Shown: positions 1 to 64,000 of the stretch, in pieces
Layout: every line of letters begins with the position of its first letter
How positions within the stretch are numbered: position 1 is the first letter of the stretch
DNA from: Mycolicibacter heraklionensis
GTDB taxonomy: Bacteria > Actinomycetota > Actinomycetes > Mycobacteriales > Mycobacteriaceae
Length of the DNA: 64,000 bases
Assembly (NCBI GenBank): GCA_001673575.1
Contig: LZME01000063.1
Location: 28,856-92,855 of the forward strand
Direction: 5' to 3'
Notes under the pieces: model-generated
What the model was told of the DNA's origin: nothing
Databases searched by the model: none
Seen by the model: the letters and a program-made list of their open reading frames with translations, nothing else
Program-made: the position numbers and the translations under genes

Positions 1-1578
<1,578 letters not shown>

Positions 1579-1625
1579 TCACATCCTGCCAGCGCCGGGC
1601 TCGGCGTTCCGCGGGCTGGGTTCTA

Positions 1626-1671
1626 GCGGTGACCCGCTTCGCCCGGCTCCGCCGCGCTCGCGATCACCGCT
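1626..1671. repeat. 46-bp direct repeat, copy 1
   Basis: An exact copy of this 46-base unit occurs again at 1681-1726, 9 bases further on. Each copy begins GCGGTGA and ends TCACCGC, so it can also fold on itself. It lies between the divergent fbiD and gpsA genes. Confidence 0.95.
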
Positions 1672-1680
1672 GGGTTGGTG

Positions 1681-1726
1681 GCGGTGACCCGCTTCGCCCG
1701 GCTCCGCCGCGCTCGCGATCACCGCT
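1681..1726. repeat. 46-bp direct repeat, copy 2
   Basis: Base-for-base identical to 1626-1671. It ends about 30 bases before the gpsA start, so it covers the region where the gpsA promoter is expected. Confidence 0.95.
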
Positions 1727-1758
1727 AAGGTGAGGCGCCTATAGGGAGGTGGTGTGCG

Positions 1759-2787
1759 ATGGGCGGCACCGAGGGAACGGTCGCGGTAATGGGCGCGGGC
1801 GCGTGGGGCACGGCTCTGGCCAAGGTGCTCGCCGACGCCGGCAGTGACGTCAGGCTCTGGGCACGCCGGCCCGACATCGCCGCGCAGATCAACGAGACCC
1901 GGCGCAACCCCGACTATCTGCCGGGCTTCGAGATTCCCGGCGCGGTGCGCGCCACTAGCGATCCGGCCGAGGCGCTGGACGGCTTGACCACCGTGGTGCT
2001 GGCCGTGCCGGCGCAGACGATGCGGGCCAATCTCCAAGCGTGGACGCCGCATCTGACCGACAGCGCCACCCTGGTCAGCGTCGCCAAGGGCATCGAGCTG
2101 GGCACGCTGATGCGGATGAGTCAGGTGGTCGCGGCGGTAACCGGGTTCGATCCCGGTCAGGTCGCGGTGGTGTCCGGTCCCAACCTGGCGGCGGAGATCG
2201 CCGCCGAACAGCCCGCGGCCACCGTGGTCGCCTGCACAGACTCCGGCCGTGCGGTGGCGCTGCAGCGGATGCTCAACACGGGCTACTTCCGGCCCTACAC
2301 CAACTCCGACGTCGTCGGCACCGAGATCGGCGGCGCCTGCAAGAACGTCATCGCGCTGGCCTGCGGGATGGCGGCCGGAGTGGGGCTGGGCGAGAACACA
2401 GCGGCCGCGATCATCACCCGGGGCCTAGCCGAGATCATTCGACTGGGAGTCGCGCTGGGGGCTAAGGGAGCCACTTTGGCCGGCCTGGCGGGAGTGGGCG
2501 ATCTGGTGGCCACCTGCACATCCCCGCATTCGCGCAACCGCACGTTCGGCGAACGGCTCGGCCGGGGGGAGGCGATGCCGCCGGTGCCCGGGTCGGCGGG
2601 GCTGTTGAGCACCTCCGACGGCCACGTCGTCGAAGGCGTGACGTCGTGTCAGTCGGTGCTGGCGCTGGCGTTGAGCTACGACGTGGAGATGCCGCTGACC
2701 GATGCCGTGCACCGGGTCTGCCATAAGGGGTCCTCGGTCAACGAGGCGGTGGCGTTGCTGCTGGGACGTCGCACCAAACCGGAGTAG
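1759..2787 (+). CDS. gpsA: NAD(P)+-dependent glycerol-3-phosphate dehydrogenase
   Basis: Reduces dihydroxyacetone phosphate to sn-glycerol 3-phosphate, the backbone for phospholipids. The 342-residue protein opens with the Rossmann motif GAGAWGT at residues 12-18 and has GGACKN with the catalytic lysine at residue 195, both standard for GpsA. The ATG start follows a purine-rich site (GGGAGGTGG) just upstream. It is followed on the same strand by ddl after a repeat-rich gap. Ortholog of Rv2982c by position and sequence. Confidence 0.95.
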
Positions 2788-2803
2788 GCCGCCCCCGGTT
2801 TAC

Positions 2804-2890
2804 GGGGCGGTCCAGCTTCGCTAACCGCTGGACTTGATGGGGCGGTCCAGCTTCGCCTCTCCTCCGTCGAGGCTCGCTAACCGCCCGGTA
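2804..2890. repeat. Short direct and inverted repeats between gpsA and ddl
   Basis: The 18-base string GGGGCGGTCCAGCTTCGC occurs at 2804-2821 and again at 2839-2856. TCCAGC (2811-2816) pairs with GCTGGA (2827-2832), and GGCGGT pairs with ACCGCC near 2880-2887, giving hairpin potential in the gap downstream of gpsA. Confidence 0.85.
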
Positions 2891-2901
2891 GCCTCTGGCG
2901 T

Positions 2902-4014
2902 GTGAATTCCCACGAACGCACCCGCGTGGCCGTCGTCTTCGGTGGCCGCAGCAGCGAGCACGCCATCTCCTGCGTCTCGGCGGGCAGCATCCTGCGCAAC
3001 CTGGATCCGCAACGCTTCGAGGTCGTCGCAGTAGGCATCACCCCGGAGGGGGCGTGGGTGCTCACCGACGGCAACCCCGACACGCTGGCGATCACCGACC
3101 GCCAACTACCGGCGGTCAGCACGGACTCCGGCGCCGAACTGGCGCTGGCGGCCGACCCGCAGCGAGCCGGTCAACTGGTCGCGTTCTCCGCCGCCGGGCC
3201 CGCGGAGGTGCTGGAGTCGGTCGACGTGGTGTTTCCGGTGCTGCACGGACCCTACGGCGAAGACGGCACCGTGCAGGGCCTGCTGGAGTTGGCCGGGGTG
3301 CCCTATGTCGGTGCCGGCGTGCTGGCCAGCGCGGCGGGCATGGACAAGGAGTTCACCAAGAAGCTGCTGGCCGCCGACGGCCTGCCGATCGGCCCGTACG
3401 CGGTACTGCGGCCCGCCCAGGAGACGCTGTCGATCGACGATCGGGAGCGGCTGGGGCTGCCGCTGTTCGTCAAACCCGCGCGCGGCGGATCCTCGATCGG
3501 GGTCAGCCGGGTGACCTCGTACGACGAGCTTCCTGTGGCGATCGCCGAGGCGCGCCGGCACGACCCGAAGGTCATCGTCGAGGCCGCGATCGTCGGCCGG
3601 GAAATCGAATGCGGGGTGCTCGAATTCCCCGACGGCACGTTGGGCGCCAGCACGGTGGGGGAGATCCGGGTGGCCGGCGTGGCCGACCGCGACGACTCGT
3701 TCTACGACTTCGCCACCAAGTACCTCGACGACGCAGCCGAACTCGACGTGCCCGCCAAGATCGACGACGACATCGCCGAAGCCGTGCGGCAGTTGGCGAT
3801 TCGCGCGTTCGCCGCGCTGGACTGCCAGGGATTGGCCCGGGTGGACTTCTTCCTGACCGACGCCGGTCCGGTGATCAACGAGATCAACACCATGCCCGGG
3901 TTCACCACGATCTCGATGTACCCGCGGATGTGGTCGGCCAGCGGCATGGACTACCCGACGCTGCTGGCGACGATGGTCGACACCGCCCTGGCTCGCGGCG
4001 TGGGCTTGCGCTGA
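2902..4014 (+). CDS. ddl: D-alanine--D-alanine ligase
   Basis: ATP-dependent ligase that makes the D-Ala-D-Ala dipeptide of peptidoglycan and is the target of D-cycloserine. The 370-residue protein starts at GTG 2902 with an N-terminal [15 protein letters not shown], followed by an ATP-grasp domain with [14 protein letters not shown] and, near residue 326, the metal-binding EINTMPGFT. Length matches mycobacterial Ddl (Rv2981c). It is convergent with the DUF3515 gene downstream. Confidence 0.96.
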
Positions 4015-4098
4015 GCTGCCTCGGGTAGCGCGCCGAGCGTGCACTCAGCGCGAAAAATCTGCCCGAATGTCGCGGTGGTTACACGCCCGGTGTGAGGG

Positions 4099-4641
4099 TC
4101 ACCGCGGCGGGCCCGGCCGGATCGGGACGGCAGCGACGGTGTCGGCGATCAGATCCGACACCTCCTGGATCGGCGTGGGGCCCGATCCCGGCGGCAGCGT
4201 CAGCGCCAGATAGACCCTCCGGTCCACCACATACCAGGTGGCGCGGTCGCCTTCGCGGACTTCGAACCACTGCACGTGATTGACCACCTGGATGGGGGAG
4301 CCCACGACGAAGTCGGCCGGCCGGTCCAGCCCACAGCGCAGCACCACGGCCTCGCCGTCGTCGGCAGTCCAGGCCGCCGCGCCCTGCGGTGCGGGTGCGG
4401 CAAGCTCGGCACGCCGATAGTCGCCCAGCTGAGCCGGTAGCGCCTCGAGGAGGGCACGGCAGTCTGCGCTGTCGGCGTGCGGAGCAGGCACGGTAACGAC
4501 CGGGACCGGTCCGGCCGGCCGCTTGCCCGGGTGGTGGCGCGCGGCGACCGTCAGCGCAGCGCCCACCGCGGCGACGGCGACCACCAACGCGATGATCAGC
4601 GCAAGCCGCGGCGGTCCGTCCGCGTCGTTGTCCGTGGTCAA
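4099..4641 (-). CDS. DUF3515 membrane-anchored protein
   Basis: Conserved actinobacterial protein of unknown function (Rv2980 type). With a TTG start at 4641 it has 180 residues, matching the family length. It shows one hydrophobic segment near residues 13-30 (LIIALVVAVAAVGAALTVAA) and then an extracytoplasmic domain with two conserved cysteines. It is divergent from thiL, with only 39 bases between the two starts. The reading frame continues open upstream, but that part overlaps thiL in antisense and has no family similarity, so the TTG start is preferred. Confidence 0.82.
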   Translation of the reverse strand: MTTDNDADGPPRLALIIALVVAVAAVGAALTVAARHHPGKRPAGPVPVVTVPAPHADSADCRALLEALPAQLGDYRRAELAAPAPQGAAAWTADDGEAVVLRCGLDRPADFVVGSPIQVVNHVQWFEVREGDRATWYVVDRRVYLALTLPPGSGPTPIQEVSDLIADTVAAVPIRPGPPR

Positions 4642-4680
4642 GGCCCGCCTACCGTTCTGATCACACCTACACTCCAGGCT

Positions 4681-5658
4681 GTGCGCGGTAACGAGCCCAC
4701 GCTGGGTCAGCTTGGAGAGTTTCCCATGATCGACCGGCTGGTGGCCGGGCGCCGTCAGCCCGGCACCACCCAGCTGGGTCCCGGGGACGATGCGGCGGTG
4801 GTGCGCTGCGCCGACGGCCGAGTTGCGGTATCCACCGACATGCTGGTCGAAGGCCGCCATTTCCGGCTGGATTGGTCGACCCCGCAGCAGGTCGGGCGCA
4901 AGGCGATCGCGCAGAACGCCGCCGATATCGAGGCGATGGGCGCGCGGCCCACCGCGTTCGTCGTCGGCTTCGGTGCCCCGGCGCACACCGTCGCCGCCGA
5001 TGCCGCCGCCCTGGCCGACGGGATGTGGGCCGAGGCGGAGCGTCTGGGTGCCGGTGTGGTCGGCGGCGATCTGGTCCAGGCCGACTGTTGGGTGGTGTCG
5101 GTTACGGTGCTGGGGGATCTGGCCGGCCGGGCCGCGGTGCTGCGGTCGGGGGCGCGGCCCGGGGCGACCCTGGCGGTGGCTGGCGAGCTGGGCCGCTCGG
5201 CGGCCGGGCTGCGGTTGTGGGCCGACGGCGTGGACTCAGCAGAATTCGCCGAACTCAGGCGTCGCCACCTGGTCCCGGAGCCGCCGTACGGGCAGGGCGC
5301 GGCGGCCGCCGACGCCGGCGCGCAGGCGATGACCGATGTCTCCGACGGCCTGATCGCCGATCTGGGGCACCTGGCGGCCGCGTCGCAGGTGACCTTGGAG
5401 GTGTCCACAGCGGCGCTGGCGGTCGATTATCGAGCCTTGGCTCCCGCGGCCGCTGCGGTGCGCGCCGATGCGTGGTCGTGGGTTCTGGGCGGGGGAGAAG
5501 ACCACGCTCTGGTCGCCGCGTTTCCCGGAGAGCTGCCGCCCGATTGGCGGGCCATCGGACAGGTGCTGCCCGGGCCGGCACGCGTGCTGGTCGACGGAGC
5601 GGTGTGGGACGGGGAGGCGGGCTGGCAGTCGTTCGATTCCAACGCCCCATTACGTTGA
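4681..5658 (+). CDS. thiL: Thiamine-monophosphate kinase
   Basis: Phosphorylates thiamine monophosphate to the active cofactor thiamine diphosphate. The GTG start at 4681 gives 325 residues. The glycine-rich GPGDDAAVV near residue 34 and the conserved stretches STDMLVEGRHF, IAQNAADIEAMGA and DVSDGLIADL are diagnostic. The frame is open further upstream, but homology to Rv2977c starts at GTG 4681. It is followed directly by ung (6-base gap), so the two are probably cotranscribed. Confidence 0.95.
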   Translation: MRGNEPTLGQLGEFPMIDRLVAGRRQPGTTQLGPGDDAAVVRCADGRVAVSTDMLVEGRHFRLDWSTPQQVGRKAIAQNAADIEAMGARPTAFVVGFGAPAHTVAADAAALADGMWAEAERLGAGVVGGDLVQADCWVVSVTVLGDLAGRAAVLRSGARPGATLAVAGELGRSAAGLRLWADGVDSAEFAELRRRHLVPEPPYGQGAAAADAGAQAMTDVSDGLIADLGHLAAASQVTLEVSTAALAVDYRALAPAAAAVRADAWSWVLGGGEDHALVAAFPGELPPDWRAIGQVLPGPARVLVDGAVWDGEAGWQSFDSNAPLR

Positions 5659-5664
5659 GACACC

Positions 5665-6345
5665 ATGACTGCTCGTCCACTTCCTGAACTTGTCGAAAGC
5701 GGTTGGGCCACGGCGCTGGCACCGGTGACCGATCACGTTGCCGCGCTGGGGCAGTTTCTGCGCGAGGAGACAACGGCCGGTCACGGCTATCTGCCCGAAG
5801 GGCAGAACATCTTGCGTGCCTTCACGTTTCCGTTCGACAACGTCAGGGTATTGATCGTCGGGCAGGACCCGTACCCAACGCCCGGCCACGCGGTAGGCCT
5901 GAGCTTCTCGGTCGCGCCGGATGTTCGGCCGCTGCCGCGCAGTCTGGAGAACATCTTCACCGAGTACACCGCGGATCTGGGCTATCCCAAGCCGTCCAAC
6001 GGCGATCTGTCCGCGTGGGCGCAGCGGGGTGTGCTGCTGCTCAACAGGGTGCTCACCGTGCGACCGGGCACGCCGGCGTCACATCGCGGCAAGGGCTGGG
6101 AGGCCGTCACCGAATGCGCGATCCGCGCGTTGGTGGCCCGCAGTCAGCCGATGGTGGCGATCCTGTGGGGACGCGACGCGGGGACGCTCAAGCCGATGCT
6201 GTCGGATCGCTGCGTCGCGATCGAATCACCGCACCCGTCGCCACTGTCGGCGTCACGCGGGTTCTTCGGATCGCGGCCGTTCAGCCGCGCCAACGAGTTG
6301 CTGGCGCAGATGGGAGCCGAGCCGATCGACTGGCGACTGGAGTAG
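5665..6345 (+). CDS. ung: Uracil-DNA glycosylase (family 1)
   Basis: Removes uracil from DNA to start base-excision repair, important in a GC-rich genome prone to cytosine deamination. The 226-residue protein carries the water-activating motif [17 protein letters not shown] from residue 66 (catalytic Asp 68) and the DNA-intercalation loop [12 protein letters not shown] from residue 190. It is placed between thiL and a convergent rpmB, as in other mycobacteria (Rv2976c). Confidence 0.97.
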
Positions 6346-6368
6346 CGCGGTTCAGCGGGTCGCGCACA

Positions 6369-6406
6369 TCGCCGAGCAGGGGACGGATGATCCCTGTGCT
6401 CGGCGA
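6369..6406. terminator. Bidirectional hairpin between ung and rpmB
   Basis: TCGCCGAGCA (6369-6378) pairs perfectly with TGCTCGGCGA (6397-6406), and GGGA/TCCC extends the stem inside. There is no U-tract on either side. It sits exactly between two convergent genes, so a shared terminator is the likely role. Confidence 0.75.
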
Positions 6407-6419
6407 GACGAGAGCGGAC

Positions 6420-6611
6420 TTAGCCGCGGACGACCTTGCCGGCCTTGATGCACGAGGTGCAGGCGTTCAGGCGCTGCTTGTTGCCGCCGGGACGCGCGGC
6501 GTGCACAACCTGAATGTTCGGGTCCCACCGACGGCTGGTCCGACGGTGCGAGTGGGATACCGACTTACCGAAGCCGGGGCCCTTTCCGCAGATATCGCAC
6601 ACGGCAGCCAT
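6420..6611 (-). CDS. rpmB: 50S ribosomal protein L28 (zinc-binding form)
   Basis: Large-subunit ribosomal protein of 63 residues starting [12 protein letters not shown]. Cysteines at 5, 8, 51 and 54 (CDIC ... CTSC) make the four-cysteine zinc site of the C+ type. ATG 6611 was chosen because a GAGGAG ribosome-binding site lies 8 bases upstream; an in-frame GTG nine bases earlier has worse spacing. It is divergent from the FakA-like gene and convergent with ung. Confidence 0.95.
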
Positions 6612-6804
6612 ATGTGACACTCCTCAAAACGTCTGCTTGAGGGCCAACGACCTCAGCGGGTGGCCCGACAACCTGATCAGGATACCCGCCCGGCGGGGCA
6701 ACCACCAAAACGCCCCATCGCGGCTGGACGGACGTGACCTGTGCTGTCGCCCGGAGTGATTAGGCTTGCGGCCACCGGAGGTGGCGGCAGGAAGGTGGGC
6801 GCAG

Positions 6805-8454
6805 GTGGGCAACCCCGATCGTCGGCTGGATGCGGCGACCTTGCGGGACTGGGCGCACACCGCCGTCGGTGACCTGATCACCCACACCGACGAGATCAAC
6901 CAGCTCAACGTCTTCCCGGTCGCCGATTCCGACACCGGAACAAACATGCTGTTCACCATGCGTTCGGCCCTGGCCGAAGCCAATACCGAGGCCGCCTCGG
7001 GCGAGGTGGGCCGGGTCGCGGCCGCCCTGTCATCCGGGGCGCTGCACGGTGCGCGCGGCAACTCCGGGGTGATCCTGTCGCAGATCCTGCGCGGCCTGGC
7101 CGATGTGACCGCAGCCGACACCGGCGTCAGCGTCATCGACTCCACCTTGCTCGGCGCCGGTCTGCGGCACGGGGTCGAGCTGGTGGTCACCTCGATGGGT
7201 GGCCGGGAGGTTCCGGGCACCATCGTGTCGGTGTTGCAGGCTGCCGCTGCGGCCGTCGAACGGTGCGCGGCCGGTGGAGCGGAGTTGGGCCCGGCGCTGG
7301 TGGCCGGCACCGACGCGGCTGCTCAGGCACTGGAGGCGACCACGGAGCAGCTCGACGTGCTCGCCGAGGCCGGGGTGGTCGACGCGGGCGGCCGCGGCCT
7401 GTTGGTGCTGCTCGATGCGCTGCGCTCCACGATCACCGGGCAGGCTCCCGTGCGGGCGGCCTACCAGCCCGCGCCGTGCCCGCGGCCGCCGGAGGCCGGC
7501 ACCGAGGCTCCGGCGCCGCAGTTCGAGGTCATGTACCTGCTTGGCGAGTGCAGTCCCGAAGACACCGATGCCCTGCGAGAGCGGCTGAATCAGCTCGGAG
7601 AATCTGTGGCCATCGCCACTTCGGGGGTGGTCGGCGGATATTCGGTGCACGTGCACACCGATGACGCCGGTGCCGCCGTCGAGGCGGGCCTGGCCTTCGG
7701 CCGGCCGCGGCGTATCCAGATCTCGGCCCTGGCCGGTGCCGCCGGCCCGTCCCCCGGCAGCTGGGCTCGGGAGCGTGCGGTGCTGGCCGTGGTCGACGGC
7801 GACGGCGCCGGAGCGCTGTTCGACTCCGAAGGTGCCTGCGTACTGCGGCCCGACCCGCACAGTGCCGAGCCGGTCATGATGGTCACCGCCCAGCAGTTGC
7901 TGCGGGCGGTGGTCGACACCGGCGCAGCGCAGGTGATGCTGCTGCCCAACGGCTATGTCGCCGCCGAAGAGCTGGTGGCGGGTTGTACCGCGGCCATCGG
8001 TTGGGGCATCGACGTGGTGCCGGTGCCGACCGGTTCGATGGTGCAGGGGCTGTCGGCGTTGGCGGTCCACGATCCGGGCCGGCCGGTGGTCGATGACGGT
8101 TACACCATGGCCCGGGCTGCCGGCAGCACCCGGCTCGGATCGGTGCGGGTCGCCACCGAACAGGCGCTGACCTGGGCCGGTTCCTGCCGGCCCGGTGACG
8201 GCCTGGGCATCGCCGGTGACGAAGTGCTGATCGTGGCCCGCAATGTCGGCGCCGCGGCGATCGGCCTGATCGACCTGCTGCTGGCGGCCGGGGGTGAACT
8301 GGTGACGGTGTTGCTCGGGGCGGGCATTGATGGGTTAGAAGAAGATGTCCTGGAGGTCTTGGCCCGGCACGTGCATGACCAGCACCCGGGAACCGAACTG
8401 GCGACCTACTTCACCGGGCACCGGGGGGACGCGCTGCTGATCGGGGTCGAGTAG
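6805..8454 (+). CDS. DAK2-domain (FakA/YloV-like) protein
   Basis: Homolog of the kinase subunit of bacterial fatty-acid kinase, which uses a DhaL/DAK2 domain to phosphorylate a fatty acid held by a DegV-type partner. The N-terminal motif FPVADSDTGTNM at about residues 37-48 is the magnesium/ATP site, and ALHGARGNSGVILSQ and DAGGRGLLVLLDAL follow. The C-terminal FakA-C part is complete, giving 549 residues from GTG 6805, which has a GGAAGG site upstream. An upstream TTG at 6766 is possible. In M. tuberculosis H37Rv the gene is annotated as two pieces (Rv2975c/Rv2974c). No DegV-type partner gene is visible here. recG follows after 2 bases. Confidence 0.88.
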   Translation: MGNPDRRLDAATLRDWAHTAVGDLITHTDEINQLNVFPVADSDTGTNMLFTMRSALAEANTEAASGEVGRVAAALSSGALHGARGNSGVILSQILRGLADVTAADTGVSVIDSTLLGAGLRHGVELVVTSMGGREVPGTIVSVLQAAAAAVERCAAGGAELGPALVAGTDAAAQALEATTEQLDVLAEAGVVDAGGRGLLVLLDALRSTITGQAPVRAAYQPAPCPRPPEAGTEAPAPQFEVMYLLGECSPEDTDALRERLNQLGESVAIATSGVVGGYSVHVHTDDAGAAVEAGLAFGRPRRIQISALAGAAGPSPGSWARERAVLAVVDGDGAGALFDSEGACVLRPDPHSAEPVMMVTAQQLLRAVVDTGAAQVMLLPNGYVAAEELVAGCTAAIGWGIDVVPVPTGSMVQGLSALAVHDPGRPVVDDGYTMARAAGSTRLGSVRVATEQALTWAGSCRPGDGLGIAGDEVLIVARNVGAAAIGLIDLLLAAGGELVTVLLGAGIDGLEEDVLEVLARHVHDQHPGTELATYFTGHRGDALLIGVE

Positions 8455-8456
8455 CG

Positions 8457-10685
8457 ATGGTCACCTCGGCCGATCGGCTGGATTTCATCGTCGGCTCCGA
8501 TGCCGCCGGCAAGCTCGACGAATGCTTCGGCATCCGCACCGTCGGAGACCTGTTGCGCCACTACCCGCGCAGCTATGTCGAAGGCACCGGGGTGCGCAGC
8601 GCGGCGGACAGCCGCCCGGAAGAAGGCGACCACATCACCATCGTCGACACCATTGGCTCGGCGGTGCTCAAAGACATGCAGCGGCGCAACGGAAAGTACC
8701 TCGCTGTCACCGTCGGTAGCGGCCGCAACAAGGTCAGTGCGACGTTCTTCAACCCCAAGGGCCTGCGCTGGCGGTTGACCCCCGGCACCCGGGTGATGTT
8801 GTCGGGTGAGGTCAAGCTGTTTCGGGGTGCGATCCAGCTCACCCATCCGGACTTCCTGGTACTCAAGGAAGCCGACGGCGGCGCCCACGATCGCAACTTC
8901 GGCAGCAGTTCGCTGCGCAACATCGCCGATGCATCGCAGAAGGTCAGCGGGCAGATCAACCAGGCGGACTTCGAGCGCAGCTGCTACCCGATCTACCCGG
9001 CGACCGCGAAACTGCAGAGCTGGGACATCTTCAACTGTGTGCGGCAGGTGCTCGACGTCCTCGATCCGGTTCCGGACCCGCTGCCGGCTGCGGTGCGCAC
9101 CGAACGGGATCTGCTCGGCGAAGACGAAGCGCTGCGTGCAATCCACCTGTCGGAGAACGCCGCCGAACGCGACCGCGCCCGGGCTCGGCTGGCCGTTGAC
9201 GAAGCGTTCGGTCTGCAGTGGGCGCTGGCGATGCGCAGAAACGGTGAACTGTCTGAATCCGGTCCACCGGCACCGCGCCGCGACGACGGGATGGTCGCAG
9301 AACTGTTGCGGCGGCTGCCGTTCGAGCTGACCACCGGACAACGCGAGGTGCTCGGCGTACTCGAAGGCGAACTGGCCGCCAGCCGTCCGATGAATCGGCT
9401 GCTGCAGGGCGAGGTCGGCTCGGGCAAGACGATCGTCGCGCTGCTGGCGATGCTGCAGCTGGTTGATGCCGGCTATCAGTGCGCCCTATTGGCACCCACC
9501 GAAGTCCTTGCTGCCCAACACGCCCGATCGATACGCGACATGCTCGGGCCACTGGCGCTCGGCGGTCAGCTGGGCGAGGCCGACAATGCCACCGCGGTGG
9601 CGCTGCTCACCGGCTCGATGTCCGCGGCCGCTAAGAAGCAGGCTCGCGCCGAGATCGCCAGCGGCCGGGCCGGCATCGTCGTTGGCACTCACGCCCTGCT
9701 GGTCGACGCGGTCGAATTCCACAACCTGGGCATGGTGGTCGTCGACGAACAACATCGATTCGGTGTCGAGCAGCGAGATCGGTTGCGCGCCAAAGCTCGT
9801 GACGCCATCACTCCGCATCTGCTGGTGATGACCGCCACTCCGATTCCGCGCACGGTGGCGCTCACCGTTTACGGTGATCTGGAGACCTCCACGTTGCGCG
9901 AGCTGCCCCGCGGCCGCCAGCCGATCGCGAGCTCGGTGATCTTCGTCAAGGAGAAGCCGACCTGGCTGGATCGGGCTTGGGCGCGGATCCGCGAGGAGGT
10001 GACGGCCGGACGGCAGGCCTACGTGGTGGCACCCCGCATCGACGAGACCGACGAGCCGAGCAAACCCGGTTCAGCCGATGAGGGCGGCCGAACCTCGGCC
10101 ACCGCGGTGGGGTTGTTCGACCAGCTGCGAGCCGGGCCGCTGTCGGGGTTGCGGCTGGGCTTGATGCACGGGCGGCTGACCGGGGACGAGAAAGACGCGG
10201 TGATGACGGCGTTCCGCAGCGGTGCGGTCGACGTGCTGGTCTGCACCACGGTCATCGAGGTCGGTGTCGACGTACCCAATGCCACCGTCATGCTGATCGC
10301 CGACGCCGACTGGTTCGGTATCAGTCAGCTGCACCAGCTTCGCGGCCGAATCGGCCGCGGCGCGCATGCCAGCCTCTGCCTGCTGGTGACCTCCAGCGGC
10401 GCTGGAACCAAGGCGGGGCAGCGCCTGAAGGCCGTCGCAGGCACCTTGGACGGATTCGCCTTGGCCGACCTGGACCTGGCCGAGCGTGGCGAAGGAGATG
10501 TGTTGGGCCGCAACCAGTCCGGCTGGCGAGGGGGCTTGAAGCTGTTGTCGCTGACCGACCACGGCGAAGTGATCGAGGCGGCCCGCACGTACTGCATGCA
10601 GGCCTGGGAAGCCAATCCGGATGATCCCGGATTGGCCTCGCTCGCCGCGCATTTCGCCGATATCGACTACCTGGACAAATCATGA
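8457..10685 (+). CDS. recG: ATP-dependent DNA helicase RecG
   Basis: Helicase that regresses stalled replication forks and migrates branched DNA. The 742-residue protein has an N-terminal wedge/OB domain, Walker A GEVGSGKT at about residues 318-325, a DEQH box near residue 431, MTATPIPRT, and the C-terminal helicase domain with QLRGRIGRG. It begins 2 bases after the FakA-like gene, and its stop overlaps the next start in ATGA, so all three are probably one operon. Confidence 0.96.
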   Translation: MVTSADRLDFIVGSDAAGKLDECFGIRTVGDLLRHYPRSYVEGTGVRSAADSRPEEGDHITIVDTIGSAVLKDMQRRNGKYLAVTVGSGRNKVSATFFNPKGLRWRLTPGTRVMLSGEVKLFRGAIQLTHPDFLVLKEADGGAHDRNFGSSSLRNIADASQKVSGQINQADFERSCYPIYPATAKLQSWDIFNCVRQVLDVLDPVPDPLPAAVRTERDLLGEDEALRAIHLSENAAERDRARARLAVDEAFGLQWALAMRRNGELSESGPPAPRRDDGMVAELLRRLPFELTTGQREVLGVLEGELAASRPMNRLLQGEVGSGKTIVALLAMLQLVDAGYQCALLAPTEVLAAQHARSIRDMLGPLALGGQLGEADNATAVALLTGSMSAAAKKQARAEIASGRAGIVVGTHALLVDAVEFHNLGMVVVDEQHRFGVEQRDRLRAKARDAITPHLLVMTATPIPRTVALTVYGDLETSTLRELPRGRQPIASSVIFVKEKPTWLDRAWARIREEVTAGRQAYVVAPRIDETDEPSKPGSADEGGRTSATAVGLFDQLRAGPLSGLRLGLMHGRLTGDEKDAVMTAFRSGAVDVLVCTTVIEVGVDVPNATVMLIADADWFGISQLHQLRGRIGRGAHASLCLLVTSSGAGTKAGQRLKAVAGTLDGFALADLDLAERGEGDVLGRNQSGWRGGLKLLSLTDHGEVIEAARTYCMQAWEANPDDPGLASLAAHFADIDYLDKS

Positions 10686-11395
10686 CCAGTCGTAAAACCC
10701 TGTTGTGGCTGGCCATGGCTGCGGTGCTGGCCGTAATCGTCGCCTATCAGACGGTGTCCGCGGCGAGCAGGAGCAGCCGTGCCCTGGGGGCGCAATCCGG
10801 GATGCCCACGGTGGCGGCCGGCACCGACGTGCTGGCCGGAATCACGGTGGTTCCGGCGCGCGCCCACCGCCACGACTACCGGCGCTCGGTGTTCGGCGAC
10901 GCCTGGGACGACGACAACGACGCACCTGGCGGTCACAACGGCTGCGACACCCGCAACGACATCCTCAACCGCGACCTCGTCGACATCACCCACGTGTCGA
11001 CCAAACGCTGCGCCGAGGCGGTGGCCAGCGGCATCCTGCACGACCCGTACACGAACGCCACCGTCGCGTTCACCCGCGGCGCCAAGATCGGCGAGGCCGT
11101 GCAGATCGACCACATCGTGCCGCTGGCCTATGCCTGGGACATGGGCGCGTCGGCCTGGCCGTATCGGCAGCGATTGCGCTTCGCCAACGACCCGGCCAAT
11201 CTGCTGGCGGTCGCGGGGAAGGGCAACCAGGACAAGGGCGATGCGGGTCCTGGGCAGTGGATGCCGCCGAATAAATCGTTCGCGTGCCAGTACGCCGTCG
11301 CCTACATTGCGGTTCTGCGGGGCTATGCGCTGCGCCTGGACCAGCCGTCAGCCGACGTGCTGCGTGCGGCAGCGGCCACCTGCCCGACCGGATAG
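10682..11395 (+). CDS. Membrane-anchored or secreted HNH-type nuclease-like protein
   Basis: 237 residues with an N-terminal hydrophobic segment (about residues 7-28), which is a signal peptide or anchor. The extracytoplasmic part carries GHNGCDTRNDIL, IDHIVPLAYAWDMGA near residues 142-155 and NLLAVAGKGNQDKGD, the pattern of HNH/DUF1524-type nucleases (Rv2972c family). Its substrate is not known. It overlaps recG by 4 bases (ATGA), although a secreted protein and a fork helicase have no obvious common job. Confidence 0.8.
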   Translation: MTSRKTLLWLAMAAVLAVIVAYQTVSAASRSSRALGAQSGMPTVAAGTDVLAGITVVPARAHRHDYRRSVFGDAWDDDNDAPGGHNGCDTRNDILNRDLVDITHVSTKRCAEAVASGILHDPYTNATVAFTRGAKIGEAVQIDHIVPLAYAWDMGASAWPYRQRLRFANDPANLLAVAGKGNQDKGDAGPGQWMPPNKSFACQYAVAYIAVLRGYALRLDQPSADVLRAAAATCPTG

Positions 11396-11403
11396 GGGAG
11401 CCG

Positions 11404-12000
11404 ATGCCAATCGACCACTGGCGTACCACGCCGACGTTGCCCGGCGAGCATGTGCTGTTGCGGCCGACGGTGCTGGCCGACGTCGGTGGACTGGCCCGGG
11501 CCTTCGACACCGAGTGCACCCGCTACTTCCTCTACGGCCAGCACTCCGAGCCGCCCACTGAAGCCTCGGTTTCCGCGGCGCTCGCGTCAGATCACCAGGT
11601 GCTGACTCAGGTCGAGGTCAGCACCGGCGAGATAGTCGGGACGACATCCCTCTACGACATGAGCGAGGTGGACCGACGGGTGACGGTCGGCAGCACCTGG
11701 CTGGCGCAGCGGGTCCGCGGGTCGGCGGTCAACTCCGAGTCGAAACTGCTGCTGCTCGACCACTGCTTCGGCGCCTTGGGCGCGGGCCGCGTGCAGTTCA
11801 ACGTCGACAACCTCAACGAGCGTTCGCAGCGCGCGGTGGGTGCCATCGGCGCCACCCGGGAAGGTGTACTGCGCAACCACGCCCGCCGCCGCGACGGCTC
11901 TTTTCGCAACACGATCGTCTTCTCGGTGATCGAGCAGGAGTGGCCGCAACTGCGAGCCCGGCTGGTGGAGCGGATCAACCGCCGGGTGTTGGCGAGCTGA
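11404..12000 (+). CDS. GNAT-family N-acetyltransferase (RimJ/RimL-like)
   Basis: 198 residues resembling the RimJ/RimL group that acetylates protein or small-molecule amines using acetyl-CoA. The beginning LLRPTVLADVGGLARAF and the distal stretch INVDNLNERSQRAVGAIGATREGVLRNH-like segment (about residues 138-160, where NERSQRA is the usual acetyl-CoA-proximal motif) fit the family. The ATG start at 11404 follows a GGGGAG site and lies 8 bases after the HNH gene. The substrate cannot be inferred. Confidence 0.83.
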   Translation: MPIDHWRTTPTLPGEHVLLRPTVLADVGGLARAFDTECTRYFLYGQHSEPPTEASVSAALASDHQVLTQVEVSTGEIVGTTSLYDMSEVDRRVTVGSTWLAQRVRGSAVNSESKLLLLDHCFGALGAGRVQFNVDNLNERSQRAVGAIGATREGVLRNHARRRDGSFRNTIVFSVIEQEWPQLRARLVERINRRVLAS

Positions 12001-12024
12001 GGCGAGTGAGCGGACCGGCGGGGA

Positions 12025-12864
12025 TCAGATACCGCTGTAGGTGAGCGGGTCTTCCCGCACCCGGGTGCCGTCGTTGAGACCGCCCAGGCTCTCCATGTGC
12101 TCGTCGGCCAGCTCGAAGCCGAACACGTCGAGGTTGGCCGCGATGCGCTCGGGCTGGGCCGATCGGGGGATCACCACGTTGCCCAGTTGCAGGCTCCATC
12201 GGATCAGCACCTGTGCCGGGGTCTTGCCGTATTCGCCGGCGATAGCCGTCACGGTCGGGTGGTCAAGCAACCGGCCCACCGCCAGCGGGCTGTAAGCCTG
12301 TGTGATGATGCCGCGCTCGGCGTTGGCGGCACGCAGCTCAGCCTGGTTGAGCAGCGGGTGCAGCTCGATCTGGTTGACCGACGGCGTCTCGAACGCCAGG
12401 TCGATCACGTCGTCGAGGTGTTCCGCGGTGAAGTTGCACACCCCGATGGACCGGGCCAGTCCCAGCTCCCGGGTCTGGATGAGTCCGCCGAAGCTGTCGA
12501 CGTACATGCCCAGAGACGGAGCCGGCCAGTGGACCAGGTACAGGTCCACGTAGTCCATTCCGAGCCGCTCAAGGCTGGCCTTGCAGGCTTCGATGGCGGC
12601 GGTCAGTCCCTGGTCGGCGTTGGCCAGCTTGGTGGTGACGAACACCTCCTCGCGCGGGATCCCCGACGCGGCGATAGCCCGGCCCACCGCGGCCTCGTTG
12701 CCGTACACCTTGGCGGTGTCGATCAAGCGACAGCCCAGCTCGAGCGCCGTCGAGACCGCACGCTCGGTCTCGGCTTCGGACAACTCGGCCACCCCGATGC
12801 CCAGAGTCGGCATCGTGCGGTCGTCGTTGAGGGTGACGGAGGGGATCGCAGTGCCCGACGTCAT
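12025..12864 (-). CDS. Aldo/keto reductase (first of a tandem pair)
   Basis: NADPH-dependent oxidoreductase with a TIM-barrel fold, 279 residues. The catalytic tetrad is present as Asp49 and Tyr54 ([11 protein letters not shown]), Lys79 (TTKLAN) and His112 (YLVHWPAP). The C-terminal cofactor-binding [10 protein letters not shown] is complete. The gene lies 1 base downstream of a second aldo/keto reductase on the same strand, and the two align without gaps through the catalytic region, which suggests a tandem duplication. It corresponds to Rv2971. The physiological substrate is unknown. Confidence 0.92.
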
Positions 12865-12865
12865 T

Positions 12866-13711
12866 TCACCTACCTGTGTAATCGAATGTTCGCGGATCGG
12901 GTCCCAATCGGGCGCCGTCGTCGAGCGAGGATATCTCGGCCATCTCCGACGTGCCGAGTTCGAAGTCGAAGACGTCGAAGTTGCCGACGATGCGCTCCGG
13001 GTGCACCGATTTCGGAATCACAATATTACCCAGTTGGATATGCCACCGGATCAGCACCTGCGCCGGTGTCTTTCCGCACCGCCGCGCCACCTCGGTAACC
13101 ACCGGATGAGCCAGCAGCGAACCCCGCCCCAGCGGTGCCCAGGCTTCGGTGGCAATCCCGAGGCGGGCATGCGTCTCGCGCAGTTCGGGCTGGCTGAAGC
13201 GCGGGTGCAACTCGACCTGGTTGACGACGGGCACGATCCCCGTTCCGTCGATCAGCGTCTCGAGGTGCTCCGGTGCGAAGTTGCTCACCCCGATCGACCG
13301 GATCCGTCCCTGATCCCGCAGGTGGGCCAGCGCCCGGAAAGTCTCGACGAATTTGCCGGCCGCCGGCAGCGGCCAGTGGATCAGGTACAGGTCCAGAAAA
13401 TCCAGGCCGAGGCGCGCCATGCTCTTGTCGAATGCTGCGAGCGTGGAGTCGTAGCCCTGGTCGGAGTTCCACACCTTGGTGACCACATACACCTCGTCGC
13501 GCGCCAGGTCGGATGCCGCGACGGCCCGGCCGACCTCCCGCTCGTTGCCGTACAGGGCCGCGGTGTCGATGTGGCGGTATCCGGCCGCAAGTGCGGTGCG
13601 AACGGCCTGCTCGGTCTCGGCGGGCGAAATCTTGTAAACCCCGAAACCGACGCTGGGGATGGAATTACCGTCGTTGAGCGTGACTGAACGCAAGTTATCT
13701 TCAGCAGCCAT
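12866..13711 (-). CDS. Aldo/keto reductase (second of a tandem pair)
   Basis: 281 residues with the tetrad at the same positions as its neighbour: Asp49, Tyr54 ([11 protein letters not shown]), Lys79 (VTKVWN) and His112 (YLIHWPLP), and the cofactor motif [10 protein letters not shown]. It precedes the other reductase in a probable two-gene operon. Its start codon overlaps the oppositely oriented lipN start in the single tetranucleotide CATG (13709-13712), so its promoter must lie inside lipN coding sequence. Confidence 0.92.
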
Positions 13712-14813
13712 GACACGAAGTCTGCCAGGCGGCTCCGGTTCCGGCCGGGGCGCGCGATGGACCGATCAGCTGCAGAGCACCCTGATGACGGTCGGTATGA
13801 AGATGACGCCGATGCTGCCGATCGGGGTCCAGCGGATCATGACCGGCGGGCGCGCGGTGACCATCGACGGCAAGACCTTGGACCCCACCCTGCGGCTGAC
13901 GCTGGCGGCGCAGCGCGCGATGGGCGTCAACGGCCTCGTCGTCGGCGACGACGCGGTCGCCTCCCGCGCCCAGTTGCGCGAGACGACCGCCGGGCTGGGC
14001 GGCGGTGATATCCACGTCGACGTGCGCGACATTGTGTTGCCCGGCCCGGCCGGGGACATCGCCGCTCGGCACTACCGCCCGATCGGTGGTGGCGCCAAGC
14101 CGTTGCTGGTCTTCTACCACGGTGGCGGGTTCGTGATCGGCGACCTGGACAGCCACGATGCGATCTGCCGGCTGACCTGTCGAGACGGTGACATCGCGGT
14201 GTTATCGGTCGACTACCGCCTGGCGCCCGAGCACCCCGCGCCGGCCGCGCTCGACGATGCCCTGGCGGCATTCCGCTGGGCTCATGACCACGCCGTGGAA
14301 CTGGGTGGGATTGCCGGGCGGGTAGCGGTCGGTGGCGACAGTGCCGGCGGCAACCTGGCCGCCGGGGTCGCGCTGCGGGCGCGCGATGAAGGGGGACCGG
14401 CACCCGTTCTGCAGTGGCTGATCTACCCGGTCACCGACTGCACCGCCAAGACCCGATCGCGCAGCCTCTACGGCGACGGTTTTCTGCTGACCAAGCACGA
14501 CATCGACTGGTTCACCGACCAATACGTGAGCCGCTCACAGCTAGACCCGACCGACCCGCTGGTATCGCCACTGCTGGCCGGCGACCTGTCCGGCCTGCCG
14601 CCGGCACTGGTGGCCGTCGCCGGCTTCGACCCGCTGCACGACGAGGGCGAAGCGTTCGCGGCGGCACTGCGCCAGGCCGGGGTTGTGGTGGATCTGAGGC
14701 AGATGCCGTCGTTGACGCACGCTTTCATCAACCTGTTTCCGCTGGGGGGCGGCAGCGCGACCGCGACCAGTGAGTTGATCTCGGCGCTGCGCGCGCACCT
14801 CAGCCGCGGCTGA
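13710..14813 (+). CDS. lipN: Alpha/beta hydrolase, hormone-sensitive-lipase family
   Basis: Esterase/lipase of the HSL family, 367 residues. The oxyanion-hole motif HGGGF starts at His137 and the nucleophile motif GDSAGG contains Ser211. Asp (FDPLHDEGE) and His (THAFIN) near the C-terminus complete the triad. The start MTRSLPG matches the N-terminus of M. tuberculosis LipN (Rv2970c), which supports ATG 13710. The gene is divergent from the aldo/keto reductases with zero intergenic space. Confidence 0.9.
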   Translation: MTRSLPGGSGSGRGARWTDQLQSTLMTVGMKMTPMLPIGVQRIMTGGRAVTIDGKTLDPTLRLTLAAQRAMGVNGLVVGDDAVASRAQLRETTAGLGGGDIHVDVRDIVLPGPAGDIAARHYRPIGGGAKPLLVFYHGGGFVIGDLDSHDAICRLTCRDGDIAVLSVDYRLAPEHPAPAALDDALAAFRWAHDHAVELGGIAGRVAVGGDSAGGNLAAGVALRARDEGGPAPVLQWLIYPVTDCTAKTRSRSLYGDGFLLTKHDIDWFTDQYVSRSQLDPTDPLVSPLLAGDLSGLPPALVAVAGFDPLHDEGEAFAAALRQAGVVVDLRQMPSLTHAFINLFPLGGGSATATSELISALRAHLSRG

Positions 14814-14878
14814 GGTCCGGGGCTCACGCCGGTACGCTGAACCGCAAACCGACCACCGAACACGAGGACCAACCGACT

Positions 14879-15634
14879 GTGGCCAGCAAACCCAAACGCC
14901 CCGGCGCCTCCGGCTTGAGGGCCGGCGACCAGAAGCGCAACCTCGCAATGCAGATCGGCCTCGTCGCCATCGTGGTGGTCTTCGCGGTGGGACTCATCGG
15001 CTACATCGTGGTGTCCAACGGTCACAAGAAGGGCGCCGGCGCCGGCGAGGCGATCCGGGTGACCTCGAGCAAGCTGGTCACCAAGGACGGGACCGACGAG
15101 CCCAAGGCCGTGCTGACGTTCTACGAAGACTTCCTCTGCCCGGCCTGCGGGAACCTCGAGCGGGCGTTCGGCCCGACGGTGTCTCGGCTGATCGACAGCG
15201 GGGCGATCGCCGCCGACTACCACATGGTCGCGATCCTGGACCGGCCGCAGAATGATGACTACTCCTCGCGTGCCGGAGCCGCGGCCTACTGCGTCGCCGA
15301 CGAGAGCAACGACGCGTTCCGCCGGTTCCACACCGCGCTCTACACCGAGCAGCTGCAACCGTCGGAGATCGGCACGGAGTTCCCCGACAACAAGCGCCTG
15401 ATCGAGCTGGCCCGCCAAGCCGGCGCTGCCGGCGGTGTTCCGGCCTGCATCAACAGCGGCAAGTACCTCAAGATGGTCGGCGGTATGGCCGCGGCCGGGG
15501 GCATTCACGCCACCCCCACGTTGCGTATCAACGGCGAGGACTACCGCCCCTCGACACCGGAAGCCCTGGTCTCCAAGATCCGCGAGATCGTCGGCGACGT
15601 GCCCGGTATGGCCGTGCCGGCTCAGGAGTCGTGA
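14879..15634 (+). CDS. DsbA-like membrane-anchored thiol oxidoreductase
   Basis: 251 residues with a transmembrane anchor near residues 20-42 and a thioredoxin-fold domain outside the membrane. The active-site pair is Cys87-Pro-Ala-Cys90 in EDFLCPACGN, and TPTLRING near the C-terminus is the cis-proline loop. It oxidises cysteines in exported proteins. Its stop overlaps the start of the VKOR gene in GTGA, and the two form the mycobacterial disulfide-bond pair (Rv2969c/Rv2968c). Confidence 0.93.
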   Translation: MASKPKRPGASGLRAGDQKRNLAMQIGLVAIVVVFAVGLIGYIVVSNGHKKGAGAGEAIRVTSSKLVTKDGTDEPKAVLTFYEDFLCPACGNLERAFGPTVSRLIDSGAIAADYHMVAILDRPQNDDYSSRAGAAAYCVADESNDAFRRFHTALYTEQLQPSEIGTEFPDNKRLIELARQAGAAGGVPACINSGKYLKMVGGMAAAGGIHATPTLRINGEDYRPSTPEALVSKIREIVGDVPGMAVPAQES

Positions 15635-16242
15635 CCATCACGGCTCCGGCGGTCGAAGCGCCCGCCCAGGCGGTGCCGGTCGCGGCATCGCGGGCCTGGG
15701 CGGTGCTGATCGGCGGGGTCATCGGACTGGCGGCCTCGGTCACGCTGACCGTCGAGAAGATCAAGCTGCTCACGGACACCGGCTACGTGCCGTCGTGCAA
15801 CCTCAACCCGGTGCTGTCCTGCGGATCGGTGATGGTCACCCCGCAGGCGTCCGTGTTGGGGTTCCCCAACCCGCTGATGGGGATCGTCGCCTTCACCGTG
15901 GTGGTCGTCACTGGCGTATTGGCTGTCGCGAAAGTGCGATTGCCGCAGTGGTATTGGACCGGTTTGACGCTGGGCACGCTGGCCGGCGCCGGCTTCGTGC
16001 ACTGGCTGATCTTCCAGAGCCTGTACCGGATCGGCGCGCTGTGTCCGTATTGCATGGTGGTGTGGGCGGTCACGCTATGCCTGCTGGTGATATTCGCAGC
16101 CCTAGCATCTGAGCAGGGTGGTATACGCAAAAATTTGCAGCATTTGCACCGATGGCGTTGGACCATCGCTGCGTTATGGTTTATCGCGTTATTCCTGTTG
16201 ATATTTATTCGGTTTCAGGATTACTGGATAACGCTGCTGTAG
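15631..16242 (+). CDS. VKOR-family disulfide-bond protein
   Basis: Integral membrane protein of 203 residues with about four to five hydrophobic segments. It re-oxidises the DsbA-like partner and passes electrons to quinone. The quinone-proximal pair is Cys138-Pro-Tyr-Cys141, and the loop pair is Cys56 and Cys64 in CNLNPVLSC, as required for VKOR function. It overlaps the DsbA-like gene by 4 bases and is followed after 9 bases by pca. Confidence 0.94.
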   Translation: MTITAPAVEAPAQAVPVAASRAWAVLIGGVIGLAASVTLTVEKIKLLTDTGYVPSCNLNPVLSCGSVMVTPQASVLGFPNPLMGIVAFTVVVVTGVLAVAKVRLPQWYWTGLTLGTLAGAGFVHWLIFQSLYRIGALCPYCMVVWAVTLCLLVIFAALASEQGGIRKNLQHLHRWRWTIAALWFIALFLLIFIRFQDYWITLL

Positions 16243-16251
16243 GGGTGGATT

Positions 16252-19200
16252 GTGATCTCCAAAGTGCTGGTGGCCAACCGCGGAGAGATCGCTGTCCGCG
16301 CGTTCCGGGCCGCCGTCGAGCTCGGTATCGGCACCGTGGCGGTCTACCCGTACGAGGACCGCAACTCGCTGCACCGGCTCAAGGCGGACGAGTCCTACCA
16401 GATCGGCGAAGAGGGTCATCCGGTACGCGCGTACCTGTCGGTCGATGAGATCGTCGGCACCGCAGTGCGATGCGGGGCCGACGCCGTCTACCCCGGCTAC
16501 GGTTTCCTTTCGGAGAATCCTCAACTGGCGCAGGCCTGTGCGGATGCGGGGATCACCTTCGTCGGTCCCAGCGCGGCAGTGCTGGCGCTGGCCGGCAACA
16601 AGTCTCGCGCGGTGGCCGCCGCGCGAGAGGCGGGACTGCCGGTGCTGGCATCGTCGGCGCCGTCGTCCTCGGTCACCGAACTGCTCGCCGCAGCCCAAGA
16701 CATGACGTTCCCGCTGTTCGTCAAGGCGGTCGCCGGTGGCGGTGGGCGCGGGATGCGCCGGGTCGCCGACATCGACGGGCTGGCCGATGCGGTCGAAGCG
16801 GCCAGTCGGGAAGCGGATTCGGCGTTCGGCGACCCGCACGTTTACCTCGAGCAGGCGGTACTGAACCCGCGCCACATCGAGGTGCAGATCCTGGCCGATA
16901 ACCACGGCAATGTGATCCACCTCTACGAGCGTGACTGCAGCGTGCAACGCCGGCATCAGAAAGTCGTCGAATTGGCGCCGGCGCCGAATCTCGATCCGGC
17001 TCTGCGCGAGAAGATCTGCGCGGATGCCGTGGCATTCGCGCGCCACATCGGCTACACCTGCGCGGGCACCGTGGAGTTCCTGGTCGACGAGCGCGGCCAT
17101 CACGTGTTCATCGAGATGAACCCGCGCATCCAGGTAGAGCACACCGTTACCGAGGAGATCACCGACGTCGACCTGGTGTCGTCGCAGCTGCGGATCGCTG
17201 CCGGGGAGTCGCTGGCGGACCTGGGCCTCTCGCAGGACTCGATTACGCTGCACGGGGCGGCGCTGCAATGCCGGATCACCACCGAAGACCCGGCCAACGG
17301 ATTCCGGCCCGATACCGGACGGATCAGCGCCTATCGCAGCCCGGGCGGGGCGGGCATCCGGCTGGATGGTGGCACCAATCTCGGTGCGGAGATCAGCGCG
17401 CACTTCGATTCGATGCTGGTCAAGTTGACCTGTCGCGGTAAGGATTTCCCCACCGCGGTGAAACGGGCGCGCCGGGCGATCGCGGAATTCCGCATCCGCG
17501 GGGTTGCCACCAACATCCCGTTTTTGCAGGCCGTGCTCGATGACCCGGACTTCTCCGCCGGGCGCATCACCACCTCGTTCATCGACGAGCGCCCGCAGCT
17601 GCTGACCGCGCGCTCGTCGGCCGACCGCGGCACCAAGATCTTGAACTACCTGGCGGATGTCACCGTCAACAGCCCGCACGGCACCAGGCCCTCGGCGGTG
17701 TACCCGCGCGACAAGCTGCCCGAGCTGGATCTGTCGGTGCCGCCGCCGGCGGGCTCCAAGCAACGGCTGGTCCAGCTGGGGCCGGAGGGCTTCGCCCGCT
17801 GGCTGCGGGAGTCGCGGGCGGTCGGGGTCACCGACACCACGTTCCGGGACGCCCACCAGTCGCTGTTGGCCACCCGGGTGCGCACCAGTGGGTTGGTCAA
17901 GGTGGCGCCGTACGTGGCTCACACCATGTCGCAACTGCTGTCGGTCGAGTGCTGGGGCGGCGCGACTTACGATGTGGCGCTGCGGTTTCTGAAGGAAGAC
18001 CCCTGGGAGCGGTTGGCCGCGCTGCGCGAGGCGTTGCCCAACATCTGTCTGCAGATGCTGCTGCGCGGGCGCAACACGGTCGGGTATACCCCGTATCCGG
18101 AACTGGTGACTTCGGCGTTCGTCCAAGAGGCGACCGAGACCGGTATTGACATTTTCCGGATATTCGACGCGCTCAACAACGTCGACTCGATGCTTCCGGC
18201 CATTGACGCGGTGCGCGAAACCGGCAGTGCGGTAGCCGAAGTCGCCATGTGTTACACCGGCGATCTGAGCAGTCCGGGTGAAACGCTCTACACGCTGGAC
18301 TACTACCTGCGGCTCGCCGAGCAGATCGTGAACGCCGGCGCGCACGTGCTGGCGATCAAAGACATGGCGGGCCTGTTGCGTCCCGCCGCGGCAACCACAT
18401 TGGTAAGCGCGCTGCGCAGCCGCTTCGACCTGCCCATCCACGTACACACCCACGACACCGCGGGCGGTCAGCTGGCCAGCTACGTCGCCGCCTGGCAAGC
18501 GGGGGCGGACGCCGTCGACGGCGCGGCCGCGCCCCTGGCGGGCACCACCAGCCAACCGGCACTGAGCTCGATCATCGCCGCGGCGGCGCAGACCGACTAC
18601 GACACCGGGATCTCGCTGGACGCGGTGGGCGACCTGGAGCCGTACTGGGAGGCGCTGCGAAAGGTGTACGCGCCGTTCGAATCCGGGCTGGCCGCACCGA
18701 CCGGGCGGGTATACCGCCATGAGATACCCGGTGGCCAGCTGTCCAACTTGCACCAGCAGGCCAAGGCGCTGGGGTTGGCGGACCGGTTCGAAGACGTCGA
18801 GAACAACTATGCCGCCGCGGATGCCGTCCTCGGTCGGCTGATCAAGGTGACCCCGAGCTCGAAGGTGGTCGGTGACCTCGCACTGGCGCTGGTCGGTGCC
18901 AACGTGAGCGCCGACGAGTTCGCCGCCGACCCGTCCCGAGTCGACATCCCGGACTCGGTGATCGGCTTCCTGCGCGGCGAGCTGGGCGACCCGGCCGGCG
19001 GCTGGCCGGAGCCGTTGCGGACCAAGGCACTGGAGGGGCGCGGCCCGGCACGGGAGATGCAACAGCTCTCGGCCGATGACGAGGCGGTGTTGGCAAAGTC
19101 TGGACCGCAACGCCAGGCCCGCCTCAACCGCCTGCTGTTCCCGGGTCCCACAAAGGAATTCGAGTCACATCGCGAACTCTACGGGGACATCTCGCGATTG

Positions 19201-19635
19201 TCGGCCAACCAGTTCTTCTACGGCCTGCGTCAAGGCGAGGAGCATCGGGTCAAGCTGGAGCGCGGGGTGGAGCTGCTGATCGGGCTCGAGGCCATCTCCG
19301 AGCCGGATGAACGCGGCATGCGAACCGTGATGTGCATCATCAACGGTCAACTGCGGCCGGTCGAGGTGCGTGATCGCAGCATCGCCAGCGAAGTGCCGGT
19401 TGCCGAAAAGGCCGACCGCACCAAGCCGGGCCATGTCGCCGCACCGTTTGCCGGTGTGGTCACCATCGGGGTGGCCGAGGGAGAGAAGGTCACCGCCGGA
19501 CAAACCCTGGCCACCATCGAGGCAATGAAGATGGAGGCGGCCATCACCGCGCCCGCCGACGGCACCGTCACGCGGGTGGCCGTTGCCGAGACCGCGCAGG
19601 TCGAAGGCGGAGACCTGCTGGTGGTGCTGAGCTGA
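16252..19635 (+). CDS. pca: Pyruvate carboxylase
   Basis: Biotin enzyme that carboxylates pyruvate to oxaloacetate, refilling the TCA cycle. The 1127-residue single chain has a biotin carboxylase domain ([16 protein letters not shown] at the N-terminus, [17 protein letters not shown]-grasp loop), a carboxyltransferase domain starting near [15 protein letters not shown] at about residue 528, and a C-terminal biotin carrier domain with EAMKME (biotinyl Lys at about residue 1093). All domains appear intact. GTG start; the next gene, rsmD, overlaps its stop. Confidence 0.97.
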
Positions 19636-20198
19636 CGCGCATCGTCGGGGGCGAAGCCGGTGGGCGACGCCTCGCCGTGCCGCCGCGCGGCACCCGGCCA
19701 ACCACAGATCGGGTGCGCGAGGCGCTGTTCAATGTGCTCGATTCCCGGATGGACCTGACCGGAATGTCGGTGTTGGACCTCTACGCGGGGTCGGGGGCGC
19801 TCGGCTTGGAGGCGTTGTCCCGCGGCGCCGCCTCGGCGCTGTTCGTCGAATCGGACCGCCGCGCCGCCGAGGTGTTGGCCGCCAACATTGCCGCACTGGG
19901 GCTGGCCGGAGCGGTGCTGCGCCGCGGCACGGTGGCCGCGGTGCTGGCCGGGGGCACCGAGACACCGGTGGATCTGGTGCTGGCCGATCCGCCCTACGAG
20001 GTCGACGCCGCCGCGATCGACGCGCTGCCGGGGTTGCTGACCGCCGGCGGTTGGGCGGGCCCGGGCACCGTCGTAGTGATCGAACGGGCCACCTCCAGCC
20101 CGGCGGTGGCGTGGCCGCAGGGCTGGGAAGCCTGGCCCTCGCGCCGTTACGGCGACACCCGACTGGAGCTGGCCGAACTGTCCGCACCTGACGTGTAG
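19632..20198 (+). CDS. rsmD: 16S rRNA (guanine-N2)-methyltransferase RsmD
   Basis: Methylates G966-type guanine in 16S rRNA using S-adenosylmethionine. The SAM site [20 protein letters not shown] and the catalytic DPPY motif near residue 118 are present. The family's N-terminal motif ([13 protein letters not shown]) lies upstream of the first GTG (19677), so the start is placed at CTG 19632, which overlaps the pca stop as CTGA and gives 188 residues. A start at GTG 19677 would delete the conserved motif. coaD follows 11 bases downstream. Confidence 0.88.
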
Positions 20199-20209
20199 CG
20201 TCAGCGCAC

Positions 20210-20689
20210 ATGAGTGGTGCGGTATGCCCCGGTTCCTTCGACCCGGTGACGTTGGGACATGTCGACATCCTGGAGCGCGCGGCCGCCCAGTTCGACGAAG
20301 TGGTGGCCGCCGTACTGGTCAATCCCTCCAAAAAGGGCATGTTCACCCTGGACGAGCGCCTCGAGATGATCGCCGAAGCCACCGCGCATCTGCCCAATGT
20401 GCGCGCGGAGTCGGGTCAGGGCCTGGTGGTCGACTTCGTCCGGCAGCGCGGGCTCACCGCGATCGTCAAGGGCCTGCGCACCGGCACCGACTTCGAGTAC
20501 GAGCTGCAGATGGCTCAGATGAACAAGCACATCGCCGGTGTCGACACGTTTTTCGTGGCGACCACACCGCGGTATTCGTTCGTGTCGTCGTCGCTGGCAA
20601 AGGAAGTGGCGTCGATGGGCGGTGATGTCTCCGACCTGTTGCCCGAGCCGGTGAACCGCAGACTGGCCGCCAAGCTGGCCGCGCGCTGA
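20210..20689 (+). CDS. coaD: Phosphopantetheine adenylyltransferase
   Basis: Transfers AMP from ATP to 4'-phosphopantetheine in coenzyme A synthesis. The 159-residue protein has the nucleotidyltransferase signature [10 protein letters not shown] at residues 8-17 and the conserved [12 protein letters not shown] and SSSLAKEVA segments. Length is normal for the hexameric bacterial enzyme. It ends the pca-rsmD-coaD gene string (Rv2967c-Rv2965c order) and is convergent with the amtR-like gene. Confidence 0.97.
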
Positions 20690-20700
20690 CCAGACGCCGC

Positions 20701-21360
20701 TTACTGGGGCTGCCACCCCAAGCGGTGGTCGGTCGAGGCGCGCATCGCGGTGAAACCCCTGGTGCAGCCCAATATCCGTAGCGCCGCTTCGGCAATGGTC
20801 CACGGATAATCCGGCGGGCAGGAGCCGTCGTCGGAGCGGCGGTTGATCACCGCCTCCACCAGTCGGAACGACAGGTCGTCGGCATCGGCGGGGCCGTCAT
20901 GTTCGGCGATCACCGCGCGCGAAAGCTCTTGATAGTGACTGCGCAACTCGCTGCGGCGCCGGCGGAAGGCGGCGAAGCGCTCGAGGCGAAGCTCCGGAAG
21001 CAGATACAGCGTGCCCAGATTCCAGGCGCCGCCGCACAATTGCGCGGTATCGGCGACGACGAGCGCGTGCAACCGGGGGGCGCTGGGCCCTCCCTCGGCC
21101 AGCAGCTCGGCGGCCAGCTGGACGGAGGGATCGACGGTGCCGGCCAGCAGGGCGTCGAGAATGTCGTCCTTGGCGGCGAAGTGGTGATACAGCGAGGCCT
21201 GCCGAATCCCGACGCTCTCGGCGATGCGCCGGGTCGAGGTGGCGGCGTAGCCGACGGTGGTGAACAGCTCCGCCGCGGCGTCGAGGATCTCGTCGCGCGC
21301 GCTGCTGCCCGGCCTGCTGGAAGCCACCAGCCGGGGACGTCCTCGTCGATCGGTCTGCAC
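20701..21360 (-). CDS. amtR: TetR-family regulator, AmtR type
   Basis: 219-residue TetR repressor closely resembling corynebacterial AmtR, the nitrogen-control repressor. Shared features are the HTH region ILDAAAELFTTVGYAATSTRRIA then VGIRQASLYHHFAAKDDIL (about residues 25-67), and distally WNLGTLYLLPELRLERFA and INRRSDDG. GTG start at 21360. It is divergent from the DUF1989 genes with a palindromic operator between them, so it most likely represses that operon and possibly itself. In Corynebacterium the repressor is released by modified GlnK; whether the PII protein in this window does so here is untested. Confidence 0.82.
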   Translation of the reverse strand: MQTDRRGRPRLVASSRPGSSARDEILDAAAELFTTVGYAATSTRRIAESVGIRQASLYHHFAAKDDILDALLAGTVDPSVQLAAELLAEGGPSAPRLHALVVADTAQLCGGAWNLGTLYLLPELRLERFAAFRRRRSELRSHYQELSRAVIAEHDGPADADDLSFRLVEAVINRRSDDGSCPPDYPWTIAEAALRILGCTRGFTAMRASTDHRLGWQPQ

Positions 21361-21402
21361 GCCTTACTGCCTATCACGCGCTGAGGCCCGGCGCGCTAAA
21401 AA

Positions 21403-21419
21403 CTATCAGTTGATAGAAA
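21403..21419. promoter_or_regulatory. AmtR-type operator
   Basis: CTATCAGTTGATAGAAA matches the AmtR consensus CTAT-N6-ATAG followed by A-rich bases. The core CTATCA-gt-TGATAG is a perfect inverted repeat. It lies 19 bases before the ATG of the first DUF1989 gene and about 42 bases from the regulator's start, the position expected for repression of both. Confidence 0.8.
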
Positions 21420-21438
21420 ATGTGCTAGCTTCCTGATC

Positions 21439-22197
21439 ATGGACAACCCACGCACCGATTCCACCGACGGCGCACGCCTGCATGCGCGGGCTCAGGCGCA
21501 GCACGCGTCGATGCGCGTCCCGGCGGCCCCGGACGACGTCGACGCGGCGACGATGATCTGGGCCGAGTCGATCCCGGCGAACGCCTACGCCACCAAGGTG
21601 CTGGCCCGCGGCAGCCGGCTCCGACTGATCGATGTCGAGGGCGGCGCGTGTGCGAATCTGTTGCTGTATCGCGCCGAAGCGCCCTGGGAACGGCTCAACG
21701 TCGCCGACACCATGAAGGTCCCGTGGCAGGCCTACCTCGGTGCCGGCCATCCGCTGCTGTCCGATCAGGGCCGCGTGCTGGCCACCGTCGTCGCCGACTC
21801 CTCGGGACACCACGACATGCTCTGCGGCCCGGACGCCACCGGCCGACAACTGCTGCTGTTGGGTGCGATCAAGCACGGTATGGGCATTCGAGACGTGGCA
21901 CCGTCGGTGTCGCTGTTCCGCGGTGTTCGGGTCGATCCGGTCAGCGGCGCGCTGGAATTCACCGGATCCGCGGGACCCGGCGCGGCGATCGACCTGCTGA
22001 TCCACCTTCCGGTGATGCTGGTGGTCGCCAATGCCGCGCACCCGCTGGATCCCGACCCGCCCGCAACGGCATTGGACGTGGTTGCCTGGCGGGCCGGCGA
22101 GCAGTTGGCCGACCCGATCAGCCAGGACCCGGAATACCTACGCGCGGTGCAGAACACCGAGGCGGCCTGGGCCGCCGGAACGGGGGAGTGCTCATGA
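21439..22197 (+). CDS. cgdA: DUF1989 protein, carboxyguanidine deiminase subunit-like (UAAP1)
   Basis: 252 residues of the urea-carboxylase-associated (DUF1989) family. Paired members of this family (CgdA/CgdB) form carboxyguanidine deiminase in bacteria that use guanidine as nitrogen source. Conserved features are LLYRAEAPWERLNVADTMK, TVVADSSGHHDMLCG (likely metal-binding His/Cys) and SLFRGVRVDP. The stop overlaps the start of the second DUF1989 gene in ATGA, and an AmtR-type operator lies just upstream. Which DUF1989 gene corresponds to CgdA and which to CgdB is assigned from order and length only. Confidence 0.75.
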   Translation: MDNPRTDSTDGARLHARAQAQHASMRVPAAPDDVDAATMIWAESIPANAYATKVLARGSRLRLIDVEGGACANLLLYRAEAPWERLNVADTMKVPWQAYLGAGHPLLSDQGRVLATVVADSSGHHDMLCGPDATGRQLLLLGAIKHGMGIRDVAPSVSLFRGVRVDPVSGALEFTGSAGPGAAIDLLIHLPVMLVVANAAHPLDPDPPATALDVVAWRAGEQLADPISQDPEYLRAVQNTEAAWAAGTGECS

Positions 22198-22820
22198 CCC
22201 GCCCCTCTCAGCCCTCGCACATCGTCTCCGACGAAGTGGTGGCGGCCCGGGCGCCCTGGTCGGCAGTGGTGCGCGCCGGAGATCTGCTGCAGATCATCGA
22301 TCTGCACGGAAACCAGGCGGTGGACTGCCTGCTCTACGACGCCGCCGACCACACCCGCCGCTACAGCGCACAGGCCACCGTCGCTGCCGCGCGCAACATC
22401 TTCTTGAGCACCGGTTCGGTGCTGCGCAGCGCCGACGGCACCGCCCTCATGACCGTCGTCGCCGACGACGTCGGCAATCACGACACCATCGCCGGAGCCT
22501 GCTCGCAGGAATCGAACACCCTGCGCTACGGGCACCACACCGCCCACCAGCATGCCTGCGTGGAGAACTTCCTCGCCGAGGGTGCCCGGTGGGGCCTGGG
22601 CAAACGCGACATCGTCTCCAACATCAACTGGTTCATGAACGTCCCCGTCGAAGCCGACGGCACGCTGGGCATCGTCGACGGTCTCTCGGCCCCGGGCAAG
22701 AGCCTGACCCTGCGCGCGGAGATCGACACCCTGGTACTGGTGTCGAACTGCCCGCAGATCAACAACCCGTGCAACGGCTTTGACCCGACGCCGGTGCGGA
22801 TGGTGATCAGCCGAACATGA
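22194..22820 (+). CDS. cgdB: DUF1989 protein, carboxyguanidine deiminase subunit-like (UAAP2)
   Basis: 208 residues, paralogous to the upstream gene. It has the core motifs IIDLHGNQAVDCLLYDAAD, VVADDVGNHDTIAGACS, NINWFMNVPV and the C-terminal NPCNGFDPTPVR typical of UAAP2 proteins. The cysteines and histidines in these motifs are probable metal ligands. Overlaps of 4 bases at both ends (with UAAP1 and the carboxyltransferase gene) show a tightly coupled three-gene operon. Role in guanidine or urea nitrogen use follows from the family. Confidence 0.78.
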   Translation: MTRPSQPSHIVSDEVVAARAPWSAVVRAGDLLQIIDLHGNQAVDCLLYDAADHTRRYSAQATVAAARNIFLSTGSVLRSADGTALMTVVADDVGNHDTIAGACSQESNTLRYGHHTAHQHACVENFLAEGARWGLGKRDIVSNINWFMNVPVEADGTLGIVDGLSAPGKSLTLRAEIDTLVLVSNCPQINNPCNGFDPTPVRMVISRT

Positions 22821-24802
22821 TCGGCATCGAGGTGGTCTCGCCGGGCATGTTCACCACGGTGCAGGACTGGCCCGGGCGCGTCGGCTACTGGCATGTCGGG
22901 GTGCCGCCTTCCGGGCCGATGGACGACCTGTCGTTTCGGATCGGCAATCAGGTGCTGGGCAATCCCGAGAGTGCGGCCGGTCTGGAATGCACCAAAGGTG
23001 GACCCGCCCTGCGCTTTTCGGACCCGGCGTGGGTGTGCGTCACTGGTGCCGCGGTGCCGGTCAGGCTGGACGGTGCCTTAGTTCCACTGTGGCAGTCGGT
23101 TCGGATACCCGCCGGTGGACTGCTTGAGATCGGCGTCATTACAGGTCCGGGAATGCGCTGCTACGTCCTGATCGAGGGCGGCATCGCCGCGCCGCAATTC
23201 CTGGGCAGCGCAGCAACCTTCACTCAAGGTGTGTTCGGTGGTCACCACGGCCGGGCGCTGCGCGAATCCGATCGCCTCAGCGCCGTCGGCCGCGGCGGTG
23301 CCCCACCGACCCTCACCCGCGCCCCCAGCCAGATCCAGCCCAGCATCGGGCGGCACTGGGAACTCGCGGTGACCGAAGGCCCGCATGCGGCGCCGGAGTT
23401 CATGACTCGCGCCGACATGACCACCCTGACCACCACCGACTACACCGTGCACTTCAATTCCGACCGCACCGGCGTGCGGCTCGTCGGGCCGAAACCACGA
23501 TGGGCCCGCCCCGACGGCGGAGATGCCGGCCTACACCCGTCCAACATCCATGACACCGCGTACAGCATCGGTGCGCTGGACTTCACCGGTGACACCCCGA
23601 TCCTGCTCGGTCCCGACGGGCCCAGCCTCGGCGGATTCGTCTGCCCGGTGACGGTGGTACGCGGCGACCGATGGAAACTGGGCCAGTTGTCGCCCGGCGA
23701 CACCGTGCGGCTGGTGCCGATCCGCGCCGACCACGCCCCACCGCCGGCGGCGCTGGGTGTGCGACGGCGCGCGGCGTTGCCGGTCGTGGTCTCCCGCTCC
23801 GGCGACGGCGACGACGGAGTGCTGCAGCGCTACACCGGCCGCGACGGGACGGCCGTTACCCTCCGGCGCGCCGGTGACAATGGCGTTCTGCTCGAATACG
23901 GGCCGATGACACTGGATTTGGCGCTGCGGGCACGGGTACAGGTGCTCTACGACCAGCTCCGTGAACGGGGGCTGCCCGGCCTGACCGAACTGACTCCCGG
24001 GGTGCGATCGCTGCAGATCCAGTTCGACCCCGAGCAGTTCTCGTGCGCCGAGGTGATCGACGAGGTGGCCGCCATCGACGATGCGCTGCCGCCCTGCGAT
24101 GAACTGGTCGTGCCGAGCCGAGCGGTGCGGCTGCCGCTCAGCTGGGACGACCCCGGCACCCACGAGGCCATTCGCCGCTACATGTACGGGGTGCGGCCCG
24201 ACGCGCCGTGGTGCCCGTCCAACATCGAGTTCATCCGGCGTATCAACGGACTCGACGACATCACGCAGGTGTACGACATCGTGTTCGACGCGCACTACCT
24301 GGTGCTGGGCCTGGGCGACATCTACCTCGGCGCGCCGGTGGCCACCCCGCTGGATCCCAGACACCGGCTGGTGACCACCAAATACAACCCGGCCCGCACC
24401 TGGACCCCGGAGAACGCCGTCGGGATCGGCGGCGCCTACCTGTGCATCTACGGCATCGAGGGACCCGGCGGCTACCAGTTCGTCGGACGCACCACCCAAG
24501 TGTGGAACCACCGGCACGCCGCCGCCGGCCTGTTCGATCCCGAAACCCCGTGGCTGCTGCGCTACTTCGACCGCATCAGCTTCTATCCGGTGCAGGCCGA
24601 GGAGCTCCTGGAGCTGCGTGCCGACATGGCGGCCGGGCGTGGTCGGGTGGAGATCACCGACGGTGAGTTCTCACTGCCGGCCTACCGCCGATTCCTGGCC
24701 GACCACGCCGAGAGCATCGCAGGATTCCGCGACCAACAGGTCGCCGCGTTCACCGCGGAGCGCAATGCGTGGCACGATGCCGGCGAAATCGCCCGTGCTT
24801 AG
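22817..24802 (+). CDS. Urea/guanidine carboxylase, carboxyltransferase domains only
   Basis: 661 residues. The N-terminal third is a KipA/PxpC-type carboxyltransferase domain (VVSPGMFTTVQDWPGRVGYW, VPPSGPMDD), followed by a KipI/PxpB-type domain (LLEYGPMTLDLALRARV, LTELTPGVRSLQIQ). The end (VAAFTAERNAWHDAGEIARA) is where full-length urea carboxylases continue into their biotin carrier domain. A normal urea/guanidine carboxylase is about 1200 residues with a biotin carboxylase domain in front and a biotinyl domain behind; both are missing. No biotin carboxylase, carrier or allophanate hydrolase gene lies next to it. It may work with partner subunits encoded elsewhere, or be decaying. Confidence 0.85.
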   Translation: MIGIEVVSPGMFTTVQDWPGRVGYWHVGVPPSGPMDDLSFRIGNQVLGNPESAAGLECTKGGPALRFSDPAWVCVTGAAVPVRLDGALVPLWQSVRIPAGGLLEIGVITGPGMRCYVLIEGGIAAPQFLGSAATFTQGVFGGHHGRALRESDRLSAVGRGGAPPTLTRAPSQIQPSIGRHWELAVTEGPHAAPEFMTRADMTTLTTTDYTVHFNSDRTGVRLVGPKPRWARPDGGDAGLHPSNIHDTAYSIGALDFTGDTPILLGPDGPSLGGFVCPVTVVRGDRWKLGQLSPGDTVRLVPIRADHAPPPAALGVRRRAALPVVVSRSGDGDDGVLQRYTGRDGTAVTLRRAGDNGVLLEYGPMTLDLALRARVQVLYDQLRERGLPGLTELTPGVRSLQIQFDPEQFSCAEVIDEVAAIDDALPPCDELVVPSRAVRLPLSWDDPGTHEAIRRYMYGVRPDAPWCPSNIEFIRRINGLDDITQVYDIVFDAHYLVLGLGDIYLGAPVATPLDPRHRLVTTKYNPARTWTPENAVGIGGAYLCIYGIEGPGGYQFVGRTTQVWNHRHAAAGLFDPETPWLLRYFDRISFYPVQAEELLELRADMAAGRGRVEITDGEFSLPAYRRFLADHAESIAGFRDQQVAAFTAERNAWHDAGEIARA

Positions 24803-25353
24803 GCCAATTTCAGCGAATCGTCGCGGCACAACACGAAGAAGTAAGGCCGGGACGAGCCTCGCAGATCCATCGCGCCGATCACTGCGTCATCAGAGAGCCG
24901 GCGGAAGACATCGTTGACCGGTGCCTGGTCATAGACCATCGTGGCGCTGTCGACTCCGCGGTATCTCGTAGTGCGCAGCCGGGCCCGGGGCGAACGGGTC
25001 CGCAGCAGCGGCTGCAACGCGTTGATCTGCCCGAGGAATGAGCGGTTCTTCAGCGCCGGCAGCTTCGCGGCGAGTCCCAGAACACTGAACGCCAGCACCG
25101 GGTTGAACGCCCACAGCGCGGCCCCGTCACGGGTGGGAAACAACAGCGGGTGAACCGTCTCGGCATCGACGAACTGTTTGCCCCACCAGCCGGTGGCCCC
25201 CAACAGCCCGTCGAGCGGGTGGCCGGTCGGCAGCTCGGAACCATGCCAGGTGCCGACCATGAAATCGGGGTCGACTGCCTCGGCGGCGTCGAAGATCTCA
25301 CAGGCCTCGGCGGTGGTCGTTGGCACGTTCGCGAACAAGTCCTGGACAGCCAT
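24799..25353 (-). CDS. GXWXG/DUF4334 domain protein
   Basis: 184 residues from ATG 25353. The N-terminal motif GTWHGSELPTGHPLDG is the GXWXG domain, and the C-terminal half (MVYDQAPVNDVFRR ... YFFVLCRD) is DUF4334. The two usually occur together in actinobacterial proteins of unknown function. It is convergent with the carboxyltransferase gene and overlaps its end by 4 bases. No link to nitrogen metabolism is evident. Confidence 0.85.
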   Translation of the reverse strand: MAVQDLFANVPTTTAEACEIFDAAEAVDPDFMVGTWHGSELPTGHPLDGLLGATGWWGKQFVDAETVHPLLFPTRDGAALWAFNPVLAFSVLGLAAKLPALKNRSFLGQINALQPLLRTRSPRARLRTTRYRGVDSATMVYDQAPVNDVFRRLSDDAVIGAMDLRGSSRPYFFVLCRDDSLKLA

Positions 25354-25393
25354 GAGCAACACCGTACTTGACAGCCGTCAACTGCGGATCCGC

Positions 25394-26335
25394 TTAGAGC
25401 ACCACCGTCTCGTTGCCCACCCGGATCACCCGGTCCTGGCAGTGCCATTGCACCGCCCGCGACAACACCGCCCGCTCCACGTCGGCGCCCAACCGCACCA
25501 GGTCGGTGACGCTGTGGGTGTGGTCCACCCGCACGACGTCCTGCTCGATGATCGGCCCCTCGTCGAGCACCTCGGTGACGTAGTGCGCGGTGGCGCCGAT
25601 CAGTTTCACGCCGCGTTCCCGCGCCCGCTGATAGGGCGCCGCACCGATGAATGCCGGCAGGAAGGAATGGTGGATGTTGATCAGTGGACAGCCCACCGCT
25701 TCGATGAAGTCGCCGGTGATGATCTGCATGTAGCGGGCCAGCACCACCAGGTCCACGTTGCCGCAGAGCAATTGCAGTTGACGCTGTTCGGCCTCGGCGC
25801 GAATGTCGCGGGTGGCGGGGATGTGGAAGAACGGCACCCCGAACGGGCGTACCTGTTCGGCGAGCTCCGGGTGGTTGGAGATCACCATCGCCACGTTCAT
25901 CTCCAGCTCGCCGCGGCGGTTGCGCCACAACAGGTCTAGCAGGCAATGGTCGGTCTTGGACGCCATGATCGCCACCCGCTTGGGCTTGGCGGCCTCGGTG
26001 AACCGGTAGTTCATCGAGAACCGCTGGGCCACCGTGGCGCCGAAGCGCTCCTGGAGCCCGTCGAGGGCCGCCGGCAAACCGGGCAGGTGAAAGATCGCCC
26101 GCTGCACAAAGGTCCCGTCTTCGGGAGCGGTCGAGTGCTGATCCAGCGAGATGATGTTCGCGCCGGCCTCGGCCAGAAAGGCGCTGACCGCGGCGATGAT
26201 CCCGTGGCTGTCTCGGCAGCTCAGCAGCAGTCGGCCGATGTCGGTGGTCGCCTGGGCGCCGGACTGTTGCGGATAGCCCTGTTGAGCCTGCCCTGGTGTC
26301 GCGGTGCCCCCGTGGCCCCCAGAACCGTTCGTCAT
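25394..26335 (-). CDS. purU: Formyltetrahydrofolate deformylase
   Basis: Hydrolyses 10-formyltetrahydrofolate to formate and tetrahydrofolate, balancing one-carbon pools and feeding formate to purine synthesis. 313 residues from ATG 26335 (MTNGSGGHGG), with an N-terminal ACT domain (LLLSCRDSHGIIAAVSAFLAE) and a C-terminal formyltransferase-like domain carrying NIHHSFLPAF and HYVTEVLDEGPII, which supply the catalytic Asn, His and Asp. It corresponds to Rv2964. Unlike in M. tuberculosis, its other neighbour is sepIVA. Confidence 0.95.
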   Translation of the reverse strand: MTNGSGGHGGTATPGQAQQGYPQQSGAQATTDIGRLLLSCRDSHGIIAAVSAFLAEAGANIISLDQHSTAPEDGTFVQRAIFHLPGLPAALDGLQERFGATVAQRFSMNYRFTEAAKPKRVAIMASKTDHCLLDLLWRNRRGELEMNVAMVISNHPELAEQVRPFGVPFFHIPATRDIRAEAEQRQLQLLCGNVDLVVLARYMQIITGDFIEAVGCPLINIHHSFLPAFIGAAPYQRARERGVKLIGATAHYVTEVLDEGPIIEQDVVRVDHTHSVTDLVRLGADVERAVLSRAVQWHCQDRVIRVGNETVVL

Positions 26336-26479
26336 GGCCGCCCTTCGCCGATCTCCGACTTTCAACGGGTCAGGCTACCGGGGGAGCGAGTCAGAATCCG
26401 ACACACCGGGCGACTAACACAGTCACACGCGTAACACAGGGCACACTAGTAACAACAACTATGCCTGGAGGGTGCTGCC

Positions 26480-27217
26480 GTGTACCGAGTGTTCGAAGCC
26501 CTTGACGAACTGGGCTCCATTGTCGAAGAGGCCCGTGGCGTGCCGATGACGGCAGGCTGCGTGGTACCCCGCGGTGACGTCCTGGAACTGATCGACGACA
26601 TCCGTGACGCCATCCCCGGTGAGCTGGACGACGCTCAAGACGTCCTTGACGCCCGCGACTCGGTTCTCAACGAGGCCAAGGAGCACGCGGAATCGATGGT
26701 CAGCTCGGCCACCGCCGAAGCCGACTCGCTGGTCGCCCATGCGCGCGCGGAGGCCGATCGGTTGCTGGCCGACGCCAAGGGGCAGGCTGACCGGATGGTG
26801 GCCGAGGCCCGCGGACACAGCGAGCGGATGCTCGGCGAAGCCCGCGAGGAAGCGGCCCGGCTCAGCGCAACCGCCAAGCGTGAGTTCGAGACCGCCACCA
26901 GCCGCGCCCAGGCGGAATGCGACCGGCTGGTCGAGAACGGCAACGCCGCCTACGAGAAGGCCGTGCAGGAGGGCATCAAGGAGCAGCAGCGGCTGGTTTC
27001 GCAGAACGAGGTGGTGACCTCGGCCCGTGCCGAATCCACCCGGCTGATCGATTCGGCTCACGCCGAGGCCGACCGGATGCGCGGCGAATGCGACATCTAC
27101 GTCGACGCCAAGCTGGCCGAATTCGAGGACTTCCTCAACGGCACGCTGCGTTCGATCAACCGCGGTCGGCACCAACTGCGTACCGCGGCGGGCACTCACG
27201 ACTACGCGACTCGCTGA
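26480..27217 (+). CDS. sepIVA: SepIVA, DivIVA-like coiled-coil septation protein
   Basis: 245 residues that closely follow mycobacterial Rv2927c/SepIVA from the start MYRVFEALDELGSIVEEARG to the end GRHQLRTAAGTHDYATR. The middle (about residues 55-230) is an Ala/Glu/Arg-rich coiled coil with repeats such as AEADRLLADAKGQADRMV. SepIVA is an essential factor for septation and polar growth. GTG start with a GGAGGG site upstream. It is divergent from purU. Confidence 0.95.
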   Translation: MYRVFEALDELGSIVEEARGVPMTAGCVVPRGDVLELIDDIRDAIPGELDDAQDVLDARDSVLNEAKEHAESMVSSATAEADSLVAHARAEADRLLADAKGQADRMVAEARGHSERMLGEAREEAARLSATAKREFETATSRAQAECDRLVENGNAAYEKAVQEGIKEQQRLVSQNEVVTSARAESTRLIDSAHAEADRMRGECDIYVDAKLAEFEDFLNGTLRSINRGRHQLRTAAGTHDYATR

Positions 27218-27256
27218 CCCGAGAACGCCGAGTAACCCGCTGCGTAGAATCGCGGC

Positions 27257-27865
27257 ATGGCGAGACACCCCGGCGCAGGTATGAAGGCAGCGCGACGACA
27301 GCTGCCCGCGCCGTTCGTGGTCAATGTCGCCCGGTTGGGGCGGCGCCCTGGTGCGTTGATGCCGCTGCATGAGCAGCGGATCAGCCCCACCCGCATCGGG
27401 TTGGATCTGGTGGCGATTCCGGCGGATGGCGCAGTCGATCTGGATCTGCGGGTGGAGTCGGTCTCCGAGGGCGTTCTGGTCAGCGGCGTGGTCTCAGCGC
27501 GCACCGCTGGCGAATGCGCGCGGTGCCTACAACCGTTGACCGGCGAGATCGAGGTGGAGTTGACGGAGCTGTTCGCCTATCCCGACAGCACCACCGATGC
27601 CACCACCGACGAAGACGAGGTGGGCCGGGTCGTCGACGATGCGGTGGACCTCGAGCAGGCCATCGTCGACGCGGTCGGCCTGGCTCTGCCGCTGTCCCCG
27701 TTGTGTGACCCGGACTGCCCGGGACTGTGCCCGGACTGCGGGGTGGTGCTGTCCACCGCCGAGCCCGGCCATCACCACGACAAGATCGATCCGCGCTGGG
27801 CGAAATTGGCGGGAATGCTGGAACCGCAAGACGACGCCGGGCCGAGCGGCGACGGTGAGCGGTGA
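27257..27865 (+). CDS. YceD/DUF177 family protein
   Basis: 202-residue member of the YceD (DUF177) family, often found with ribosomal protein L32 and possibly linked to 23S rRNA processing. Conserved cysteines occur in CARCLQPL and in [13 protein letters not shown], probably a metal site. It overlaps rnc by 4 bases (GTGA), an arrangement kept in mycobacteria (Rv2926c-rnc-mutM). Confidence 0.9.
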
Positions 27866-28590
27866 GCCGTCCCCGGCAAGCCGTGCTGGATGCCCTCGGC
27901 GTGGATCTCCCCGACGACCTGCTCACGCTGGCCGTCACGCATCGCAGTTACGCCTACGAGCACGGCGGCCTGCCCACCAATGAGCGTCTGGAATTTCTGG
28001 GCGATGCCGTGCTGGGACTGACCATTACCGACGAGCTGTTCCACCGGCACCCGGACAGGCCCGAGGGTGATCTGGCCAAGCTGCGCTCCAGCGTGGTCAA
28101 CACCTCTGCCTTGGCCGATGTGGCGCGGGGCTTGACCGAGGATGGCCTGGGAGCTCATCTGCTGCTCGGCCGCGGCGAGGAAAACACCGGCGGCGCCGAC
28201 AAATCCAGCATCTTGGCCGACGGGATGGAGTCCCTGCTGGGAGCGGTCTATCTCCAGCACGGCATCGACACCGCCCGGGAGGTGATCCTGCGCCTGTTCG
28301 GTCCGCTGCTCGACACCGCGGCAACGCTGGGTGCCGGATTGGACTGGAAGACCAGTCTGCAGGAACTGACGGCCGCCCGCGGTCTGGGTGTGCCGTCCTA
28401 TCAGGTCACCTCCACCGGACCCGACCATGACCGCGAGTTCACCGCGACCGCCGTCATATCGGACACCGCGTACGGCACCGGCGTCGGCCGGACCAAGAAA
28501 GAAGCCGAGCAGAAGGCCGCGGCCGCGGCGTGGCAGGCGTTGGACGCCCCAGACGCCCCGGCTGCGGTCAACGACGCACCGCAGGCCTGA
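27862..28590 (+). CDS. rnc: Ribonuclease III
   Basis: Double-strand-specific endoribonuclease that processes rRNA precursors. The 242-residue protein has the RNase III signature [14 protein letters not shown], the second catalytic stretch [19 protein letters not shown], and a C-terminal double-stranded-RNA-binding domain ending in [19 protein letters not shown] start overlapping the YceD gene. mutM starts 2 bases after its stop. Confidence 0.97.
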
Positions 28591-28592
28591 GA

Positions 28593-29438
28593 ATGCCCGA
28601 ACTTCCCGAGGTCGAGGTGGTTCGGCGTGGCCTGAACGAGCACCTGGTCGGGCGCACGATCACCGCGGTGCGGGTGCACCATCCGCGGGCGGTGCGCCGC
28701 CACGACGCCGGCCCCGCCGATCTGACCGGCCGGCTGCTGGGCTCCCGAATCACCGGCACCGACCGGCGGGGTAAATACCTGTGGCTGCTGCTGAGTGGGG
28801 CCGCGGCCGACGAGGCCCTGGTGGTGCACTTGGGCATGAGCGGTCAGATGCTGCTGGGGGAGTTGCCCGACACCAGGCACCTGCGGATCGCCGCCGTGCT
28901 CGATGACGGGACGAAGGTCAGCTTCGTCGACCAGCGCACCTTCGGCGGGTGGCAGCTCACCGATTTGGTCACCGTGGACGGCAGTGTGCTGCCGGTGCCG
29001 GTCGCCCACCTCGCCCGCGATCCGCTGGACCCGCGCTTTGATGCCGAGTCGGTGGTGGAAGTGCTGCGGCGCAAGCACTCCGAGATCAAACGCCAACTTC
29101 TTGACCAGACGGTGGTGTCGGGTATCGGCAACATCTACGCCGACGAAGCGCTGTGGCGGGCCGGGATTCGCGGCACCAGAACGTCCGATCGACTATCGCG
29201 GCCGCGGTTGCGGGCACTGCTGGCTGCCGCGGCCGAGGTGATGAACGACGCGCTGGCCGCCGGGGGCACTTCGTTCGACTCGCTGTACGTCAACGTCAAC
29301 GGTGAATCCGGTTACTTCAGCCGGTCACTGGACGCCTACGGTCGTGAAGACGAGCCGTGCCGGCGTTGCGGGACGGCGATCCGCCGGGCGAAGTTCATGA
29401 ACCGGTCGTCGTACTTCTGCCCGAATTGCCAACGCTGA
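28593..29438 (+). CDS. mutM: Formamidopyrimidine-DNA glycosylase
   Basis: Bifunctional glycosylase/AP lyase that removes 8-oxoguanine. The start [14 protein letters not shown] supplies the catalytic N-terminal proline (after Met removal) and Glu. The helix-two-turn-helix [19 protein letters not shown] and a C-terminal zinc finger (CRRCG ... CPNC) are intact. 281 residues, normal for Fpg. It is coupled to rnc. Confidence 0.97.
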
Positions 29439-29458
29439 CGCGGGGAATCGGATCGGGG

Positions 29459-30232
29459 TCAGTCGAAGATGTCGCGGTGCACCCGGCCCGGCGGCAGATT
29501 CGGGTCGACGAACCACTCCCGGCCGAACATCAGGCCGGCTACTTGTGGGGGAAGCCGCGTCAGCACCGCGAACAGACGTGCCGCGGCGGCGCTGGCACCG
29601 ATCTGTGAACGATGCGCGGCGAAGGCATCTCGCTTCTGCCGGGCAAATCGAAACACGTTGATCCGGTGGGTGATGCTCGATGCCGGCGCATAGGCGTTGC
29701 GCACCACCTCACGGCCGTATGGGGCCGGCAAATGCAGTAAACGAGCGCCATGCTCGACCCGGGTCAGCATCTCCCGGGGCATTGTCGCCTCGAGCACGCG
29801 CGGCGTCGCGGCGATCTGTGCGGCCCGCTTACCGACATGATGAACCCGCACGTGATCACGATGGCCGTAGCCGCCGTTGGGCTGGTAGCTCAGGAGCAGA
29901 TCCGCGTCTTCATCACGCAGAATGGCGGCCAGTCGCTGTGCCGCCTCCTCGAGGTCAGCGCGGGCGAACCTGACTCGCCCCGGCGGATCCGGATAGAACT
30001 CGGCCCCGAAGCCGCTGTCGGCGTAGCCCAGGCATTCGACCCGGTGGGCGCGGAGGGCCGTTGCGCTGGCGCGCAATTCGGCCAGCCGATCGCCGTCGCT
30101 GTCATTGACGCGTCCATCGGTTGCCACCACCACGACGACACGATGCCCCTCGGCGGCCGCCCGCGCCAGAGTTCCCCCGGTCAGAATCGCCTCGTCATCG
30201 GGGTGGGCGTGGAATGCGACTACCGTCGCCAT
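29459..30232 (-). CDS. PIG-L family deacetylase
   Basis: 257-residue zinc-dependent deacetylase of the LmbE/PIG-L group, which includes mycothiol enzymes MshB and Mca. The zinc-binding motif AHPDDE is at residues 9-14 and the third ligand motif GHRDH is in the middle of the chain. It is shorter than MshB and its other conserved blocks do not let me assign mycothiol as substrate. It is convergent with mutM and lies beside the DJ-1 gene on the same strand. Confidence 0.85.
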   Translation of the reverse strand: MATVVAFHAHPDDEAILTGGTLARAAAEGHRVVVVVATDGRVNDSDGDRLAELRASATALRAHRVECLGYADSGFGAEFYPDPPGRVRFARADLEEAAQRLAAILRDEDADLLLSYQPNGGYGHRDHVRVHHVGKRAAQIAATPRVLEATMPREMLTRVEHGARLLHLPAPYGREVVRNAYAPASSITHRINVFRFARQKRDAFAAHRSQIGASAAAARLFAVLTRLPPQVAGLMFGREWFVDPNLPPGRVHRDIFD

Positions 30233-30265
30233 AAAAACCCAGTATGCCCGTGGTGATCGGCTGTG

Positions 30266-30895
30266 TCAGCGCCGCAGCTGCGCGGCGCGCCGTCGAACAT
30301 CCTCGCCGGCCTTGGTCAGCGATCCACAATCGAACGGCGGCTGTGGGTCGTACTCGATCAGCAACTGAATGGCGCAGGCCGTGTCGGTGTCCGCCAGCAG
30401 TTCAACCAGACGCAGCGCCATGTCGATGCCGCTGGAGACCCCCGCCGAAGTGACTATCCGCTGCGACAGGTGCTCGACGACCCGTTGTTCCACGTAGCGA
30501 GCGCCCAAGTGTTCTAGCAGCTCGACGGCGCTCCAATGGGTGGTCGCGGTCAGCCCGTCCAAGAGCCCCGCAGCGGCTAACAGCAGGGAGCCGGTACACA
30601 CCGAGGAGGTGAACCTGGTGTGGGTGTGGACGGTGCGCACCCAGTCGAGCAACTCCGCGTCGTCGAGCAATGTTCGTGTCCCGACGCCGCCGGGGACGAC
30701 GAGGGCATCCGGTGCGGTCAGTTCGTCGAATCGGACATCGCAGAGGAGGCCCAGCATCCCGTTGTCGGCGCGCACCTCACCGCGGCGGTGGCCGACGAAA
30801 ATCACCTCGACGTCCGGGATACGCTGCAGCACCTCGTATGGCCCGATGGCGTCCAAGGCGGTGAACCGCGGGAAGATCGGGATCGCTACTTGCAC
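30266..30895 (-). CDS. DJ-1/PfpI family protein (isonitrile hydratase-like)
   Basis: 209 residues with the class-I glutamine-amidotransferase-like fold. The nucleophile is Cys100 in SSVCTGSLLLAAAGLLDG, and TSAGVSSGIDMALRL follows, as in isonitrile hydratase-type DJ-1 enzymes. GTG 30895 was chosen because GAGGGG lies at proper distance; the open frame extends 17 codons further without homology. It could also be a regulator-like member without enzymatic activity; there is no attached AraC domain. Confidence 0.82.
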   Translation of the reverse strand: MQVAIPIFPRFTALDAIGPYEVLQRIPDVEVIFVGHRRGEVRADNGMLGLLCDVRFDELTAPDALVVPGGVGTRTLLDDAELLDWVRTVHTHTRFTSSVCTGSLLLAAAGLLDGLTATTHWSAVELLEHLGARYVEQRVVEHLSQRIVTSAGVSSGIDMALRLVELLADTDTACAIQLLIEYDPQPPFDCGSLTKAGEDVRRRAAQLRR

Positions 30896-30982
30896 GGATG
30901 TCCCCTCGGCTGGCCGGCGAATGGTGTTGCGGGGCAAGCCCGACAATAGTCCTCCGGCGCCGAACGCGCAGATACCATCACC

Positions 30983-32086
30983 TCAACCGCGCATGGGATC
31001 GAGCAGAATCAGCAGCCGAACGAGTTCGGCCTGGCGATGGATGCCGGTCTTGTCGAAAATGTGCCGGAGGTGAGTCTTCACGGTGGTCAGTGACACCGAC
31101 AGTTCCTGGGCGATCGGAGTCAACCCCTCGCCTCGCATCACCAAGAGCGCGACCTGTGCCTCGGCCTTCGTCAGCCCGTACAGGCGTCGCAGCAATATCG
31201 CCGGTGGTTCCGGCTGTCGTTCGGGGTCGACGATGATCACCATGGCCCGTCCACGGTGCTGCGCCGCAAAAGAATTCGCTTCGACCGGCAGAACGTGAAT
31301 GATGTAGGGACGTCGCCCCGAGGGGCGTGCGCACAGGAATGATCCGCCCCAGATGTCCTGCCCCTCGGACTTGGACAGTCGGGCGATGCTGTGCCCCAAC
31401 TCGGTGTCGGCGTGCGACGACTCCGCTGTGATACAGCCTCTTTCGATTCGCAAGCCGTCGTCGGCGGCCAGAATTCGTTCGGCGGCACCATTGGCGTAGA
31501 CGAACCGCCGTCCTTCGACGATGACGATTCCGTGGTTGACGGCCTCGCTGGCCGCCGCGAGGTCACCATTGCGGCGATCCAGTTCTTCGAGGCGGTCCTG
31601 GATGCGCAACGCTTGCTGCAGGTGCGGAACGAGACGGTCCATCAATGCAAGATGTTCGGGAGTGTCGAACCGCTCCGATTGCCTCACATTCGCGATGGCC
31701 AGGCTCGTCATCGCCGTTCCGGAAGTGAGCCGGACGAATAGTCCGTCGTGTAGCCCGTTCGGGCGAGCCCAGTCGGTCTGAAATTCACAATTCTGAAAGG
31801 GCCACATGAGTTCAGCGCCGGTCCGAACCACGCCCTCCGGTCCGTTCTCCACGGCGTAGAGGACGTGATCCAGCCGTTCGTAATGCGCTGCGTAGGCCTG
31901 AGCCGCTGACATCGGCATCTGCGCGTGCATGATCGTGCGCGAGACACTGTCGGAGAGCACCAACGATGCGGTATGCGCCGTGAAGGCGTCGGCGATGGCG
32001 GCCATGGCGGAATCCCATTCCTCGGGCACCAGAACCGCGGAGTAAATACGAGAGATCAGTTGTGAGAATTCATCGGTGGCGCTCAT
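30983..32086 (-). CDS. LuxR-type transcriptional regulator
   Basis: 367 residues from ATG 32086. The C-terminal ~65 residues are a LuxR/GerE helix-turn-helix (LTKAEAQVALLVMRGEGL, then IAQELSVSLTTVKTHLRHIFDKTG). The N-terminal part is a sensor-like domain with no motif I can name. It is divergent from an NTF2-like gene, which may be its target. The effector is unknown. Confidence 0.86.
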   Translation of the reverse strand: MSATDEFSQLISRIYSAVLVPEEWDSAMAAIADAFTAHTASLVLSDSVSRTIMHAQMPMSAAQAYAAHYERLDHVLYAVENGPEGVVRTGAELMWPFQNCEFQTDWARPNGLHDGLFVRLTSGTAMTSLAIANVRQSERFDTPEHLALMDRLVPHLQQALRIQDRLEELDRRNGDLAAASEAVNHGIVIVEGRRFVYANGAAERILAADDGLRIERGCITAESSHADTELGHSIARLSKSEGQDIWGGSFLCARPSGRRPYIIHVLPVEANSFAAQHRGRAMVIIVDPERQPEPPAILLRRLYGLTKAEAQVALLVMRGEGLTPIAQELSVSLTTVKTHLRHIFDKTGIHRQAELVRLLILLDPMRG

Positions 32087-32370
32087 CGCCGGCCCTGAAT
32101 CCACTTATAGGCCTGAACATTCGGCTCGCCCCCCCGTGCAAAATGATGCGAAGACACCTGTCTTCTCGTCGCAAAAGTTTACGCGGATCTCGTCCATTGG
32201 GATGAGGCAATTTTGCGGCGTCGGTGCTTGCCTTAAGGGGCCCTGCCGGTCGCTAACGTTCGAACGGCCGCAGTCGTGAGGAAGTGACGGTCATGTCGCA
32301 ATCATGTTCCGGCTCGGAAGCGTGAAAGCGGGCCGGGCACAAGAGGATACCTACCGAAAGGACCCGACAG
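32087..32370. promoter_or_regulatory. Divergent regulatory region between LuxR and NTF2-like genes
   Basis: About 280 bases without a gene and AT-richer than the flanks. It contains the 10-base palindrome CGTTCGAACG at 32257-32266 and, close to the NTF2-like start, a GAAAGGA ribosome-binding site. Promoters for both genes must lie here, but I cannot place them precisely. Confidence 0.5.
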
Positions 32371-32763
32371 ATGTCTGAGCAGAACATCACGCTGGTGCGA
32401 AACGGCTACCAGGCGTTCGCCTCCGGCGACACCGAATCCCTGATGGCTCTCTTCGATGACGACATCGAATGGGTGCAGCCCGGTGACAGTGCGATCAGCG
32501 GAACCTACCGCGGCAAAGCGGAGCTCATGGAATTCCTGATGCAGCTGGGGCAGAAGTCACCGACGATCACGCCGAAGAGCTTCCTGGCCGACGGTGAGAC
32601 CGTCGTCGTACTCAGCGAGGCGGCTATCGGAGGCGAGCGCGGGCACAGTGCCGAGGTGTACACCCTGCGCAACGGCAAGACAGTGCGGGTGCAGGTATAC
32701 GGCGACACGGCCATGATGGAGCGTCAGTACGGCAGAAAGCCTGCAGCGGCGGTCGCCGACTGA
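32371..32763 (+). CDS. SnoaL/NTF2-like protein
   Basis: 130 residues of the nuclear-transport-factor-2 fold (SnoaL-like, ketosteroid-isomerase-related): NGYQAFASGDTESLMALFDDDIEW at the start, GTYRGKAELMEFL in the middle and RVQVYGDTAMMER near the end. Members are isomerases, cyclases or small-ligand binders, so the reaction cannot be assigned. It is preceded by a divergent LuxR regulator. Confidence 0.85.
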   Translation: MSEQNITLVRNGYQAFASGDTESLMALFDDDIEWVQPGDSAISGTYRGKAELMEFLMQLGQKSPTITPKSFLADGETVVVLSEAAIGGERGHSAEVYTLRNGKTVRVQVYGDTAMMERQYGRKPAAAVAD

Positions 32764-32833
32764 CCATCGGCCTAGCTGCGCACGCCGAGCGCAGGTTCGG
32801 TGCCGTCACGGCCGGGGCTGTCAAGATGTCCCC

Positions 32834-33250
32834 ATGACGGAATTATGGGTGGAACGCACGGGGACTCGGCGCTACACCGGACGCAGTTCGCGGGGCGCGC
32901 AGGTGCTGATCGGCAGTGAGGACGTCGCCGGTGTCTTCACCCCCGGGGAACTGCTGAAGATCGCGTTGGCCGCGTGCAGCGGAATGTCCAGTGACGCCCC
33001 GCTGGCCCGCCGGCTCGGCGACGACTACCAGGCCACTATCGAGGTCTCCGGCCCGGCCGATCGGGAACAGGAGCGCTATCCGCTGTTGGAAGAGGTCCTG
33101 AAGCTGGACCTGTCGGCGCTGGATGACGCGGACAAGCAGCGGCTTCTGACCGTCGTACACCGCGCCGTCGACCAGGTCTGCACGGTGGGCCGCACACTGA
33201 AATCCGGCACTGAGGTGCGCTTCGAGGTCGACTCCGGTGACCGGTCCTGA
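32834..33250 (+). CDS. OsmC/Ohr-family peroxiredoxin
   Basis: 138-residue thiol peroxidase of the OsmC/Ohr superfamily that detoxifies organic hydroperoxides. The two reactive cysteines are Cys48 (LAACSGMSSD) and Cys116 (QVCTVGR). It overlaps the acylphosphatase start by 14 bases and heads the osmC-acyP-smc-ftsY string, as in M. tuberculosis (Rv2923c). Confidence 0.9.
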   Translation: MTELWVERTGTRRYTGRSSRGAQVLIGSEDVAGVFTPGELLKIALAACSGMSSDAPLARRLGDDYQATIEVSGPADREQERYPLLEEVLKLDLSALDDADKQRLLTVVHRAVDQVCTVGRTLKSGTEVRFEVDSGDRS

Positions 33251-33518
33251 CGTCCGCCTGTCCGCCTGGGTGCACGGGCACGTCCAGGGGGTGGGATTTC
33301 GGTGGTGGACGCGTTCGCGGGCACTGGAACTGGGCCTGACGGGCTACGCCGCCAATCGCCCAGATGGCCGCGTGCACGTCGTCGCCCAGGGGTCCCGGGC
33401 GAACTGTCAGCGCCTGCTGGAGCTGCTGCAGGGTGGGTCCACGCCGGGCCGGGTCGACACCATCGTCGCCGACTGGACGGACGTTGGGGACCCGATCGAC
33501 GGATTCGCCGAACGCTAG
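33237..33518 (+). CDS. acyP: Acylphosphatase
   Basis: 93-residue acylphosphatase that hydrolyses carboxyl-phosphate bonds. The signature [12 protein letters not shown] gives the catalytic Arg22, and [13 protein letters not shown] gives Asn40. The length is normal. It overlaps osmC by 14 bases, and smc starts 19 bases after it. Confidence 0.95.
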
Positions 33519-33537
33519 CCCGGTAGTCTCACCTCCC

Positions 33538-36500
33538 GTGCATCTCAAGAGTTTGACGCTGAAGGGCTTCAAGTCCTTCGCCGCGCCGACGACTCTGCGC
33601 TTCGAGCCGGGCATCACCGCGGTGGTCGGGCCGAATGGCTCGGGAAAATCCAACGTGGTCGACGCGCTGGCCTGGGTGATGGGGGAGCACAGCGCCAAGA
33701 CCCTGCGCGGCGGGAAGATGGAAGACGTCATCTTCGCCGGCACCTCCTCGCGCGCCCCTCTCGGTCGCGCCGAGGTCACCGTCACCATCGACAACTCCGA
33801 CAACGCCCTGCCGATCGAGTACGCCGAGGTCTCGATCACCCGGCGGATGTTCCGCGACGGAGCCAGCGAGTATGAGATCAACGGCGCCAGCTGCCGGTTG
33901 ATGGACGTCCAGGAGCTGCTCAGCGACTCCGGCATCGGTCGTGAGATGCACGTCATCGTCGGCCAGGGCCGGCTGGCGCAGATCCTGGAGTCACGGCCCG
34001 AGGACCGCCGGGCCTTCATCGAAGAGGCCGCCGGGGTGCTCAAGCACCGCAAGCGCAAAGAAAAGGCGGTCCGCAAACTGGACGCGATGGCGGCCAACCT
34101 GGCCCGCCTGACCGACCTGACCACCGAACTGCGCCGCCAGCTCAAACCACTGGGCCGTCAGGCCGAAGTCGCCCGGCGAGCGGCCACCATCCAAGCCGAC
34201 CTGCGCGACGCCAAACTGCGGCTGACCGCCGACGACCTGGTTTCGCGGCAAGCCGAGTTCGCCGGAACCACCGACGCCGAGGCGACCTTGCGCCGTGAAC
34301 ACGACCAGATCACCGAGCGTCTGGCGTTGGCCGCCGATGAACTGACCGCCCACGAGTCCGCGGTCGCCAGCTTGACCCAGCGCGCCGAGGGCGCCCAGCA
34401 GACCTGGTTCTCGTTGTCCGCGCTGGCCGAGCGGGTCAGCGCCACGGTGCGTATCGCCAGCGAACGCGCACACCATCTCGACGACGAGCCGATCACCACC
34501 GCCGGCGTCGACCCGGACGCGCTGGAAGCCGAGGCTGAGCAGGTGGCCGCGGCCGAGCAACAACTGCTGGCCGAACTGGCCGAGGCCGGCATCCGGCTGG
34601 AGGCGGCTCGAGCCGAGCTGGCCGAACGGGAGCGCCGCAGCGCCGAGGCGGAGAAGGCGCATCTGGCTGCGGTCCGTGCCGAAGCCGACCGGCGCGAGGG
34701 CTTGGCCCGGCTGACCGGTCAGGTGGAGACGATTCGGGCGCGGGTCGAGTCGATCGACACTCACGTCGGGCAGCTGTCGACGCGTATCGAGGAAGCCGCC
34801 GGGCGGGCCCAGGCCGCGCAGGCGGAGTTCGAGACGGTTCAGGGCCGGGTTTCCGAGCTCGATCAGGGCGAAGTCGGTCTTGACGAGCACCACGAGCGGA
34901 CTGTGGCCACCTTGCAGGTGGCAGATGAGCGCGTTGCCGAACTGCAGGCCGCCGAGCGCGCCGCCGAGCGCCAGGTCGCTTCGTTGCACGCTCGTATCGA
35001 GGCGTTGTCGATGGGGCTGGAACGCCGCGACGGCGCCGCCTGGCTCGCGGCGAACCACGGTGACTCCGGGCTGTTCGGGTCGATCGCAAAGCTGGTCAAG
35101 GTGCGCTCGGGGTACGAGGCGGCGCTGGCCGCGGTGCTCGGGTCCGCAGCCGATGCGCTGGCCGCCGAGAACGCCGGCGCGGCCCGCTCGGCGCTGCACG
35201 CGCTCAAGACCGCCGACGGTGGGCGGGCCGCGATTGTGCTGGGGGACTGGCCGCTGCCCGCCGCCGAACAGCGTGCGGCGCTGCCGGACGGAGCGCTGTG
35301 GGCAGTGGAGCTGATCGAGGCCCCCGAGAAGTTGCGCGGCGCGATGACGGCCATGCTGTCGGCGGTGGTGGTGGTCGACGACCTGCCCAAGGCACTGGAC
35401 CTGGTGGTGGCACGCCCCGGTGTGCGCGCGGTGACGTTAGATGGTGACCTGGTCGGTGCGGGCTGGGTCAGCGGTGGATCGGATCGCAAGCCGTCCACCC
35501 TCGAGATCAACAGCGAGATCGACAGGGCCCGCGCCGAGCTGGCCGCCGCGGAGACACAGGCCGGCGAACTCGGTGCGGCCCTCGCCGGAGCGCTTGCCGA
35601 GCAGTCCGCGCGCCGGGACGCCACCGAGCAGGCACTGGCCGCGCTCAACGAGTCCGACGCCGCCATCGCCGCGACCCACGAGCAGCTGGGCCGACTGGGG
35701 CAAGAGGCGCGCGCCGCAGAGACCGAGTGGCGCCGGCGGCTGCGTGAGCGTGAGGAGCTTGAGGCCGGCCGGGCGCAGACCGTCACCGAGCTGGGCGAGC
35801 TGGAAGCCCGGCTGCGCAACGCCGAAGAGGATCAGCCGACCGCCGCCGTCGAACCGGTGGATCGCCAGCAGATCGCGGCCGCTGCCGAGGCGGCGCGCAG
35901 CGTCGAGGTGGAGGCCAGGCTGGCGGTGCGTACCGCCGAGGAGCGTGCGAATGCGGTACGCGGCAAGGCGGACTCGCTGCGCCGGGCGGCCGCGGCCGAA
36001 CGCGAGGCGCGGGTCCGCGCTGAGCAGGCCCGCGCCGCACGCGCACGCGCGGCGACGACGGCGGCCGCGGTGGCCGATGCCGGCAGCGCGCTGGCCGAGC
36101 GCCTGCAACATGTGGTGATCGCGGCGGCACGGATCCGTGACGGGCTGGCCAGTGAACGTCAGCAGCGGGCTGCCGCGTTGGTCGCCGTTCGGGACGAGGT
36201 GAACTCCCTGAGCACCCGGCTCACCGCGCTCACCGAATCACTGCACCGCGATGAAGTGGCCAAGGCGCAGGCCGCGTTGCGCATCGAACAACTCGAGCAG
36301 ACCGTGCTCGAACAGTTCGGCATGAGCTCGGCCGACCTGATCGCCGAGTATGGCCCGGACGTCGCGCTGCCACCGACCGAACTGGAGATGGCCGAATACG
36401 AGCAGGCCAGAGACCGCGGCGAACTGGTGATGGCTCCCGCACCGATGCCCTTCGACCGCGCCACCCAGGAGCGCCGGGCCAAACGCGCCGAACGCGAGCT

Positions 36501-37128
36501 GGCCGAACTGGGTCGGGTCAACCCGTTGGCGCTTGAGGAGTTCGCGGCGCTCGAGGAGCGCTACAACTTCTTGTCCACCCAGCTCGAAGACGTCAAGGCG
36601 GCCCGTAAAGACCTCCTCGACGTGGTCGCCGAAGTCGACGCGCGCATCCTGCAGGTCTTCACCGACGCCTACGCCGACGTGGAGCGCGAGTTCACCGAGG
36701 TGTTCGCGGCGCTGTTCCCCGGCGGGGAAGGCCGCCTGCTGCTGACCGACCCCAGCGACATGCTGACCACCGGCGTCGACGTCGAAGCCCGCCCACCCGG
36801 CAAGAAGGTCAAGCGGCTGTCGCTGCTGTCCGGCGGGGAGAAGTCGCTGACGGCGATCGCCATGCTGGTCGCGATCTTCCGGGCCCGCCCGTCGCCGTTC
36901 TACATCATGGACGAGGTCGAGGCCGCGCTCGACGACACCAACCTGCGCCGGTTGCTGGCGCTGTTCGAGATGCTGCGGGCCCGCTCGCAGCTCATCGTCA
37001 TCACCCACCAGAAGCCGACGATGGAAGTCGCCGACGCGCTGTACGGGGTGACCATGCAGGGCGACGGGATCACCGCGGTGATCTCCCAACGCATCCGGGG
37101 TGAAGAGCTCGTTTCCAGCCCGGCGTGA
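33538..37128 (+). CDS. smc: Chromosome segregation protein SMC
   Basis: ATPase that compacts and segregates the chromosome with ScpA/ScpB. 1196 residues from GTG 33538 ([15 protein letters not shown]): Walker [10 protein letters not shown] from about residue 31, long coiled coil rich in Ala/Glu/Arg, a hinge region in the middle (about residues 500-660), second coiled coil, and the ABC signature [10 protein letters not shown] with Walker [14 protein letters not shown] near residues 1095-1130. The frame is open further upstream but overlaps acyP there, so the GTG is preferred. Confidence 0.97.
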
Positions 37129-37176
37129 ACTCGCACTGGCCCGGCGTTGACTCCCGCCTAAGTCCCTGCTGCCACA

Positions 37177-38460
37177 ATGACGGTCGTGTCGTCTCAAACT
37201 CTCGTGATCGCCGCGGCGGTCGTTGTCGCGCTAATCCTGGTCGGTGCCCTGGTCTGGGGCCTGGTGCGGCATCGGCGAGGCCGTATCAGCCTGTCTGCGC
37301 CGCAACGCGAGAGTCTGGACCGCTCCGGCGGCTACACCGCCTCTTCGGGTATCACCTTCAGTCGGACCGACACCGCGGAGCCGCATGAGCCCGGGACCCC
37401 CGTCGTCGGCGACGACGCAACCGTTCCGCGTGACGCGCCCCGGCGCACCATCACCGACGTAGAACTGCCCGAAGCGCCGCCCGAAGTCCCTTCCGAGCCC
37501 CAGGCAGCGCCGGCGCCAGAGGCCGTCGAGCCGGGCATTGAGCCGGTTGAAGGCCGGATGGAGCGGCTGCGCGGTCGGTTGGCCAAGTCGCAGAACGCGT
37601 TGGGCCGCGGCATGCTCGGGCTACTGGGCGGCGGAGACCTCGACGACGACTCCTGGCAGGACGTCGAGGACACCCTGCTGGTGGCCGATCTGGGGCCGGT
37701 GGTCACCGAATCGGTGGTGAATCAGCTGCGCGGACGGCTGGCCGGCGGTCAGGTGCGCACCGAGGCCGAGGCTCGCGCGGTGCTGCGCGACGTGCTCATC
37801 GGCGAGCTGCAGCCCGGTCTGGAGCGTTCCATTCGGGCCCTGCCGCACGACGATCACCCGTCGGTGCTGCTGGTGGTCGGCGTCAACGGCACCGGCAAGA
37901 CCACCACTGTCGGCAAACTGGCCCGAGTGCTGGTGGCTGACGGCCGCCGTGTGGTGCTGGGGGCGGCCGACACGTTCCGGGCGGCCGCGGCCGACCAGCT
38001 GCAGACCTGGGCGGCGCGGGTGGGCGCCGAAGTGGTGCGCGGCGCCGAGGGCGCCGATCCCGCCTCGGTGGCGTTCGACGCCGTCGACAAGGGCGTGGCC
38101 GACGGTGTCGACGTCGTGGTCATCGACACCGCGGGACGGCTGCACACCAAGACCGGTCTGATGGACGAGCTCGGCAAGGTCAAGCGGGTGGTGGAGCGCC
38201 GTGCCGCCGTTGATGAGGTGCTGCTGGTCCTCGACGCCACCATCGGGCAGAACGGCCTGGCCCAGGCCCGGGTGTTCGCCGACGTCGTCGACATCACCGG
38301 GGTGGTGCTGACCAAGCTGGATGGAACCGCCAAGGGCGGGATCGTGTTCCGGGTGCAGCAGGAGCTGGGGGTGCCGGTCAAGCTGGTGGGGTTGGGGGAG
38401 GGGCCCGACGATCTGGCACCGTTCGAGCCGGGCGCCTTCGTCGACGCGCTGCTCGGCTGA
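37177..38460 (+). CDS. ftsY: Signal recognition particle receptor FtsY
   Basis: GTPase receptor that docks the SRP-ribosome complex at the membrane. The 427-residue protein has an N-terminal membrane segment (about residues 8-30), an acidic, Pro/Glu-rich linker, and the NG domain with GVNGTGKTTTVGKLA at about residue 234, DTAGRLHTK and TKLDGTAKGG. The membrane anchor is a common actinobacterial variant. In M. tuberculosis the next gene is amt; here an accessory island follows. Confidence 0.96.
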   Translation: MTVVSSQTLVIAAAVVVALILVGALVWGLVRHRRGRISLSAPQRESLDRSGGYTASSGITFSRTDTAEPHEPGTPVVGDDATVPRDAPRRTITDVELPEAPPEVPSEPQAAPAPEAVEPGIEPVEGRMERLRGRLAKSQNALGRGMLGLLGGGDLDDDSWQDVEDTLLVADLGPVVTESVVNQLRGRLAGGQVRTEAEARAVLRDVLIGELQPGLERSIRALPHDDHPSVLLVVGVNGTGKTTTVGKLARVLVADGRRVVLGAADTFRAAAADQLQTWAARVGAEVVRGAEGADPASVAFDAVDKGVADGVDVVVIDTAGRLHTKTGLMDELGKVKRVVERRAAVDEVLLVLDATIGQNGLAQARVFADVVDITGVVLTKLDGTAKGGIVFRVQQELGVPVKLVGLGEGPDDLAPFEPGAFVDALLG

Positions 38461-38523
38461 GTGTTCCGGCCTCGACCGAGACCGTCTTGTGACCTCGGGT
38501 CGGCCATAAGGTAATTTTTGCCT

Positions 38524-39495
38524 GTGATCCCCTCAGCGTTTGGCGCGGTCGCGCGCTGTCTCACCCCCCTCCTTGCCGTTGCGGCCCTGGCCGGCGCGGT
38601 CCCCGCCCAGGCCGACGGCGACAACCCGCTGGGCGGCATGCCCTTCTATGTCGATCCCATCTCCAAGGCGATGCACGCCTCCAACGCGCAGCCGGACAGC
38701 GCCGAGCTGGCTCGGGTGGCCAACACCCCGCAGGCGTACTGGCTGGACCAGGCGTTCGGAGTGGGATCTGTCGGCTCGACGGTGGCCCGGCACACCGGCG
38801 CGGCCGCCGCGGCCGGTGCCATGCCGGTGCTGGTGCTCTACGCCATCCCGCACCGTGACTGCGGCAGCTACGCCGCCGGCGGATTCTCCTCCGGCGCGTC
38901 CTACCGGGCCTGGATCGACAGCGTCGCCGACGGGATCGGCGGCAATCCGGCCGCGATCGTCCTCGAGCCCGACGCGCTCGCGATGGCCGACTGCCTCTCC
39001 GGTGACCAACGTCAGGAGCGCTTCGACCTGATCAGCTACGCCGTCGACACGTTGGGCCGCAACCCGGCCACGGCGGTCTACGTCGATGCCGGGCACTCGC
39101 GTTGGGTCAGCGCCGGAGAGATGGCCAACCGGCTCAACCAGGCCGGCGTCGGGCGGGCGCGGGGCTTCGCCCTCAACAGCACGAACTACTTCACCACCGA
39201 AGAGGAAATCGGCTACGGCGAAGAGATCTCGGGCATGACCGGCGGGGCGCACTATGTGATCGACACGTCGCGCAACGGCGCCGGTCCCGCGGAGGGTGAC
39301 CCTTACGGCTGGTGCAACCCCAGCGGGCGGGCCCTGGGCACGCCGCCGACCGCCAACACCGCCGGCCAACACGCCGACGCCTACCTGTGGGTCAAGCGGG
39401 TCGGGGAGTCCGACGGCAGCTGCGGCTCGGGTGAACCCGCCGCCGGGCACTTCGTCAGCGAGTACGCCATCAACCTGGCGCGCAACGCGGGCTGA
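38524..39495 (+). CDS. Secreted glycoside hydrolase family 6 (cellulase-like)
   Basis: 323 residues with a Sec signal peptide ending AVPAQA at about residue 30. The catalytic domain resembles GH6 endoglucanases (mycobacterial CelA1 type): VLYAIPHRDCGSYAAGG, VLEPDALA with the putative acid Asp, YVDAGHSRWV, FALNSTNYF and IDTSRNGAG. No cellulose-binding module is attached. The start could be GTG 38524 or TTG 38518. First gene of the island inserted after ftsY. Confidence 0.88.
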   Translation: MIPSAFGAVARCLTPLLAVAALAGAVPAQADGDNPLGGMPFYVDPISKAMHASNAQPDSAELARVANTPQAYWLDQAFGVGSVGSTVARHTGAAAAAGAMPVLVLYAIPHRDCGSYAAGGFSSGASYRAWIDSVADGIGGNPAAIVLEPDALAMADCLSGDQRQERFDLISYAVDTLGRNPATAVYVDAGHSRWVSAGEMANRLNQAGVGRARGFALNSTNYFTTEEEIGYGEEISGMTGGAHYVIDTSRNGAGPAEGDPYGWCNPSGRALGTPPTANTAGQHADAYLWVKRVGESDGSCGSGEPAAGHFVSEYAINLARNAG

Positions 39496-39504
39496 TCGGT
39501 AGGC

Positions 39505-40482
39505 CTAGCTGGCCTCACCGCCATGCCACCGGGCGAACACGTCGGGGTGGGCGCGTCTCTTGGCCTTCCACATGTTCTCGCCGTAGGTGCTGTGGAGCTG
39601 GTTGTTTGCGTCATGGCTGATCGGTCGGGTCATGGCGGCAAGTTCCGGCGGTAGGTCAAGGGTGGGAACGACGCCGTCGAGTGCTGGGCCGAAAAAGTAC
39701 GGGATCGAGATGCGTGCCGGGGCACCCGCGGGTGTCAGCACCCGATGGGGTGTGGCACGAAGGTAGCCCTGACTCGAAACTTCGAGCAGCTCACCGATAT
39801 TGACGATGAATGCGCCGTCTAGCGGTGGGGCGTCCAGCCATTCGCCGTCGAGCGATTGCACCTGCAGTCCCGTCGAGTCGCGCTGCAGGTGCAGCAGCGT
39901 CATGACGCCCGGATCCTTATGCGCGCCGACTCCCTGGTCGCCATGGGAGGTGGCCGGCCGTGGCGGGTAGTGGATCAGCTTCATCAACGACGCGGGCTCG
40001 GTGCCGAAGGCGGAATCGAATATCTGTGACGGCGAGCCCAGCGATTGTGCCCAGCGCCGCAATAGCTCCCGTGCCACTCTGTTCATTTCCTGCTGGTAGC
40101 GCCCCACCAGGTTCGGCATCGCGGGGATCGCCGGCGGCCATTGATTGGGCCCGCGCAGCCACTGCGGGCCGGCGGCGCCGTCGGTGGCGTCGGCCTCGGG
40201 CCCGAAGTCGATCTGCTCACGCCAGTCGACTTCGCCATTGGTCAACTCACCGCCGATTCTCGAGTAACCGCGAAAGTGTGGGCTGCCCGCGAGTTCGATC
40301 GCCAGTTTTTCTTGGCTGGGCAGGGCGAAGAATTCGCGCGCCACGGCGTGCAGTTCACTGACCAGCTCCGCCGGCACACCATGTTCGACCAGGTAGAAGA
40401 ATCCAGTGGTGTGGGTGACTTCACGGAGCCGGATGCGCTCGTCGGCACTGTCGAGAAGCGCGAAGTTCACCACCGGCAGCAT
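39505..40482 (-). CDS. 2-oxoglutarate/Fe(II) oxygenase, isopenicillin-N-synthase family
   Basis: 325 residues with the DIOX_N domain followed by a double-stranded beta-helix. Iron ligands are visible in GAHKDPGVMTLL (His-x-Asp) and ATPHRVL (distal His), and the 2-oxoglutarate/substrate motif RISIPYFF (Arg-x-Ser) is present. It lies 19 bases downstream of a methyltransferase gene on the same strand, so the two are probably an operon that modifies a small molecule. The substrate is unknown. Confidence 0.87.
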   Translation of the reverse strand: MLPVVNFALLDSADERIRLREVTHTTGFFYLVEHGVPAELVSELHAVAREFFALPSQEKLAIELAGSPHFRGYSRIGGELTNGEVDWREQIDFGPEADATDGAAGPQWLRGPNQWPPAIPAMPNLVGRYQQEMNRVARELLRRWAQSLGSPSQIFDSAFGTEPASLMKLIHYPPRPATSHGDQGVGAHKDPGVMTLLHLQRDSTGLQVQSLDGEWLDAPPLDGAFIVNIGELLEVSSQGYLRATPHRVLTPAGAPARISIPYFFGPALDGVVPTLDLPPELAAMTRPISHDANNQLHSTYGENMWKAKRRAHPDVFARWHGGEAS

Positions 40483-40501
40483 GGTTGGTCTCCTTCACGC
40501 T

Positions 40502-41629
40502 TCAGCGTTTGGTCGCGATGTAGTAGTAGTTCGATGGATCCTCGTCGATCTCGGCGCACTCCACGTCGGTGAAACCGGCGTCGGCCAGCATCGATATCGC
40601 GAGTTGGCGGCCCCACATGGTGCCCAGGCCGGCGCCGTCGAGGGCCAACGACACGGGCATGCAGTGCATCAGGGAGACCGTGTAGCGGTAAGTGTTCATG
40701 GGAACGCCGACGTTGTCTTCCAGCCTGCTTGACGACTTCGAATCCGCCATCAAGAAGACGCCCCCCGGCCGCAGGGATCGATAGATGTTCTCCAACACCC
40801 GTGCCGGCTGCGCCTGATCGTGAATGGCGTCGAATGCGGTGACAAGGTCGTAGGCCGAAGCTCGGTCGAACGTCGTCAGATCGTGGCTCTCGAAGGTGGC
40901 GTTCGCCAGTCCCCGCTGAGCTGCCTCGCGAGTCGCTCGTTCGATGCCCTCGGACGAGAAGTCAATGCCGGTGAACCGGCTGTTGTGGAACGCCTGGGCC
41001 ATCACGTTGACGGCGTGGCCACTGCCGCAGCCGAAATCGGCCACCTCCGCACCGTCATGGAGTCGTTGCGACAATCCCTCGACGAGGGGGACGACGACAT
41101 CGACTAGCGCCGTGTCGAAGACTTCGCCGCTTCGCTCCGCCATCACCGCGTGGAAGCGGGGATAGTCGCTGTAGGGAAGCCCGCCGCCACGCTGGAAGCA
41201 GCCCAGCACCTTCTGCTCGACCTCGCCCATCAGCGCGATGTACTGCGCGACGCGCGCCAGGTTGGCGGCCCCGGCAGCGCGGGTCAGCACCGCGGCATGG
41301 TGCTGCGGCAAGCGATATGTCTGGTTGGTGGGGTCATAATCCACAACGCCGGCCACGGTCGTGCCCCCCAACCACTCGCGAACGTAGCGCTCGTTGAGGC
41401 CGGTGCGGCTGGCGATCTCGGTGCTGGTTGCCGGTTCCGGCAGGGTGGCCAGGGCATCGAAAAGGCCGCTTTGATGTCCGAGGCTCAGGAGCAGTGCGAG
41501 GCTGGCGCCGTCCAGCGCCTCGGTGACACGCTCAGCGAATGCCATTGCTTGCGCACTCGATTCCGTCGGCTGATGCTCGTTCGCTGGTGTTGTCACGACA
41601 CTCCTTGAATCCGCTGCGCCAGATGTCAT
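40502..41629 (-). CDS. SAM-dependent methyltransferase with N-terminal winged helix
   Basis: 375 residues from ATG 41629. The N-terminal part ([16 protein letters not shown] ... [17 protein letters not shown]) is the winged-helix domain common in Rv2258c-like methyltransferases. The Rossmann core has motif [16 protein letters not shown] and the acidic FTGIDFS loop. It is divergent from a GntR regulator across a strong palindrome and is followed by the oxygenase gene. Despite older annotations of such proteins as regulators, enzymatic methylation is more likely. Confidence 0.87.
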
Positions 41630-41632
41630 CAA

Positions 41633-41655
41633 CTAGGATACTAGCGGTATCCTAG
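41633..41655. promoter_or_regulatory. Palindromic operator, probably for the GntR regulator
   Basis: CTAGGATAC (41633-41641) and GTATCCTAG (41647-41655) are perfect 9-base inverted repeats around TAGCG. The site abuts the methyltransferase start and lies 27 bases before the GntR gene, so one dimer could control both genes. Confidence 0.78.
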
Positions 41656-41682
41656 AGGCTTCCCGCCGATCAGGAGGAACCC

Positions 41683-42312
41683 ATGGGCGACGCGACGGTC
41701 AACTCGGCGCAACGTGCTCACGCCCTGATTCGTGCGGGCATCCTCAGCGGTGAGTTCCCCGCCGGGGCCATGCTCAGCGAGTCAGCGCTGGCGGCGTCGA
41801 TGTCGATGAGCCGTACGCCGGTGCGCGCCGCGCTGGGGCGTCTGCAAGATGAAGGGCTGGTGCGGATCTACCCCAAACGCGGTGCGCTGGTACGCGAATT
41901 GACCGTCGATGAGATCCGCGAGTCCGACGAGGTGCGGCATGCCTTCGAATGCGCCGGGGTGCAACTGGGCAACCCTGAGGCTCGCCAGCTTCTGCGTGCG
42001 CGTCTGCAGGAGAACCTCGACGGGCAGGAGCAGGCGCTACACCGGCGCGACTATCCCGGTTTTGCCGCACTGGCCATGCAGTTTCATCGCGCATTTGTTG
42101 AGCTCGCCGACAACGTCACGATGCTGGCGTTCTACGACCGACTGCAAGATCGACAGCACCTCTCGATCGTGCGCAACTCGACGGTCCGCGGGCAGCCAGA
42201 CCTGGTGCTGGCCGAACATCGGAGTCTGCTCAAGGATGCCGAGGCCGGAGATTGGACGGCCTTCTCAACCCGGCTTCGCGAACACCAGTCGCACGGCAAC
42301 GACCTCGAATAG
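41683..42312 (+). CDS. GntR-family regulator (FCD/FadR subfamily)
   Basis: 209 residues. The N-terminal winged helix-turn-helix reads ALIRAGILSGEFPAGAMLSE, SRTPVRAALGRLQDEGLV and IYPKRGALV, typical of GntR. The all-helical FCD effector domain follows, including the metal-site type histidine in FHRAFVELADN and AEHRSLLKDAEAGD. A GGAGG site precedes the ATG. It most likely controls the divergent methyltransferase-oxygenase pair; the effector is unknown. Confidence 0.9.
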   Translation: MGDATVNSAQRAHALIRAGILSGEFPAGAMLSESALAASMSMSRTPVRAALGRLQDEGLVRIYPKRGALVRELTVDEIRESDEVRHAFECAGVQLGNPEARQLLRARLQENLDGQEQALHRRDYPGFAALAMQFHRAFVELADNVTMLAFYDRLQDRQHLSIVRNSTVRGQPDLVLAEHRSLLKDAEAGDWTAFSTRLREHQSHGNDLE

Positions 42313-42363
42313 TCGCCCCTGGCGGGGTTACAGCGGCGGCATTGGCCGGAAGGGAGCATTCGC

Positions 42364-42732
42364 GTGATCGAGCTACTGCCGGACATGCCGCGGGGAGTGA
42401 CCGGAATTCGTGTGTCGGGGCGACTTCGCGGTGACGAACTCCGGGAGATCAAGCCGTCGCTGCACGAGCTTCTGCAGGGCGGCGACGTCCGCATCGTCGA
42501 GGTCATCGACTCCGACTATGAGGGCTTCGGGCCGGGCGGGCTGGCGGAGGACATCAAGCTCGGCCTGGGCGCCGTACTGCCGCATCACTCGGCGTTCAAG
42601 CGCATCGCGGTGGTGTCGGACAAGGACTGGGTTGCCCATGTTCTGCACGCGCTGGAATGGATGATTCCCGGCGAGCTCGCGGTGTTCGGCCTCGATGACG
42701 TCGAACGCGCCAAGGAGTGGGCCGCCGGCTGA
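42364..42732 (+). CDS. STAS/SpoIIAA-like protein
   Basis: 122 residues of the SpoIIAA-like (STAS/SEC14-related) family: GVTGIRVSGRLRGDEL, VEVIDSDYEGFGPGGLAEDIKLG, FKRIAVVSDKDWVAHV and the terminal FGLDDVERAKEW. The biochemical role of the family is unclear. GTG start. A Nudix gene follows on the same strand after about 56 bases. Confidence 0.8.
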   Translation: MIELLPDMPRGVTGIRVSGRLRGDELREIKPSLHELLQGGDVRIVEVIDSDYEGFGPGGLAEDIKLGLGAVLPHHSAFKRIAVVSDKDWVAHVLHALEWMIPGELAVFGLDDVERAKEWAAG

Positions 42733-42788
42733 CCGACCCGGGAGTCGGGTGTCGAGATCGTTCCCGCCGAGCCGCCTATGGTCAAACG

Positions 42789-43508
42789 GTGACGATCGGC
42801 TATGACGAGACGCTGCGGGAACGGATCCGGGCACATCTGGCGGGGCACGACCGGCGCGCCGTGACCGACCCGTCGAAGCGGCACGCGGCCGTCGCGGTGG
42901 TGATCGTGGACTCCGAAGTCGCCGAGGACCGGGTCGATCCCGCGCCCGTGGACGACTGGATCGCCGGTCGGCCCATGCCGGAGGCCGGTCTTGACGGCCG
43001 CATGGTCGATGTATCCGGGGGAGCTGCCTTCCTCTTGTGCCGCAGGGCCTCTCGGCTCACCTCGCATGCCGCTCAGTGGGCGCTGCCCGGTGGCCGCCTG
43101 GATCCCGGCGAAACCGCGGTCGACGCGGCCCTGCGTGAGCTGGACGAGGAGGTCGGCGTCCGATTGTCCGACTCGGCCGTGCTCGGCGTACTCGACGACT
43201 ATCCGACTCGCTCCGGATACGTCATCACGCCGGTGGTGATCTGGGGAGGGGGCCGGCTCGATCTCCGTCCCGCCCCGGCCGAGGTGGTGGCGGTCTACCG
43301 CGTTGGGCTACATCAGCTGCAACGCGATGATTCGCCGCGCTTTGTCAGCATTCCCCAGAGCCCACGGCCGGTTGTGCAGATCCCGTTGGGCAATGACCTC
43401 ATCCACGCGCCGACCGGGGCGGTGCTGCTGCAACTGCGGTGGCTGTGCCTGGAGGGCCGGGGGGACCGGGTCGACGAGCTGGAGCAACCGGTATTCGCCT
43501 GGAAATAG
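42789..43508 (+). CDS. Nudix hydrolase (CoA-pyrophosphatase-like)
   Basis: 239 residues from GTG 42789. The Nudix box is GRLDPGETAVDAALRELDEE, and the sequence before it (LLCRRASRLTSHAAQWALPG) resembles NudL-type CoA pyrophosphatases. The actual substrate is not certain. The frame continues open upstream into the STAS-like gene, but without family similarity. Confidence 0.85.
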   Translation: MTIGYDETLRERIRAHLAGHDRRAVTDPSKRHAAVAVVIVDSEVAEDRVDPAPVDDWIAGRPMPEAGLDGRMVDVSGGAAFLLCRRASRLTSHAAQWALPGGRLDPGETAVDAALRELDEEVGVRLSDSAVLGVLDDYPTRSGYVITPVVIWGGGRLDLRPAPAEVVAVYRVGLHQLQRDDSPRFVSIPQSPRPVVQIPLGNDLIHAPTGAVLLQLRWLCLEGRGDRVDELEQPVFAWK

Positions 43509-43544
43509 GTTCGGTCGCCGGCGTCGGGCCCTAGGCTGCGCTCC

Positions 43545-43928
43545 ATGATCAAAGACCGTGCCGCACTGGTCGCGGGCTGTATCCGGCTGGCGTCCGGTAT
43601 CTCGTTTCTGGTCGATCCGCTTCGAGCGAATCGGTTGTGGGGAGAGCCGGACGATCCTGGGCCTTCCGCACGCCTGCTGCTGCGTTCGATGGGTTACCGC
43701 GACGCCCTGATCGGCGGTCTGCTCGTGAACGGGGCGTTGCGCGGTCGCGACACGCGCGGCTGGTTCCTCGCGTCCGGTGGTGCCGACGCGGCCGACCTAC
43801 TGGGCGGGATCAGCGTGCACGCCGATCTCAAGCGTGGACAGCAGCTCGTCGGTCTCGGTGGAGCGGTCCTCGGCATCGGGGTTGGGCTCTGGGGTGCCAC
43901 CCGCCGGCGCGTTACGGCAGGCCCCTAG
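43545..43928 (+). CDS. Small membrane-associated protein of unknown function
   Basis: 127 residues with weak to moderate hydrophobic stretches (about residues 5-22, 54-64 and 100-117) and an Arg-rich end. I do not recognise the family with certainty; it resembles small actinobacterial DUF4267-type membrane proteins. It is convergent with the SDR gene, separated by a long hairpin. Confidence 0.65.
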   Translation: MIKDRAALVAGCIRLASGISFLVDPLRANRLWGEPDDPGPSARLLLRSMGYRDALIGGLLVNGALRGRDTRGWFLASGGADAADLLGGISVHADLKRGQQLVGLGGAVLGIGVGLWGATRRRVTAGP

Positions 43929-43932
43929 ACGC

Positions 43933-43990
43933 TGAGATTGCGCCCAGGGCGGTGTATCTCGCGATACCCGCGACCCTGGACGCAATCTCA
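43933..43990. terminator. Long palindrome between convergent genes
   Basis: The 17-base arms at 43933-43949 (TGAGATTGCGCCCAGGG) and 43974-43990 are complementary with one mismatch, and GTATC/GATAC (43954-43958/43963-43967) pair inside. There is no U-tract. Its place between two convergent genes fits a bidirectional terminator, but it could equally be a dispersed palindromic repeat. Confidence 0.7.
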
Positions 43991-44006
43991 ACCTCGGGTG
44001 CGAGAA

Positions 44007-44792
44007 CTACTTCGGTGGCATCCGGATGCCACCGTCCACGCGGACGACTTCGGCATTCATGTAGGAGTTGGTAAGCAGCTCCACCACCATCGAGGCCAGC
44101 TCTTCGGGCTTGCCGAGCCGGTGCGGGAACAGCACGGACTGACCGAGCTTGGCTTTGAAGGCCTCCGAGGCCTCACCCTCGCCGTAGATCGGGGTGTCGA
44201 TGAGGCCGGGGGCCACTGTGTTGACGCGGATGCCCGCGGCCGACAGGTCGCGGGCCACCGGCAGGGTCAGGCCCACCACGCCGCCCTTGGACGACGAGTA
44301 GGCGGCCTGCCCGATCTGGCCGTCGAAGGCGGCCACGCTGGTCATGTTCACGATTGCGCCACGCTCGCCGGTGTCGGTGAACTCATTGCGACTCATCGCG
44401 GTGGCCGCGATCCGGATGCAGTCGAAGGTGCCGACCAGGTTGATGGCGAGAACCTTCTTGTAGGCGTCGAGGTTGTGCGCCGACTCGAACTCGCCGTCCT
44501 TGCCGATGGTTCGCTGAGCCCAGCCGATACCGGCCGAGTTCACCAGCGCCCGCAGCGGGCCCAGGTCTGCGGCGGTGTTGACCGCGTCGATGATCTGCTC
44601 GGTGCTGGTCACGTCGACGGACACGAACACGCCGCCGATCTCGTGGGCCAGCGCCTCACCCTTGTCCGCCTGCAGGTCGGCGACGACCACCCGCGCGCCC
44701 CGGTCCGCCAACTGGCGGGCAGTGGCCGCGCCGATTCCTGATGCGCCACCGGTGACGATCGCGCTTGCTCCATTAATATCCACGAAGGACAC
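44007..44792 (-). CDS. Short-chain dehydrogenase (3-hydroxyacyl-CoA dehydrogenase type II-like)
   Basis: 261-residue SDR. The cofactor motif TGGASGIG is near the N-terminus, NSAGIG follows, and the catalytic Ser ... Tyr-x-x-x-Lys is seen in [10 protein letters not shown] and AAYSSSKGG. The pattern, including [14 protein letters not shown], resembles HSD10-type 3-hydroxyacyl-CoA or hydroxysteroid dehydrogenases. Substrate is inferred only at that level. Confidence 0.88.
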
Positions 44793-44986
44793 TTTACTTG
44801 GACGGTGTTCCGCCCTGCGATTCGGGGAAGCCTAAAGGCCGATTTTTTATCACGTCCCAATAACGACAGTTATGTCAATCTGGCTGGTTTTCCACAGAAC
44901 TACTGACTAAAACTGTTGCAGGTGATCTAAGTTCGGGTGGGGTTCCGCGTTCTGCGGTGCGTTGAAGGGCATTTCAAGGGGTTTCC

Positions 44987-46336
44987 ATGGCTGGTGTCGT
45001 CGCGATGACCGGTCCGCTGGGGGGGCGCTCGCTCCGCCGTGGTCGCGTAGTTCTCGCTGTCGTAGGCGTTCTCGTCGTCTTCGCGGGTATGGCGGGGCTT
45101 GTCGCGCCCCCGCTGTCTGCCAGGTCGTCGGCTGCGGTGTCGCAGGACGTCGCGCTGACTGGGGGTGACATCGCGTTCGTCATGGGGGGCAGCGGTATTC
45201 CTCTGCCGTCGGATGGCTACGTCAACGCCGCCAACCTGCTGTACCTGCAGTCGCATGGCTTTACCGGAACCGCGCAATCGCTCTTCACCCCGCAGCTGTA
45301 CTTTCCGGGCAACATCTCGATGGTCCAGGGCGCCCAGATCCTCGCTGAGGCAATCAACAAGGAGATCGCCACCGGGGAGGTGAACGCCGACAATCCGGTG
45401 TATGTGTTCGGCTACTCGCAGAGTTCGGCAATGTCGTCGATGACGATGGAACAACTCGAGCATCAGGGTGTCGCGCCCGAGGATGTTCATTTCGTGCTTG
45501 TTGGGAATTCCGCGAACCCGAACGGCGGACTGCTCCAGCTGCTGAACTTCTGGGGCGGGGACCTTACTTTCTGGAACGGGATGACCCTCGGGCATCCGAC
45601 GCCGGACTACTTCACCACCGACGTCTATACGATGGAATATGACGGTTACGCCGACTTTCCCCGTTATCCGCTGAACCTGATATCGTCGCTTAATGCCGTC
45701 GTCGGCATGTTCTTGCTGCATGACGGATATTTCGGTGTCAGTGCTGACGACATTGCCAACGCAATTCAGTTGGAAACCACCGGGGACGGTCTCACCAATT
45801 ACTATGTGATCCCCTCTGACTCGCTTCCGCTCCTGGATCTGCTACGGGTGAATCCCGTCTGGGGAAACCCGCTGGCGGACCTTTTGGAACCCAGCATGCG
45901 CATCCTGGTGAACCTTGGCTACGGCAGCTTGACCGAAGGCTGGAACCAGGGGCCCGCCAACGAGCTCACGACCTTCAGTTTCGACTTGTTGCCGAGCAAC
46001 ATCAGCTGGGCCGAGGTCAACACCGCTCTGAATGCCGCCTGGTCGGAAGGTGTCCAGGCGGCATTTAGGGACCTGCAGGACCCGGCGAACTACGTGTGGG
46101 GCTCGTTTATGGAGCAGGAACCCTTCTCGACGCTGTGGAACGCAGCCCAGCGTGTCTTTTTCGATATCCAGAACCCCACCCCGCTGTTCGGTGGCCTGTT
46201 CGGTGGTTCAGCGATGGCGACCGACCCAGGGGGCTCGCCGGATTTCCTGAACTCTCTCGGGACTCTTGTTGACGAGAATCCCGATCTGTCCTGGATCGGC
46301 GAATTCCTCGGCCTCGACACGATTTCCGCCGCTTAA
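44987..46336 (+). CDS. Exported PE-PPE-domain serine hydrolase without PE or PPE domain
   Basis: 449 residues. The N-terminus has an Arg-rich start and a hydrophobic segment (about residues 20-42), so it is exported by Sec or anchored. The rest is a PE-PPE domain (alpha/beta hydrolase): [19 protein letters not shown] at the start and the nucleophile elbow GYSQSS with Ser144. In many mycobacterial proteins this domain follows a PE or PPE domain that directs type VII secretion; here it is absent. It is followed by a PGRS gene 49 bases downstream. Confidence 0.85.
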
Positions 46337-46385
46337 GTCAGCTTTGGCCCGTCAACACGGGTTAGTCGTAGAAAGGTCAATCGTA

Positions 46386-47915
46386 ATGAATCGTCGTCTT
46401 CGCCGTAGTGCCGGGCACCGGGGTCGTAGCGCACGGATGAGTCGTGTGATGGGCGGTGCGGCGGCGGCGCTGGCGCTCGCCCTGGCGCCGATGGTGACCC
46501 CGCCGTCCGCCCAGGCGGATTTCGATTTCCTCGACCCTGGAACCTGGTTCGACACGGCCGACCTCAGCCCGGCCGGCTTCGACCTGACCGACATCGGCAT
46601 CGCCAGCTCTGACCCGGGCGATCTGGGCGGCGCCGACTTCGACCTGTTGGCTCCGGCTGATTGGGCTCAGCTGTATCACGACGGCTTCTATCTTCCGATC
46701 CACGACGCCCTGGAAAGCTTCCTGCACAACGCCGGAAACCAGCTGCTGATCGACCTGATCAACACGCCCGTGGTGTTGATGTTCGGCCGGGACCTGATCG
46801 GCGACGGCATCGATGGCTTCAAGGGTGTCAACAATTCGTTGTTCGGCTGGCTCGGTCTGGGAGACCTCGGCGACGGCGGGTTCCTGTTCGGCGACGGTGG
46901 CGACGGCGCGGCGGGCGTGGCCGGAGTCAACGGCGGCGTGGGCGGTGACGGCGGCGACGCCGGATTGTTCGGCAACGGTGGTGCGGGCGGTCAGGGCGCT
47001 GCCGCCTACCTCGGCGCCGGTGGCGTGGTGATCGAGGCCGGCGCGGGTGGTCAGGGCGGCACGGGCGGAATGTGGTTCGGCGACGGTGGTGTCGGCGGCC
47101 AGGGCGGCACGGGCTTCCACGACACCTTCGACGGCACGTCGTTGGTGACGCATGCGGGGGGGACCGGCGGTGCAGGTGGCGACTCACTGGCCGGTTGGGG
47201 ATTCGGCGGAACCGGTGGGCGCGGTGGCTCCGGCTGGGCCGGCGTCAACGGCCCCGATGTGACCGCATTGAACGGTGGTGCCGGCGGTAACGGCGGCATG
47301 GGCGGTAACGCCGGGTGGCTCTTGGGCTTCAGCGGCAACGGCGGCGCAGGTGGCGTCGGCGGCGTGGGGGCGGCCGGCGGAGTCGGCACCGCAAGCCAGC
47401 CCAACGGTGGTAACGGCGGTGATGGCGGCGACGGCGGGCGAGGCGGTGCTGCAGGAACCGGCGTCGGATGGATAGGCGCGGTCGGGCAGGCCGGCGACGA
47501 CGGTGACGGTGGCGCCGGTGGTGCGGGCGGCGCAGGCCTGACCAACCCGTTCGGTACCGGCGGGCACGGTGGCAACGGCGGCGCGGGCGGGGCCGGTGGC
47601 GTCGGGACGACCGGTGGGAACGGCGGTGCCGGGGGAGTCGGTGGTGCCGGTGGCAGCGGCCGGGTCGGCGCTAACGGTGGTGACGGCGGAAACGGCGGCG
47701 CCGCAGCCGATCAGACCGGTAGCTCCGGGGGCCGCGGCGGTAACGGCGGCGCCGGCGGCAACGGTTCCTTGGGCGTCGGCGGCGACGGCGGCGACGGCGG
47801 TGACGGTGGCTCCACCGGAGGTATTGCCGGTGGCGTGGGTAAGCCCGGCGAGTCCAACGTCGGCGGCACCGGTGGTGCCGGGGGCGCCGGGGGCACGCCC
47901 GGCGCACGTCCCTAG
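46386..47915 (+). CDS. PGRS-type glycine-rich protein with Sec signal peptide in place of a PE domain
   Basis: 509 residues. A signal peptide with many arginines ends AQA-DFD at about residue 44. A ~90-residue region follows, ending in [16 protein letters not shown] at about residues 126-141, which resembles the GRPLI segment of PE_PGRS proteins. From there to the end are Gly-Gly-X repeats ([16 protein letters not shown]). ATG 46386 was chosen because the signal peptide follows directly. It probably follows the PE-PPE-domain gene in one transcript. Confidence 0.85.
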
Positions 47916-47960
47916 CCCAGGCGGGTAGCCGGGCTGCGAAAGTCAGTCACGGCGCAATTC

Positions 47961-47980
47961 TCTGCGTCCGAAGACGCAGA
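47961..47980. terminator. Hairpin after the PGRS gene
   Basis: TCTGCGTC (47961-47968) pairs perfectly with GACGCAGA (47973-47980) across a CGAA loop. There is no U-tract. A second small hairpin, GCTCAC/GTGAGC, lies at 48006-48021 before amt. Confidence 0.6.
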
Positions 47981-48133
47981 CGGGCCCCTTCCTGCCCTTT
48001 TCCTGGCTCACCGCTGTGAGCAGCTGGACACACATCTGCAACGGAGCGGCGCTTCTGCCGAAACAACTGTTGCGCATGGTTATGACCAGCCTGGTTCATA
48101 TGGCAACCGGTCGCTGCGGAGGAGGTTTGGTGC

Positions 48134-49859
<1,726 letters not shown>

Positions 49860-49893
49860 GTCTGTAACGCGAGCCGAGTCGATGTAGAGCGCC

Positions 49894-50850
49894 ATGAACC
49901 GCGGGGGTCCAACCACGAGCCCTGAGCAGCGTCGGCGCGGCTGCTCCGCAACCGACCTGGCCGCTGTCCGAGCGGCACTGCGGTGCGCCACGTCAACGCA
50001 ATGGGATTCGGTCGCACTGCGGCAAATGTGGCGCCAGGTGCACGAGTCGTGGTTGGTTGCCAAGGCGAGCGAGATCGGGGTCGTGGCCGGAAGTGGTTTC
50101 GCGGTGGTTGCTACCGGTTCGCTGGGCCGCGGCGAGTTTCTTCCGAACTCGGACTTGGACCTCCTGCTGGTGCACGACGGCATGCCTGCCGATACGGTGC
50201 GGCGGACAGCGGAACTGCTCTGGTATCCCTTGTGGGACGCCAATGTTCGTCTCGATCACAGTGTGCGCACAGTTCCACAGGCGCTGCGGGTCGCAGACTC
50301 CGATATCCTCGCCGCCCTGGCCATGCTGGACGCACGCCATATCGCAGGCGATGAGCTGCTGTCGACACGCCTGATCGCCGGCGTCCGACAGCAGTGGCGC
50401 CACAAGATCGGCACCCGTTACGCCGAACTCGTCGATGTGACACACGCCCGGTGGCAGCGCAGCGGGGAGATAGCGGGTAGCGCCGAACCAGATCTGAAAT
50501 GTGGCCGAGGTGGCCTGCGCGACGTTCAACTGCTCGATGCGCTGACAGTGGCCCATGTCTCCGGCGGTTGGACCAGGCGTCGGCCGGATGGCAGCGGGAG
50601 TTCGTTGCGCGGTGCCTATCGCACGGTGCTGGACGTCCGTACCGAACTGCACCGGGCGGGCGGGCGCGCCCACGATCTGCTGTCGCCCCAGTACGCCGAC
50701 GAGGTCAGTGCCGCGTTGGAACTCGGCGACAGGTACGAGCTGGCGGCTAGGCTCTTCGATGCGGCACACACGATCAGCCGGCGTGTCGACGCCGTACTGG
50801 GCCCCGTCAAAGTGTCGCCGAGGCGCAGGATGTCGGCTTTGGGGGCATGA
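49894..50850 (+). pseudogene. glnD: Truncated PII uridylyl/adenylyltransferase GlnD (N-terminal part only)
   Basis: 318 residues against about 800 for M. tuberculosis GlnD. The nucleotidyltransferase active site is intact: GSLGRGEFLPNSDLDLLLVHD from about residue 75. The following helical part with DLKCGRGGLRDVQLLDAL is also conserved. The alignment stops at SPRRRMSALGA; the HD domain (which removes the modification) and both ACT domains (which sense glutamine) are gone, and no trace of them appears in the next bases. It could be a pseudogene or a shortened enzyme that still modifies PII. Confidence 0.82.
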
Positions 50851-51289
50851 GAGCCGCCGAATTAGATGATTTGCTGGCTGCGCGCGGTGTAGCCGGAATT
50901 CCCTTGTCTCCATAGTTATCGGTTACTCCGCTATGGCGGGAATATCTCTTTTCTAGATGAGTCACGTTCGGGATGCGCGGTCTGCAGCCTTGGTCGGGTC
51001 CTGGCCGGGGCAGCGAAGAGTCATATTTCTGCCATTCGATCGGAATTGATTTCCGCCGATTTAGGACGCCAGGCGATATATGGGGCGGGGTCGCGCCGAT
51101 ATCCTCGGGCGGCTTTTGGCGTCGGTGTCGTAAGTCCGAAGGCACGGTCTGTCCGTGAGATCGTCCGCATGGGGCAGGGCTGCGAGCTGCAGAGACTCAG
51201 TTAGATGCCAGGAAGATTCAGATGGATGCCAGAAACGGTAACTACTTTGTGTGAAGGGGGTGAAACACGGACGAAACATAGGGATTGCG
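50851..51289. other. 439 bases without a recognisable gene
   Basis: This stretch after glnD is less GC-rich than the neighbours and I see no coding sequence of known family on either strand. It holds an inverted repeat CCATAG/CTATGG (50908-50934) and a repeated ATGCCAG near 51205-51230. It does not encode remaining GlnD parts. It presumably contains the promoter of the small secreted protein. Confidence 0.6.
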
Positions 51290-51625
51290 ATGAGACGCTT
51301 CGGCAGGATGACGGCCGCCTTGTTGAGTACAGCAGGCGCAGCCTTGGTAGTCGGGTTCACCGGAGCCGGAGCGGCCGGCATCGCGCAGGCGGCGCCTGTC
51401 CCTGTGAGTGGCGTGGCCCCCCTACCGGGTGTGACTTCCGTCAGCCCTCAGGCCTGCATCATCGGCCTCAACTGCGGCTGCATCCGGGGCCGCACCTGCC
51501 CCGGGGATCGGCGGAGGCAGGCGGTGCGCCCTCCTGAGGCGCGGCTCGACGGGGTTCCCGCCATCACCAGCGATCAAGAGGGCGCACCCGGCTTCACACC
51601 AGCACCTGTTTTGGCATCACCGTAG
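51290..51625 (+). CDS. Small secreted protein with CX5CXCX5C motif
   Basis: 111 residues. A Sec signal peptide ends AQA at about residue 34. The mature part carries four closely set cysteines at 56, 62, 64 and 70 (ACIIGLNCGCIRGRTC), then an Arg/Pro-rich tail. I do not recognise the family. ATG 51290 is preferred, but GTG 51251 in the same frame would add 13 residues. The 3' end overlaps the convergent PPE gene by about 32 bases. Confidence 0.6.
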   Translation: MRRFGRMTAALLSTAGAALVVGFTGAGAAGIAQAAPVPVSGVAPLPGVTSVSPQACIIGLNCGCIRGRTCPGDRRRQAVRPPEARLDGVPAITSDQEGAPGFTPAPVLASP

Positions 51626-52778
51626 GCCGGAAGCCGTAACGGGGGCCGCCGGAACCGAGGCCGCCGCGTCCGCCGGCGCCCATCGGAGCCATTCCGGCCG
51701 GCACGGCGTGCATGCCGGCAGTCTCTTCGGCGGCAACCGTCCAGCCCGAACCCGTCGACGCCGCGACCTGAGTGCCTGCCGCGGCCGACCAGCCCGCCGG
51801 GACCGACATCCCGCCCATCGTGGAGGCCTGACCCAGGCCCGCCAAGACCGGCGTCCCGGCGGCAGCCACTGCCCCCACAGGCTGGGTCATACCCGCCAAC
51901 ACCCCAGAACCCAGCCCGGCTGCCAGGCCGTCGATGCCGGTGACATCGGACGCCAGGCTGGCCGGGCCTGCCAGGGCCAGCGTGTGGCCCAGTGATACCG
52001 CCGTCGGAATGGCGGTGGCGGTGAACCAGGCCGCAGTGTTCACGCCGCCGTTGATGGCATTGGCGAACAACGGTGTTCCGAGAAACAGGTCGACCGCGTT
52101 TCCGATTGGCCCGAGCGATCCGTCGGCTGCCACGAAAGGCGAGAGGAGCCCCTGCAGTGCACCCTGTAGCGAGGCAAGCGATTGAGTCAGCTCCTGCTGG
52201 AGCCCACCGGTGGCACTCCCGGCGGTGGCGACCGCCGCACCGACCGGGTTGGTGGTCTGGGGCGCGGGGGTCATCGGGGTGAGCGCAGCAGCGCTGGACG
52301 ACGCGGTGCTGTAGCCGAACATGGCCATGGTGTCCTGCGCCCACATCTCCATGTAGTGGGCTTCGGTGGCCAGGATCGCCGGGGTGTTCACCCCCAGGAA
52401 GTTCGACGCAACCAATGCCGCCAGCTGGGCCCGGTTTGCGGCGATGATCGCGGGAGACACCACCGCCGCGCGGGCGGCCTCGAATGCTCCTGCCGAGGCC
52501 ATGGCCTGCGAACTGGCCTGGTAGGCGGCCGTCGAGGTGGTGTTCAACCACGCGAGATACGGCGTGACGGCGCTGGTCATGGCTGCTGAGGCCGGCCCCG
52601 TCCAGTCTGCGCCGACCAGCTCGGAGAGCACCAGCTGGGCTGATGTGGCCGACGCCTCCAGCTCGGCGGCCAGGCTGCCCCACGCCGAGGCGGCCGACAT
52701 CAGCGGTCCGGAACCGGCTCCGCTGTACATCCACGCAGAGACGATCTCCGGGGGGAGTGCTCCGAAATCGAAAGACAT
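51594..52778 (-). CDS. PPE family protein, SVP subfamily
   Basis: 394 residues from ATG 52778. The PPE domain starts MSFDFGALPPEIVSAWMYSG and spans about 160 residues, with the conserved WTGPASAAM helix. The C-terminal part has the SVP motif MGGMSVPAGW and the tail RYGFRPTVMPK, which define the PPE-SVP group. Such proteins are exported by ESX systems as a dimer with a PE protein. The cognate PE gene lies 35 bases upstream on the same strand. Confidence 0.93.
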   Translation of the reverse strand: MSFDFGALPPEIVSAWMYSGAGSGPLMSAASAWGSLAAELEASATSAQLVLSELVGADWTGPASAAMTSAVTPYLAWLNTTSTAAYQASSQAMASAGAFEAARAAVVSPAIIAANRAQLAALVASNFLGVNTPAILATEAHYMEMWAQDTMAMFGYSTASSSAAALTPMTPAPQTTNPVGAAVATAGSATGGLQQELTQSLASLQGALQGLLSPFVAADGSLGPIGNAVDLFLGTPLFANAINGGVNTAAWFTATAIPTAVSLGHTLALAGPASLASDVTGIDGLAAGLGSGVLAGMTQPVGAVAAAGTPVLAGLGQASTMGGMSVPAGWSAAAGTQVAASTGSGWTVAAEETAGMHAVPAGMAPMGAGGRGGLGSGGPRYGFRPTVMPKQVLV

Positions 52779-52813
52779 ATCTGTATTCCCCTTCTCGTTG
52801 GTGGGGCGGGTGG

Positions 52814-53632
52814 CTAGACGGCGGTCGGCTTGGGCATGACGGTGTGCTTGACGCCATAGCGCGGGGCGCCGAACCTCCCGACGCCGCGGTCGCCGGCTCC
52901 GGCCGCCGCCATGGCTGCCGGCACGGCCGCCATCCCGGGCATGGAGTGCGGCGTAGCCATGCTGGTCGCAGCCGCCAAACGCGCTGGTGCAGCGGCCGCG
53001 GCCGCCACCGGCTCGGTCCCCCAGCTCGGCGGCGCAGACAAGGCGCCGACCGTGGTGGCCTGCGCCATCCCGGCTGCCACCGGCATCGCGCCGACGCCGG
53101 CCATTGCCGCGGGCGCTTCGTAGCCCATGAGGCCGGCGGCACCTTCGGCGGCGATCTCTTCGGGGAAGTCCAGCAGACCGCCACCGGCCAGGCCGAGCAG
53201 TGCCGAGCCGGCCGAAGCCCAGTTGCCCATCCCGATGTTCTCGATGTTGGCGAGGTTGCCCGAGAGCAGGGAACCACTGCCGCTGGTCGGCACGCCGAGG
53301 ATGTTGGTCAGGAACCACTGGAGCCCCGAATCCATCGACGAGGCCGCCTGGTTGGTCGCTTCGGCCGTGCCATAGGCCCCGGCATTCTGTCCGAGGACCT
53401 GCACCAGCTGCTGGTGAACGGCTGCCGCCTGCTCGCTGATCGACTGGTAGAGGCTTCCGTAGGTCGCGAACACGGCGGCCTGCAGGGCAGAGACCGGGTC
53501 GGTGCCGGCCGGCGCGATGACGGTGGTCGGAATCGCCGCAGCGCCGCTCTCGGCGGACAGCGCCTCGCCGATACCTGCGAGTTGACCCGCGGCGTGCGTC
53601 ATTGATTCGGGGAGTGTTTTCACAAAAGACAT
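52814..53632 (-). CDS. PE family protein with a PPE-SVP-like C-terminal tail
   Basis: 272 residues. The PE domain is the first ~100 residues (MSFVKTLPESMTHAAGQLAGIG ... YQSISEQAAAVHQQLVQ), normally a partner for PPE proteins. The C-terminal ~75 residues contain TTVGALSAPPSW and end RYGVKHTVMPKPTAV, closely matching the tail of the downstream PPE protein. It is the first gene of a PE/PPE operon, divergent from ffh. Confidence 0.9.
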   Translation of the reverse strand: MSFVKTLPESMTHAAGQLAGIGEALSAESGAAAIPTTVIAPAGTDPVSALQAAVFATYGSLYQSISEQAAAVHQQLVQVLGQNAGAYGTAEATNQAASSMDSGLQWFLTNILGVPTSGSGSLLSGNLANIENIGMGNWASAGSALLGLAGGGLLDFPEEIAAEGAAGLMGYEAPAAMAGVGAMPVAAGMAQATTVGALSAPPSWGTEPVAAAAAAPARLAAATSMATPHSMPGMAAVPAAMAAAGAGDRGVGRFGAPRYGVKHTVMPKPTAV

Positions 53633-53970
53633 GCATCCTCCTCGCAGGAAGCCGGACCAGAATGTGATGGTCCGACGGGCCGGTCATCGATGCTGTGAAG
53701 CATTGCAGTAACCGGCGAACTTAAGTCGTTCGTAACGCTTTCTTAGCGGCCGAACGCTAATCCTTAACGGAAATAGGGTGCTTGTGAACGCTCCGAAACG
53801 GCCGTTTAACGGATGGGAATTGCGGCATTAACTGTGCAATTTATCTAACGCCGCGGTTACAATTAGGGCGCCGCGGATATCGGAGGCGTTAGTGACCCGC
53901 TGCCCGCTCGGGTCACCCCTTGTCGCCTCGGCCCGCCCGCCCGCGACGTGACCAGATATAGGCTGGCGGC
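53633..53970. promoter_or_regulatory. Divergent promoter region between the PE/PPE operon and ffh
   Basis: 338 bases without a gene, much AT-richer than the surroundings. A candidate -10 element TACAAT (53858-53863) lies about 108 bases before ffh. Several AACGG/CCGTT inverted elements occur at 53735-53815. The PE gene has an AGGAGG site just before its start (53638 region). Promoter assignments are tentative. Confidence 0.5.
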
Positions 53971-55527
53971 GTGTTTGAATCCCTCTCCGACCGGTTGACC
54001 GGGGCCCTGCAGGGGCTGCGCAGCAAGGGCCGTCTCACCGACGCCGATATCGACGCCACCGCCCGCGAGATCCGGCTGGCCCTGCTGGAAGCCGACGTGT
54101 CGCTGCCCGTGGTGCGCGCGTTCATCGGCCGGATCAAGGACCGTGCCAAGGGGGCCGAGGTCTCCGGTGCGCTCAACCCGGCCCAGCAGGTCGTCAAGAT
54201 CGTCAACGAGGAGCTCATCGGCATCCTCGGCGGTCAGACCCGGCAGCTGACGTTCGCCAAGACCCCGCCGACGGTCATCATGCTGGCCGGTCTGCAGGGT
54301 GCGGGCAAGACCACGCTCGCCGGCAAACTGGCCACCTGGCTGCGCGGCCAGGGGCACACTCCGCTGCTGGTCGCCTGCGATCTGCAACGCCCCGGTGCGG
54401 TCAACCAGCTGCAGGTGGTCGGGGAGCGCGCCGGGGTCACGGTGTTCGCCCCGCACCCGGGGACCTCGGTCGCCGGTGACACCGGTACGGCGGGCGACCC
54501 GGTCGCCGTGGCCGCAGCCGGCCTGGCCGAAGCCAAGGCCAAGCACTTCGACGTCGTCGTCGTCGACACCGCCGGGCGCCTCGGCATCGACGAGGAGATG
54601 ATGGCCCAGGCCGCCGCCATCCGCGATGCGGTGCAGCCCGATGAGGTGTTGTTTGTCCTGGACGCCATGATCGGCCAGGACGCGGTCACCACCGCCGACG
54701 CGTTCCGCGAAGGCGTGGGCTTCACCGGGGTCGTCCTCACCAAGCTCGACGGCGACGCCCGCGGTGGCGCGGCATTGTCGGTGCGGGAAGTCACCGGCGC
54801 GCCCATCCTGTTCGCATCCACCGGCGAGAAGTTGGAAGACTTCGACGTCTTCCACCCCGACCGGATGGCCAGCCGCATCCTGGGCATGGGTGATGTGCTC
54901 AGCCTCATCGAGCAGGCCGAGCAGGTCTTCGACGCCCGCAAGGCCGAAGAAGCAGCAGCCAAGATCGGCTCTGGCGAGCTCACGCTGGAGGATTTCCTCG
55001 AGCAGATGCTGGCCATCCGCAAGATGGGTCCGATCGGGAACCTGCTGGGCATGCTGCCCGGAGCCGGCCAGATGAAGGACGCGCTGGCCGCCGTCGACGA
55101 CAGCCAGCTGGACCGCCTGCAGGCCATCATTCGCGGCATGACGCCGGCCGAGCGGGCTGACCCGAAGATCATCAACGCCTCCCGGCGGCTGCGCATCGCC
55201 AACGGTTCGGGGGTCAGCGTCTCGGAGGTCAACCAGCTCGTCGACCGGTTCTTCGAGGCCCGCAAGATGATGTCGTCGATGATGGGCGGCCTGGGCCTGC
55301 CCGGGATGGGGCGCAAGAGCTCCAACCGCAAGGCCAAGGGCAAGAAGGGCGGCAAGAAGCGGGGCCCGACTCCACCTAAAGTGCGGGGTCTATTCGGGCC
55401 CGGTGGGCCCGGTGGCATGCCCGCCGGTTTCCCCGACCTGTCGCAAATGCCCGAAGGCCTCAACGAGCTGCCCCCCGGCTTGGCCGACTTCGACCTGTCC
55501 AAGCTGAACTTCCCGGGCCAGAAGTAG
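53971..55527 (+). CDS. ffh: Signal recognition particle protein Ffh
   Basis: SRP54 GTPase that binds signal sequences on nascent membrane proteins. The 518-residue protein has the N domain, the G domain with GLQGAGKTTLAGKLA at about residue 108, DTAGRLGIDEE and TKLDGDARGG, and a C-terminal methionine-rich M domain (MMSSMMGGLGLPGMG) followed by a Lys-rich, then Gly/Pro-rich tail. GTG start. It works with FtsY encoded 15 kb upstream. Confidence 0.97.
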   Translation: MFESLSDRLTGALQGLRSKGRLTDADIDATAREIRLALLEADVSLPVVRAFIGRIKDRAKGAEVSGALNPAQQVVKIVNEELIGILGGQTRQLTFAKTPPTVIMLAGLQGAGKTTLAGKLATWLRGQGHTPLLVACDLQRPGAVNQLQVVGERAGVTVFAPHPGTSVAGDTGTAGDPVAVAAAGLAEAKAKHFDVVVVDTAGRLGIDEEMMAQAAAIRDAVQPDEVLFVLDAMIGQDAVTTADAFREGVGFTGVVLTKLDGDARGGAALSVREVTGAPILFASTGEKLEDFDVFHPDRMASRILGMGDVLSLIEQAEQVFDARKAEEAAAKIGSGELTLEDFLEQMLAIRKMGPIGNLLGMLPGAGQMKDALAAVDDSQLDRLQAIIRGMTPAERADPKIINASRRLRIANGSGVSVSEVNQLVDRFFEARKMMSSMMGGLGLPGMGRKSSNRKAKGKKGGKKRGPTPPKVRGLFGPGGPGGMPAGFPDLSQMPEGLNELPPGLADFDLSKLNFPGQK

Positions 55528-55528
55528 T

Positions 55529-56596
55529 TTGGCGCTCCACGTTTCCGGTCGGGGGCTGCCCGACGAACAGCCTGTCGAGTACTGGATCGTCGACGGTGCG
55601 GTCAGCCTCGAGTCGGTCGACGGTGCTGAGACCGTCTTCTCCGACGGCTGGATCATCCCGGGTCTGGTAGACGCGCACTGTCACGTCGGGATCGGGCCCG
55701 GCGGTCCGGTCGACGTCGACGAGGCGCTGCGCCAGGCCGAGACCGAACGTCGTGCCGGTGTACTGCTGATCCGTGACGCGGGTTCACCGGTCGACACCCG
55801 CGCATTCGACGACCGTGCCGACCTGCCGCGCATCATCCGCGCCGGGCAGCATCTCGCCCGGACCAAGCGCTACATCCCCGGGCTGGGCATCAACGTCGAC
55901 GACGAGGCGCAACTGCCGGAAGCGGTTGCCGCCCAAGCTGTTCGCGGCGACGGCTGGGTGAAGCTGGTGGGGGACTGGATTGACCGGGGTGTCGGCGACC
56001 TTGCGCCGCTGTGGTCCGACGACATGTTGAAGTCGGCCATCGACGCCGCGCACGCCAACGGCGCGCGGGTCACCGCGCACGTCTTCGGCGAGGACGCACT
56101 GCCCGGCCTGATCAACGCAGGCATCGACTGTATCGAGCACGGCACCGGCATCACCGACGACATCATCGAGCTGATGCTGGCCAACGGCACGGCCCTGGTG
56201 CCCACGCTGATCAACATCGACAACTTTCCGGGGATCGCCGATTCGGCGGCCAAGTACCCGACCTACGCCGCGCACATGCGCGCGCTGCACGCCACCTGTC
56301 GATCGCGGATCGGTGCGGCGCGGGAAGCCGGCGTGCCGATCTACGCCGGCACCGACGCCGGTGGCATGGTGGCCCACGGCCGCATCGCCGACGAAGTCGA
56401 CGCCCTGTCCGGGATTGGCCTCAGCCGCACCGAAGCGCTGGGCGCGGCCTGCTGGGATGCCCGGCGCTGGTTGGGGGCACCGGTGCTGGCGCAGGGCGCG
56501 CCGGCCGACCTGGTCTGTTTCGTCGAGGATCCGCGGACCGGTCCCGAGGTGCTCGGGCGTCCCGATCTGGTGATGCTGCGCGGCCGGGTCTACTAG
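55529..56596 (+). CDS. Amidohydrolase family protein
   Basis: 355 residues of the metal-dependent amidohydrolase superfamily (imidazolonepropionase/aryldialkylphosphatase-like, Rv2915c). Metal ligands are visible in VDAHCHVG (His50, His52), the lysine region DGWVKLVGDWID, VTAHVFGEDALPGLI with His, and TDAGG. The predicted TTG start is 1 base after the ffh stop; a different start cannot be excluded. The substrate is unknown. The M. tuberculosis neighbours pknI, Rv2913c and Rv2912c are missing after it. Confidence 0.88.
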   Translation: MALHVSGRGLPDEQPVEYWIVDGAVSLESVDGAETVFSDGWIIPGLVDAHCHVGIGPGGPVDVDEALRQAETERRAGVLLIRDAGSPVDTRAFDDRADLPRIIRAGQHLARTKRYIPGLGINVDDEAQLPEAVAAQAVRGDGWVKLVGDWIDRGVGDLAPLWSDDMLKSAIDAAHANGARVTAHVFGEDALPGLINAGIDCIEHGTGITDDIIELMLANGTALVPTLINIDNFPGIADSAAKYPTYAAHMRALHATCRSRIGAAREAGVPIYAGTDAGGMVAHGRIADEVDALSGIGLSRTEALGAACWDARRWLGAPVLAQGAPADLVCFVEDPRTGPEVLGRPDLVMLRGRVY

Positions 56597-56618
56597 CGGT
56601 CAGCGCCGAACGTTCGGC

Positions 56619-57488
56619 CTACAGGCTGCCGACGCCCGACATCGGCCCTTGCGCGAAACCCCAATCCAGTAGGGCGGCCGCCTGGTCCCAGTAGGTCGGG
56701 CCGCCTTCATGGATGAGCCCGTACATCATTGCGACCACGAGCCGCCGGCCGTCGCGGGCCGCTCCACCGACATAGGTCTTGCGGGCGGCGTCGGTGAAAC
56801 CGGTCTTGCCGCCGAACGCCCCCGGATAACGGGCCAGCAACTCGTTCATGTTCACGATCGGTCGCTCCCCGGCATCGGTGGGGAACGTCGCCGCCGGCTG
56901 CGCGGTGATCTCGGCGAACACCGGGTTGGCCATCGCCGCCCGGAAGATGGCCGCCAGGTCGTGCGGGGTGCTCGCGCCCGGACCGCCGGGGCCGTCCAGC
57001 CCGGACGGAGTACTGGCGTGGGTATCGGTCGCCCCGACCGCAGCGGCCTTGGCGTTCATCTTCGCGACCGCCGCCTCAGGCCCACCGAGCATGTCTGCCA
57101 GTGCGTTGGCGGCGTCGTTGCCCGAAACCAGCAGCAGGCCTTCCAGAAGCTGCCGGGCCGTGTAGGTGTGGTCGGCTTTGACCCCGACACAGTTGCACTC
57201 CACGCGGGTGTCGGCCGGGGTGGCCACCACGGTGTCGTCGAGATTCAGCTCGTCGAGTACCACCAATGCCAGCAGAACCTTGATCGTGCTGGCCGGCGGA
57301 GTCGCCGCGTAGCCGTTCTGCTCGGCGAGCACCTGCCCGGAATCCAGGTCGGCGATCAGCCAGTTCGGGGCCGGGCCGACCGGCACCGGCGCCGAGCCGA
57401 GAGGCTGCGCAGCGTCGGCGTGGGCAGTCACGGCGGGAGAGGCGAACACGGTTGCGAGAGCCGCGATTGCGGCCAAGATTTTCCGCAT
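56619..57488 (-). CDS. dacB2: D-alanyl-D-alanine carboxypeptidase
   Basis: Penicillin-binding protein that trims the terminal D-Ala from peptidoglycan stem peptides. 289 residues with a signal peptide (to about residue 25) and the three catalytic motifs: Ser67-Thr-Ile-Lys70, Ser122-Gly-Asn124 and Lys228-Thr-Gly230. No C-terminal membrane anchor is seen. It is the ortholog of Rv2911 and shares its start region with the divergent NTF2-like gene. Confidence 0.95.
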   Translation of the reverse strand: MRKILAAIAALATVFASPAVTAHADAAQPLGSAPVPVGPAPNWLIADLDSGQVLAEQNGYAATPPASTIKVLLALVVLDELNLDDTVVATPADTRVECNCVGVKADHTYTARQLLEGLLLVSGNDAANALADMLGGPEAAVAKMNAKAAAVGATDTHASTPSGLDGPGGPGASTPHDLAAIFRAAMANPVFAEITAQPAATFPTDAGERPIVNMNELLARYPGAFGGKTGFTDAARKTYVGGAARDGRRLVVAMMYGLIHEGGPTYWDQAAALLDWGFAQGPMSGVGSL

Positions 57489-57510
57489 GGCGGCCTACCT
57501 TACCGCTGTG

Positions 57511-57945
57511 GTGTTCAATCGAGGAATGCTGAGCCAACAAGAAATTTCGGACCGTTGGGAGATCCAGCAGTTGCTGGTCGACTACTCGACCGCGATCGAC
57601 ACCCGCAACTTCGACGGTCTGGACGCGGTGTTCACCCCCGATGCCTACATTGACTACCGCGCCTTGGGCGGTATCGACGGACGCTTCCCGGAGGTGAAGG
57701 CTTGGCTGGCCGAGGTGCTGCCCAATTTCGCCAACTACTCCCACATGCTGGGCTTACCGGCGATCCGCGTCGACGGCGACAGCGCCACCGCGCGCACCTT
57801 CTGTTTCAACCCGATGGTGTTCAGCGGGGAGAACGACCCCATGATGCTGGTGGGGCTGTGGTACGACGACGAGTTCGTCCGCACCGCCGACGGCTGGCGG
57901 ATGAGCCGGCGCTCCGAGATCAAGTGCTTCCAGAAGATGCCCTGA
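57511..57945 (+). CDS. SnoaL/NTF2-like protein
   Basis: About 144 residues of the SnoaL-like fold (Rv2910c family): EISDRWEIQQLLVDYSTAIDTRNFDGL at the start (residues ~9-35), FTPDAYIDYRALGGIDG, LGLPAIRVDGDSATARTFC and the end RSEIKCFQKMP. The start is uncertain: in-frame ATG 57487, GTG 57508, GTG 57511 and ATG 57526 are all possible, and GTG 57511 gives a length close to the M. tuberculosis protein. Reaction unknown. Confidence 0.82.
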   Translation: MFNRGMLSQQEISDRWEIQQLLVDYSTAIDTRNFDGLDAVFTPDAYIDYRALGGIDGRFPEVKAWLAEVLPNFANYSHMLGLPAIRVDGDSATARTFCFNPMVFSGENDPMMLVGLWYDDEFVRTADGWRMSRRSEIKCFQKMP

Positions 57946-57970
57946 GGCGATTTCTGCTGACCGGCCTGCT

Positions 57971-57981
57971 TCTGGCACAAT
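57971..57981 (+). promoter_or_regulatory. Probable rpsP operon promoter (-10 region)
   Basis: TCTGGCACAAT is repeated exactly upstream of rplS (61315-61325). With CACAAT as -10 element it implies an untranslated leader of about 130 bases before rpsP. No clear -35 can be named. Confidence 0.5.
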
Positions 57982-58115
57982 GGGCGGCTGTCCGCCGTGC
58001 GACGCGACCCTAGTTGGGGCTCCGCGCGGGGTGACACAACCACGCGAGGCAAAACCGGATGTGGGCAATCCCGCCCGCATCGCTGAATTGCAGCGTGATA
58101 TCGCAGGAGTTATTC

Positions 58116-58595
58116 ATGGCTGTCAAGATCAAGCTCACCCGCCTCGGTAAGATCCGCAATCCGCAGTACCGCATCGCGATTGCCGACGCGCGCTCCCGCC
58201 GGGACGGCCGCGCCATCGAGGTCATCGGTCGCTACCACCCGAAGGAAGAGCCGAGCCTGATCGAGATCGACTCGGAGCGCGCCCAGTACTGGCTGTCGGT
58301 CGGTGCCCAGCCCACCGAGCCGGTGCTCAAGCTGCTGAAGATCACCGGTGACTGGCAGAAGTTCAAGGGCCTGCCCGGCGCCGAGGGCCGCCTGAAGGTC
58401 AAGCCGGCCAAGCCGAGCAAGCTGGAGCTGTTCAACGCCGCGCTGGCCGAGGCCGAGGGTGGCCCCACCACCGAAGCCACCACCGCCAAGAAGAAGAAGG
58501 CGCCGGCAAAAAAGACTGAGCAGGCAGCCGACAAGGCTGACGCTGCCGCCGAGGCGCCCGCTGCTGAGGCCGCCGAGTCGGCCAGCGAGAGCTGA
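58116..58595 (+). CDS. rpsP: 30S ribosomal protein S16
   Basis: 159 residues starting [20 protein letters not shown] with an AGGAG site upstream. The first ~115 residues are the S16 fold; the rest is an Ala/Lys/Glu-rich tail ([10 protein letters not shown] onward), a common actinobacterial extension. It is first gene of rpsP-KH-rimM-trmD, an operon for ribosome and tRNA maturation. A hairpin-prone leader of about 130 bases precedes it. Confidence 0.97.
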
Positions 58596-58603
58596 CCGCG
58601 GCC

Positions 58604-58846
58604 ATGAGTGCCGTGGTGGCAGACGCCGTCGAGCATTTGGTGCGCGGCATCGTCGACAACCCGGATGACGTACGCGTCGACATGGTGACCAACCGCCGTG
58701 GCCGGACCGTCGAGGTGCACGTGCACCCCGACGACCTGGGCAAGGTAATCGGTCGCGGCGGTCGCACCGCCACTGCGCTGCGCACCCTCGTCGCCGGTAT
58801 CGGTGGACGTGGCATCCGCGTGGACGTGGTGGACACCGACCGGTAG
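58604..58846 (+). CDS. KH-domain RNA-binding protein (KhpA-like)
   Basis: 80-residue single KH domain. The RNA-binding GxxG loop is in [18 protein letters not shown] (GRGG at residues 50-53). Proteins of this family bind RNA, often with a second KH protein (KhpB). It follows rpsP by 8 bases and matches Rv2908c. Confidence 0.95.
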
Positions 58847-58857
58847 CCGGCCGGCTC

Positions 58858-59379
58858 ATGGAGCTGACGGTCGGGCGTGTGGTCAAAGCCCACGGCATCC
58901 GCGGCGAACTCGTCGTCGATGTCCGTACCGACGACCCCGAACTTCGGTTCGCGCCGGGTGCAACGCTGCACGCCCGTAAGTCCGGTGCGCCGCAACGCGA
59001 CTACGTCGTCGAGGCGGCGCGCCCTCATGGTGCGCGCCTGTTGGTGCGGTTGGCCGGGATCGTCGACCGTGACGGCGCCGACGCGGTCCGCGGCAGCGTT
59101 TTCGTGGTCGACTCCGCGGAGTTGCCGCCGATCACCGAACCGGACACCTACTACGACCATCAACTCGAGGGTCTGCAGGTGCGCACCGTGGCGGGGGAGG
59201 AGATCGGCTCGGTAACCGAGGTACTGCACACCGCTGCCGGTGAGCTGCTGGCGATCAAGCGGACCGATGGCCGGGAGCTGTTGGTGCCGTTCATCGCTGC
59301 GTTCGTGCCGTCGGTGTCGCTGGCCGAGGGCACCGTGGTGATCGAACCGCCCGACGGGCTGCTGGAGCTGGACGGGTAG
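58858..59379 (+). CDS. rimM: Ribosome maturation factor RimM
   Basis: 173-residue factor that assists 30S head assembly and binds S19. The N-terminal RimM domain begins [20 protein letters not shown], and the C-terminal PRC-barrel has [12 protein letters not shown] and [12 protein letters not shown]. It lies between the KH gene and trmD, the usual order. Confidence 0.97.
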
Positions 59380-59387
59380 AGCGCGGC

Positions 59388-60077
59388 ATGCGAATCGATG
59401 TCGTCACGATCTTCCCCGACTACCTGGCCCCGATCCGCCAGTCACTGCCCGGCAAGGCGATCGAATCCGGGATGGTCGCGTTAGAGGTTCACGACCTACG
59501 GCGCTGGACCCACGATGTGCATCGCTCGGTGGACGACTCGCCCTATGGGGGCGGCCCGGGAATGGTGATGAAGGCGCCGGTCTGGGGTGAAGCGCTGGAC
59601 GAAATCTGTTCGGAGCAGACCGTTCTCATCGTCCCGACCCCGGCGGGAACACTGTTCGACCAGGCCACCGCGCAGCGCTGGAGCCACGAAGAGCATCTGG
59701 TGTTCGCCTGCGGCCGTTACGAGGGCATCGATCAGCGGGTCGCCGACGACGCTGCTCGGCGGATGCGGGTCGAAGAGGTGTCGATCGGTGACTATGTGCT
59801 GGCCGGCGGGGAGCCTGCAGTCCTGGTGATGTTGGAGGCGGTGCTGCGGCTCATGCCTGGCGTGCTCGGCAATCCGGCGTCCCAACGTGACGATTCGCAT
59901 TCCCCGGACCGTGACGGGTTGCTGGAGGGGCCGAGCTACACGCGTCCGCCGAGCTGGCGCGGCCTGGACGTACCGGACGTGCTGCTCTCCGGTGACCACG
60001 CCCGGATCAATGCCTGGCGCCACGAGGCCGCCCTAGCGCGGACCCGCGAACGCCGTCCCGACCTGCTGGACGACTAA
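59388..60077 (+). CDS. trmD: tRNA (guanine-37-N1)-methyltransferase
   Basis: 229-residue SPOUT methyltransferase that makes m1G37 to prevent frameshifting. Typical segments are the start [38 protein letters not shown] and [13 protein letters not shown] (SAM-binding trefoil knot). Last gene of the operon. It is convergent with lppW. Confidence 0.97.
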
Positions 60078-60091
60078 GCCGACGGGTTTCG

Positions 60092-60154
60092 GCCGCGAGT
60101 GTGCGGAATTATCGGGAGTTTCGAGGTTTTTGCCCACCAAACCGCACGTTCGGC
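60092..60154. repeat. Imperfect palindrome between trmD and lppW
   Basis: GCCGCGAGTGTGCGG (60092-60106) and CCGCACGTTCGGC (60142-60154) form an imperfect inverted repeat. A related string, GCCGAGCGTGCACTCAGCGC, occurs between ddl and the DUF3515 gene near 4032-4051. It looks like a dispersed mycobacterial intergenic palindrome and lies between convergent genes, so it may also act as a terminator. Confidence 0.55.
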
Positions 60155-60193
60155 GCCGGCTGGGAATCGCCCAGTGCCGACGATGACGCTGGG

Positions 60194-61102
60194 CTAGATC
60201 CGGCCGCCGGGGAAGATGGTCTTCACGGCTTCGGTGATGGTGGTGCGCGCCGTGGCGTCATCGCTGGGCTGCAGCGACTCGATCACCACGATGTAGCGAC
60301 GATCCGCCCCGACCACGCCGGTCGACAGGTGCATCCAGTTGTTGCCGATGCAGCACATCCAGCCCTGCTTCACCGCCACCGGCTCGTCGTAGAGTCCTTC
60401 CGGGATCCCGAAGCGCTGCGGGTAGCCGTCGAGGCCGCTCGGGGTGGACTGCGCGAGGTTGTTGATGATGATGTTGGCCTGCGCCGGCGGCAGACCGCCG
60501 GAACCGTTGAGCAGCATGTCGTAGTAACGCGCCAAGTCCGGTGCGGTGCTGATGGTGTTCCACCAGGCGCCGTTCGACGGCGGTGAGGTGTTGGCCAGGC
60601 CATAGCGGCCGGCCACCCGGGTGATGATCGCGTTGCCGCCGTTCTGGTTCCAGAACGTCTCGGCCGCCCCGTCGTCGGACGCACGCAGCATGGAATCGAG
60701 GGCAGCTCGGTCGTCAGCAGACAGGCCGCCTTCGGGCTTGCGGAGCAGCAGGTCGTCGGCGATGAACAGCTTGACGACCGACGCAGTGGCGATCGGCCGG
60801 GTGTTGCCGTTGGTGATCAACTGGTGCGAGATCCGGTCCAACACCGCCACCGAGATGTTGGCACCGACCTTGGCGGCATCGTCGGTGGCTTCCTGCATGC
60901 GCGCCGAGAGGCCGTCGACCACCGCGGCCGGCTGAATCGCAGGCGCCCGGGGAGCTTCGATCGCCGTGGCCACCGGCGTCACCTCGGGTGCGCGATACGG
61001 CGTCGGCCGTACCGCGTCGGCGCCATAGACCTTCTCGTCGCAGCCGAACACCACCGTGGAAATCACCATGACGATGGTCAACAGAAGCATCGATGGCCGC
61101 AC
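60194..61102 (-). CDS. lppW: Lipoprotein LppW (beta-lactamase-like fold)
   Basis: 302 residues. GTG 61102 is preferred because AGGAGG lies 9 bases upstream. The signal peptide ends in the lipobox VVFGC with Cys21 as lipid attachment. The domain is related to class A beta-lactamases/serine transpeptidases: ATASVVKLF carries a Ser-x-x-Lys motif (about residue 108-112). No clear KTG is seen (VKQGWMC occurs in its place), so beta-lactamase activity is doubtful. Ortholog of Rv2905. Confidence 0.9.
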   Translation of the reverse strand: MRPSMLLLTIVMVISTVVFGCDEKVYGADAVRPTPYRAPEVTPVATAIEAPRAPAIQPAAVVDGLSARMQEATDDAAKVGANISVAVLDRISHQLITNGNTRPIATASVVKLFIADDLLLRKPEGGLSADDRAALDSMLRASDDGAAETFWNQNGGNAIITRVAGRYGLANTSPPSNGAWWNTISTAPDLARYYDMLLNGSGGLPPAQANIIINNLAQSTPSGLDGYPQRFGIPEGLYDEPVAVKQGWMCCIGNNWMHLSTGVVGADRRYIVVIESLQPSDDATARTTITEAVKTIFPGGRI

Positions 61103-61488
61103 GGCGGGTGGCCTCCTCAACAGGTATCAGGCGCGTGAGTGCACCGACATTGGGGTTCACGGGCTCGCCATAACTGCTGCCATCGGCCCGCCGGATAGGT
61201 TACCGCGTAGGCATGCGGATCGCGCAGTTCGGTCGCCTCCAGAATTATCACGGCGGCGGGGTTCGGCGTGGAACGACCAGCGGCGATTTGCGCGATTTCA
61301 CTGGTTGCGCTGCGTCTGGCACAATTGAGCAGTTGTCGCCTGCGGTTGATGCTGCAGCGGAGTCCTGGCGTCCCGGTCACCGCACAGTGCGACAACATGC
61401 CCGAACCCATCGGCTCGGTAACCGTCTGCATGCTCACAACGCGTGTCGGCCGGTCCGAAGCCGCGACCCGCGAGGAAGTGTTTCCGCA
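61103..61488. promoter_or_regulatory. lppW-rplS intergenic region with long rplS leader
   Basis: About 385 bases without a gene between divergent lppW and rplS. It contains the rplS promoter element at 61315-61325 and then a leader of about 155 bases. No strong hairpin or known leader motif can be identified by eye. Confidence 0.5.
61315..61325 (+). promoter_or_regulatory. Probable rplS promoter (-10 region)
   Basis: TCTGGCACAAT is identical to the element before rpsP, and the bases before it are similar in both (GCGTCTGG here, GCTTCTGG there). CACAAT would be the -10 element. Confidence 0.5.
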
Positions 61489-61830
61489 ATGAACACGCTG
61501 GACATCGTCGACAAGGCGTCGCTGCGCGACGACATCCCGGCCTTCGCCCCCGGCGACACGGTCAACGTGCACGTGAAGGTGATCGAGGGCTCCAAGGAGC
61601 GCATCCAGGTGTTCAAGGGTGTGGTCATCCGTCGGCAGGGTGGCGGCGTGCGCGAGACGTTCACCGTCCGCAAGGAGAGCTACGGCGTCGGCGTGGAGCG
61701 CACCTTCCCGGTGCACTCGCCCAACGTCGACCACATCGACGTCGTGGTCCGCGGTGACGTCCGGCGCGCCAAGCTGTACTACCTGCGTGAGCTGCGCGGC
61801 AAGAAGGCCAAGATCAAGGAAAAGCGCTGA
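61489..61830 (+). CDS. rplS: 50S ribosomal protein L19
   Basis: 113 residues starting [23 protein letters not shown] and containing the L19 signature [25 protein letters not shown] and the end [18 protein letters not shown]. It contacts 16S rRNA at the subunit interface. A GAGGAAG site precedes the ATG. It is transcribed alone, with its own promoter and an intrinsic terminator. Confidence 0.97.
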
Positions 61831-61834
61831 TCTT

Positions 61835-61852
61835 GCCCGCGCCGGGCTTTTT
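61835..61852 (+). terminator. Intrinsic terminator of rplS
   Basis: GCCCG-CGC-CGGGC followed immediately by TTTTT, starting 5 bases after the rplS stop codon. This is the only canonical stem-plus-U-tract terminator I found in the window. Confidence 0.85.
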
Positions 61853-61897
61853 CCGATCGGTTTCGGGTGCCGCTGACGCGGTCATTACCCTGATCTC

Positions 61898-62725
61898 GTG
61901 ACCGAAACCACGGGCTCATCACCCGAAAGTTCCCCCGAGGCGGCTGAGGCTGCCGAGGTGCCCGAGGACGGCAAGCACAGCACGCTGCGCGAGTCGGTCG
62001 TGCTGATCACGATCGCGCTGGTGCTGTACTACCTGATGCTGACGTTCGTGGCACGTCCGTACCTCATTCCGTCGGAGTCGATGGAGCCGACACTGCACGG
62101 CTGCCACGGCTGCGTGGGCGACCGCATCATGGTGGACAAGGTCACCTACCGCTTCGGCACACCGCAGCCCGGTGACGTCGTGGTCTTCCGCGGCCCGCCG
62201 TCGTGGAACGTCGGCTACAAGTCGATCCGGTCGACGAACACGCCGGTGCGCTGGGTGCAAAACGCGCTGTCGTTCATCGGGTTCGTCCCGCCCGACGAGA
62301 ACGACTTGGTCAAGCGGGTCATCGCGGTAGGCGGCCAGACGGTTCAGTGCCGCAACGACACCGGCCTGACCGTCGACGGCAAGCTGCTCCATGAGCCCTA
62401 CCTGAACCCGGCCACCCTGATGGTCGACCCGCTGGTCTATCCCTGCCTCGGCAACGAGTTCGGTCCGGTGACCGTGCCCGAGGGGCGGCTGTGGGTGATG
62501 GGTGACAACCGCACCCATTCGTCGGATTCGCGGGCGCACTGCGACTCGGTGCAGGTCCAACCCGACCTGCAGCGTCGAATCCTGTGCACCGGAGAAGATC
62601 TGGACGCCGGCACCGTGCCGGTGGCCAACGTGATCGGCAAGACCCGGTTCATCGCCTGGCCGCCGTCGCGCTGGGGGCCGGTGAAATCGGTAAATCCCCA
62701 GAAGATGGCCGAGCAGGGCCCGTAA
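61898..62725 (+). CDS. lepB: Signal peptidase I
   Basis: Membrane-bound Ser/Lys protease that removes signal peptides from exported proteins. 275 residues from GTG: acidic cytoplasmic tail, one transmembrane segment (about residues 33-52), then the catalytic Ser61 in PSESMEPTL and Lys139 in [10 protein letters not shown], and the [11 protein letters not shown] box. It is followed by rnhB after 2 bases, as in M. tuberculosis (Rv2903c). Confidence 0.97.
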
Positions 62726-62727
62726 CG

Positions 62728-63462
62728 ATGGCTCCGGCCTGGCCGCCGCGCACGGTGATCCGTCGTTCACCGGGGCTGCGCACTCTGGAGTCGGCGCTGT
62801 ACCGCAGCGGGCTCGGCCCGGTCGCCGGTGTCGACGAGGTCGGCCGCGGCGCCTGCGCCGGACCGCTGGTGGTGGCCGCCTGTGTGCTCGGGCCGGGCAA
62901 ACCCGCGGCCCTGGCCGCGCTCGACGACTCCAAGAAACTCACCGAGAAGATCCGCGAGCAGCTGTTCCCGCTGATCTGCCGGCACGCGCTGGCCTACCAC
63001 GTGGTGTTCATCGAGCCCGCCGACGTTGACGCGCGCGGCGTGCACGTGGCCAACATCGAGGGCATGCGGCGCGCGGTGGCGGGCCTGCCGCTGCGGCCGG
63101 GCTATGTGCTCTCCGACGGGTTCCGGGTCCCTGGGCTGCCGATGCCCTCGCTTCCGGTGATCGGCGGCGACGGAGCGGCGGCGTGCATTGCCGCGGCGAG
63201 CGTGCTGGCCAAGGTCAGTCGGGACCGCTACATGGCGAGCCTGGACGCCGACTACCCCGGCTATGGCTTCGCGGTACACAAGGGCTACTCCACCGCGGCG
63301 CACACCGCGGCCCTGGCTGCATTAGGACCGTGCAGCCAACATCGCTTCTCGTTTATCAACGTGCGCACCGTGGCACTGGCCTTGGCCGGGACCGGTGCGG
63401 TCGCCCCGGTTGCGGGGACAATGGGGTCGACGAACCGAGCAGAAGGACGGCTGAGCAGATGA
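62728..63462 (+). CDS. rnhB: Ribonuclease HII
   Basis: Removes single ribonucleotides and RNA from RNA-DNA hybrids. 244 residues with the catalytic [14 protein letters not shown] (Asp36, Glu37), [13 protein letters not shown] and [16 protein letters not shown] 62728 follows the lepB stop by 2 bases. Its stop overlaps the DUF2469 start in ATGA. Confidence 0.96.
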
Positions 63463-63764
63463 GTGCCGAAGATCTCGAGAAGTACGAAACCGAGATGGAA
63501 CTCTCGCTGTACCGCGAATACAAGGACATCGTGGGGCAGTTCAGTTACGTGGTGGAGACCGAACGGCGCTTCTACCTGGCCAACAGCGTGGAGATGGTGC
63601 CCCGCAACGCCGACGGCGAAGTCTATTTCGAGCTTCGGCTGGCCGATGCCTGGGTGTGGGACATGTACCGCCCGGCCCGGTTCGTCAAGCAGGTGCGGGT
63701 GGTCACCTTCAAAGACGTCAACATCGAAGAGGTCGAGAAGCCGGAGCTGCGGCTTCCGGAGTAA
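63459..63764 (+). CDS. DUF2469 protein
   Basis: 101-residue, strongly conserved actinobacterial protein of unknown function (Rv2901c): [20 protein letters not shown], then [19 protein letters not shown] and [20 protein letters not shown]. It overlaps rnhB by 4 bases, so it is translationally coupled to it. Confidence 0.95.
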
Positions 63765-63778
63765 CACCGCAGGCGCCT

Positions 63779-64000
63779 AGTGTCCTGAGTCATTAATTGC
63801 GGGTCAGTTGGTAAGCTGGGTTGTGCCCAGTCCCCAGGCTGCCGTAATTGTGTTGACCGATGTTGAGCGTGCCGAGTTGGAGGGCTGGGCGAGGCGCCGA
63901 ACGAGTGCCGCGGGGTTGGCGTTACGGTCGCGAATTGTGTTGGCGGCTGCCGATGGCGAGTCCAATACCGACATGGCTGCCCGGATGGGCATCTCGCGAT
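63779..64000. mobile_element. Left end of an IS630-family insertion sequence (continues past window)
   Basis: Beginning about 15 bases after the DUF2469 stop, the AT-rich GTGTCCTGAGTCATTAATTG is a probable terminal inverted repeat, preceded by TA, the IS630/Tc1-type target. A transposase frame starts 44 bases further on. The right end is outside the window, so the repeat cannot be confirmed. Confidence 0.7.
63823..64000 (+). CDS. IS630-family transposase (N-terminal part, cut by window edge)
   Basis: 59 residues are visible from GTG 63823. The pattern LTDVERAELEGWARRR ... ALRSRIVLAAADG ... NTDMAARMGISR is the N-terminal helix-turn-helix of IS630-type transposases. The DDE catalytic domain lies outside the window, so it is unknown whether the element is intact. 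Confidence 0.82.
   Translation, partial: MPSPQAAVIVLTDVERAELEGWARRRTSAAGLALRSRIVLAAADGESNTDMAARMGISR

Follow-up and report, generated by a model that had tools for sequence, protein, structure and literature searches.

Urea carboxylase tethers its carboxyltransferase (CT), biotin carboxylase (BC) and biotin carrier (BCCP) domains, the first of which shares no homology with other CT types, as set out in the passages of PMC3199775 drawn on here. An Asp/Asn difference in the active site has been published as the determinant of guanidine versus urea as the substrate (excerpted from PMC12186494). Among mycobacterial enzymes, AccA3 is common to three acyl-CoA carboxylases according to the relevant part of PMC11001197. 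In Mycobacterium smegmatis, an AmtR-controlled operon holds a gene annotated as urea amidolyase, and the organism does not grow on urea (PMC4222082, in the sections cited). Here, we describe an operon from the soil mycobacterium Mycolicibacter heraklionensis, located in a 64-kb stretch of DNA (henceforth termed the window), that encodes a guanidine/urea-type carboxylase consisting of the CT alone, and we weigh where its carboxybiotin might come from.

Anatomy and setting of the CT-only protein

The initial annotation had described two overlapping DUF1989 genes and a 661-residue protein with carboxyltransferase domains alone, and both descriptions hold (Table 1). All three genes are intact, and each neighbouring pair overlaps by 4 bp. 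The two DUF1989 proteins, UAAP1 and UAAP2, are of the kind that makes up the carboxyguanidine deiminase CgdAB. The 661-residue product retains the urea-carboxylase-type CT domain and covers positions 449-1111 of the 1201 positions of the urea carboxylase model TIGR02712. Its score of 938.2 bits lies below the full-length curated cut-off (1303.85), as expected of a protein without the two end domains, and the Kluyveromyces lactis urea carboxylase structure 3va7 matches it with an E value of 1.8e-154. Domain and TIGR02712 searches found neither a BC nor a BCCP domain on this chain, and the same is true of its relatives. A frameshift or assembly gap that hides these domains is rejected, since 94 loci of the CT-only type (counting the window and three duplicate pairs) show this gene structure, and relatives with CT identities of 60-96% repeat it in many independent assemblies; tblastn detected no UC-type BC adjoining these loci. 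The notion that the protein is a stand-alone 5-oxoprolinase component fares no better: as PxpC or PxpB, it reaches 112.2 bits against the PxpC cut-off of 500 and 31.7 bits against 145.55, respectively, and it keeps carboxylase-specific columns (see below). A separate PxpB-PxpC-type pair is encoded in the same genome at C128.

Table 1. Features of the operon and its regulator, in window coordinates.
Feature	Position	Strand	Basis
AmtR, TetR-family nitrogen regulator	20701..21360	-	PDB 5e57 match, TetR_N; divergent from operon
AmtR-type box CTAT-N6-ATAG	21403..21416		between amtR and UAAP1
UAAP1 (DUF1989)	21439..22197	+	TIGR03425, 224.8 bits against cut-off 205.95; PF09347
UAAP2 (DUF1989)	22194..22820	+	TIGR03424, 332.4 bits against cut-off 284.7
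CT-only guanidine/urea carboxylase, CT_A_B then CT_C_D, without BC/BCCP	22817..24802	+	PF02626, PF02682, TIGR02712, 3va7

The proposed linkage to AmtR is borne out by the product of the divergent TetR-family gene, which matches the M. smegmatis AmtR structure 5e57 (E 4.9e-87, 294.5 bits) and a second AmtR structure, 5mqq (E 3e-34). The motif CTAT-N6-ATAG, which we take to be the AmtR box consensus, has a single match in the window, where 0.06 would be expected and 6 of 100 shuffles contained one; counting against its generality, an exact box is present in only 22 of 260 loci. The GXWXG protein and purU genes next to the CT gene are as initially described. We rejected them as operon members, as they lie on the opposite strand and do not adjoin the CT gene in other CT-only groups. 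A CHAD/CYTH gene found 3' of the CT gene in several mycobacteria was judged unrelated.

Conservation, distribution and substrate marker

Judged by its conserved columns, the CT-only protein looks like a working guanidine-type CT. CT-only proteins keep 164 of the 192 columns that are invariant in 53 fused enzymes; the other 28, which are not kept at 98%, count against this view. Carboxylase-specific columns, i.e., those invariant in the fused enzymes and the K. lactis enzyme and different in PxpB/PxpC (two proteins from the same genome and Escherichia coli YbgK), number 72, of which 67 are kept and none is lost. When columns invariant in fused enzymes with Asp at the substrate marker (D-type) are considered, 192 of 230 are retained across the 59 CT-only rows, compared with a mean of 204.7 for random nines of these rows and with 185 for the nine fused N-type urea carboxylases (Asn at the marker), which carry BC and BCCP. 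The CT gene shows dN/dS values of 0.094, 0.11 and 0.196 against three relatives, and of the 51 UAAP2 columns without variation in fused-type operons, CT-only operons retain 48. At position 216, Asp occupies 59/59 CT-only proteins and 0/53 fused enzymes, so something has changed at this place; an Asp counterpart is also present in the PxpC of the same genome and in locus L234.

In a 98-genome sample of the genus, 36 genomes have a full-span CT, and 25 of these carry the CT-only form; further CT-only loci are found in Nocardia, Skermania and Segniliparus. In a sample of the family, 264 of 401 genomes match; among the matches listed, 90 rows span BC into CT, and 174 genomes are without a listed fused row. 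All 59 CT-only rows form one clade in the tree (SH-aLRT 100), nested among the fused enzymes, for which the simplest account is a single loss of the two biotin domains, in a forebear of the Mycobacterium-Nocardia group. The CT-only form is evidently old. In Mycobacterium, Nocardia and related genera, genes that probably bear a urea carboxylase or urea amidolyase annotation are without the domains that make carboxybiotin.

The guanidine assignment of the initial annotation is strengthened by an Asp marker, the UAAP pair and an amino-acid-permease gene that accompanies the operon in relatives. Position 255, which we infer to correspond to the published specificity position, is Asp in all 59 CT-only proteins. 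Among the fused enzymes, Asp coincides with UAAP2 in 44/44 cases and Asn with the absence of UAAP in 9/9; the nine Asn-type enzymes form one clade, so this correlation does not represent nine independent events. UAAP2 is located upstream of the CT gene, at -1 to 500 bp, in all but one of the 94 CT-only loci, a total that counts three duplicate pairs. At loci of the window's clade, the stretches examined contained no permease match. Consistent with the earlier remark that no allophanate hydrolase adjoins the operon, the best match in the whole genome scores 187.3 bits, below the cut-off of 511.05. In the window's clade, no allophanate hydrolase or urease match exceeded its cut-off, and 13 of the 25 CT-only genus genomes do contain an allophanate hydrolase over cut-off. 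Between window positions 20000 and 27000, no Rfam match passed its gathering score, so no guanidine riboswitch was seen; the three matches obtained (E 0.33-0.61) were far below gathering scores, and none was to a guanidine family.

Possible sources of carboxybiotin

The genome, a draft of 161 contigs rated 100% complete, yielded four proteins in a BC family search (PF02785): a pyruvate carboxylase (C63) and three AccA-type proteins (C23, C140, C105). None of the three AccA-type proteins is encoded beside the operon, and only the pyruvate carboxylase gene (16252-19635) lies a few genes upstream, in agreement with the initial statement that no BC adjoins. A biotin/lipoyl-domain search returned the same four proteins and a small carrier; its three other matches came from loci that yielded no AMKM/SMKM-type motif. 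Across 24 of the 25 CT-only genus genomes (all except G070), no BC exceeded 52% identity to the BC of the fused enzyme; their BC rows were 41-52% identical to it, as were the AccA/Pyc rows from two genomes with fused enzymes, between which the orthologous BCs share 74% identity. Three options had been put forward for the truncated carboxylase: a split with subunits elsewhere, a borrowed biotinylated subunit and a different reaction. Comparison of the sequences favors borrowing. Support for a dedicated split-off BC is lacking because the BC rows of the 24 genomes resemble AccA/Pyc rows, and a biotin-free reaction is disfavoured because urea/guanidine-carboxylase-specific columns are kept.

Building on features read directly from the sequence (the domain loss, the conserved CT, the marker Asp, the operon, and the AmtR gene and box), we consider the CT-only protein to be probably a beta-like guanidine carboxylase subunit that obtains its carboxybiotin in trans from an AccA-type (BC-BCCP) alpha subunit shared with other enzymes, with AccA3 as the likeliest donor, in parallel to AccD beta subunits. 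It would move CO2 onto guanidine, the UAAP1/UAAP2 deiminase would convert carboxyguanidine to allophanate and ammonia, and allophanate hydrolase, where present, would free the remaining nitrogen. In the window's clade, allophanate would probably decay to urea, so that one of three nitrogens is gained. Nitrogen supply would set expression of the operon via AmtR. More tentatively, and with somewhat less than even confidence, a whole bacterial family may use a guanidine carboxylase in two parts, where a CT of the urea carboxylase type, with no homology to AccD, docks to housekeeping AccA3. If this is true, nitrogen catabolism and lipid synthesis would compete for one biotin subunit, since AccA3 also feeds fatty- and mycolic-acid synthesis. 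Counting against AccA3 as the donor, a search of G483 (99% complete, one contig, with a CT-only operon) found an AccA2-type alpha subunit and pyruvate carboxylase and no AccA3. Likewise, searches of G508 and G483 gave no AccA1 and that of G620 no AccA2; thus, no single alpha type was found in every genome examined. The passages drawn on from a study that pulled down mycobacterial AccA/AccD subunits report no such partner, and its main text does not contain the word "urea" (PMC4347857). Since the urea carboxylase CT is tethered and non-homologous to other types, docking to an AccA alpha subunit would be a novel arrangement.

A change to biotin-free chemistry, such as PxpBC-like activation of a substrate resembling guanidine or a lactam at the expense of ATP, strikes us as unlikely. 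PxpB/PxpC homologues work without biotin, Asp216 is shared with PxpC, and no dedicated BC was found in this genome or the 24 genus genomes, yet the columns separating urea/guanidine carboxylases from PxpB/PxpC are nearly all retained, overall column retention is at least that of the nine N-type enzymes bearing biotin domains, and UAAP2 almost invariably adjoins the CT. We also think it improbable that a free small carrier shuttles carboxybiotin from some AccA BC domain to the CT-only protein: the free biotin-carrier frame of this genome, in which an ESMKM motif is present (G000:C11:46353-46538), is on another contig than the operon, a BC domain would have to be borrowed anyway, and small proteins of this kind (TB7.3) are found in mycobacteria generally.

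There is little room for a simple two-gene split with a dedicated, unrecognised BC-BCCP partner elsewhere. The searches of a draft assembly could overlook a BC that has diverged strongly, but the completeness rating, the few proteins recovered in the BC and lipoyl searches, and the low BC identities across the 24 genomes all argue otherwise. Decay of the gene, kept in the window's clade by recent descent, is highly improbable given the dN/dS values, the conserved columns and the AmtR box in the window, even though this clade shows no allophanate hydrolase or urease over cut-off and no permease match, and the CT frame is broken in one relative, L188. Either guanidine use is linked to a shared AccA system by a new form of subunit sharing, as we favor, or biotin-free chemistry has evolved. 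The CT-only finding may also bear on the failure of M. smegmatis to grow on urea: if its urea-amidolyase-annotated gene is of the Asp type, guanidine, not urea, would be the substrate.

Relation to described carboxylases

The guanidine carboxylase pathway of Vreelandella boliviensis (gca, cgdA/B, atzF), as portrayed in the passages used from PMC12508155, shares with the window operon a homologous CT, UAAP1/UAAP2 located upstream and the Asp marker; its downstream allophanate hydrolase is shared by many relatives. Unlike this pathway, the window operon is devoid of BC and BCCP and adjoins AmtR, no guanidine riboswitch was seen with it, and its genome has no allophanate hydrolase over cut-off. 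The fused N-type urea carboxylase of K. lactis has a CT domain homologous to the CT-only protein (3va7) but possesses its own BC and BCCP and Asn at the marker, and the nine bacterial N-type loci are without the UAAP pair; in the Nocardia-type genomes G127 and G446, an enzyme of this type is the second copy. The 5-oxoprolinase components PxpB/PxpC (KipI/KipA) belong to the same families (PF02682, PF02626) but are separate proteins and differ in the 72 carboxylase-specific columns. For acyl-CoA carboxylases, the literature passages drawn on report no complex with a urea-carboxylase-type CT. The CT of the mycobacterial enzymes is of another, non-homologous type (PMC3199775, in part), but they resemble the proposed arrangement in that the CT subunit has its biotin part on another polypeptide, with AccA3 common to the complexes (PMC11001197, in part).

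The putative guanidine operon and its regulator

The operon lies in a 4.72-Mb draft genome of 161 contigs (completeness rating 100%), whose closest named relatives found were Mycolicibacter species. As the initial annotation had claimed, two overlapping DUF1989 genes, here UAAP1 and UAAP2 (a carboxyguanidine deiminase-type pair), precede a gene for a carboxylase lacking the biotin carboxylase (BC) and biotin carrier (BCCP) domains; the two overlaps, UAAP1/UAAP2 and UAAP2/carboxyltransferase (CT) gene, are 4 bp each. Domain and NCBIfam profile searches found no BC or BCCP domain in this CT protein, whose match is confined to an internal span of the urea carboxylase profile TIGR02712, and among solved structures K. 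lactis urea carboxylase matches it best (residues 478-1130 of a 1236-residue chain). We term such proteins CT-only, and BC-CT-BCCP chains fused.

The suspected AmtR linkage was also borne out: the divergent TetR gene is amtR, matching the M. smegmatis AmtR structure 5e57 (E 4.9e-87). The amtR-UAAP1 intergenic region contains CTATCAGTTGATAG, the sole instance in the window of CTAT-N6-ATAG, which we take to be the AmtR consensus (0.06 expected). The exact box occurs in just 22 of 260 loci examined and is thus not universal. According to one study (PMC4222082), the annotated M. smegmatis counterpart comprises a permease, two unknown frames, a urea carboxylase and an amidase under AmtR and GlnR control, urea supports no growth of that strain, and a table credits Nocardia farcinica and others with urea carboxylase; "biotin" appears once in its main text, in a medium recipe.

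Coordinates of the features discussed (window positions unless a locus or contig is named)
Feature	Position	Remarks
AmtR-type box	21403-21416	
UAAP1	21439-22197	intact; passes NCBIfam cut-off
UAAP2	22194-22820	intact; passes NCBIfam cut-off
CT gene	22817-24802	intact; TIGR02712 positions 449-1111 of 1201
GXWXG/DUF4334 protein	24799-25362	strand opposite to operon; a neighbour of the operon in several Mycolicibacter genomes, not found there in others; no tie to operon seen
CT frame, M. heraklionensis Davo	L188: 8001-9907	broken in that assembly; intact in close relatives
Second, separate CT-only operon (genome G178, family f15)	L234: 5599-12164	permease, UAAP1, UAAP2, CT and allophanate hydrolase matches
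Small free-standing biotin carrier	G000:C11:46353-46538 (L259)	own genome (G000); ESMKM motif

Distribution, origin and conservation of the CT-only form

What had been noted at a single locus is real and wider in scope than noted: the cut-down guanidine carboxylase is a family-level finding. A full-span CT is present in 36 of the 98 genomes of the genus sample, 25 of them CT-only and 11 fused; G008 has a CT fragment. Among the best 80 loci in the species collection (where at least 584 encode a relative), CT-only forms occur in Mycolicibacter, Mycobacterium, Nocardia, Skermania and Segniliparus, and fused forms in Micrococcaceae (Arthrobacter, Pseudarthrobacter, Paenarthrobacter, Sinomonas) and two mycobacteria. 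The class sample gave matches in 46 of 394 genomes; within the window's family, 13 of 15 matching genomes have a CT-only row (two of these also a fused row), and outside it BC is covered in 30 of 31, the remaining one, G178, being CT-only. Of 401 genomes in the family sample, 264 match; among the matches listed, 90 rows span BC into CT, leaving 174 genomes without a listed fused row; since two candidates were scored per genome and the counts come from matches listed, fused genes read as two pieces may hide among the 174.

No urea carboxylase-type BC match adjoins CT in any of 94 CT-only loci, and UAAP2 lies upstream of CT (-1 to 500 bp) in 93, the sole exception, L163, beginning at a contig end. 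Many relatives share the order permease, UAAP1, UAAP2, CT-only gene, allophanate hydrolase; at L060, the product of the first gene is a PF13520 amino acid permease, and that of the last carries Amidase and AH_C domains.

A rapid maximum-likelihood tree was computed for 113 CT domains, a set thinned from 165 loci (94 CT-only, L234, 70 fused). Left out were L056, L177 and L188, which are short or broken, along with duplicates and the majority of rows from Nocardia and Micrococcaceae. The tree groups 59 CT-only rows in a single clade with SH-aLRT 100, nested among fused enzymes of actinobacteria, most simply read as a single origin of the family's cut-down carboxylase. The 60th CT-only row, L234, is a separate long branch (48-52% CT identity; Asp216 present, Met at position 255), perhaps a case in which the biotin domains were lost independently or the substrate differs.

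Residue conservation suggests that the CT-only protein has remained a carboxyltransferase. The 53 fused enzymes share 192 invariant columns (98%), and at 164 of these the identical residue occurs in 98% or more of the 59 CT-only rows. When fused enzymes and K. lactis were compared with the genome's own 5-oxoprolinase parts PxpB/PxpC and E. coli YbgK, CT-only rows retained 67 of the 72 columns specific to carboxylases, 78 of the 91 shared ones and 14 of the 17 that lack a Pxp residue, with no compared column below 50%. Of the 230 columns that are invariant in 44 fused enzymes with Asp at alignment position 255 (D-type), they retain 192, against a mean of 204.7 and a least value of 194 for random nines; nine N-type (Asn255) fused enzymes, which have BC and BCCP, retain 185. 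Against three relatives, dN/dS was 0.094, 0.11 and 0.196 for the CT gene and 0.255, 0.192 and 0.172 for UAAP1; fused-invariant columns kept at 97% number 33 of 52 in UAAP1 and 48 of 51 in UAAP2. The clearest class-specific shift is Asp216 (CT-only 59/59 vs fused 0/53).

Carboxybiotin supply and the fate of allophanate

Across 26 genomes searched for BC (24 CT-only and two fused-type, G070 omitted), no CT-only genome has a BC row more than 52% identical to the BC of the fused enzyme; the BC of the second fused genome reaches 74%. The own genome offers as possible sources three AccA-type proteins (acyl-CoA carboxylase alpha subunits, BC-BCCP) with an AMKM motif, a pyruvate carboxylase and one small free carrier. 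Two of the three AccA-type genes come after an AccD-type (beta subunit) gene; by size and neighbours, we take the three to be AccA1, AccA2 and AccA3. M. tuberculosis AccA3 is described as the alpha subunit common to three acyl-CoA carboxylases (PMC11001197), and mycobacteria are reported to possess three alpha subunits alongside six beta subunits (PMC4347857).

The mechanism with the best support, and in our judgment a probable one, is that carboxybiotin is borrowed from a shared AccA subunit; AccA3 itself as the donor is a more tentative proposal. When the own AccA proteins served as tblastn queries against five further CT-only genomes, G508, G577, G620 and G803 each gave an AccA3, making it the commonest candidate donor; G483, where it was not found, argues against it unless the gene was missed. 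The same searches did not find AccA1 in G508 and G483 or AccA2 in G620, and gave a partial AccA2-like stretch in G803. In G483, which has a CT-only operon and belongs to the genus of Segniliparus G508, the searches found just one alpha subunit, of AccA2 type, and pyruvate carboxylase (L301/L290/L306); a missing AccA3 would be surprising for a mycolic-acid producer.

Allophanate hydrolase occurs within the stretches examined at 34 of 94 CT-only loci vs 67 of 70 fused loci, and above cut-off in 13 of 25 CT-only genus genomes. Its reported absence beside the operon extends to the whole own genome, which has none above cut-off. Of the 12 genus genomes without it, six match urease alpha strongly (G004, G009, G018, G024, G043, G053). 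The remaining six comprise the window's genome and closest kin, with no urease match in G000, G069 and G073 and only matches below cut-off in G016, G022 and G086. On one reading, allophanate would decarboxylate to urea, to be used by urease in the first group and discarded by the window clade.

Substrate specificity and comparison with known carboxylases

In a literature set lacking most subscription papers, no listed title or abstract opening reports a CT-only urea or guanidine carboxylase, which falls short of proving that none is published. A biotin-carboxylase evolution study mentions fused forms and also homologues of the CT halves in two-gene form (PMC3199775), and the passages covered of a fungal urea amidolyase paper mention no CT-only form (PMC3073912).

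A review assigns an active-site Asp to guanidine carboxylases and Asn to urea carboxylases, and predicts guanidine import via APC transporters for comammox (PMC12186494). We infer that column 255 is this position. UAAP2 is present in all 44 stretches examined around D-type fused enzymes, and UAAP genes in none of nine around N-type enzymes, which all fall in one clade and are thus not independent. G127, which shares an identical CT-only protein with Nocardia carnea, and G446 of the same genus each carry a fused N-type enzyme without UAAP plus a CT-only D-type protein with UAAP. At the fused N-type loci of this Nocardia-type genus (L241, L242), allophanate hydrolase is present. The substrate of the CT-only form would, on these sequence features, be guanidine rather than urea: K. 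lactis urea carboxylase has Asn at position 255, whereas the CT-only proteins have Asp (59 of 59).
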